From: a virus
DNA: 32,578 nucleotides
Virus record (IMG/VR): IMGVR_UViG_3300023301_000057
Span: 1-32,578 of that record
Strand: one strand, 5' to 3'
The translations under genes and the position numbers were made by a program. Each line of letters begins with the position of its first letter. Positions within the stretch are counted from its first letter, which is position 1. Below, in pieces: positions 1-32,578 of this stretch. The notes below the pieces were generated by a model. It searched no databases. It was not told the DNA's origin and worked only from the letters and a program-made list of their open reading frames with translations.

Positions 1-1702
1 ACATAGAACGTGAATACTCCTCTACTACTTCAAATGGAGCATCATAATCTTTATAGCTTACACTTCCATCTAAGTTATAAACCTTTACTTTTGTGTTGGC
101 AATAGGGGGAACGTTTAGGGGTTCTTTGCTCGCTTCTAAAGCTAAAATATCTTCTTCCGTAGCATCTATTTGAAGTGCTAAGTCATTATCTGCGGCTGTG
201 GCGTAGTCTTTGGCGGATTGTAGGGTGATGGTGTCTTGATCGTCAACATAAAGTCTATCCTGTGCAGATACATATTTTACACTCTCAATAAATGTAATTC
301 TATCGTTATTTTCAAGTAGAGGTATAATTCTAACCTGTGTAGAAGAATATATTTCCCATTCATCTGTACTACCGTCAGGGTTTTTCTTTTCTAATCTTTT
401 ACCATCTACATAAATATCTGTAATAGTAGTAGAATCATCTACAGTAAATATTTGAGAATCCCCTGTCAACCAATCTATAGAGAACTCATTATGAGTAAAT
501 GATGCATCAGCTCCATCTGCTCCAGCATCTCCTTTACCTCCTTTAATTGCAAGTAAATATTGAGCTATTGTACCAGTATTACCAGCGTTAAGCCACACTT
601 GATATGCAGAACTACCTTCAGTACCAGTAAGTCCAATACCACCGTCATCGCCATCTACACCTGGAATACCTTGAATTCCTGGATCACCAGCATCACCTTT
701 CAATCCAACTCCAATATCTCCTTTGTCTCCTTTGTCTCCTTTAATTCCTTTTAGATCTGAGTAGATATAATTAATAGCACCTTCAACACGTATTCCCAAT
801 TGAGTACCGTTCCAGTTATATTCTAAGTTCTTACCATCTAATCCTTTTGGACCTTGTATCAATCCTACGTTTATCCAGTTAGTACCATCCCATACGTGTA
901 AATAACCATTTACAAGATATCCATCTCCAATAGCATCTCCTGAAGGAGGTAAATCCCCTACAGTAGCTTTAGAGCCTAGTATAACTACAGATGTACCATT
1001 AGAACCATCTGCTCCAGCTATTCCTGGATCACCAGGAGGCCCCTGAGCACCTATTAAAGTTATAAGCCATTCTGTTCTGGTTCCAACAAACCCATCTAAT
1101 AGAGCTACCTCATATGCATTGTCTCCATCAGATCCTCCAAAGTCATAGTAGTTTTGCTTTAAATTTACATTCTCCCAAGGGATTAAACTGAATGTTGCTA
1201 CGTTAGATAGTTCAGCATTTAAAGTAGAGCTTACTCGATATTCAAATGATACAGTGCTATTTTCAAGTTCTTGTCCTTGAACATAAACAATATCAGTTAG
1301 ATTAAGTGGATTTACGAAAGTTAGTAGGCCATTAGTGTTGGCTATTAATTGGTATCCTGCAGTTACATAATTTGCTACTATTGTATCTATAGAATCTGTA
1401 AACTTATACAGTTCATCATTGTAAATAGCGTATTTATCATCTATTGTAAATACAAAGTTAGCAGCATCTGCTACAGGAATTTCAGTTCCTATAAACACAG
1501 GGCTACCTAAATAAGTCAATACACCTTCTGTAGGTAAACTAACAAGTGTTACTACAGAGTATACACCACCAATAGGATCTGTAAAGTCTTTAGTAAAACT
1601 AGTTAAGTCAAATGCTTTGGTTTGTACATTTAAGTAGGCTTGGTTGTTACTTACGCTTGGAGGTGTTAATTCACCTGATACATTTATTTGTAAAACTGCC
1701 AT
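1..1702 (-). CDS. Collagen-like tail fibre / virion protein (3' end outside window)
   Basis: The reading frame starts at ATG 1702 and stays open for 567 codons to the window edge, so the C-terminus is missing. Residues 1-180 are beta-rich and resemble the Ig/cadherin-like domains of the two genes upstream (SLPTEGVLTYLG near 55-66). Two copies of the motif that often precedes collagen repeats in phage fibres follow: NAYEVALLDGFVGT (195-208) and SAYQVWLNAGNTGT (365-378). Gly-X-Y collagen-like tracts lie at about 218-236, 318-360 and 387-399. A VWDGTNW motif sits at 270-276. The likely role is a trimeric fibre or appendage contacting the host surface. It is the last gene seen in the minus-strand structural run, 11 bases after its neighbour. 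Fibre-like nature is well supported by the repeats; its exact place on the virion is inference. Confidence 0.8.
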   Translation of the reverse strand, partial: MAVLQINVSGELTPPSVSNNQAYLNVQTKAFDLTSFTKDFTDPIGGVYSVVTLVSLPTEGVLTYLGSPVFIGTEIPVADAANFVFTIDDKYAIYNDELYKFTDSIDTIVANYVTAGYQLIANTNGLLTFVNPLNLTDIVYVQGQELENSTVSFEYRVSSTLNAELSNVATFSLIPWENVNLKQNYYDFGGSDGDNAYEVALLDGFVGTRTEWLITLIGAQGPPGDPGIAGADGSNGTSVVILGSKATVGDLPPSGDAIGDGYLVNGYLHVWDGTNWINVGLIQGPKGLDGKNLEYNWNGTQLGIRVEGAINYIYSDLKGIKGDKGDKGDIGVGLKGDAGDPGIQGIPGVDGDDGGIGLTGTEGSSAYQVWLNAGNTGTIAQYLLAIKGGKGDAGADGADASFTHNEFSIDWLTGDSQIFTVDDSTTITDIYVDGKRLEKKNPDGSTDEWEIYSSTQVRIIPLLENNDRITFIESVKYVSAQDRLYVDDQDTITLQSAKDYATAADNDLALQIDATEEDILALEASKEPLNVPPIANTKVKVYNLDGSVSYKDYDAPFEVVEEYSRSM

Positions 1703-1713
1703 TTATAATTAGT

Positions 1714-2082
1714 TTATGAAGTGAATAGTCCAGATCCTACATCTGCAATAGAGAAACCAAAAGCAGTTGAATGTGCTGTAGTATCGTTTAAATCAGGAGT
1801 AAATGTTAATAGGTTATTATCTATTTCAGATACAAAATCAATTTGTTGATTTGCTACTATAGCAATCCCATTTAATTCTAAAAGACCTGATATAGGTAGA
1901 CTATCTATTCTTAATGTTAAAGGTAAATCTCCTTCTGGATCTGAATAAGGAGGGGTTGTATTAGTTGTAAAGTCAGCTCTTATAAAAACTATAGCTGAAC
2001 CATATGCAGTAGTCCTTTCCCCATCTCCTACAATAGGGGCTTGATTAGTATATGGAGTTATATTTATATTAAAATTTGCCAT
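1714..2082 (-). CDS. Single Ig/cadherin-like domain virion protein
   Basis: A 122-aa protein that is almost entirely one beta-rich domain. It contains YSDPEGDLPLTLRID, then GLLELNGIAI, and ends FGFSIADVGSGLFTS. The same order of motifs closes the 320-aa protein upstream (YNDPENDLIDAIRVD, GIFNINGIAV, GFEFSARDEGSGIWVK), so the two are paralogous domains. Such DPEGD-type Ig/cadherin-like modules are common in surface-exposed phage and bacterial proteins and often mediate adhesion. It lies between the larger two-domain gene and the fibre gene, with short gaps, in the same transcript. I infer a virion surface or tail accessory protein; no catalytic motif is visible. Confidence 0.65.
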   Translation of the reverse strand: MANFNINITPYTNQAPIVGDGERTTAYGSAIVFIRADFTTNTTPPYSDPEGDLPLTLRIDSLPISGLLELNGIAIVANQQIDFVSEIDNNLLTFTPDLNDTTAHSTAFGFSIADVGSGLFTS

Positions 2083-2122
2083 TATTTTTTAGTTATTACT
2101 TTAAAGGTTGCCATTGTTATTG

Positions 2123-3085
2123 TTATTTCACCCAAATTCCAGATCCTTCATCTCTAGCTGAGAATTCAAATCCATCAGTTTGAATAGTTGTTATATCTGC
2201 ACCTATATGAATAAATTCCTCATTCAATAATTGCTCTCTTGTAATTATTTGTTGCTCTACAACTGCTATTCCATTTATATTAAATATACCTTGATTAGTA
2301 GAATGTATCCTATCAACACGTATTGCATCAATTAAATCATTCTCAGGATCATTATAAGGAGCAGTAGTTTGACTAGTAAACATTACTAAGGTTAATACAG
2401 TACTAACATTATTATCTACAATAATAGTATTGTCTCCAATAGTAGCAGGTTTATTTGCTGTAGAACCAGATAGATCAAATGTATAAGTAGCTTCATTAGA
2501 AAATAAAGGCTTAATATTATTATCACTTGTTTTGAATAAAAAAGAACTTGATTCTATAAAAGAATCATTTGTTCCCAAGACATAAGTAATATTTTCTACA
2601 TCACTTAAATCAAAAATAAAGCCAATGGGTAAATTAATTCCTGTATATTGTAATACTCCTACATTAGGTAAGCTTACTATTTCTACATACTTAGGTCTAT
2701 CTCCTAAATCAATATCATTAAAGTTATTAGTAAAATCACTGTAACTAAATACATAATCTGATTCTTCATATACTTTTTCAACTCCATTTACTGTAGGTGG
2801 ATGATTAGCAATTATATAAGCTGTATCATCTCCTTTACATAATAAATCTAGAGCTATTCTATAGTTACAAATCTCTTCACATTTATTCATAGTTTGTGCA
2901 AATATATCCTTTAGCACTACTAATCTCTCTACATTCTCTATTGTTTGAGGTTGTATAGATAAGAATTTAATATAATATGAAATGAGATTTAAATAAGCTA
3001 CTGTGCCTAAATTAAGTTTCCCAGTCGTTCTAGCCTTATTAATAAGCTTTGCTGTACTGGTAACTATTACTAGATCTTCTCTCAT
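2123..3085 (-). CDS. Virion protein: helical head plus two Ig/cadherin-like domains
   Basis: A 320-aa protein. Residues 1-90 look alpha-helical and contain a Cys pair (CEEIC). Residues 95-205 form a first beta-rich domain with IVSLPNVGVLQYTG. Residues 210-320 form a second with YNDPENDLIDAIRVD and a C-terminal GSGIWVK. Both resemble the domains in the next two genes, so this locus looks like an expansion of one fold. The start overlaps the upstream stop by one base (TAATG), implying translational coupling with the 178-aa gene. I infer a tail or head accessory protein, perhaps linking the particle to the fibre; the function is not recognised. Confidence 0.65.
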   Translation of the reverse strand: MREDLVIVTSTAKLINKARTTGKLNLGTVAYLNLISYYIKFLSIQPQTIENVERLVVLKDIFAQTMNKCEEICNYRIALDLLCKGDDTAYIIANHPPTVNGVEKVYEESDYVFSYSDFTNNFNDIDLGDRPKYVEIVSLPNVGVLQYTGINLPIGFIFDLSDVENITYVLGTNDSFIESSSFLFKTSDNNIKPLFSNEATYTFDLSGSTANKPATIGDNTIIVDNNVSTVLTLVMFTSQTTAPYNDPENDLIDAIRVDRIHSTNQGIFNINGIAVVEQQIITREQLLNEEFIHIGADITTIQTDGFEFSARDEGSGIWVK

Positions 3086-3621
3086 TATATTGTTGTTACA
3101 TTAAATGTAAAATAATTATTACTTGTTATATTTTTATATTGTCCACAATTACTACATGTATTAGTACAAAATTTATTAAGCAATAAAAGAATAGTTAATA
3201 TTTCTTGTATAAATCCTTGCTCAATTGCTATTTCTAAAGCGGATAAACTTACATGAGCATTTAATAATTCGGAATCAATAAGCTCTCCACAAGGAATACA
3301 TCCTTGTTGTTTTTGTATTTTGTTAACTATACACTCTTTATACCTAGTAAGATCTGCTGCTACTTTAGAACATACTTTAGAAGGATCTAATACTTCAACA
3401 AAATATACTCCATCAAAATAAGCTATGCCCATTTCTTCTAAAGTTATAGTAATACTCTGTGTAGCGGCTGCATTTAATTTATCAGAAAAGTCTAATTTCT
3501 TATTTTCATACTTATAAGTCTTATCTGACCAAATATATATATTAGTAGCAGCACTTGCTTCACTTAAGTTTAAGGTTAAGTTAGATCTATCTGCTGCTAC
3601 TTTAAATGAAGTTATTGTCAT
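3085..3621 (-). CDS. Cysteine-rich virion-region protein, unknown function
   Basis: A 178-aa protein. The N-terminal half is beta-rich (TSFKVAADRSNLTLNLSEAS). The C-terminal half is helical and carries seven cysteines (84, 97, 108, 111, 152, 156, 159), including CIPC and CSNC pairs that could bind zinc or form disulphides. Proteins of this type sit next to Ig-domain proteins in Bacteroidota phages, but I do not know a defined role. It is the first gene after the terminator at 3638-3670 and is coupled to the next gene by a one-base overlap. A virion or virion-assembly role is inferred from position only. Confidence 0.6.
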   Translation of the reverse strand: MTITSFKVAADRSNLTLNLSEASAATNIYIWSDKTYKYENKKLDFSDKLNAAATQSITITLEEMGIAYFDGVYFVEVLDPSKVCSKVAADLTRYKECIVNKIQKQQGCIPCGELIDSELLNAHVSLSALEIAIEQGFIQEILTILLLLNKFCTNTCSNCGQYKNITSNNYFTFNVTTI

Positions 3622-3637
3622 ATTATTTTAAATAAAA

Positions 3638-3670
3638 AAAGAGAGAAGAGCAGATTGCCCAACTCTCTTT
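3638..3670 (-). terminator. Rho-independent terminator behind the 337-aa virion gene
   Basis: Read on the minus strand, AAAGAGAG pairs with CTCTCTTT (3638-3645 with 3663-3670). An inner GGGCA-ATC-TGCTC hairpin strengthens the stem, and a T-rich tail follows (to about 3631). Partial termination here would lower expression of the Ig-domain and fibre genes relative to the 337-aa protein. Confidence 0.8.
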
Positions 3671-3693
3671 AAGATTATTGATTTATTGTTATA

Positions 3694-4707
3694 TTATATA
3701 ACAGCTAAGTCTGCAGGTACATCAGCATTACTTCCAATAAAAACTCTAAGATCTGCAAGCAACGTATTTGTTCCAGCATTTCCTGCTGCATCATCTGTAG
3801 GTTTCTGTGCAAATATAAGTAGTGATTTCTTTTGTTCTTCAACAGTTGGAGAAGTTCTACTTGATTTATATGTGATTATTACTGCATTATACTTACCAGC
3901 TTGATCTACATAATAAGGTGTATCAAAGTTAGCAGGATACGCCATTTCTCTATAAGAAGAATATTTGAATCCTTTAATAAACCATTCCTTGTTAACAACT
4001 AGTTTAGAAGTTCCATAACCTGGATGGTTATATTGATCTACAGTTACAGTTAACATACCTTGGTTACTTCCTGAAGCTTCTAGTAAAACTTTAGAAGTTA
4101 CATCAAATTCAATTTGACGTCCTTCAATTTTACCAGCTACAACATCTTGATAAGCACCTGTAATAGTTAATTCAGTTGGAGCATCAGCTTGAGAAATTAT
4201 AAATTCTCCCATACCTCTAGAGTTCAATTCTACATTAAGACCTGCAACAATACCATCTCTAATATCTCCTGCGGTAACTCCAGTTACATCAGCACCAGTT
4301 GTATAGTAACCTGATATAATTCTAAAGTTCTCTGTAGAAAGAGATCCACTCTCATTGTATAATCTAATACTTACAACATAAGTAGCATCTGCTACTACAT
4401 TAGTATCAAATCCTGCAATAGTTACAGCTTTCCGTACTTCTGGAGCATACTCTTTTAAAGTAATACGCTCGATTTGTTTTGGATTTATAGCCTGAGAGAA
4501 CTCATAATCAAGTCCCTTTGCAGCACTTCCTCCAGTTTTTTGTAACAGGTAAAAAAGTTTTCCTTCAGCAGCAGCGCCACCATCATTAGCTAGGGCTTTT
4601 ATTTCTTTAGCAGTAGCAGTGGCAATAAAAGTTGCAACGTCAGTTTCTGTTGCAATGGCATTACCAATGATTAAATCCTCTACCTGGTTAGTTCCAAATA
4701 TACTCAT
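3694..4707 (-). CDS. Probable abundant structural protein (337 aa), family unknown
   Basis: A beta-rich, Ala/Gly/Thr-rich protein of 337 aa. It has no enzyme motifs and ends in a compact region (FAQKP ... LLADLRVFIGS). The composition fits a major virion component such as a tail-tube-like, head-decoration or tail-barrel protein. It is followed at once by a strong terminator, as is the major capsid gene, which suggests both need high, discrete expression. It sits after the probable ring protein in the minus-strand virion operon. TATATTTG at its start codon looks like a promoter -7 box but is simply codons 3-5. The exact function is not recognised; the structural assignment rests on position, composition and the terminator. 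Confidence 0.6.
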   Translation of the reverse strand: MSIFGTNQVEDLIIGNAIATETDVATFIATATAKEIKALANDGGAAAEGKLFYLLQKTGGSAAKGLDYEFSQAINPKQIERITLKEYAPEVRKAVTIAGFDTNVVADATYVVSIRLYNESGSLSTENFRIISGYYTTGADVTGVTAGDIRDGIVAGLNVELNSRGMGEFIISQADAPTELTITGAYQDVVAGKIEGRQIEFDVTSKVLLEASGSNQGMLTVTVDQYNHPGYGTSKLVVNKEWFIKGFKYSSYREMAYPANFDTPYYVDQAGKYNAVIITYKSSRTSPTVEEQKKSLLIFAQKPTDDAAGNAGTNTLLADLRVFIGSNADVPADLAVI

Positions 4708-4737
4708 TGTTTAATAAATTTTATTTTATAATTATTT

Positions 4738-5481
4738 TTATTCATTACGTAAGTTAAATTGAGTTCTAGTTTGTACTTCATTCATCTTATATGACATAGA
4801 AGCAATTTCTATCGCTCTATCTAATATTTCAGAATGAATACTCTTGTCAAGTAAACTAGTCTGCTCAGTTGTTTTACTATCTATAGATAATCCTTCATTA
4901 GGATAATCCGTAGATAAGTTAGTTAAAATTATAGGTTCAGGATACTTTATGTATCTAACCTTATATTCTGATATACCTTTTTCAGAAGTAATTAATTCTA
5001 CATTCTTTATACCTACATTTAAATTACCATGATCCAATCTCCAGATTACTGAATTGTCAGGTCTTTTAAAAGGATTCTTAATTTGTATAGAATATTCATC
5101 ATGTGTTTTAGGAACTACTTTTACATATTCTTTATCAAGACATGAATCAATAGATATAAGTTGTGCAGATTCATATATAATAAAAAGTACATCGTCCTTT
5201 AATGAAAAGAATATAGAGTTAGGATGCAATCCTTTAGGAGAAGTAGATAATGGCTTTGTTATAGATGTACTAATTAATTGACTTAAATCAACTCTTCTTT
5301 TAGTATCTGCTTCAAACCCTTTCTTATACTTATTCCCTATACCAAAATGACTTTTAACTATTTCTAATTGAGCCTTGGATAGAAATACAGATTTCTCATA
5401 TAAATCTAAGCCTGGAGCCTGTTTACTAGTGATACTATCATAATGTATATCGAACTCATTTGATAACTCCTTAGTAGTCAT
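4738..5481 (-). CDS. Probable head-tail connector / ring protein
   Basis: A 247-aa protein whose N-terminus contains NEFDIHYDSITSKQAPGLD followed by YEKSVFLSKAQLEIVK. This highly conserved block recurs in virion proteins of Bacteroidota phages, including crAss-like ones, next to the capsid gene. By position (after the capsid gene, before tail genes) and size it fits a tail-barrel ring or connector protein that docks on the portal. It begins one base after the stop of the 292-aa gene. Recognition of the conserved block is from memory of the family; the ring assignment is inference. Confidence 0.6.
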   Translation of the reverse strand: MTTKELSNEFDIHYDSITSKQAPGLDLYEKSVFLSKAQLEIVKSHFGIGNKYKKGFEADTKRRVDLSQLISTSITKPLSTSPKGLHPNSIFFSLKDDVLFIIYESAQLISIDSCLDKEYVKVVPKTHDEYSIQIKNPFKRPDNSVIWRLDHGNLNVGIKNVELITSEKGISEYKVRYIKYPEPIILTNLSTDYPNEGLSIDSKTTEQTSLLDKSIHSEILDRAIEIASMSYKMNEVQTRTQFNLRNE

Positions 5482-5482
5482 T

Positions 5483-6361
5483 TTATTCTGCGTTATTAAT
5501 TTTTGCTTCTACTAGTGTTCTAACTTCTTGATTTCTTGGATTATCTAAGTATTTAACAGCATTAATAAAAGTTGGTAATTCATCTGCTTCAGATAAGTCT
5601 AAACCATCTACAGTTGCAAATTTATTTCCAGATTTTATAATAATACCATACTCAACTCCTTTATTAATTAAGATTTTAGTATCAAAAGCACTATCACTTA
5701 ATACATCTAAAAATACAGAAGGCATTGTATCAATACGTTCCTCTAGTTCTCCTTGTATCCAATCTAGTGTAGAATCTCTTGAAATAGGTTTATTAGTAAG
5801 TAGTTTTAATACTCCTATTAATTTATTTCTATCATCTTCAATTTTACCATATTGTTTGAAAGCCTCTTTCTTAGAATCATACTGTCTTTTTCTATCCTTA
5901 TGTTCTTCGTTACCTTTAGTGATAACAAAATCATAAGTAAGCTTATCATTTCTTTTATCCCAAGAAGTAGCGATATCATTTTTAAGTGATAACAAAAGTT
6001 TATAAGACAAATAATCCATAGGATTAGAAAGATCTAATCTATTATTTGCTGAATCCTTCATTAGAGTTACTGAGTAATTCTGCCAAAAGTCTCCATAAAC
6101 AGATAAATTCAGTCCTGTTTCTTCCTGTAAATAAAGCATTTCCTCTTTATTCAATACATTCATAATTGCACCATTGTGTTGTAGTGGAGCTCTATACTTT
6201 CGTCTAGCTTCTCCTACCATTCCACCTGCTATAATATGATCCTCTGGAACATTAGCAGCCATACCTTTTTTACGTGGTATAAACTTTACAGTTATAATTT
6301 CATTTGGTAACTTAAAAGATTCTATAATCTTCTCTTCTTCCTTTGTAATTGCTTTCGCCAT
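5483..6361 (-). CDS. Conserved virion-module protein downstream of the capsid gene
   Basis: A 292-aa, mostly helical and charged protein. The N-terminus contains RKKGMAANVPEDHIIAGGM, the middle is Lys/Glu-rich (KDRKRQYDSKKEAFKQYGKI), and it ends in a small globular domain. It lies directly behind the capsid terminator and is nearly fused to the ring-protein gene (one intervening base). It may be a head-completion or capsid-associated protein. I see no catalytic motif and do not recognise a named family. Confidence 0.55.
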   Translation of the reverse strand: MAKAITKEEEKIIESFKLPNEIITVKFIPRKKGMAANVPEDHIIAGGMVGEARRKYRAPLQHNGAIMNVLNKEEMLYLQEETGLNLSVYGDFWQNYSVTLMKDSANNRLDLSNPMDYLSYKLLLSLKNDIATSWDKRNDKLTYDFVITKGNEEHKDRKRQYDSKKEAFKQYGKIEDDRNKLIGVLKLLTNKPISRDSTLDWIQGELEERIDTMPSVFLDVLSDSAFDTKILINKGVEYGIIIKSGNKFATVDGLDLSEADELPTFINAVKYLDNPRNQEVRTLVEAKINNAE

Positions 6362-6383
6362 TTTAATTCTCCCTATTGATTAA

Positions 6384-6413
6384 TAAAAAAGAGGTGTTTA
6401 CGGGTACACCTCT
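6384..6413 (-). terminator. Rho-independent terminator behind the major capsid gene
   Basis: A perfect inverted repeat AGAGGTGT / ACACCTCT (6390-6397 with 6406-6413) has an 8-base loop. On the minus strand a run of T follows (complement of the A-tract 6385-6390). It lies between the capsid stop at 6431 and the next start at 6361, a usual place for a terminator that sets a high capsid-to-connector ratio. Confidence 0.85.
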
Positions 6414-6430
6414 AGAAACCACTTATATTA

Positions 6431-7936
6431 TTATGCTACAAGAGCTTTCAATGTTGCAGTTCTTGTTGGATCAATTACCATTGCTCCAGTACCTAACATT
6501 GCAGTCATAATAGCAGAATCTTCCATATGATTCATTACACCACCTCTACGGCCTGTGAATGGATCTCTAATACCAGCTTTGTAACCACGTAACTCATCGT
6601 CACCTTTTACTTTAATTTTCTGAATATTAGGTTCAGCCATTGCACCGATGTACAATACATCATAACGATAAGATTCCAATACTCCACCATCTGGATGAAG
6701 AATCTTGTTTCTTACTTTATCATCATACATTGGATCAACTTCTAACATTACATGAATGTTATTAGGAGCTTTCCATTCTGTGAATTGGAATCCAGCAGAG
6801 TATGCATTATCGTGAAATTTAGAACTTGTTTTCTGAATAGAATTAGTACCTGTATTATCAAATCCTAATGGTAACCATCCTGAAATTTCAGCTTTCACTG
6901 CTCTGTTAAATTGGGCAGCACCTCTTTCACCTGTACGTAACATAAATCTACGTTCTCCCCAATCTAGTTTACCTTCTGATAATTCAGCAAGGATATCATC
7001 TAGTTGACGAAGTGAGAATTTATTGTAAGTTTCTACATTAGATACTTCCATTTGTTCTCTAATTCCAGAACCAGCTTTGATCTCAATATTAGATTCACCT
7101 TTGTTAAGGAATCTTCCATTCTCATCTCTGTTTGTTTTACCAAACATAAGCGTTCTAGCTTTTACTGTAGACAATGCTTTTTCAAATTGCCAGTAAACTT
7201 CTTGCATCCATGTATAAGACTTGTGAGTCTTACCATCTTTCTGATCTCTTGTTTCAATAGCACCAAAGTAAACTGGTTCCACTTTAGTATCAATCATTGC
7301 ACCAGAAACTTTATGTTCTAACCTCATGGTTGTAACACTGTTCCTCATTGTGAATGGAGAAGTAAAGCTAATTCCAGCACCTTTAGTAGACAGTTCATCT
7401 TCTACTGGAGCACCTTCAATACTAAATCTGTTTCCTGGAAGAAGTTCATCTCCTGGAATACCTTTTAAGGTTTCTTGTCCACCAAATGCTTCACATGTAT
7501 AAACATAAACACCATTTTCTTCAAATGGTTCTGCTATAACTCTGTGTTGATAAACATCTGGGTTAGGTCCACCAAGCAAATGCATTACAGTAAAGATTTT
7601 TTCAGCAAATACTAGTTCATAAGAACTACGTGCTTTACCAATTCCTACATCTCCTGATGCAACTACTGATCCATTATACCTTGCTTCTACAATTGGAATG
7701 TTTCTTTCGTCACTTCCTACTAGTTTCCATATAAAATCTTCGGCGGATTCTAACGTTTTCTCTGGGAACATAGACAAAGTTGTATCTAAGTTTTTCATTC
7801 CAGATTGCTGCAGTAATACAGTAGTTAGTTTGGAAGCCAATTGAGGCTGTCTTCCAAATATAGCACCAATATGATTTTTAAGGGTTAATCCTGACCAAGA
7901 TTTACCTTTGGTCATTACAAATTTGCCTACACTCAT
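6431..7936 (-). CDS. Major capsid protein
   Basis: A 501-aa protein between the scaffold-like gene and a strong terminator, where the HK97-fold capsid protein lies in this gene order. The N-terminus (MSVGKFVMTKGKSWSGLTL) is followed by a long mixed alpha/beta body. The body includes RWxx-type conserved patches such as GERRFMLRTGERGAAQFNRA, and the protein ends MVIDPTRTATLKALVA. No enzyme motif is present. Its codon use is somewhat less AT-biased than that of neighbouring small genes, as expected for a highly expressed gene. It is probably transcribed from the promoter at 9105-9136 together with the scaffold gene. The assignment rests on order, size and similarity of feel to crAss-like capsid proteins; it may depend on the phage GroEL/GroES for folding (inference). 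Confidence 0.8.
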   Translation of the reverse strand: MSVGKFVMTKGKSWSGLTLKNHIGAIFGRQPQLASKLTTVLLQQSGMKNLDTTLSMFPEKTLESAEDFIWKLVGSDERNIPIVEARYNGSVVASGDVGIGKARSSYELVFAEKIFTVMHLLGGPNPDVYQHRVIAEPFEENGVYVYTCEAFGGQETLKGIPGDELLPGNRFSIEGAPVEDELSTKGAGISFTSPFTMRNSVTTMRLEHKVSGAMIDTKVEPVYFGAIETRDQKDGKTHKSYTWMQEVYWQFEKALSTVKARTLMFGKTNRDENGRFLNKGESNIEIKAGSGIREQMEVSNVETYNKFSLRQLDDILAELSEGKLDWGERRFMLRTGERGAAQFNRAVKAEISGWLPLGFDNTGTNSIQKTSSKFHDNAYSAGFQFTEWKAPNNIHVMLEVDPMYDDKVRNKILHPDGGVLESYRYDVLYIGAMAEPNIQKIKVKGDDELRGYKAGIRDPFTGRRGGVMNHMEDSAIMTAMLGTGAMVIDPTRTATLKALVA

Positions 7937-7974
7937 AATCTAATTAATTAATTTTTATTTTATTTATTCTTGTA

Positions 7975-9078
7975 TTAATATACAATTTCATCTCCTAATC
8001 CAGAGTAGCTATCATTATCATCCATAAAAGATGGGCTACCTGAATCATTATGACTAGTTTGTCTAATTGCTTTCTCTAGTTCAGACGATGCTGATGTTCT
8101 AGATACATTAGATATATTCTTAAAGTTTTTAAAGCCATTAGTCAGCTCATATAAATAATAAAGCTTAGTGTCAAATTCTACAGGATTTTCTCTTCTTTCC
8201 CTCATTAGCTTATTCTCTAATACACCATCTTCATTCTTTCCAACGATATCAGTCATGCTTCCGTATATCTTATCCTTAATAGATTTATTAAGTTTCATAC
8301 CATCCATTAACTCTGAACTGTTGTAAATTTTATCTTTTAACCTTGTATCTAATTCTTCTTGTTGTTTTTGTTGACTAAGCTGAGTTTGTTTATATTCATC
8401 TTGTCTTTTTGCTAATTGATTCTTCTCATAAAGTTTCAAACTTTCTAAGGATTCAGTTGCATCTTCAATTAATGCATCGTCTCCAGAATCAACTGCTCTT
8501 TTTAAAAGCCGTTTAGCTTTATCTTCTGATATGCCTTGATTTAAGTAATCCTGATAAATAACTTTTTGAGCTAAATCAGAATCTTCTTGAAAAGAATCAG
8601 CATCAATAGAATCTAATGTAGTTTGGTTCTCTCTAGACTTTCCAAAGTCTGATAAAGAAACACCATTAGTTACAGCTTCATAGCCGTCTTCTCCTAGTGT
8701 ATCTATTAAACGTTGCTTAACATTATTTTCTATTTCAGATTTAAATGCAGAAGAAATACCTTCTACATCATCAATTTTATTGTCTTCAAGGTTTAGGGAA
8801 GGCAGCAAGCCCTGTTCATGTAGAACAGAAGCTAAGGAAGAATATAAGTTGGGAGAATCATTTTCATCGCCGCCTTCTTCTAAATCCTTATCACTAGCTA
8901 CTTCCTCTGAATCATCTTGATCCTCACTAGGTTTATCTTTATTATCAGTATCTTCTTCAGGAGACTTATCTCCATCAGGTGTATCTGTATTTTCTTCTTC
9001 TTCTTCTAAGTCATCTGTATTAACATCTAAGTTTAATTCTAGATCCTCAGTGTCAAAAATATCCATGTTATCTTCCAT
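7975..9078 (-). CDS. Probable scaffolding protein
   Basis: A 367-aa protein between portal and capsid genes, the standard place for a scaffold. Residues 1-75 are extremely acidic (runs of Asp/Glu such as DDLEEEEENTDTPDGD). The middle (roughly 160-270) is helical with coiled-coil character and Gln-rich (KQTQLSQQKQQEELDTR). The C-terminus is Ser/Asp-rich. High charge, low complexity and helices fit proteins that organise procapsid assembly and are then removed. The gene has its own promoter about 20-60 bases upstream. No protease motif is visible in the window, so how the scaffold leaves the head is unknown. Confidence 0.65.
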   Translation of the reverse strand: MEDNMDIFDTEDLELNLDVNTDDLEEEEENTDTPDGDKSPEEDTDNKDKPSEDQDDSEEVASDKDLEEGGDENDSPNLYSSLASVLHEQGLLPSLNLEDNKIDDVEGISSAFKSEIENNVKQRLIDTLGEDGYEAVTNGVSLSDFGKSRENQTTLDSIDADSFQEDSDLAQKVIYQDYLNQGISEDKAKRLLKRAVDSGDDALIEDATESLESLKLYEKNQLAKRQDEYKQTQLSQQKQQEELDTRLKDKIYNSSELMDGMKLNKSIKDKIYGSMTDIVGKNEDGVLENKLMRERRENPVEFDTKLYYLYELTNGFKNFKNISNVSRTSASSELEKAIRQTSHNDSGSPSFMDDNDSYSGLGDEIVY

Positions 9079-9104
9079 ATATAATGTTTCTCCCGTTAAA
9101 GTAC

Positions 9105-9136
9105 CAAATATAACTAAATAACTAAGTTAAACCAAA
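9105..9136 (-). promoter_or_regulatory. Bacteroidota-type promoter for the scaffold-capsid unit
   Basis: On the minus strand, TTTG (complement of 9133-9136) is followed by exactly 20 bases and then TATATTTG (complement of 9105-9112). This matches the Bacteroidota primary-sigma consensus TTTG-N19-21-TAnnTTTG in full. The predicted transcript starts near 9098, about 20 bases before the scaffold ATG at 9078. Confidence 0.75.
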
Positions 9137-9159
9137 TGTTTATAATAAAACTTAGTTAT
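9118..9159 (-). repeat. 11-bp perfect inverted repeat over the scaffold-capsid promoter
   Basis: ATAACTAAGTT (9118-9128) and AACTTAGTTAT (9149-9159) are perfect complements. One arm lies in the promoter spacer and the -33 TTTG lies in the loop. It could be an operator for a dimeric regulator, or an RNA hairpin or attenuator in transcripts coming through from the portal gene. There is no T-run behind it, so it is not an ordinary terminator. Confidence 0.55.
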
Positions 9160-9182
9160 CTATTTACATTAGATCATTGCTT

Positions 9183-11576
9183 TTAAGTCTTTGTTTTATT
9201 TTGCTTAGATGCTGCAATCTTTTTATCTTCTCGCACCATCTTATCGTTATGCATTTTCATTTTATCTCCAAGATCTTTAATCTTCATTTCTAAATCTTGT
9301 TTCTGTTTTTCCCTTTTAAGAATTAATTCTTCATCAGCTAAATCATCAGTAATACCATCATCATCAGTATCAATTTCCCCTTCTTGCATCTTCATTTCTG
9401 CAATTGCAAGTCTGGTTTTATTATCTCTGACATTCATACTATCTTCTAATGCTAATTTAGATTGCTCTAATTCAGTAAGATCTTTTTGTGCTGCTTGAGC
9501 TTGTTTGTTTTGATCTTCTTGAGCTTTAGATGCTTGTTGTTGCATTTTAGCTTCAGCAGTTTCAAGCTTACGTCTCATATCACTAATAGAATCAGAGAAG
9601 TAAATATCCATAATAGTAGACATAGATCCTCCATTCTGTAGAAAGGCTTGAGCATGTTGTTTCAATGCTTGCTCCATCTCCATAGATTTAGATGAACTAG
9701 TCAATACTATACCATAATCCGCTTCTGCAAATACATCACCGTCAAGGTTTAGCATCTGTAAAGATAAATCATCTAGAATATATTGAGTTTTCTTATTATT
9801 TCCTTTTAATGCTATTTTAGCAGTTTCTAGAAATACAGTAAGAACCTTAAGTTTAGTCTTTTCATGTTTATTAAACCAATATTCAGTTACATGGCTTGAC
9901 TGTGCTACAGACCTCTCTACTCCACCAACAGTTTCTCTATTTTCAATCTGTCCTTGTCTCTGTGCAGATACTCCTGAGATCTCTCCCATTTCTGCTTTAA
10001 TAAATTCAAGTAGTTGTATATGCTGTTGGATATAATTACCAGTTTCCATATCAATAGCTCTACCACCTTGAGTATTCATATTACCCGCCAGTTTACCAGT
10101 AGAAGCTCCATGAGTTCCCTCTTTAAAGGAATCAATTACTGCTATCTTATTGGTAACAGCAAAATGCATCCATTTCTCCATTTCCCAATTATCTGGAATT
10201 TTAGAGATATCTAATTCAAATATCTTACCATAATTAGTGGCTATAGCTTTATTTAATCTATCCCAAATAGCATCGTATAGATATTGATAGTTCTTACACC
10301 TATCAATTAAAGATACAGCTTTACCTTGATTAGTATTATATATTTTACCTATAATACCTGCGTGACAATAAGAAGGATTATTAATTGTATTATACTGAAT
10401 AGTTCTAGGCTTCATTTTAACATAGACATCTTTACCTATCATAGTTCCTTCCCACATCTCATTGATCCATAGCGTAGTAGATTCCTCCCCTGCATTTTCA
10501 TCAATGATATATTCTTCTGACATTATCTTAGATTGTTCATCTCCATACTCATCATAAAATTTTACTTTATAGACTTTCTTTAATGACTTCCAATATACTG
10601 CCAATACTCTTATATTACCCTCTTCATCTGTATAGTTATTACCAAATGTATGACCATTAATTTCTGCCATTTCAAATAGAGAATCCATAACAGAATCAGC
10701 ACCTGTTCCTAGAGAGTCTTGTAACAATACATGATTATTATCATCATCATCATAGCTGCCTTGTCCTGATGAAGTATTATAATCTAATAATTCATCTATA
10801 TCTTTAGGCTTTAATTCATCATGAAATACATCTACTACTCTTGCAGGGCTCCAATGATCCTCTAAAATAATAATATCAGAATCTTCAATTCTATCAGAAT
10901 TACCTGATTTTACACATCTAACTTTTAAAGGGTTTAGTTTCTTTAGTGTTGGTTCTTTATGTTCTATATCTATTTGATAAATCTCTTCTGCCATAATAAG
11001 GGCATCTTTGAACCCTTCATTAAATATAGTAGAAAAGTCTTGTTCACTATAGTAATGTTTAAGTATCTGAGTAGCCATCTTTTCTCTGATGTCTTGCCAA
11101 GTATACTTCATATGATCCTCCAGTTCTGTAAGCTTCTTATTTAGCTCCTCCTTTTCATAGTTAGCTTTAAGATACTCTGTAAACTTTTGCATTAAGAATT
11201 CCTTCTTATCGTCTTCTTTCTTAGAAATAGCATTAGGATTTGTACTCATTACCTTATAGTCAAATCTTCTCTTAGTTTCTTCTCCTACTAATAGATCTAT
11301 CTTAGGTACTACTATAGGATTATGAGGTATATTATCAGGTATATAAGAAGCGTCCATTTGATATGGGTTTACTACCTCTGTCATATCCCTGACATCTACT
11401 ATACCATTATATAAGTTCAGATTGACAACCTTATTTTTAAGGCTTTGTCTTACTCCTGCACTATGATAAAAAGAATATTTATTTGCAAAATCAACATTAG
11501 ATATCCTCCAATCTTTTGTCTTTTTTGAAAAAGCAATCCTTTGTCTTGGTTGTTTTGAATTATTTGTTTTAGTCAT
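9183..11576 (-). CDS. Portal protein
   Basis: A 797-aa protein directly downstream of terL, of the size and feel of crAss-like portal proteins. The N-terminus contains RQSLKNKVVNLNLYNGIVD. Next comes VVPKIDLLVGEETKRRFDYKV (about 88-108), a typical portal crown/wing entry segment. A large alpha/beta body includes INEMWEGTMIGKDVYVKMKP and RGRxx-like loops. From about residue 640 the protein is a long Gln/Lys/Glu-rich coiled coil. Within it DTDDDGITDD (736-745) resembles a calcium-binding DxDxDG loop. The protein forms the dodecameric DNA gate at one head vertex and docks TerL. The 95-base gap to terL holds no clear promoter. Confidence is high from length, order and motif character. Confidence 0.8.
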   Translation of the reverse strand: MTKTNNSKQPRQRIAFSKKTKDWRISNVDFANKYSFYHSAGVRQSLKNKVVNLNLYNGIVDVRDMTEVVNPYQMDASYIPDNIPHNPIVVPKIDLLVGEETKRRFDYKVMSTNPNAISKKEDDKKEFLMQKFTEYLKANYEKEELNKKLTELEDHMKYTWQDIREKMATQILKHYYSEQDFSTIFNEGFKDALIMAEEIYQIDIEHKEPTLKKLNPLKVRCVKSGNSDRIEDSDIIILEDHWSPARVVDVFHDELKPKDIDELLDYNTSSGQGSYDDDDNNHVLLQDSLGTGADSVMDSLFEMAEINGHTFGNNYTDEEGNIRVLAVYWKSLKKVYKVKFYDEYGDEQSKIMSEEYIIDENAGEESTTLWINEMWEGTMIGKDVYVKMKPRTIQYNTINNPSYCHAGIIGKIYNTNQGKAVSLIDRCKNYQYLYDAIWDRLNKAIATNYGKIFELDISKIPDNWEMEKWMHFAVTNKIAVIDSFKEGTHGASTGKLAGNMNTQGGRAIDMETGNYIQQHIQLLEFIKAEMGEISGVSAQRQGQIENRETVGGVERSVAQSSHVTEYWFNKHEKTKLKVLTVFLETAKIALKGNNKKTQYILDDLSLQMLNLDGDVFAEADYGIVLTSSSKSMEMEQALKQHAQAFLQNGGSMSTIMDIYFSDSISDMRRKLETAEAKMQQQASKAQEDQNKQAQAAQKDLTELEQSKLALEDSMNVRDNKTRLAIAEMKMQEGEIDTDDDGITDDLADEELILKREKQKQDLEMKIKDLGDKMKMHNDKMVREDKKIAASKQNKTKT

Positions 11577-11671
11577 GTCTTTTTGTTAAACTTACTAATA
11601 TAATATATTTTATCTCTAAAAACAACTATAGAATAGTAATATATTAATCTCTAAATCATTTTAATATAGCG

Positions 11672-13921
11672 TTATCTCTTTTTAGTATAATTCTTAGAAA
11701 AGTATTTATCATTAGCTAGTGTATTACTCGTCTTAAACTGATTTTCTTTAACTGATTGAGTTACTTTATATCTATCTGCTCTTAATATAAACAACATAAT
11801 ACCTGCAGAGACTCTATCAAAGTTACCATCAGGGTTCCAGTATATAGCCTCCTCTATATAAGCTATTCCTCTTAATCTGTTTAAGTTTCTGCGCTCATCA
11901 TCATCATCATTACTATGTGCCATCTCATTCATCCAATCTGCTTGTAATAGTCTTCCCCAAGCATTAATTTGTTGATTAGCTCTAGACCCTTTGGCTCTGT
12001 TACCAGATAAAGTAGGACCCTTCATAAGTTCCATATCTTTTAATATCTGAGGTGTATCACATAAAAGATATAGAGCATTTTGACTATCAAAGTAAGAAAA
12101 TAATCCTTTCAAGTTACTTTCATAATTAGCTTCTGCATTATAGAACTTTAATGTTTTTAAACATAGTTCATAAGCAATCTTAGCAGTTCTAGGTCTAGCA
12201 GAATATTCTGCAACTATCCTATCTGTAAAAGTATCCATTATCATCATACTAAATAATGAAGTACCTGCATCTGCATCAATAGGGTCAATTCCTGCTATAT
12301 ATCTGCCTCTTACTATTTCATTATTAGCATTAGTCTTTGGCATTTCAAATATCTCTAATGCACCTGTTCTATCTCCTCCTGAGAAATCATAACTTCTAAT
12401 AGGATGTATATCAGCATTAGGCTTCCATATTACTTTACCAAGTCCATCGTATATTAAGTCTCCTACATAGTGCTCTGCTAAGAAGGATTCTTTTCTAGGC
12501 ATTATATTTTCTATATGCTCCTTCAGATCCGCTACAGGAAATATAGTACCAGAAGTTCTCATCACTGCTTCTTGTGGAGTAATAGGTTCTTCTGCCTTTT
12601 TCTGAGTAATAGCTCTAGCATCACTAGCTCCATACTTAACTATAAATCTATCCTTACATACTTCTATTAATGCTTTGATAACATCAGGTTCTCCTACTTC
12701 TTCATCATAACATCTATTACGATTAAGATAAGCTCCCCAAAAGAATCCACATATAGTATCTCCATTAGTATTTTTATCAAATACATTAGGTATACCATAT
12801 ATGTTATATGCTTCAGGTTTATAGAATAGTTTCTCAGATCCTTCAAATGAAGCACCTTCTGTACCTCCAGTCCCTCCAGCAAGCATAAATCCAGAGGCTA
12901 TACCTCCATCTTCTACAGCTTTTCTGTTAACATTCCATGCTTTTTCTAAGTTAGGGAACAACCCATCTTCTTCATAGTGTATGAAAGGCCCTCTAATACC
13001 CCTAGCTTTATCAGGATTATCTTTTAATGATATACCAAAGACAGAAGATAATAGTCCCTTACGTGAGCCGTATTCATCTTCATACCCAATCTGAACTGTC
13101 ATATCAGTTTTCTTATCCACTAGTCTCATACGAGGAAGTGGAGTATGCTCTGCTATCCAGTCTAATGTATCTAATACTTTACCCCATATCCCTTTATCTC
13201 CAGATAAGAATCCTTTATCAGATGCTAAATGGAAATTAGGATTACCAGATCCAGGTAAAACATACATATTTCTTGGAGACCACATACCTGCTTTAAAGCT
13301 GAAACCGACACCTCTAGTTTTTAGAAGTTTACCATGTTGTCCTCTTTCTTGTGCTGCAGCTACATAGTGAAAGAATAAATAGTCTCCTAACCAAGGTTTG
13401 GGAAATTTCTTTACCCTTTCTCCTTGTTTATTACCTCTTATTCCATCAGTTTTTTCTACAATCCATATAGGAGCATAGTTCCAATAGAAATATAAGAGCC
13501 CAGGAATCCATTCCCCATCAGGACGTACTAATCCATACTTCCATCTATGTAATTCCTCCCTCCAAAATAATGCATAATCAGATTTAGGATTACTATTAGG
13601 TAATAAATTAGTATATTTTTTATTAGCTTCAAAGAATATTGCTCTCTCTCTAAAGAAATCCATATCTTCTAATATATGAGGATTAGTTATATTTATGTCT
13701 TTTCTTCCATCCTCATAATCAATAGGTTCCTCATCATCATTTAAATATGTTTTTATAGGCCTATCCTTAATAAATCCTCTTTCTTCCTCAGGAGCTATTA
13801 GGTTCTTGATAAATTTAACTGTAGATATGTAATCTAATATATCTTCCCAAACTTCACTATGTAATGACTCTTTTAATGCATCATTTACAGGTGTTTGGTA
13901 TTTATTAAGTTTTAATTCCAT
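11672..13921 (-). CDS. terL: Terminase large subunit
   Basis: A 749-aa packaging ATPase/nuclease, larger than many TerL proteins but usual for crAss-like phages. A Walker A-like loop KTRGVGFSFK lies at 201-210. A Walker B-like strand FIHYEED lies at 313-319, with the catalytic Glu likely at 317 or 318. LYFYWNY (143-149) is a conserved upstream block. The C-terminal RNase H-fold nuclease is indicated by AGIDPIDADAG (543-553, Asp545 and Asp549) and Glu601 in NYESN. The protein cuts concatemers and drives DNA through the portal. Its start overlaps the GroEL stop by 10 bases. No obvious small terminase subunit is identified; the 187-aa gene at 16382-16945 is one candidate by position. Confidence 0.9.
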   Translation of the reverse strand: MELKLNKYQTPVNDALKESLHSEVWEDILDYISTVKFIKNLIAPEEERGFIKDRPIKTYLNDDEEPIDYEDGRKDINITNPHILEDMDFFRERAIFFEANKKYTNLLPNSNPKSDYALFWREELHRWKYGLVRPDGEWIPGLLYFYWNYAPIWIVEKTDGIRGNKQGERVKKFPKPWLGDYLFFHYVAAAQERGQHGKLLKTRGVGFSFKAGMWSPRNMYVLPGSGNPNFHLASDKGFLSGDKGIWGKVLDTLDWIAEHTPLPRMRLVDKKTDMTVQIGYEDEYGSRKGLLSSVFGISLKDNPDKARGIRGPFIHYEEDGLFPNLEKAWNVNRKAVEDGGIASGFMLAGGTGGTEGASFEGSEKLFYKPEAYNIYGIPNVFDKNTNGDTICGFFWGAYLNRNRCYDEEVGEPDVIKALIEVCKDRFIVKYGASDARAITQKKAEEPITPQEAVMRTSGTIFPVADLKEHIENIMPRKESFLAEHYVGDLIYDGLGKVIWKPNADIHPIRSYDFSGGDRTGALEIFEMPKTNANNEIVRGRYIAGIDPIDADAGTSLFSMMIMDTFTDRIVAEYSARPRTAKIAYELCLKTLKFYNAEANYESNLKGLFSYFDSQNALYLLCDTPQILKDMELMKGPTLSGNRAKGSRANQQINAWGRLLQADWMNEMAHSNDDDDERRNLNRLRGIAYIEEAIYWNPDGNFDRVSAGIMLFILRADRYKVTQSVKENQFKTSNTLANDKYFSKNYTKKR

Positions 13922-16407
13922 AGATGTTCATTTAGTACTACTGCTTCAGTAGATAAAATAGTCTTAGCAACAGAAGCAGAATTTTCAAGTGCACATCTTG
14001 TTACTTTCAAAGGATCAATAATATTACTATCAAATCTATTACTCTTAAAATCCTTATTAATTAATCCACTAGAATTCATAAATATTTGGGAAGAGGGAGT
14101 CATTAACACATTAAGTAAGGTCTTATATATTTTATTATTCTTTGTATCCTTTAATGCAGTATAAGCTCTTACTAACGCTACTCCTCCTCCTTCAACAATA
14201 CCTTCTTCCATTGCAGACTTAACAGCTAATACTGCATCTTCTGCTCTATCTCTGGTTTCTTTCATTTCAATTTCAGATTTACCCCCTACTTTAATAATAG
14301 AAAGAGTACCTGTAAGATTAACTATTCTATCTACAAGAAATTCTTTATCGTAATCTGATATTTCGGCCACTTCTAGGGATGCTTCTATATCTTTAATTTT
14401 TTGTCTTACATCTATACTATCATGTCTACCTAGTACAGTTGTTGTTCTACCTACTTCAAAGTTTTTAGTTTTACCCAGTACTCCTATACCTAGCTGAGAA
14501 CTGTTTGTGTTAGATATGATTGTAGCACCTGTATAACTAGCAATATCTGCAATATTATCTTTTCTATACTGTCCAAAGCCTGGAACTTTAACAACTACTG
14601 CTTCTAAAAATTTATTATTTACATTAGTTTCTACCAATCTTAGTGCAGAATCTGAAATAAACTCAGTAAATATAACTAATGGTAGATTATTATTTCCACA
14701 ATGCGTTAATATAGTATTATAAGGAGATAAGTCATCTAGCTTTTTATCCAATACAAGTACTACTGCTTTTTCAAATTCAACAGTTTGTTTCTTATCATTA
14801 TTTATAAATATATTAGAGAAATAAGAAACTGGTAAAGACATCCCTGTAATTGTCTCTATAGTAGTTAATACTTGTTTCCCTTCTTCTACTTTAACTATAT
14901 TAGAATGATTATATGCCTTTTGAATAACATTTGCCAGCTCTTTATCATTATTAGATGATATAAGAGCTACCTTAAATATATCTTTCTTATGTAGCTTCTT
15001 AGAGTGCTTCTTTAGATGTATAACACTATCTCTTACAATAGTATCAATAGCATCCTTTATATCATTAATATTTGTCTCAGAGTTTAGACACTCCAATCCC
15101 ATTCTTATAAAGGATAATGCTAGACATATAGCGGTAGTTGTGTTATGTGTTAAAATATAGTTATCTGTTATATACAGAGCGTCTTTATTACTAACCTTTA
15201 TACACATCATTTCTGTCATTATATTTGTTTCTTCAATATCAATTAATTTAGTTCCATATTTATATCCTTTTAATTCTGTAATTCTGTATATAGAAGTATT
15301 TGAAAATGAAGAGTTTTCTTTTCTTTTCATTAAATAGTGATTAACGTCTTTACCTAATCCTCTCATTAATTCTATAACATCATTACATAACTGTTTACTT
15401 ATTGTAGAATACTCTAATAGTCCTCTTTTATTAATATGCCCATCTGTTTCTGTTAATCCTCTTAATAGCTTAGTCCTGGCTTCATAATTAGAATATAAAT
15501 AGTTTTTAGGTATAAACTTATCATTACTTTTATAATTTAAAAGTCCTATTTGTTCTACGTAATCATGCATAGTAGGCCCAGAATTGTTTATCCTTGAGAA
15601 TTTTATTCTTAGGTAGTGTTTTTTAAAATCTTTACTAACTGTATATTTTATACCCTTAGGTAATATTATATCTTTTAATATATATTCCTGATCTAATGCT
15701 AATGCTAATTCTATAGATCCTGTTTTACATAGAGAGCCATCTCCTAATAATAGTCCTACTAAAAAAGGATCTAAAATGAAGTTATTAGTTTTTAAATTAA
15801 AATCTACGGTTGTTTTAGGAATGTAGTATTTGTAGTGAGAACTTCCATCTTTATTTGTAGAACTTATCTTGCTTTTAATTAATTCAGAAACAGTAATTGT
15901 TTTTGATGCTCCATAATTTGTAACTACATTCCACAAATGATTATCTGAGCATTCAACTTCTCTGCCATTTGCAAATTTCAATTTATATACTTTTTTTATT
16001 CCTTTTGGATAAATACCTAGTATAGTTTGAATTGATTTGTTTGTACCACATATTTTATCTCCAATAGATAAACTTCCTATTGTTACAAAGCCCTTTGGTG
16101 TTAATACCTTACTATATAATGGTTGGGGACCGTCACCTGCCTCCTCTGCTGTTTTCTGCGCTACTTCTTTTAATAGGGTCGCACCTATATTTTTTATAGG
16201 ATCTCTAAACCTAATAGCATTTGATACACTTACTCCATCTTTAGTTATGTATGGTCTACCATATTCATCCGATATAATTACAGTACTACCCATTGGTCCC
16301 ATTGTAACTAATACTGCCTCTGCAAGTTCTTCTATTCCTTCTAGTAATAGATCCTTAGCTTCTTCTCCTGTTGTTATTTCTCTATTCAAATTGTAATCCG
16401 TTTTCAT
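13912..16407 (-). CDS. groL: GroEL-type chaperonin precursor containing an intein
   Basis: An 831-residue precursor. Residues 1-93 and 423-831 join into a 502-aa Cpn60 when residues 94-422 are removed. Conserved chaperonin blocks are visible: VLVTMGPMGSTVII (32-45), TKDGVSVSNAI (55-65), the ATP-binding AGDG (90-93) rejoining TTTA (423-426), RAEDAVLAVKSAMEEG, then GGGVAL, and IIDPLKVTRCALENSA near the end. The C-terminal Gly-Met tail of bacterial GroEL is absent. The apical and intermediate regions are more divergent than the ATPase ends, as seen in other phage chaperonins. With the GroES-like protein encoded 0.7 kb upstream in the same operon it should form a folding chamber, plausibly for capsid or tail proteins. 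The gene overlaps both neighbours (26 and 10 bases). Activity must depend on intein splicing because the insertion splits the nucleotide-binding loop. Confidence 0.92.
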   Translation of the reverse strand: MKTDYNLNREITTGEEAKDLLLEGIEELAEAVLVTMGPMGSTVIISDEYGRPYITKDGVSVSNAIRFRDPIKNIGATLLKEVAQKTAEEAGDGPQPLYSKVLTPKGFVTIGSLSIGDKICGTNKSIQTILGIYPKGIKKVYKLKFANGREVECSDNHLWNVVTNYGASKTITVSELIKSKISSTNKDGSSHYKYYIPKTTVDFNLKTNNFILDPFLVGLLLGDGSLCKTGSIELALALDQEYILKDIILPKGIKYTVSKDFKKHYLRIKFSRINNSGPTMHDYVEQIGLLNYKSNDKFIPKNYLYSNYEARTKLLRGLTETDGHINKRGLLEYSTISKQLCNDVIELMRGLGKDVNHYLMKRKENSSFSNTSIYRITELKGYKYGTKLIDIEETNIMTEMMCIKVSNKDALYITDNYILTHNTTTAICLALSFIRMGLECLNSETNINDIKDAIDTIVRDSVIHLKKHSKKLHKKDIFKVALISSNNDKELANVIQKAYNHSNIVKVEEGKQVLTTIETITGMSLPVSYFSNIFINNDKKQTVEFEKAVVLVLDKKLDDLSPYNTILTHCGNNNLPLVIFTEFISDSALRLVETNVNNKFLEAVVVKVPGFGQYRKDNIADIASYTGATIISNTNSSQLGIGVLGKTKNFEVGRTTTVLGRHDSIDVRQKIKDIEASLEVAEISDYDKEFLVDRIVNLTGTLSIIKVGGKSEIEMKETRDRAEDAVLAVKSAMEEGIVEGGGVALVRAYTALKDTKNNKIYKTLLNVLMTPSSQIFMNSSGLINKDFKSNRFDSNIIDPLKVTRCALENSASVAKTILSTEAVVLNEHLWN
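15142..16128 (-). other. Class 3-type intein with LAGLIDADG endonuclease inside GroEL
   Basis: Residues 94-422 of the precursor (329 aa) interrupt GDG|TTTA. The N-terminal block reads PQPLYSKVLTPKGF, so position 1 is Pro instead of the Cys/Ser of class 1 inteins. Block B has NHLW with His157 and Trp159. Block F has MMCIKV with Cys402. The C-terminal block is ILTHN with Thr420, His421 and Asn422, followed by +1 Thr423. Trp (B:12), Cys (F:4) and Thr (G:5) together are the WCT signature of class 3 inteins, in which the block F Cys attacks the upstream junction. Two LAGLIDADG-like motifs (LVGLLLGDG 216-224; LRGLTETDG 315-323) keep their acidic residues, so the homing endonuclease looks intact. 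Class 3 inteins are known mainly from phage and phage-derived proteins. Confidence 0.9.
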
Positions 16408-16945
16408 ATGTATTCATTGTTCTGCTCCCTTTCTTTTTACCCTCTATTTCTTCTTGTTCCTTTATAACTTCTTTATATGCAGCTTTAAGGTCTGCCATTA
16501 GCTTGGGTAATCTTTGAACAGAAGCAGTAATTTTACCAATATCTGTAACTGGTTTACCTCTATCGTCTCTTTCAGCTAGTAGTTCATCAGTATGCTCTAA
16601 ATAGTTTCCTATATCATGTACTGATTTGACTGCCTGCTTATATAAGCGTTGTATAGTAGTTTCACTATATTCATTGTATACTCTTATAGCTTCTTCTATG
16701 CTCTTATCTTGCTTCCATTTATTGGGAAGTACTAGTTCTTTTTTAATTGCTTCTTCTCTTTCCTTAACAGGTAAGATTACAAAGTCTGATCTTATGTCAC
16801 AATAAAAGTATACATATAGTAACTCTTTTATTGCAAATTCTTTTTGTTTTGATTTGTCTCTATCTAGTATAACCTTAAAAGCTTGTATCTCAAGTGCCTC
16901 AGGTTCCATAACTAGCTTCCAATCCTTTACTCTAAATAGTTTCAT
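16382..16945 (-). CDS. Conserved phage protein next to terL/GroEL, unknown function
   Basis: A 187-aa, largely helical protein. Its N-terminal half contains LEIQAFKVILDRDKSKQKEF and IKELLYVYFYCDIRSDFVIL. This block recurs in proteins encoded just before the packaging genes of Bacteroidota phages. The C-terminal half is a Lys/Glu-rich helix (KLMADLKAAYKEVIKEQEE). Position upstream of terL makes a packaging or head-assembly role possible, including small-terminase function, but no HTH is clear. It overlaps the GroEL start by 26 bases and the upstream gene by 14. Confidence 0.6.
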   Translation of the reverse strand: MKLFRVKDWKLVMEPEALEIQAFKVILDRDKSKQKEFAIKELLYVYFYCDIRSDFVILPVKEREEAIKKELVLPNKWKQDKSIEEAIRVYNEYSETTIQRLYKQAVKSVHDIGNYLEHTDELLAERDDRGKPVTDIGKITASVQRLPKLMADLKAAYKEVIKEQEEIEGKKKGSRTMNTYENGLQFE

Positions 16946-17117
16946 TTTCTAAATTATAATAGCAATCAAGTTTAACTATGAATAATCCTATAGAAAAAAT
17001 AGACATCTTTGATATAGGATTGTCATTTTCATCAAAACCAATTGCTTGTGAAGTAGAAAACCCCAGTAACATTTCTTTACTAGGGTCTGTGAAATAAATA
17101 ATTAAATTGTTTAACAT
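16932..17117 (-). CDS. Small protein (61 aa), unknown function
   Basis: A short beta-rich protein (NLIIYFTDPSKEMLLGFS) with IFSIGLFIVKLDCYYNL near its end. It lies two bases after the GroES stop and overlaps the next gene by 14 bases. This tight packing supports it as a translated gene. It has no recognisable domain. Confidence 0.55.
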   Translation of the reverse strand: MLNNLIIYFTDPSKEMLLGFSTSQAIGFDENDNPISKMSIFSIGLFIVKLDCYYNLENETI

Positions 17118-17119
17118 TT

Positions 17120-17485
17120 TTATGATTTAAATTTATATTTGATACAAGAATCATTAATAATTGCGTAACGTATTCCCTCCACCTCAACTGGGTCGATCTT
17201 TATTTGCGTGTTCACTTGCGTTTGATCATGGTCTAGAGGTGTTCGGACTGTCATCTTCTCTAAATCTAAGCATACTTTAAATCCTGCACTGACATGACGT
17301 TCTGCCATAGGTCCTACAGCTACTACATATTGATACTCTGATAATATATTATTAGTTGTAACTAATTCTGTATCAACTTCCTCTTTATTAATTGTTACTA
17401 CAATTCTATTGGCCAATGGCTCAATTGGAAATGATTCAATAAGTTTCTTTAATTGTTCTTCTGTGATATTTTCTTGTTCTCCCAT
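17120..17485 (-). CDS. groS: GroES-like co-chaperonin
   Basis: A 121-aa protein with the GroES order of motifs: PIEPLANRIVV (21-31) at the barrel start, a variable segment in the place of the mobile loop (NKEEVDTELVTTNN), then YQYVVAVGPMAE with VSAGFKVCLDL, and a final strand YAIINDSCIKYKF. It is longer than bacterial GroES (about 97 aa) and nearer to phage co-chaperonins such as T4 gp31 in size. It lies in the same operon as the GroEL-type gene, two small genes upstream of it, so the phage carries a full chaperonin pair. The mobile loop lacks an obvious GGI-like tip, so contact with host GroEL may differ. I am fairly sure of the fold. Confidence 0.75.
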   Translation of the reverse strand: MGEQENITEEQLKKLIESFPIEPLANRIVVTINKEEVDTELVTTNNILSEYQYVVAVGPMAERHVSAGFKVCLDLEKMTVRTPLDHDQTQVNTQIKIDPVEVEGIRYAIINDSCIKYKFKS

Positions 17486-17766
17486 TTTGCTTTGTTTATT
17501 TTTCTAAAGGCTTCTGACTGTTTACGCCTTCTGTTTATTAATTTAAAATTCGTATGCAATTTACCTATATATTTATAGATAAAATTAGTATCTACATTTT
17601 CTTCATCTTCTGTTGAATTTATCTTATTAATGTCAATTGTTTTTAACTTCTCTTCTGTAAATTCATATGGAGAGTTAACTAGTTCCTTTATATCCTTTAC
17701 AGGCATGTTATATTTAAGACTTAGACTATGAAACATCTTATTTAGTTTCTGATCCTCTTTAGTCAT
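17449..17766 (-). CDS. Conserved small phage protein (105 aa), basic C-terminus
   Basis: It contains LSLKYNMPVKDIKELVNSPY and FIYKYIGKLHTNFKLI, followed by RRRKQ. This arrangement looks familiar from other Bacteroidota phages, but no function is known to me. The Lys/Arg-rich end could bind nucleic acid. It overlaps the GroES gene by 37 bases and the upstream gene by 8, so all are co-translated. Confidence 0.6.
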   Translation of the reverse strand: MTKEDQKLNKMFHSLSLKYNMPVKDIKELVNSPYEFTEEKLKTIDINKINSTEDEENVDTNFIYKYIGKLHTNFKLINRRRKQSEAFRKINKAKWENKKISQKNN

Positions 17767-18142
17767 TATTTACAATATTTAAATTAAATACAACTTTAAA
17801 AGAAGTTGCTTTGTTATCTACTTCTGGTATATATGCATTTATAATCTTATTGTTCTTTATAACATTTTTCTTACGTAAAGAAGATAATGTATTCTGAAAT
17901 ACTGTATCCTTTATATTAAGTTCTTGCTTTATAAGCATCTTAGTATCATAATCAAATAGCATCTTCCAAATTATTTTATTATTAGTAAGTTCTAATTTAA
18001 AATTATAATGATAGTACAAAAACAATGCCAATACTTGTTTCTCCCTCTTACTTAACTTATGGAACGTAGTAGTTATGTCTAGCCATCTAGAAAATAAATC
18101 CTTTAGTGTTACATTTATATTAGCTATCTTAGTGTTCTTCAC
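17759..18142 (-). CDS. Conserved phage protein with probable winged-helix fold
   Basis: A 127-aa helical protein. LSKREKQVLALFLYYHYNF (29-47) resembles a helix-turn-helix entry. It is followed by WKMLFDYDTKMLIKQEL and NTLSSLRKKNVIKNNKI, a pattern like the recognition helix and wing of winged-helix proteins. It may be a DNA-binding regulator of the late genes, since it sits between PhoH and the chaperonin genes, but that is inference. It overlaps PhoH by 14 bases. Confidence 0.6.
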   Translation of the reverse strand: MKNTKIANINVTLKDLFSRWLDITTTFHKLSKREKQVLALFLYYHYNFKLELTNNKIIWKMLFDYDTKMLIKQELNIKDTVFQNTLSSLRKKNVIKNNKIINAYIPEVDNKATSFKVVFNLNIVNND

Positions 18143-18791
18143 CTCTTAAATCTTTTAATACAGATACTATACTAGGATGTCTGTGATTACTTTTTAATGT
18201 TTGAATATTTACATACTTATTATCTGTTATTTTATATAAGCTATTTATACAACTATCTGCTTTATGAGGTAAATCAATTTGTTTAGTTGATCCAGAAAAT
18301 ATAAGTTTTGATTTAGGACCTAGTCTTCCTATAATCATTTGCATTTGATCATTAGTACAATTCTGAAATTCATCAACAATTATAATAGCATTCTTATAAG
18401 TGACTCCTCTAGTAAATGCTATAGGCAATACTCTAATCTCATCATATTTCAAATGTTTTTCTACCTTATTCCTTTTCATCTCTGTATCACCATACAGATC
18501 TTTCATAGTTTCATATATAGGAGCTAAGAAAGGTTCAATTTTCTCCTTTAAATTACCAGGTAAATATCCAAAGTCTTCCGTAGTAACAGTAGGTCTAGTT
18601 ATAATAATTTGTTTATAGTGAGTATCTTTTCTAAAGAATAAATCAAGAGCAGTATTAACAGCTAGCATTGTCTTACCTGATCCTTCATCTCCTAATAGGT
18701 AGTTGATGTCTTCAATAAGTAAAGTAGCTTTCACTTCTCTTTGTTCTTCAGATAGTTTTATATTAAATTTTATTGGATTCGTGGCTGCCAT
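18129..18791 (-). CDS. phoH: PhoH-family ATPase
   Basis: A 220-aa P-loop ATPase. Walker A is GDEGSGKT (34-41) and Walker B is IIIVDEFQN (136-144). IITRPTVTTEDFGYLPG (63-79) is the hallmark PhoH block after the P-loop, FTRGVTYKN precedes Walker B, and SGSTKQIDLP follows it. PhoH-like proteins are common auxiliary genes in phages; RNA-related helicase or nuclease-linked roles have been proposed and the role in phage infection is unsettled. It lacks the N-terminal PIN domain of PhoH2. It is transcribed with the chaperonin and packaging genes. Confidence 0.9.
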   Translation of the reverse strand: MAATNPIKFNIKLSEEQREVKATLLIEDINYLLGDEGSGKTMLAVNTALDLFFRKDTHYKQIIITRPTVTTEDFGYLPGNLKEKIEPFLAPIYETMKDLYGDTEMKRNKVEKHLKYDEIRVLPIAFTRGVTYKNAIIIVDEFQNCTNDQMQMIIGRLGPKSKLIFSGSTKQIDLPHKADSCINSLYKITDNKYVNIQTLKSNHRHPSIVSVLKDLRGEEH

Positions 18792-18799
18792 ATATATAT

Positions 18800-19117
18800 C
18801 TATTGTTCATTATTCCAAATATTTTTTTCTTTTAAATATTCGTGTATATTCTTATAAGTCTTTAGTTCATTCAATGTATTACATCTAGAACATATTGTAT
18901 TACCTGCTTCATCCTCTAGTATATGTAAGTTTTTACACTGTATACACGCTTCTACTGGAAAGGAATCATAATCTTCTATTGACTCATTTATTTGATCCAT
19001 CTTTTCTTTTAAGTTCTGAATATACTCTGTATCAAAAACAGGAAAGGGTGCCATAGTATTATAATACTCAGCATGCTGTACCTGTGATTTAAGTTGTTTC
19101 AAGGTTAGTTTGCTCAT
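18800..19117 (-). CDS. Zinc-ribbon protein (105 aa)
   Basis: The N-terminal half is helical with coiled-coil character (YIQNLKEKMDQINESIEDY). The C-terminal half carries a Cys4 ribbon: CIQC (58, 61) and CSRC (76, 79) with a 14-residue spacer. Such small ribbons bind zinc and often nucleic acid or RNA polymerase. The gene ends 9 bases before PhoH and overlaps its upstream neighbour by 29 bases. The partner is unknown. Confidence 0.65.
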   Translation of the reverse strand: MSKLTLKQLKSQVQHAEYYNTMAPFPVFDTEYIQNLKEKMDQINESIEDYDSFPVEACIQCKNLHILEDEAGNTICSRCNTLNELKTYKNIHEYLKEKNIWNNEQ

Positions 19118-19292
19118 CTTTATTTAATTTTATTAGTATCTCCCAGATACCTTCTTTTTCTTTTATGTGAGAAGTATAAGTATATTCTGTATGTATCTCT
19201 AGAAACTTCTCCATCTTAGTTTGGAAGTCATCTAAATGATTTAATGCCTCTATTCCAGAGTCTCTATATACTATATATTCTTTAGTTGTCAT
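19089..19292 (-). CDS. Small protein (67 aa), unknown function
   Basis: A helical protein (IEALNHLDDFQTKMEKFLEI) ending in an acidic, strand-like part (KEGIWEILIKLNKDEQ). It overlaps both neighbours (29 and 11 bases) within the minus-strand operon, which supports translation. No domain is recognised. Confidence 0.5.
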   Translation of the reverse strand: MTTKEYIVYRDSGIEALNHLDDFQTKMEKFLEIHTEYTYTSHIKEKEGIWEILIKLNKDEQTNLETT

Positions 19293-19569
19293 TTACTTTA
19301 ATTTCTATATTATTATCTTTCTTATATTGATTCCAATCTGTCTCATTCATAAGATCTGGAAACCTATCCCCTCTATTACAAGTTTCTTCTACATAATGTT
19401 TTTCAGGGACACTACATCCACAGTATCTACATTTACCTTCTTTATTACAGTCTGGACATTGTTTCATCCTGTAAATTATTTGCTCTTTATAATATAAAGG
19501 TTTCCCGAATACCTTATCTTCTAACATATTCAGGTTACCTTCAATAAATTGTTTAACTTTGTTTAGCAT
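19282..19569 (-). CDS. Zinc-binding protein (95 aa)
   Basis: Six cysteines cluster at 38, 41, 47, 50, 52 and 64 in CPDC, CRYCGC and TCNRG, enough for one or two zinc sites of treble-clef or ribbon type. The end (FPDLMNETDWNQYKKDN) is a short conserved-looking helix. The protein probably binds nucleic acid or another protein; the function is unknown. It overlaps neighbours by 11 and 17 bases. Confidence 0.6.
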   Translation of the reverse strand: MLNKVKQFIEGNLNMLEDKVFGKPLYYKEQIIYRMKQCPDCNKEGKCRYCGCSVPEKHYVEETCNRGDRFPDLMNETDWNQYKKDNNIEIKVNDN

Positions 19570-19843
19570 TTTCTATATCTTTTTCCATACTTCCGTATAA
19601 TCCTAATTTACCTTTTAGAATAAATAGCTCAAGATTACCTTGCTCTATATCACTTATCTTAGATACAGCTGGCCATATATCATCAGGTTGTAAGTCTTTC
19701 ATAAACTCTTCATCCTCTTTAAGAATATCAGCCACTCTATCAAGTTCTCCCATGATCTTATAGAATTCCTTAGTATGATGTTTAGTTTCTTTCTTCTTTT
19801 GTCTTGCAGCTTTACGCTTTCCTTCTTTTAAAAAATTACTCAT
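19553..19843 (-). CDS. Small basic-helical protein (96 aa), unknown function
   Basis: The first 25 residues are rich in Lys/Arg (KEGKRKAARQKKKETKH), suggesting nucleic-acid contact. The rest is acidic and helical (ADILKEDEEFMKDLQPDDIW). It overlaps neighbours by 17 and 8 bases in the operon. No known family is recognised. Confidence 0.5.
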   Translation of the reverse strand: MSNFLKEGKRKAARQKKKETKHHTKEFYKIMGELDRVADILKEDEEFMKDLQPDDIWPAVSKISDIEQGNLELFILKGKLGLYGSMEKDIENAKQS

Positions 19844-20123
19844 TTTTGTATAGTTCTTTTAATATTTCTGCATGTTCTGCTCCTGTCATTATTACTATAT
19901 CTGATTCTAAAGAGATTCTAGAAATATCCTCTATAGGATAATCTTGATTTACTTTAACTAGTTCATCAGCTAAATAAGATAGTCCATCCATTAATACTTT
20001 TTGTTTCTTCCTCTCTACATATCCTTTATTTAAGATACCATTCTTAGTATCTATAAATTCTTCTTCTGATATATAAACTCTACTAGTATTTTCTAGTAAA
20101 TCTATTACTTTATTTTTATCCAT
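19836..20123 (-). CDS. Small protein (95 aa), unknown function
   Basis: A mixed alpha/beta protein with RVYISEEEFIDTKNGILNKG and a C-terminal part IVIMTGAEHAEILKELYK. It overlaps neighbours by 8 bases on each side. I see no catalytic motif. Confidence 0.5.
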   Translation of the reverse strand: MDKNKVIDLLENTSRVYISEEEFIDTKNGILNKGYVERKKQKVLMDGLSYLADELVKVNQDYPIEDISRISLESDIVIMTGAEHAEILKELYKNE

Positions 20124-20418
20124 TTAGTTTTATCTTTAAATCGTCACTTAACATTCTCCCTCTATTTGTAAAGGTTATTCTGTTACGTATATACCCTTGT
20201 TTGTTTCTAATAAAAATTTGAGTAACAAATCTATGTCCCTCATCTTGATGAATACCTACATTCAAATCACTTAATCTATTACCTCTATACTTCTTAGTAA
20301 AGTATTCACATCTATTCACTAACTCTTTAGAATGGATTAGAATGTCTTCCTTTACTTCTAGAAACTTAAGAGTTAAATCAAAAGTATCTGTAGGTTTCAT
20401 TTGTTTTAGTATTGCCAT
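20116..20418 (-). CDS. First gene of a minus-strand unit (100 aa), unknown function
   Basis: I place the start at ATG 20418, about 20 bases behind a promoter. A longer in-frame start at 20475 would run through that promoter and is unlikely. The protein is basic with beta-strands (YIRNRITFTNRGRMLSDDL) and a helical middle. It overlaps the next gene by 8 bases and heads the chain that runs on to PhoH. No family is recognised. Confidence 0.55.
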   Translation of the reverse strand: MAILKQMKPTDTFDLTLKFLEVKEDILIHSKELVNRCEYFTKKYRGNRLSDLNVGIHQDEGHRFVTQIFIRNKQGYIRNRITFTNRGRMLSDDLKIKLNG

Positions 20419-20444
20419 TGTTGTTGTTATATTTATTTCTATTA

Positions 20445-20476
20445 CAAAGGTACGACAATTATTTGATATACACAAG
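20445..20476 (-). promoter_or_regulatory. Bacteroidota-type promoter
   Basis: The minus strand has CTTG (complement of 20473-20476; one mismatch to TTTG), a 20-base spacer, then TACCTTTG (complement of 20445-20452), a perfect TAnnTTTG. The predicted start near 20438 lies about 20 bases ahead of ATG 20418. Confidence 0.65.
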
Positions 20477-20487
20477 TTATTTCTTAA

Positions 20488-20688
20488 TTATTTTTCAATA
20501 AAAGTAGTTAAGGATAATCCTAGCGAATGTATATTATAAATACAATCTTGTTTATTAACATATGACTCTGTAGCACTTCCTATTATTTGTCCATTAGTTG
20601 CTACTACCTTCCAGCGCCATTCATATCTTAATTTTCTAATTCTAAATATTTTATAAATGTTTACTACATAAAATTTTATATCTTCCAT
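20488..20688 (-). CDS. DUF1508/YegP-like small protein
   Basis: A 66-aa protein. YEWRWKVVATNGQIIGSA (23-40) followed by SYVNKQDCIYNI matches the pattern of the DUF1508 (YegP) fold, a small alpha/beta unit of unknown function whose hallmark is a strand ending in NGQ-I-xxS. It contains a single copy of the unit. It ends about 10 bases before the promoter at 20445-20476. Confidence 0.6.
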   Translation of the reverse strand: MEDIKFYVVNIYKIFRIRKLRYEWRWKVVATNGQIIGSATESYVNKQDCIYNIHSLGLSLTTFIEK

Positions 20689-20700
20689 TTTATTACTTTT

Positions 20701-20883
20701 TTATATGTTATACATATTATTTAAATCAATTCCTTCATCCTTTTCTTCAGTCACTAATAACTCTTCTGGTGCATCATATCCTAATCTCTGTTTAAAGAAC
20801 TCAGCAGCTCCGCTTATACCATACATCTTGATTAATCTAGCCAAGAAGTTTTTTTCTATTTGATTAATGTCAGTCTTTTTCAT
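20701..20883 (-). CDS. Small protein (60 aa), unknown function
   Basis: An N-terminal helix (NFLARLIKMYGISGAAEFFK) is followed by an acidic tail ending in LNNMYNI. Its start overlaps the end of the 51-aa gene upstream. No family is recognised. Confidence 0.5.
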   Translation of the reverse strand: MKKTDINQIEKNFLARLIKMYGISGAAEFFKQRLGYDAPEELLVTEEKDEGIDLNNMYNI

Positions 20884-21025
20884 AATATTCTATTGTACAA
20901 ATGTAATCTCCATTAGGTAATTTCTTAGATGGACTTATATATCTAAATTTTATAGTTGGTAGTATAGGAGCCCAATAATCTTTATTAAATTTTAGATTAA
21001 ACTTGGTTTTATATTTACCTATCAT
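20870..21025 (-). CDS. Very small protein (51 aa)
   Basis: ATG at 21025 opens a 52-codon frame ending at TGA 20870-20872, overlapping the next start by 14 bases and leaving 3 bases after the upstream stop. The peptide is beta-rich and basic (KYKTKFNLKFNKDYWAPILP ... NGDYICTIEYYEKD). Packing in the overlap chain is the main support. The function is unknown. Confidence 0.5.
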   Translation of the reverse strand: MIGKYKTKFNLKFNKDYWAPILPTIKFRYISPSKKLPNGDYICTIEYYEKD

Positions 21026-21028
21026 ATT

Positions 21029-21349
21029 CTAATCATTTATTTTATAATGTTCTTTTATTCGTTCAAACTCTTTCCAAAAGACAGCTCGTTGCTCTTTATC
21101 AAGTACTACTCCATTAAACTCTATAGGACTTAATTGTAATAAACCATTCATAGTCTCATAAAAATTAATAAAGCCACCTAGTCCTGTATATAGAACTGGA
21201 GCAAACCTAAATGATAGTTGTTTCTCATCTTGATATACATATATAGTTGTATCTACTTCCTTAGAGCCTTTCTCAGGTTTAGAAAACATTATATCTTCTA
21301 AAGCTTCCTCTACCATTTTAGTAGTAACATTATTGTTATCTTCTTTCAT
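21029..21349 (-). CDS. Small protein (106 aa), unknown function
   Basis: A helical N-terminus (TKMVEEALEDIMFSKP) leads into a beta-hairpin and helix region (QLSFRFAPVLYTGLGGFINF ... FWKEFERIKEHYKIND). Its start overlaps the 36-aa gene upstream by 14 bases. No family is recognised. Confidence 0.55.
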   Translation of the reverse strand: MKEDNNNVTTKMVEEALEDIMFSKPEKGSKEVDTTIYVYQDEKQLSFRFAPVLYTGLGGFINFYETMNGLLQLSPIEFNGVVLDKEQRAVFWKEFERIKEHYKIND

Positions 21350-21446
21350 TATTTTGTCTTATTAAAGATTCTAAAAATAAATCTTGTTTTTCCTTAGTAG
21401 CATTTAAGTATAGTTCATGTAACCATGGACTGATTAAAAATATCAT
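21336..21446 (-). CDS. Very small protein (36 aa)
   Basis: ATG 21446 overlaps the TGA of the 46-aa gene (ATGA), and the frame ends inside the next gene start. The peptide begins with a hydrophobic stretch (MIFLISPWLHELYL) and ends charged (LIRQNNERR). Coupling by overlap on both sides is the only evidence that it is made. Confidence 0.4.
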   Translation of the reverse strand: MIFLISPWLHELYLNATKEKQDLFLESLIRQNNERR

Positions 21447-21583
21447 ACCTTCTTATTATACTTTTGTATTAAATCATCTAAAAATAATAATTGTCTTACT
21501 CTAGGGTCTAATTTTTGTTTATCTAACATATCCTTTTCCCAACGTTTCTGAGTATCCCAATCTTCCCTACTTATCCATTTCAT
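21443..21583 (-). CDS. Very small protein (46 aa)
   Basis: ATG 21583 lies inside the end of the 70-aa gene, and the stop TGA at 21443-21445 forms an ATGA overlap with the next gene. It is a charged, helical peptide (SREDWDTQKRWEKDML, then VRQLLFLDDLIQKYNKK). Coding nature is supported by overlaps and by its amphipathic helix pattern. Confidence 0.45.
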   Translation of the reverse strand: MKWISREDWDTQKRWEKDMLDKQKLDPRVRQLLFLDDLIQKYNKKV

Positions 21584-21779
21584 TTTGACAATCTTTTATT
21601 TGTTTATATGTTTTAGGATTATATTCTCCTGTTTCATTTAATAAATAAATCTTATATTCATATAGTGGAATGTCTCCATTAGCAAATAGTATAGCTATAA
21701 CATTATCTTTTAGCTTAGCGTTTTCTATTTTTAAATTAGATTGATAATGTCTTTTCTTATAGGTACTTATCCAACTCAT
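21567..21779 (-). CDS. Small protein (70 aa), unknown function
   Basis: It is lysine/tyrosine-rich (STYKKRHYQSNLKIENAKL) with a beta-like middle (VIAILFANGDIPLYEYKIYL). It ends in TAG, showing that TAG is a normal stop in this phage. It is the first intact gene behind the weak promoter at 21904-21911. No family is recognised. Confidence 0.5.
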   Translation of the reverse strand: MSWISTYKKRHYQSNLKIENAKLKDNVIAILFANGDIPLYEYKIYLLNETGEYNPKTYKQIKDCQNEMDK

Positions 21780-21938
21780 TTCTATTAATTTTTATATACT
21801 ACAAAGGGTATCCTCTTCTTTTTAAAACAACTCCTGCCCAAAGCATTAATTTCTCTAGGCCCAATTCGTTGTAGCTATTTATCGTGTTATTGTTAACACT
21901 GTACAAAGGTACAATAAATTTACCACATATCCTAATTT
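21780..21938 (-). promoter_or_regulatory. Gap with a TAnnTTTG promoter box and a start-less reading frame
   Basis: The minus strand has TACCTTTG (complement of 21904-21911), a perfect -7 box. The expected -33 position reads TTAG rather than TTTG, so the promoter is weaker or factor-dependent. Downstream, a frame ending at TAG 21799-21801 reads ELGLEKLMLWAGVVLKRRGY, which looks protein-like. Its only ATG (21846) gives just 15 residues. It may be a leader peptide or a gene remnant. Confidence 0.45.
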
Positions 21939-22316
21939 TTATTCACTTATTTTTAATTGTTTTAATAGAACCTTAAGTTCTGATTTGTTTTTGATACTTC
22001 CTAAAAATAATGTATCACCATTTAAAATTATTTTGTACTGATTTTTTACTCCCTTATCCCATTCCCAAGAATATAAACCATATATATCAAAAGCTTTAAT
22101 TTTATTATAACATTCTCCATTATCTTCTGTATTAAAATCAAAACTTTCTATATCTTCTCTATCAAGATATTTAACTCTAAGTCCATAAGTTTGTTCATTA
22201 AATCCTTCTATTGTTATTTCTGTTGGAACTGATCTATGCCATTGCTCATTTTCATCTTTCCATTCAAATTCAACATGAAACTCTGTTATATTTGGTACGT
22301 AGTATTTATTCTCCAT
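21939..22316 (-). CDS. Small acidic protein (125 aa), unknown function
   Basis: A beta-rich N-terminal half (EFHVEFEWKDENEQWHRSVP, TEITIEGFNEQTYGLRV) is followed by FDIYGLYSWEWDKG and a helical end (KSELKVLLKQLKISE). It is acidic overall. It follows the 40-aa gene by one base and is read from the promoter at 22468-22499. The function is not recognised; early position suggests a host-takeover or regulatory protein. Confidence 0.55.
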   Translation of the reverse strand: MENKYYVPNITEFHVEFEWKDENEQWHRSVPTEITIEGFNEQTYGLRVKYLDREDIESFDFNTEDNGECYNKIKAFDIYGLYSWEWDKGVKNQYKIILNGDTLFLGSIKNKSELKVLLKQLKISE

Positions 22317-22317
22317 C

Positions 22318-22440
22318 TTAATCTAATTTAATTGTTTGTATTACTGAGACTAATCCATAATTCATATAGTCATAGAATATTTGATTAAATATCTCATCCA
22401 TTTCTCTTTCTCCTTCATTACCTGTTAATTCATATAGCAT
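22318..22440 (-). CDS. Very small acidic protein (40 aa), first gene of the left arm
   Basis: ATG 22440 gives a 40-aa peptide (ELTGNEGEREMDEIFNQIF ... SVIQTIKLD). A longer frame from 22563 would cross the promoter at 22468-22499 and is rejected. The start lies about 15 bases behind the predicted transcript start, so this is the promoter-proximal gene of the leftward transcript. Confidence 0.5.
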   Translation of the reverse strand: MLYELTGNEGEREMDEIFNQIFYDYMNYGLVSVIQTIKLD

Positions 22441-22467
22441 AATTCTTTTATTATATAGCTTTAGATA

Positions 22468-22499
22468 CAAAGATACAACAATTAATTGGAATAAACAAA
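22468..22499 (-). promoter_or_regulatory. Bacteroidota-type promoter, leftward
   Basis: The minus strand reads TTTG (complement of 22496-22499), 20 bases, then TATCTTTG (complement of 22468-22475). This is a full match to TTTG-N19-21-TAnnTTTG. It is the clearest evidence for a Bacteroidota host and probably the main early promoter of the left arm. Confidence 0.8.
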
Positions 22500-22575
22500 T
22501 TTTTTTGTAATTATTTTTAAAAATTATATGATTCAAAGAATGTGGAGTATAAACTACCATCAACCCCCACTCTTT

Positions 22576-22606
22576 TTTGATTTTGGGAGGTTCCCTCCTA
22601 TAATTT
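22576..22606 (+). promoter_or_regulatory. Possible rightward promoter with inverted repeat
   Basis: TTTG (22576-22579) precedes an AT-rich box TATAATTT (22599-22606) after 19 bases. The second box is only a partial match to TAnnTTTG. Between them GGAGG-TTC-CCTCC (22586-22598) forms a short perfect inverted repeat that could be an operator or a hairpin. This is the only promoter-like pair before the first right-arm gene. Confidence 0.3.
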
Positions 22607-22619
22607 AAAGTATATTATT

Positions 22620-23054
22620 ATGAGAAAAGTTGTAGATGACAAAACGGTAGGAGATTTTAGGTTAACCATTTTTGATGACAAGTCAGGAAGATTAGACTAT
22701 CTTGCTCCAGGAACTATTAGATCCATTAATATGGACAGACCTCAAGAAAATGTGAATGGTAATGTGTTTTACATTGCTACTTGTGAGGTTAAGATTGAAG
22801 GTGCTACTCAGGTAGGCTCTGCCATTATTTGGGAGAAACAGTTGAACCATCCAAGTGTTGGAGAACTGTTCAAGATTGGTTGTAATATCCAAGTGGCTAT
22901 TCAGGCCAAGGGAGAGTACAAAGGTAATGCTAGTGTTGAGTTGCCAGCTGGTAACAAATTCGAGTCTAGTGCTATTGATGAACTTACTGCTAATCTTGAT
23001 ATGTCAGTATTTGCTGATATTACCAAAGATACTGCATTCACATTGGAAGCATAG
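22620..23054 (+). CDS. Monocistronic early protein (144 aa), unknown function
   Basis: The first gene of the right arm, with its own terminator immediately behind. The protein is beta-rich: FRLTIFDDKSGRLDYLAPGT, VFYIATCEVKIEGATQVGSA, then IQVAIQAKGEYKGNASVEL and an acidic helical end (SSAIDELTANLDMSVFAD). The base composition is less AT-rich and the codon use more even than in genes to its right. Together with the dedicated terminator this hints at high expression. The alternation of strands would suit an OB-like or jelly-roll fold, such as a single-strand-binding protein, but no signature residue confirms this. I do not recognise the family. Confidence 0.7.
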   Translation: MRKVVDDKTVGDFRLTIFDDKSGRLDYLAPGTIRSINMDRPQENVNGNVFYIATCEVKIEGATQVGSAIIWEKQLNHPSVGELFKIGCNIQVAIQAKGEYKGNASVELPAGNKFESSAIDELTANLDMSVFADITKDTAFTLEA

Positions 23055-23058
23055 TACT

Positions 23059-23088
23059 AAAGGGAAGGGGAAACTCTTCCTTTTTTTT
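23059..23088 (+). terminator. Strong Rho-independent terminator with GAAA loop
   Basis: GGAAGGG-GAAA-CTCTTCC forms a 7-bp stem with one G-T pair and a GNRA tetraloop. It is followed by eight T (23081-23088) and starts a few bases after the stop of the 144-aa gene. Confidence 0.9.
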
Positions 23089-23100
23089 ATTTGATAGTGT

Positions 23101-23146
23101 TAATAAGGTAGACAACAAGGCGTCGTTAACGTCTTTAACCTTATTA
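23101..23146 (+). ncRNA. Stem-closed structured RNA element 1
   Basis: TAATAAGGT (23101-23109) and ACCTTATTA (23138-23146) are perfect 9-bp complements. They enclose 28 bases that contain a shorter AGAC/GTCT pair. No T-run follows and no reading frame is present. It lies 12 bases behind the terminator, in a 422-base stretch (23055-23476) without genes that holds three such elements. Confidence 0.45.
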
Positions 23147-23158
23147 CATTCTTTATAT

Positions 23159-23248
23159 TAACTAAGAGTAAACGTGAATTAACATGTAAAGGAGGTGTAT
23201 ATACTGTTGCAATAGTAATACATTAAACATGTCCTCCACTCTTAGTTA
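23159..23248 (+). ncRNA. Stem-closed structured RNA element 2 with SD / anti-SD arms
   Basis: An 11-bp perfect stem, TAACTAAGAGT (23159-23169) with ACTCTTAGTTA (23238-23248), closes a 90-base element. Inside, ACATGT occurs at 23182-23187 and 23227-23232, AAAGGAGGTG at 23188-23197 and CCTCC at 23233-23237. ACATGT/ACATGT and GGAGG/CCTCC pairing would together form a pseudoknot or act as alternatives. An inner TGTAT...ATACA hairpin (about 23196-23222) is also possible. No start codon uses the ribosome-site-like sequence, so a structural role is more likely. Confidence 0.55.
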
Positions 23249-23295
23249 TTATTTATACTAGATTAGTCTCAACTACTACTCAATTACTATAGATT

Positions 23296-23430
23296 TATAA
23301 GGTATAAAGAGGTGATAGATTAGAATCCAAGAGTACGTTAACTCCAGTAACACCAAGGCTTTATAGACTTTATAGAGTTGTTTACTTAGGGTGCGTCGTG
23401 GATAAACCTCTTCCCCTCTTTTACCCTATA
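23296..23430 (+). ncRNA. Stem-closed structured RNA element 3
   Basis: GGTA-T-AAAGAGG (23301-23312) pairs with CCTCTTT-TACC (23415-23425), 11 bp with one bulged T. A further TATA/TATA pair at the base gives a span of 135 bases. The interior holds AACTC/GAGTT (around 23340-23378) and smaller hairpins. No gene is present. It resembles its neighbours in design but not in sequence. Confidence 0.45.
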
Positions 23431-23476
23431 TTTCACACACACATAATTTAGCTCTCATACTAAATATATAGCTTTT

Positions 23477-23626
23477 ATGAAAAGAATTATACAATCACTA
23501 AGCAATAAAAATAGAGTTTCACAGTCAATAATAATACATTTTGATAGTGAATATTCTTTTAATACTTTAATAAAATCATTACAATACGCTAACCCAGATA
23601 AAGTATTTAATACCTTAATTATTTAA
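23477..23626 (+). CDS. Very small protein (49 aa)
   Basis: ATG 23477 opens a 50-codon frame (KRIIQSLSNKNRVSQSIIIH ... ANPDKVFNTLII). The leader has no Shine-Dalgarno site, as is usual here. The gene sits between structured element 3 and the next gene, 20 bases upstream of it. No family is recognised. Confidence 0.45.
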   Translation: MKRIIQSLSNKNRVSQSIIIHFDSEYSFNTLIKSLQYANPDKVFNTLII

Positions 23627-23646
23627 CCAATTAAAACCACACAATT

Positions 23647-23889
23647 ATGACACAACCAACAATATTTATATCTCACGATATCTATGAAAATTATAGAGCA
23701 ATGGGATATTTCACAAGTATAGATAATGCTGTAAAGCATGAATTATCTCTTTATACTAATTCTATAATTACAGATAGAGAAGAGAAAGACGAAGATAATG
23801 GTAAATATGTTACTATCCATTTATTAGCACTTAATAGTGATACAATAAAAATAGAATTATTCTTTACTGAGCTACATATAATAGCTTAG
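23647..23889 (+). CDS. Small protein (80 aa), unknown function
   Basis: MTQPTIFISHDIYENYRAMG begins the protein. A KEDxxNG-like acidic loop (REEKDEDNGKYVTIHLLAL) and a hydrophobic strand (IKIELFFTELHIIA) end it. The start is preceded by the A-rich leader ACACAATT. A small AAGGA-GTAT-TCCTT hairpin (23891-23904) lies just behind the stop. The function is unknown. Confidence 0.55.
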   Translation: MTQPTIFISHDIYENYRAMGYFTSIDNAVKHELSLYTNSIITDREEKDEDNGKYVTIHLLALNSDTIKIELFFTELHIIA

Positions 23890-23921
23890 TAAGGAGTATT
23901 CCTTTAATAATCAATATAATT

Positions 23922-24066
23922 TAAACTCTCATCCAATTGTAGGACATATTAGATATGCATGTAGTGGTAACAGAAGGGCATATTGCTGGTACGTATTTTA
24001 AGGCTTAATCCTTATTATATATTGGAGCTATGTGACCACATCAAGGTGTAACCTTGTGAGAGTTTA
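23922..24066 (+). ncRNA. Multibranched structured RNA element 4
   Basis: TAAACTCTCA (23922-23931) pairs perfectly with TGAGAGTTTA (24057-24066). Inside are several short perfect hairpins in order: CATAT-TAG-ATATG, GCA-TAT-TGC, AAGG-CTTAAT-CCTT, ATGT-GACC-ACAT and CAAGGT-GTA-ACCTTG. The last would stack directly on the closing stem. CCAAT/ATTGG could close an inner branch. The 205-base gap 23890-24094 has no gene. The density of nested hairpins makes this the best candidate for a functional non-coding RNA in the window. It has no tRNA T-loop or CCA end. Confidence 0.6.
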
Positions 24067-24094
24067 TTTATTAATATAATACAAATATACAATT

Positions 24095-24568
24095 ATGAAA
24101 AACAATTATAGTAAGTCTGTAAAAATAACAGCACCTGAAGGTTATGAAATAAATAGGATTAATAGTACATCTGACGAAATAATATTTAGAAAGGTTAAAT
24201 TAAAGCCTTATCCTATAGATGTTAGAGATATACCTTTTAGACACCATTATATTAATAGAATTGGTTCTATTGAATATAATAATGATAATTATATACCCCA
24301 GTTAACTACTGATTCAAGAGCTAGAGCATTTTTAGCATTAATGTAATTAGTTGAATTAAGAGATGCTTGGCAAAGAGTTGATAATAAATTTATTGATTAT
24401 AGTAATAATCTTAGTAAATTCACTATAATAAATGATGCTGGTGGTATTATACCTTATAATATTACTACGCATATTCCAAGAGTATTAACATTTAGTTTAC
24501 ATGCTACAAGAGATAAATTTGCTGAAACATTTAAAGATTTAATCGAAGAAGCTAAAGAATTACTATAA
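24095..24568 (+). pseudogene. Conserved phage protein interrupted by one in-frame TAA
   Basis: The frame from ATG 24095 runs 83 codons to TAA at 24344-24346, then continues open in the same frame to TAA 24566-24568 (158 codons in all). Both halves belong together. The N-terminus (VKITAPEGYEINRINS ... IIFRKVK) and the part after the stop (LVELRDAWQRVDNKFID ... FAETFKDLIEEAKELL) match the two ends of a protein family common in Bacteroidota phages, in which ALMQLVELRD-like sequence spans the junction. A CAA to TAA change explains the stop. There is no in-frame ATG after it, so the second half would be made only by readthrough. The gene at 25482-25967 is an intact relative. It is either a recent nonsense mutation, a readthrough product or a sequencing error. 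Confidence 0.65.
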
Positions 24569-24614
24569 TTAACCTCTTTGCTTGAGGATAAATAATAATA
24601 CTAATATTACAATT

Positions 24615-24788
24615 ATGGAAAATAAAGAAACAGAACCTTTAGGTATAATTCTAATGATGATTGGTGCAGGAGCATTAATTATGGGAATAATAGCATTACC
24701 ATTTAATCCACCTTTAGATCTAACTTTAATTAGAGTAATACTTGGTATTGTATTTATAGGATCAGGAGTAGCTTTAACAGGAAAATAA
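24615..24788 (+). CDS. Small membrane protein (57 aa), two TM segments
   Basis: The start is ATG 24615 (leader ACAATT); a TTG at 24582 is in frame but unlikely. Two hydrophobic segments, GIILMMIGAGALIMGIIALP (about 10-29) and IRVILGIVFIGSGVALTG (about 39-56), leave a short polar N-terminus. It probably inserts in the host inner membrane. It belongs to a cluster of small membrane genes between 24.6 and 27.1 kb. Confidence 0.6.
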   Translation: MENKETEPLGIILMMIGAGALIMGIIALPFNPPLDLTLIRVILGIVFIGSGVALTGK

Positions 24789-24809
24789 CAGCTAAAAAAT
24801 AGAATTGAA

Positions 24810-25001
24810 ATGACAACAGAAATAGAAAATACTGATAAACCATTACTTACACCAAGTGTTAGTAGTAGCGCGAAATACATTGCTGAAACTATACAAGCAC
24901 TTAATAATACGTTGTTAGCTAACAAAGCCATTGGTAACTATAAGCACATAGAACAAGCGTGTATATTAAAACTAGCAATGTTAATTAATAAGATTGAATA
25001 A
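24810..25001 (+). CDS. Small helical protein (63 aa)
   Basis: An unstructured Thr/Ser-rich start is followed by one long helix region (AKYIAETIQALNNTLLANKA ... ACILKLAMLINKIE). It is followed after two bases by the next gene, implying coupling. The function is unknown. Confidence 0.5.
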   Translation: MTTEIENTDKPLLTPSVSSSAKYIAETIQALNNTLLANKAIGNYKHIEQACILKLAMLINKIE

Positions 25002-25003
25002 CA

Positions 25004-25210
25004 ATGACATACGAAGGGGAAAATGCACAAAGTTTAGTATATTTTAAAATGAATATGCTGCAAGCAGAAATAAAAATGCAAGGAATGATTGCCGAAAATA
25101 AGATTAAAGAATTAAATGGAAGTCCTTTAGCTTACGGTGAAAAAGCATTTACAGACCTTATTGAAGAGTATAACATACATCATAATCAATTTCCATTTGC
25201 AAAACATTAA
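25004..25210 (+). CDS. Conserved small phage protein (68 aa)
   Basis: A helical protein, with YFKMNMLQAEIKMQGMIAEN then SPLAYGEKAFTDLIEEYNIH. The ending (YGE-F--LI-EY-IHHN) is familiar from small proteins of Bacteroidota phages, though without assigned function. Its stop is followed directly by structured element 5. Confidence 0.55.
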   Translation: MTYEGENAQSLVYFKMNMLQAEIKMQGMIAENKIKELNGSPLAYGEKAFTDLIEEYNIHHNQFPFAKH

Positions 25211-25214
25211 CATG

Positions 25215-25344
25215 CTGATATGAGAGAGTAAGCTTCTACTAAGATAACTTTGTAGTTTTATAACTCTGATAGTGTACAATATTTCACGGACAAAAATGAT
25301 AGCTTAAGCTATTAAACAAAAAGCAATGGCGGGGCTTATATCAG
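25215..25344 (+). ncRNA. Multibranched structured RNA element 5
   Basis: CTGATATGAG (25215-25224) pairs with CTTATATCAG (25335-25344), 10 bp with one G-T pair. Interior hairpins include CTAC-T-AAG-ATAA-CTT-T-GTAG (about 25236-25255) inside GAGT/ACTC. The perfect palindrome ATAGCTTAAGCTAT (about 25301-25314) and AAGC/GCTT near the 3' side are also present. No reading frame of note lies in the 170-base gap. Confidence 0.5.
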
Positions 25345-25380
25345 TTATTTTATTTATTAACCAACTAAAACTAACCAATT

Positions 25381-25479
25381 ATGAAATTTACTACAGCACA
25401 AATAATTGCAATTAGTACTATTATTGTACTATGCACTTATCAATTACTTACTAACGATCCATCAATGTTAATGAAATAA
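25381..25479 (+). CDS. Single-pass membrane peptide (32 aa)
   Basis: ATG 25381 with leader CCAATT. The peptide has a short start (MKFTTAQ), a hydrophobic helix IIAISTIIVLCTYQLL and a polar tail. It is followed after two bases by the next gene. It could be an inner-membrane microprotein or, if the Cys were lipidated, a lipoprotein, but no clear lipobox is seen. Confidence 0.5.
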   Translation: MKFTTAQIIAISTIIVLCTYQLLTNDPSMLMK

Positions 25480-25481
25480 TT

Positions 25482-25967
25482 ATGAAAGATTTAAGAATAG
25501 AAATTCCGAAAGGACATAAAATAGATACTGAAAGAAGTAATCTATCACAAGGTATTATTATATTTAAAGCATTTGCTACTACATATGAAGAGATTGCTAA
25601 AAAGCTATTTAATGAGAGGGAGACATTTTTCCCAAGAGAGGATGAAATAGGTAGTAGTTATAGATTATATGACAGTGAAATACCAGATACATTTAATGCA
25701 TCTAGTGAAGAGCAATTAATAGCATTAGGTAATTTGAACAAATTAATTAATGTAGCTAGATACTTAAATAAAGGTAAAATAGAACTTGATGGTATACATT
25801 CATATGCATATATATGTAAAAATATAAGAAGTGGCGGCTTAAATATAAGTTTTGATATGCAGATAATTTCAAGTAATGTATATTTTAATAGTTCAGAATT
25901 AGCAAAAAGAGCTATGGGAATATTAGGAGCAGATGTTATTAAATCAGCATTAACTTTAAATCATTAA
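25482..25967 (+). CDS. Conserved Bacteroidota-phage protein (161 aa)
   Basis: An N-terminal strand block LRIEIPKGHKIDTERSNL ... IIFK is followed by a helical linker (TYEEIAKKLFNERE). The conserved core is SSEEQLIALGNLNKLINVAR, and it ends FNSSELAKRAMGILGADVIK. This arrangement (PxG start, LA-L-KL- helix, F-S-ELA end) belongs to a family frequent in phages of gut and marine Bacteroidota; the biochemical role is unknown. It is the intact paralogue of the interrupted gene at 24095-24568. Confidence 0.6.
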   Translation: MKDLRIEIPKGHKIDTERSNLSQGIIIFKAFATTYEEIAKKLFNERETFFPREDEIGSSYRLYDSEIPDTFNASSEEQLIALGNLNKLINVARYLNKGKIELDGIHSYAYICKNIRSGGLNISFDMQIISSNVYFNSSELAKRAMGILGADVIKSALTLNH

Positions 25968-25969
25968 TT

Positions 25970-26116
25970 ATGGAATCAACACATTTATTAATGATATATG
26001 ACTATCCTCAATCCTTTATAGATATAAAGTCTAATTGGAAAGAAGGATATGATGAAGAAGAATTAAATAATATAGAATTAATACCTATTAAAATAGGTGA
26101 AATACAAGATCTATAA
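25970..26116 (+). CDS. Very small acidic protein (48 aa)
   Basis: ATG 25970 follows the previous stop by two bases. The sequence includes LLMIYDYPQSFIDIKSNW and GYDEEELNNIELIPIKIG, acidic with a beta-like end. Its stop overlaps the next ATG (TAATG). The function is unknown. Confidence 0.5.
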   Translation: MESTHLLMIYDYPQSFIDIKSNWKEGYDEEELNNIELIPIKIGEIQDL

Positions 26117-26250
26117 TGAAAACACGAATCTTTATATCAGGAATGATAATAGGCAGTGCAATTGCTGCATTAATAATAACAATTGTATTAACAGAACAAT
26201 TTGGTAGATTAAGTGACCATAAAGAACACACTGAAATTAATAATTCTTAA
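26116..26250 (+). CDS. Single-pass membrane peptide (44 aa)
   Basis: It is coupled to the previous gene by a one-base overlap. The hydrophobic segment IFISGMIIGSAIAALIITIV (5-24) is followed by a polar, charged tail (GRLSDHKEHTEINNS). The topology is likely N-in with a short outer tail. The role is unknown. Confidence 0.55.
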   Translation: MKTRIFISGMIIGSAIAALIITIVLTEQFGRLSDHKEHTEINNS

Positions 26251-26275
26251 TAAATAGGTTAAACCTTGAAACCTT

Positions 26276-26426
26276 GTGATTAAATAAAGTAAGTTAATTG
26301 TGTTTCATACTGTATTTATAATCACTAAAGAAAGATAAACGAAAGAGAGACACTGTACAGCAATGTAGAAGTTACTTATAAGTTTATCCAATGTACCACC
26401 TGTATTGTAATATGGTGGAGAAGTAA
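26276..26426 (+). ncRNA. Non-coding stretch with several stem-loops (element 6)
   Basis: The 393-base gap 26251-26643 holds no convincing gene. GTGATTA-AATA (26276-26286) pairs with TATTTATAATCAC (26313-26325), 11 bp with a two-base bulge. TACA-GCAA-TGTA near 26356-26367 is a small hairpin with a GNRA loop. CCACC/GGTGG (26396-26400 with 26414-26418) sits inside TTACTT/AAGTAA (26372-26377 with 26421-26426). GATAAAC/GTTTATC is an alternative pair. Whether this is one RNA or several is unclear. Confidence 0.4.
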
Positions 26427-26541
26427 GTATTTATACTGAAAATATGTTAGCTTTGAGCTTTCACATTGAGAAGTTTACAGCAAGAGATAAAGCGGAAGAT
26501 TGTACATTAATTGTCCGAAGTACTTAACAGATTATCTCGTG

Positions 26542-26611
26542 ACCATTATATAACAAGAGCTTATCATGTAGAGATAAGCATAAAAATCATCAAAACTTGT
26601 TATATGATGGT
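26542..26611 (+). ncRNA. Long-stem RNA element 7
   Basis: ACCATTATATAACAAG (26542-26557) pairs along all 16 positions with CTTGTTATATGATGGT (26596-26611), with one U-G pair. Inside is a perfect 7-bp hairpin GCTTATC-ATGTAGA-GATAAGC (26559-26579) followed by an A-rich single strand. No T-run follows. A TTG-initiated frame crosses it but is not convincing. Confidence 0.55.
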
Positions 26612-26643
26612 GCTAATATTAACTAACAATAAAAACAAACAAT

Positions 26644-26751
26644 ATGAAACCACGTATTATTTACATGATTCTTTTAGCCACTACTTACAAAGATAAGAGA
26701 TGGTTAGCAAAACAAAACAGAACTGAATACTATGAAACAGCAAAGGTATAA
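26644..26751 (+). CDS. Very small protein (35 aa)
   Basis: ATG 26644 with a good A-rich leader (AAACAAACAAT). It has a short hydrophobic N-terminus (IIYMILLATTY) and a basic remainder (KDKRWLAKQNRTEYYETAK). It overlaps the next gene by 20 bases in another frame. It is plausible but supported only by context. Confidence 0.4.
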   Translation: MKPRIIYMILLATTYKDKRWLAKQNRTEYYETAKV

Positions 26752-26971
26752 ATCAGTTAAGCTAGAAAATATCCTTACTATTACTGCTTTATTTCTTATT
26801 GCAGTAATATTTGGATTATCGGGAATAGTTACAATAGATATGTTAGATATTATAAATTTAACACATCTAGAATTTGATCTATTATTACAGCATTTTTTAA
26901 TTGCTGATACACTATTTATAATTAATATAGTAGTGCTTATATATATAACTAATAATAATTTAGTAAGATGA
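26732..26971 (+). CDS. Small membrane protein (79 aa), two TM segments
   Basis: A basic N-terminus (MKQQRYKSVK) precedes the hydrophobic segment ILTITALFLIAVIFGLSGIV (about 14-33). A second segment, ADTLFIINIVVLIYI (about 58-72), is followed by NNNLVR. Two N-in/C-in spans are likely. The stop overlaps the next ATG (ATGA). It could be a holin-like or superinfection-exclusion protein by shape alone; there is no direct evidence. Confidence 0.55.
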   Translation: MKQQRYKSVKLENILTITALFLIAVIFGLSGIVTIDMLDIINLTHLEFDLLLQHFLIADTLFIINIVVLIYITNNNLVR

Positions 26972-27093
26972 AAAAATTAAAATCACATCATATAGCCTTC
27001 TTAATGGGTGTAGTTGTAGCAGTTATACTATCCACTATTTATTTAACAATAAAGAATGGAGAGATAATAACTATTTTTAGCAATATACACTAA
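26968..27093 (+). CDS. Single-pass membrane peptide (41 aa)
   Basis: It is coupled to the previous gene by ATGA. A basic start (MKKLKSHH) leads to the hydrophobic segment IAFLMGVVVAVILSTIYLTI (9-28) and a short tail. It closes the run of small membrane genes. The role is unknown. Confidence 0.5.
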   Translation: MKKLKSHHIAFLMGVVVAVILSTIYLTIKNGEIITIFSNIH

Positions 27094-27100
27094 ATAGGAA

Positions 27101-27172
27101 GAGGGGTTATTCACTATAAAGCAATGCTATAAACTATTAAATTAGTTGTAGTAGTTGTGTGAATAGCCCTTT
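27101..27172 (+). ncRNA. Stem-closed RNA element 8
   Basis: GAGGGGTTATTCAC (27101-27114) pairs with GTGAATAGCCCTTT (27159-27172), 14 positions including three G-U pairs and a central 11-bp block. The 44-base interior is AU-rich with an ACTA/TAGT hairpin. TTATTT follows, so it may also work as a terminator, but the long interior is unusual for one. Confidence 0.5.
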
Positions 27173-27177
27173 ATTTA

Positions 27178-27201
27178 ATAATCTAATAAATATAAAAATA
27201 T
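27178..27201 (+). repeat. 24-base direct repeat, copy 1
   Basis: Begins ATAATCTAATAAATATAAAA. An identical copy lies at 27636-27659. This copy is the leader of the ART-like gene; the other spans that gene's stop and the start of the following gene, so the gene is bracketed by the repeat. Confidence 0.8.
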
Positions 27202-27206
27202 TAATA

Positions 27207-27644
27207 ATGGTATTGAAAGTAATACATCATGGACATGATAAGTTCAAATCTGAATGTTTTAATCCTATTAGGAATAGATCCCATTGGAACAAACCAAGTG
27301 GTGGTCTATGGACATCACCAATAGCTTCAACTGATGGTTGGCTCAATTGGTGTGAAGATAATCATTTTAGTACAGGGGATAATAGTAAATCATTTGTATT
27401 AGAATTAAATAACCCAAAGATATTTACAATTAATAGTCCATATATAGATGATAAGTATTTAGTAGAAGGTGACAAACCAATACTTGATTTTATGAAATAT
27501 CTAAATTATGAAATGATTGTTGATGAAGGATATGATGTAATACATTTAACTACATCTGCATTGTATGATGGTGCTTCTATAATGTCACCATTTTATGGAT
27601 GGGATTGTGAAACAATATTAATATTAAATTTAAATATAATCTAA
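27207..27644 (+). CDS. Possible ADP-ribosyltransferase-like protein (145 aa)
   Basis: I choose ATG 27207 over an upstream in-frame GTG at 27159, which lies in the stem of element 8. Motifs in order: IHHGHDKF (6-13), KPSGGLWTSP (29-38), GWLNWCE (44-50), a strand pair FVLELNNPKIFTIN (63-76), YDVIHLTT (109-116), and YGWDCETILIL (130-140). The arrangement, an early His followed by a GGLW/S strand and a late WD-E strand, recalls compact ART-fold proteins of phages with an H-Y-E-like triad (His7 or His8, a middle aromatic, Glu135). I cannot verify the fold. If correct, it might modify host RNA polymerase or translation factors early in infection. It is flanked by a 24-base direct repeat. Confidence 0.5.
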   Translation: MVLKVIHHGHDKFKSECFNPIRNRSHWNKPSGGLWTSPIASTDGWLNWCEDNHFSTGDNSKSFVLELNNPKIFTINSPYIDDKYLVEGDKPILDFMKYLNYEMIVDEGYDVIHLTTSALYDGASIMSPFYGWDCETILILNLNII

Positions 27645-27659
27645 TAAATATAAAAATAT
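27636..27659 (+). repeat. 24-base direct repeat, copy 2
   Basis: Identical to 27178-27201. It covers the last codons and stop of the ART-like gene and the first bases of the next ATG (27658). Confidence 0.8.
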
Positions 27660-27789
27660 GTTAATAGGAATATATAAAGGTAATAGCGTAGTAAAAGTAC
27701 ACGAATCAGGTAACGAATTTATTATTGAATTTGAAAATGGCACTTCTATAACAGTGAAAGACTTAGAAAACGTAGAATTGGCAGCATAA
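27658..27789 (+). CDS. Very small beta-rich protein (43 aa)
   Basis: ATG 27658. The sequence (MLIGIYKGNSVVKVHESGNE ... FENGTSITVKDLENVELAA) alternates strands and turns like a small beta-barrel or SH3-like unit. The function is unknown. Confidence 0.5.
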   Translation: MLIGIYKGNSVVKVHESGNEFIIEFENGTSITVKDLENVELAA

Positions 27790-27821
27790 TAAAACATTAC
27801 TTAATCTTAAAGCTAAACAAA

Positions 27822-28460
27822 ATGGAAGTGAATAAGAAAATACAGGTACATATGTTACCTACAGAAGATAGATCACATATTGTAAAGAGAGAAAGTGATT
27901 CTAAGATAATATTCTATAATAGACTACAATCTAATAAAGAATTTGTTCATTTAAGAACACAACACCTGTACTTCACTTCAGATGAAAAACCTGAATTAGG
28001 TGATTTATGTGTATATTTTGGTACAGATATTATGAAACATGATCATAGTGAAGTATGGAATAAAGATAAATGTAAAAAAATTATAGCTACAACTGATATA
28101 ACTTTAAGTTTTACTAACGTTATTAAAAATCATTTGCCAAGTTTACCTCAACCATCTCAAGCATTTATTGAAGCATTTTGTAAAGCTGGTGGTATTTGGA
28201 AAGTGTTGGTAGAATATACTGATTGGTGTGAATATGATGATGATGATCCTACAGGGATTGATAGACCTGATTTAAGACTTAAAGTAAACTCTAATAATGA
28301 GATTATTATTCATCAAATTAAAGACAGTTGGACTAGAGAAGAGGTTGAAGTATTGTGTAGACAGGCTATGTTAATATATAAAGCAGATAATACTGGATAT
28401 CCTGGATTAATTACTTCTAGTAAATTATCTGAAAATAGATGGATTGAAGAAAACTTATAA
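27822..28460 (+). CDS. Conserved Bacteroidota-phage protein (212 aa)
   Basis: Motifs: IQVHMLPTEDRSHIVKR (8-24), RTQHLYFTSDEKPELGDLCV (45-64), KKIIATTD (85-92), LPQPSQAFIEAFCKAGGIWK (107-126) with VLVEY after it. The C-terminal region contains NNEIIIHQIKDSWTREEVEV. The order HMLPT / QHLY-SDE--GD / KIIATTD / FI--Y--AG-I--V-VEY is a widespread pattern in phages and elements of Bacteroidota; its function is unassigned. The acidic DDDDP loop is notable. Confidence 0.6.
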   Translation: MEVNKKIQVHMLPTEDRSHIVKRESDSKIIFYNRLQSNKEFVHLRTQHLYFTSDEKPELGDLCVYFGTDIMKHDHSEVWNKDKCKKIIATTDITLSFTNVIKNHLPSLPQPSQAFIEAFCKAGGIWKVLVEYTDWCEYDDDDPTGIDRPDLRLKVNSNNEIIIHQIKDSWTREEVEVLCRQAMLIYKADNTGYPGLITSSKLSENRWIEENL

Positions 28461-28468
28461 CTATGGCA
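28452..28468 (+). repeat. 17-base direct repeat at two neighbouring gene starts
   Basis: AACTTATAACTATGGCA occurs here and at 28611-28627, each time with the ATG of a gene (28463 and 28622). It is either a duplicated translation-start region or chance reuse of a favoured leader. Confidence 0.5.
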
Positions 28469-28612
28469 AGTAAAAGAGAGAAACAAGCATTAGATTTTAT
28501 GATATTTTTTCATGCTGATTGGGCAGAGAATTGGGATATCATAGTAGACACCATTGGTCAAGATAGAGCTGATGAATGGGATGAAATAGTAGGATATGAT
28601 CCTGATAAATAA
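28463..28612 (+). CDS. Very small acidic protein (49 aa)
   Basis: ATG 28463 lies two bases after the previous stop. The sequence has Trp-rich helices (FFHADWAENWDIIVDTIG, DEWDEIVGYDPDK). It shares a 17-base sequence around its start with the next gene. The function is unknown. Confidence 0.5.
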   Translation: MASKREKQALDFMIFFHADWAENWDIIVDTIGQDRADEWDEIVGYDPDK

Positions 28613-28621
28613 CTTATAACT

Positions 28622-28942
28622 ATGGCAGATATAGCAGATGGATTACTTGATGGTACTTTTGATAGTAGTACAGGAGAGTATTTAGGTGAGGGTGATGGTT
28701 ATCCAAGAACACATCAATATGAAAGATCAGAACCAAGCACAAGTCAAAGGGTTAGAGGTGTTACCAAATGGTTAGAAAAGAATAATATCCCAAAAAAAGA
28801 TTGGAGAGATTTAATGAATAGATTCTTAATTGAAGAGCAACCTCATTTAAATATGAACAACTATAATATGGACAGAAATAAGATGTCCCATATTTCAGGG
28901 TTTTGCTTCAATAAATTTACTAACTGGATTAAAGAAAACTAA
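28622..28942 (+). CDS. Conserved small phage protein (106 aa)
   Basis: The N-terminus carries LLDGTFDSSTGEYLGEGDGY followed by PRT, a FD--TGEY-G-G-G-PRT pattern seen in other phage proteins. Next comes a helical region (VRGVTKWLEKNNIPKKDW) and a conserved-looking end (ISGFCFNKFTNWIKEN). It may be a small DNA- or protein-binding factor; the role is unknown. Confidence 0.55.
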   Translation: MADIADGLLDGTFDSSTGEYLGEGDGYPRTHQYERSEPSTSQRVRGVTKWLEKNNIPKKDWRDLMNRFLIEEQPHLNMNNYNMDRNKMSHISGFCFNKFTNWIKEN

Positions 28943-28947
28943 AAATT

Positions 28948-29175
28948 ATGAAAATTAAAAAGATAACATCACAAAGTAGAAGAGATTTTAGGGCAAATAT
29001 GAAATGTGAGTTTTGTGATTATGAGTCTAAATTAACCACAGGTTATGATGATAGATTTTATCATGACGAAGTAATTCCTAATATGAAATGTGGGAAATGC
29101 TTAAAATCTACTTCATCTGAAGGAGGAGAAATAGCTAAAACAGCTACTAAATATTCAGCAGATCAAGTAATTTAA
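28948..29175 (+). CDS. Zinc-finger protein (75 aa)
   Basis: CEFC (20, 23) and CGKC (48, 51) form a Cys4 site around SKLTTGYDDRFYHDEVIPNM. This KLTTGYDD-x-Y-x-x-x-VIPNMKC block is typical of small phage zinc fingers. The N-terminus is basic (KIKKITSQSRRDFR), which suits nucleic-acid binding. It lies 5 bases behind the previous stop. Confidence 0.65.
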   Translation: MKIKKITSQSRRDFRANMKCEFCDYESKLTTGYDDRFYHDEVIPNMKCGKCLKSTSSEGGEIAKTATKYSADQVI

Positions 29176-29207
29176 CAATTAATATAAATACAATAAATAC
29201 ATTAAAA

Positions 29208-29681
29208 ATGACAAAAAGTAAAAAAGAATTATCAATTTTAGATCCTTCACAATTATCACAGGATAATATACCACAACTATTAAAAATAGTTAGTGATAAA
29301 ATAGAAGCTTTAAAAGGCTCTTCAGTTAAACATGAATCAATCAATGAAACATTTCCTAGATTTGGAAGTGTAAAGGACCAAACTACTGTTGAGGGACTTA
29401 TTAAGATGCATTCAACCTTAATAGGTAAAAAAACTGCTTATGAATCATCTGCTAAGTTCTTCGGAATTTCATTGAAAAAGTATCCATTTAAGATGGGAAC
29501 ACATACTACAAAGGAATGGGAAGCTGATATTGCTTATAGAGTTAATATTGTTAAAAATGATCTTGAGATCAAGAAAAATGAAAGGATCAAAACGACATTA
29601 GAAGAGAATTTATCTGCTAAAGACAAGTTCCAAAAAGATATGGCAAATATCCTTACTTCTTTAACAGAGGACGATGAATAG
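29208..29681 (+). CDS. Helical protein (157 aa), unknown function
   Basis: A Lys-rich start, a helix IPQLLKIVSDKIEALKG, a small globular middle (TTVEGLIKMHSTLIGKKTAY), then a long charged helix (IVKNDLEIKKNERIKTTLEE) ending acidic (EDDE). The spacing suggests a coiled-coil adaptor; no enzyme motif is present. It overlaps the next gene by 8 bases. Confidence 0.55.
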   Translation: MTKSKKELSILDPSQLSQDNIPQLLKIVSDKIEALKGSSVKHESINETFPRFGSVKDQTTVEGLIKMHSTLIGKKTAYESSAKFFGISLKKYPFKMGTHTTKEWEADIAYRVNIVKNDLEIKKNERIKTTLEENLSAKDKFQKDMANILTSLTEDDE

Positions 29682-29955
29682 GGACTTTAAGGCAGGGGAT
29701 ATTGTTGTACTTGCAAAGGGTAGAAGTCAAAGTAGAGAATGGCCTCTACGTAATGTAGTAAAATTAAAGGTAATAAGGGTTGAAAAGCATATGATAGATA
29801 TTGTAATTACTTTAGAATCAACGACTAGAGCAATTTTTCAATCAGGAGATACTTATAAGTCCAGACCTAAGCGAACAGGAGATATAATATCAGTACGTAA
29901 ATCTTCATTTAACTTAGCCTCTGATTTTAATGGAGATAGTTATGAGATATTTTAA
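29674..29955 (+). CDS. Small barrel protein ending in YEIF, copy 1 (93 aa)
   Basis: It starts NRDFKAGDIVVLAKGRSQ, an SH3/KOW-like first strand (F-AGD-VVLA). A basic beta-rich body contains LKVIRVEKHMIDIVITL, and the protein ends GDSYEIF. The two following genes have the same opening (L-VG--I-V) and the same last four residues. The trio looks like a diverged tandem duplication. A terminator lies 53 bases behind its stop. Confidence 0.55.
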   Translation: MNRDFKAGDIVVLAKGRSQSREWPLRNVVKLKVIRVEKHMIDIVITLESTTRAIFQSGDTYKSRPKRTGDIISVRKSSFNLASDFNGDSYEIF

Positions 29956-30007
29956 CAAATAATAGTAAGAGTTAAGAATCATAATCAGGTTAGATTAATT
30001 TGTGGTG

Positions 30008-30055
30008 AAAGGTAGGAGGAGTTGTGTGGTTTCTTCTTCTTCTACCTTTTATTTT
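30008..30055 (+). terminator. Rho-independent terminator
   Basis: AAAGGTAG (30008-30015) pairs perfectly with CTACCTTT (30042-30049). The stem continues through GAGGAG against CTTCTT with G-U pairs, about 14 bp in all, and is followed by TTTTATTTT. It separates copy 1 of the YEIF genes from copies 2 and 3. Confidence 0.8.
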
Positions 30056-30091
30056 AAATTACATAATATAATATTAAAAAATAGAAACTAT

Positions 30092-30391
30092 ATGAAAAAA
30101 GTATATACAGATGAACAGTTAGATTATATAAAAGGATGGAATCTTGAAGTAGGAAATAATATTTTTGTAAGACATAAATCAAGAATTAACCACATGCAAC
30201 TTGTATTAGGATTTTCATGGGTTCCAGGTATGAATAAGTTTATAGGAAGACATTCTACTATTTGTGAAATAAGAGAAAACGGACTTGTTTTACAACTCGG
30301 TAAGGAAAGGAACAAGAAATTTGTTTTTCCTCTCGATTGTTTTATATCTGATAACTATCAATTAAGTACAGATGATTATGAGATATTTTAA
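30092..30391 (+). CDS. Small barrel protein ending in YEIF, copy 2 (99 aa)
   Basis: I take ATG 30092; an earlier in-frame start at 30002 would run through the terminator. The N-terminus (YTDEQLDYIKGWNLEVGNNI) is followed by FSWVPGMNKFIGRHSTI and a final strand FVFPLDCFI. W--GM--F-G---TI and F-FPL-CF are typical of a Mib/HERC2-like SH3 barrel. It ends TDDYEIF. It aligns by eye with copy 3 along its whole length. Confidence 0.6.
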   Translation: MKKVYTDEQLDYIKGWNLEVGNNIFVRHKSRINHMQLVLGFSWVPGMNKFIGRHSTICEIRENGLVLQLGKERNKKFVFPLDCFISDNYQLSTDDYEIF

Positions 30392-30412
30392 TAACTTAAT
30401 ACTTAAATAACT

Positions 30413-30697
30413 ATGCCTTATACAAGAAAAGAAAAAGAGTATATAAAGGATCTCAAGCTTAAAGTAGGAGACTATATCAGGGTCAATAAGAAAACACAGT
30501 TAACTAAAGAAGAACAACATCAAATACGGTGTTCTTGGGTTTTTCAAATGGATAGTGCTATAGGAGAAATAGCACGAATAACTGCAATAAAGGACCTAAG
30601 TATATTTGCATATGTATCAGGACATGCAGAATTTAGGTTTCCCTTAGATAGTTTTATACCAGAAGAAATATCCATAGATAATTACGAGATATTCTAA
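30413..30697 (+). CDS. Small barrel protein ending in YEIF, copy 3 (94 aa)
   Basis: Paralogue of the gene 21 bases upstream. Matching blocks are KEYIKDLKLKVGDYIRV, SWVFQMDSAIGEIARIT and FRFPLDSFIPEE, and the end is DNYEIF. The shared terminal tetrapeptide in otherwise diverged copies suggests it is a functional docking or degradation signal. The partner is unknown. Confidence 0.6.
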   Translation: MPYTRKEKEYIKDLKLKVGDYIRVNKKTQLTKEEQHQIRCSWVFQMDSAIGEIARITAIKDLSIFAYVSGHAEFRFPLDSFIPEEISIDNYEIF

Positions 30698-30741
30698 ACG
30701 CATTTTAACATACATTTAATCCACATAAATAAATAAGTAAT

Positions 30742-30855
30742 ATGAATAGACCAGTCTCCTCAATAACTGCCTTTAAAAGTCATCTAAATAGCCTTAACTT
30801 TAATCCTAAGAAAACATTAAGTAGTAAGATTATAAAATTAGCTAGATATGGGTAA
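30742..30855 (+). CDS. Very small basic protein (37 aa)
   Basis: ATG 30742 with an A-rich leader (AATAAGTAAT). The peptide is Ser/Lys-rich (RPVSSITAFKSHLNSLNF ... SSKIIKLARYG). It ends one base before structured element 9. Coding status is uncertain because of its length. Confidence 0.4.
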   Translation: MNRPVSSITAFKSHLNSLNFNPKKTLSSKIIKLARYG

Positions 30856-30856
30856 T

Positions 30857-30950
30857 ATTTGTTAGTAACAAAAGAAAAGAACCAAAAGAAAATAATATAT
30901 ATATTTATAATACATAGCGTTTAGTTATAAATATGCTTTTACTAACAAAT
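30857..30950 (+). ncRNA. Stem-closed RNA element 9
   Basis: ATTTGTTAGTAA (30857-30868) and TTACTAACAAAT (30939-30950) are perfect 12-bp complements enclosing 70 bases. The 5' half of the interior is purine-rich and probably unpaired. The 3' half has a possible AGC...GCT hairpin (about 30915-30937). It fills the 109-base gap before the next gene. Confidence 0.5.
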
Positions 30951-30964
30951 TTAACTTAATAAAA

Positions 30965-31177
30965 ATGATAAAGTTATATAAAATAAGCTACATTGTACAT
31001 AAAGCTCTTGGAACACCTACAATAAAATTTGTTACAGCAAGGAAAAAAAGTGAAGCATTATTACTTGATATTCCAAAACATCCTAATGGAGAAGAAAAGA
31101 ATGTATCACAAATTGATATAGAAACTATATGTGAAATGGATGAGATAGAAAATCTCGTTCCTTCATCAGGAAATTAA
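30965..31177 (+). CDS. Small protein (70 aa), unknown function
   Basis: A beta-alpha-beta-like pattern: KLYKISYIVHKALGTPTIKF, TARKKSEALLLDIP, then an acidic end (IETICEMDEIENLVP). This is a common layout of small phage proteins that handle nucleic acid, but no residues define it. The leader is ATAAAA. Confidence 0.5.
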   Translation: MIKLYKISYIVHKALGTPTIKFVTARKKSEALLLDIPKHPNGEEKNVSQIDIETICEMDEIENLVPSSGN

Positions 31178-31247
31178 TAATTACATTAACATAAATTACT
31201 CACCTCCTAAAGTATATATATGAAGAAGTAGAATAAACAATACGATT

Positions 31248-31520
31248 ATGCCACTAAATTTAGGCACACATAAGATAGAGTGGGGATATGACCCTACAAA
31301 AAAAGCAACACATTGTATATTGCTTGACAAGAATGATACTTACTTATTGGAAGTATTAGGACATTTACACTATGATTCTAAGTATAACAAAATTAAAGCC
31401 AGAGCAGTAACTTTTAATAAGTTATTAAAGAAGGCATTAAAGATGAACATACTTGATTATCAAGAAGTTGAAGGACTTAAAAGAAGATTTAAGAAAGTCC
31501 CCAATAGTGGTGTAATTTAA
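31248..31520 (+). CDS. Small protein (90 aa), unknown function
   Basis: Beta-rich N-terminal half (KIEWGYDPTKKATHCILLDK) and a basic helical C-terminal half (VTFNKLLKKALKMNILDYQE, LKRRFKKV). It immediately precedes the DNA polymerase gene, so a replication link is possible. Its leader contains CACCTCCT (near 31201-31208), identical to the anti-Shine-Dalgarno core of 16S rRNA. Confidence 0.5.
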   Translation: MPLNLGTHKIEWGYDPTKKATHCILLDKNDTYLLEVLGHLHYDSKYNKIKARAVTFNKLLKKALKMNILDYQEVEGLKRRFKKVPNSGVI

Positions 31521-31542
31521 ATAAATTATTATATGAAGAGAG

Positions 31543-32578
31543 ATGACGAAGAAATTAAACTATTATTTTATAGGAGATGTTTCATTAATTAAAGAGGAGG
31601 TACAAACTTCTACAATTGATGAAGCATTTTCTTATTTAAAAGACAAAAAGATTATATCATTAGACATAGAAACTACACGAAAGTTTGGTGGTATATATGA
31701 AGGAGAAGGATTAAAACCTCATTTAACTGAAATAGTTATGGTTCAAATAGGTACAATAGATAAACAATTTGTTATTGACTATAGAAACCGTAACTTAGGA
31801 GAATTACTAGCATTACTTACAAATCCAGGTATATTAATAGTAGGACAAAATATTAAGTTTGAATATTTACATTTTTTACATAATGAAAATATAAGAATCA
31901 ATAATGTCTATGATACTATGATAGCTGAACAAGTATTATATAATGGATTATTACCAGATGCAAGTTTAAAAGGATTAAATCAGAAATATTTAGGTATAGA
32001 TGTAGATAAGAGTACACGATTAGAGTTTCTTAATATCAAAGATAGACCATTTACACTACGACAAATAGAGTATGGTGCTCAAGATATATTATATCCATTA
32101 CTAATTAGAGAATATCAACTAAAAGGATTAGAAGAAAAAGGATTAAAGAATTGTTTTTCTTTAGAAATGGCTTTTATTGAATGTTTAGGTGATATAGAAT
32201 ATAAGGGAATGCATTTCAATAAAGAGAAATGGTATGACTTATATTTATCTAATAAAATAAAATATGAAGGATTAAAGGAACAGCTAGATAAATTTATAGT
32301 AGAAAATTATAAAGGAACTATCTTTGTAGATACACAACAAGATTTATTTTCAACTAATTTAGACTATAACTGTAGAATATCTTGGTCAAGTCCTAAACAG
32401 ACTGTTGAATTTTTTAGATATTTAGGAATATGTCCTATGGAGAAATCTAAAACTACAGGTAAAATGGCTTATACAGTCAATGCTAATGTCTTAAAGTCTT
32501 CATTTAATACGATGAATAAAGATATCTCTATTTTTCTAAAAGACTTTTTAGAGTTATATATTAATTTTAAAGAGACTA
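31543..32578 (+). CDS. polA: Family A DNA polymerase, N-terminal exonuclease part (3' end outside window)
   Basis: The open frame from ATG 31543 runs 345 codons to the window edge. Residues 38-190 form a DnaQ-like 3'-5' exonuclease: Exo I LDIETT (Asp41, Glu43), Exo II GQNIKFEYLHF (101-111, Glu107 in the place of the usual Asp), a conserved VYDTMIAEQVL (122-132, Asp124), and Exo III YGAQDILYPL (Tyr177, Asp181). The polymerase thumb then starts (EMAFIECLGDIEYKGMHFNK); fingers and palm lie outside. The order fits a replicative T7/PolI-type phage polymerase with proofreading. A second ATG at 31533 in another frame gives only 19 residues. The family is clear; the truncation is only the window end. 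Confidence 0.9.
   Translation, partial: MTKKLNYYFIGDVSLIKEEVQTSTIDEAFSYLKDKKIISLDIETTRKFGGIYEGEGLKPHLTEIVMVQIGTIDKQFVIDYRNRNLGELLALLTNPGILIVGQNIKFEYLHFLHNENIRINNVYDTMIAEQVLYNGLLPDASLKGLNQKYLGIDVDKSTRLEFLNIKDRPFTLRQIEYGAQDILYPLLIREYQLKGLEEKGLKNCFSLEMAFIECLGDIEYKGMHFNKEKWYDLYLSNKIKYEGLKEQLDKFIVENYKGTIFVDTQQDLFSTNLDYNCRISWSSPKQTVEFFRYLGICPMEKSKTTGKMAYTVNANVLKSSFNTMNKDISIFLKDFLELYINFKET

Follow-up and report, generated by a model that had tools for sequence, protein, structure and literature searches.

A putative class 3 homing intein in the nucleotide-binding loop of a crAss-like phage GroEL

Introduction

Inteins of class 3 are defined by a missing N-terminal nucleophile together with Trp at position B:12, Cys at F:4 and Thr at G:5, the WCT triplet (PMC3196547; PMC5050341), and it is already known that they originate from phages and that they occupy ATP-binding loops (PMC5050341; PMC3196547). 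The Bethlehem DnaB, Catera Gp206, Dra Snf2 and Msm and Mch DnaB-1 inteins, from mycobacteriophages and bacteria, share with the element described here the WCT triplet, a Ser or Thr at +1, the Hint fold (predicted in the present case) and the lack of a working nucleophile at position 1. They differ from it in host protein and site, which here are a group I chaperonin (GroEL) and GDG/TTT; moreover, several studied class 3 inteins are mini-inteins, whereas the GroEL intein has a full LAGLIDADG domain. Class 3 inteins are also found in the Walker A loops of phage TerL and helicase proteins, for example in Klebsiella N1M2 TerL (L017), Vibrio 1.161.O (L077) and Bacteroides BS-TP3 (L018), and these show 28-36% identity to the GroEL intein over the whole length, with the same blocks. 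They mostly start with AQP and end with THN and, like the GroEL intein, are located in a phosphate-binding loop before a Thr or Ser. Whereas these elements follow the GK of the P-loop and mostly begin with Ala, members of the GroEL family follow GDG, always begin with Pro, and form a separate clade.

Some members of the Crassvirales are dense in inteins, with TerL inteins among those reported, although the main text of that paper refers neither to GroEL nor to chaperonins (PMC7886860). Phage-borne GroEL homologues are likewise described for phage EL (gp146) and AR9, the abstracts of which mention no intein (PMC7185714, PMC9598537). A search of a collection of open-access papers for inteins in GroEL or chaperonins found none. 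Here, an intein-containing GroEL gene is described from IMG/VR virus record IMGVR_UViG_3300023301_000057, of which the 32,578 nucleotides analysed are referred to as the window.

Results

The GroEL precursor and its intein

The GroEL precursor gene occupies positions 13912-16407 of the minus strand, as are all features of the locus described below, and comprises an 831-residue reading frame that is open throughout. Homology to GroEL was found separately on each side of the insert: the N-extein (16129-16407; residues 1-93, ending AGDG) matched Hsp60/GroEL chains in the PDB with a phmmer E value of 5e-23, and the C-extein (13915-15141; residues 423-831), which begins with the phosphate-binding loop's TTT and continues as far as the GroEL C-terminus, matched GroEL chains with an E value of 3e-63. 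The first residue of the C-extein aligns with Thr89 of E. coli GroEL, placing the insertion point between the equivalents of Gly88 and Thr89. The joined exteins form a protein of 502 residues in which GDGTTT, KDGVSV and GGG are all present and which, as judged from its sequence, is a group I chaperonin (GroEL) with intact ATP-site motifs. The first-pass annotation of this DNA had described a phage GroEL frame split between GDG and TTT by 329 residues at 15142-16128, and both the coordinates and the identity of the two exteins are confirmed.

The insert itself (15142-16128; 329 residues, PQPLYSK...LTHN) has the anatomy of an intein with a LAGLIDADG endonuclease. Its first residue is the non-nucleophilic Pro1 (16126-16128), rather than Cys, Ser or Ala, as had been noted previously. 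Block B contributes His64 (B:10; 15937-15939) and Trp66 (B:12; 15931-15933), the W of the WCT triplet, while block F contains Cys309 (F:4; 15202-15204), the C of the triplet and the predicted first nucleophile. Block G ends the intein with Thr327-His328-Asn329 (15142-15150), representing the T of the triplet, the penultimate His and the terminal Asn, and is followed by the +1 Thr (15139-15141), the first residue of the C-extein and the predicted second nucleophile. The residues referred to in the first-pass annotation as Trp159, Cys402 and Thr420 are correct in precursor numbering, and correspond to Trp66, Cys309 and Thr327 in intein numbering. Both LAGLIDADG motifs, which the first-pass annotation had judged to look intact, are present, with the catalytic aspartates Asp130 in motif 1 (LVGLLLGDG; 15736-15762) and Asp229 in motif 2 (LRGLTETDG; 15439-15465), the latter scoring above the cut-off for Pfam LAGLIDADG_3. 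Together with a fold match to PI-SceI, these motifs indicate that the insert probably carries a LAGLIDADG homing endonuclease, for which DNA cutting is predicted.

Assignment of the insert to class 3, as first proposed, is supported by its residues, its nearest relatives and its predicted fold. Pro1 in place of a Cys, Ser or Thr, Trp66, Cys309, Thr327 and Thr+1 are all present, and the WCT residues align with those of gp41-1_WCT (6riz) and of 12 phage homologues sharing 28-36% identity with the GroEL intein, each of which carries the triplet. The close relatives are all class 3, in a tree that is unrooted and includes a single class 1-looking intein (L074). An AlphaFold2 (AF2) model of the intein (pLDDT 92.3, pTM 0.90) predicts the Hint splicing fold, with comparison to the class 3 MchDnaB-1 intein returning a Z score of 19.0 (rmsd 1.9, 128 aligned of 130 residues), to the class 3 M. 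smegmatis DnaB intein 18.8, to gp41-1 with grafted WCT 18.9, and to PI-SceI, over the whole length (~310 residues), 25-26. Since class 1 domains score nearly equally, structural similarity cannot tell one class from another, and the class assignment rests on the residues and relatives. A different arrangement was observed in four other inteins (L101, L116, L138 and L209), in which Cys at position 1 is accompanied by a full Trp-Cys-Thr triplet; dual or intermediate chemistry is possible in these.

A GroEL-site intein family

The insert was found in whole on a contig from a second metagenome (L002), and a contig from a third (L003) spans its C-terminal junction. An assembly artefact is ruled out by these independent contigs. 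When phage class 3 inteins were used as queries against viral contigs, four other interrupted GroELs were identified, and a second scan, with these four and the window intein as queries, identified many more; one came from bacterial genome contigs. After removal of duplicates, 27 distinct GroEL inteins were retained, including that of the window. The search for GroEL inteins at this site, which the first-pass annotation had called for, yielded 26 more, and these form with the window intein a single clade (support 99 in the broad tree; 100/99 in one built more carefully). The insertion is at GDG/T in all 27; Pro1, the block B His, Trp, Cys, Thr, penultimate His, terminal Asn and +1 Thr are likewise intact in 27/27, and the 26 others all start with PQP. 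Homologous inteins more generally were found in 697 phage records. Given this number, the invariance of the W, C, T, H and N residues in 27/27 and the independent assemblies, a chance origin of the pattern can be excluded. A search of 50,697 deposited phage genomes gave a best match of 34%, in a protein other than GroEL, and no deposited phage with the element was found. The earlier statement that no class 3 intein is known from a chaperonin survives the literature search; insertion at this site nevertheless recurs, in 27 distinct GroEL inteins.

The phages carrying these inteins are diverse, since a distant crAss-type capsid gene is present in some host records (L171, L186, L189, L198, L199 and L201), and none was seen in other long host records. 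In L198 and L199, the N-terminal part of the GroEL intein lies outside the open frame of the remainder, which may reflect a frameshift, degeneration or sequencing error. Among 141 phage class 3 type inteins (e.g. L203, L206, L207 and L082), those with Pro1 have Gly, Ala or Gln at -1 in 33/33 cases, and Pro1 never follows a Lys at -1. The association of Pro1 with the -1 residue involves about five changes on the tree, and the independent pairs were too few for a formal test (p 0.25).

Phage context

The major capsid, portal, TerL and ring proteins encoded in the window are of the crAss-like phage type. Among isolates, the closest capsid match is to Cellulophaga phage phi14:2 (Crassvirales, Steigviridae; 63% identity), the GroEL of which is uninterrupted. 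Two genes upstream of the GroEL precursor gene, positions 17120-17485 of the same strand encode a protein for which an AF2 model and fold comparison predict a phage GroES-like co-chaperonin; the top 15 PDB matches to the model were all GroES, Cpn10 or gp31 (T4), with Z scores of 10.0-6.9. Searches of Pfam, PHROGs and the PDB by sequence gave no informative match over threshold for this protein. It is conserved in crAss-like phages, at ~37-45% identity. The presence of a predicted GroES fold by the GroEL gene suggests that the phage carries a GroES/GroEL pair.

An intein-containing GroEL gene was also observed between terminase and portal genes on a prophage-like contig (L219; JAGYLR010000027.1) in a bacterial metagenome-assembled genome. 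Two more GroELs are encoded elsewhere in that genome, and L233, the one checked at the site, is uninterrupted.

Evidence for mobility

Uninterrupted phage GroELs in which both flanks of the site could be read numbered 41 distinct sequences, 40 of them crAss-like, and the flanks are directly joined in all 41. Presence of the element is patchy: among the 42 crAss-like GroELs of the tree clade, the insert is found only in the window and L002, the two GroELs being near-identical. One of the empty crAss-like sites, that of L047, comes from the metagenome that also yielded L002, and its target sequence is very similar.

The intein DNA of the window and of L002 is identical at 986/987 nucleotides, the sole difference being silent, whereas the N-extein and C-extein DNAs are 95.3% and 93.1% identical, respectively. 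The tract with this one difference (15088-16140) ends 12 nucleotides before and 54 nucleotides after the intein, with flanks of 93-95% identity, and records a recent exchange. However, a second near-identical tract is present in TerL (~12444-13276), within DNA that is otherwise ~94-95% identical, and is itself a sign of recent recombination. General phage recombination could therefore also explain the intein tract, and homing as its sole cause was set aside.

Across carriers of GroEL inteins, intein identity exceeds GroEL extein identity in 318 of 321 pairs (means of 48.6% and 32.1%), whereas in the closest carrier pairs the intein is less conserved than GroEL. This pattern is expected if inteins moved between GroELs that had already diverged. 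For three pairs, AU tests gave no significant evidence against joint inheritance of intein and GroEL (p 0.14-0.53), and conflict between the intein and GroEL trees was dropped as proof of transfer.

The endonuclease aspartates have been lost in 3 of the 27 inteins (L090, L200 and L201) with no damage to the splicing residues. Since the latter are retained in 27/27, constraint on splicing is stronger than that on homing, and loss of the aspartates with splicing residues kept is as in the usual homing cycle. The records of GroEL inteins with damaged LAGLIDADG aspartates and intact splicing residues are L090, L193-L195, L200 and L201. Taken together, the near-identical tract, the patchy presence and the identity pattern support probable mobility, in keeping with the earlier suggestion that the intein may still home, and on these sequence comparisons the intein appears to move between phages.

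Discussion

The reading that best accounts for these data, to which a probability of about 0.9 is assigned, is that the insert is a splicing-competent class 3 homing intein in the nucleotide-binding loop of a phage GroEL, and that it is mainly a selfish, self-removing element. By analogy with studied class 3 inteins (PMC5222942; PMC7664689), Cys309, aided by His64, Trp66 and Thr327, would attack the Gly(-1)-Pro1 bond to form a branched thioester. The acyl group would then pass to Thr+1, and cyclisation of Asn329 would free the intein, with ligation of the exteins restoring GDGTTT. ATP binding by GroEL needs an intact phosphate-binding loop, as understood from the biochemistry of the chaperonin, and a subunit still carrying the intein would be expected not to bind ATP until splicing restores that loop. 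The endonuclease, for its part, would cleave intein-free groEL alleles in co-infecting phages, at the GGNGAYGGN/ACNACN codons, which are conserved, and repair of the cut allele would copy the intein in. The phage would tolerate the element because it removes itself.

The observation made in the first-pass annotation is confirmed, while its interpretation is partly supported. The unsupported part is its proposal that splicing would gate when the chaperonin becomes active. In a regulated gate of this kind, slow or condition-dependent splicing would delay GroEL activity to a given stage of infection. With GDG separated from TTT the phosphate-binding loop of the precursor cannot be intact, and the inteins of M. 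smegmatis DnaB are reported to differ in their stress response (PMC6195587), both of which are in favour of such a gate. However, among the crAss-like GroELs compared, the window lineage alone carries the insert, beside 40 uninterrupted ones, and a selfish element fits this distribution better than a conserved switch; the endonuclease, the patchy presence and the exchange fit a selfish element also. A regulated gate is accordingly regarded as improbable, and as far less likely than a selfish homing element that removes itself.

It might alternatively be envisaged that the intein is dead or slow, with the result that no working GroEL is made and the phage depends on the host chaperonin. A class 3 relative that has lost Cys F:4 is indeed known to be inactive (PMC3196547), but no splicing residue is damaged here or in any of the 26 relatives, the exteins lie in an open frame, and the second gene upstream encodes a predicted GroES fold, rendering this explanation very improbable. 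The remaining alternatives, splicing of the class 1 type and a chimeric assembly, have a negligible probability. The insert does resemble in sequence gp41-1, a class 1 intein that likewise ends in THN. However, Pro1 is unable to initiate the class 1 reaction, and the insert has Trp B:12 and Cys F:4 where natural gp41-1 has Phe65 and Asp107 (PMC7664689), ruling out a class 1 intein; the same insert also occurs on independent contigs.

More tentatively, the selfish class 3 intein described here may be the product of a wider history, in which class 3 inteins residing in Walker A loops of phage packaging and helicase ATPases gave rise to a lineage that moved into the phosphate-binding loop of phage chaperonins, to which those loops are unrelated, became a Pro1-obligate parasite of the GroEL site, and spreads across distant phages, with splicing perhaps timing the chaperonin in some of them. 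This scenario is possible, but somewhat doubtful at present.

As far as tested, four features are new: the chaperonin host, the GDG/TTT site, a Pro1 that does not vary, and how large the family is. From the perspective of annotation, a phage GroEL may appear as a hard-to-name open reading frame of 800-950 residues. Chaperonins join the hosts of class 3 inteins with a well-sampled, site-specific family of 27 distinct sequences that have Pro1 in common. This family provides a natural test of class 3 chemistry that tolerates Pro1 after Gly, of host-protein switching between phosphate-binding loops, and of the survival of a mobile element within a folding machine.
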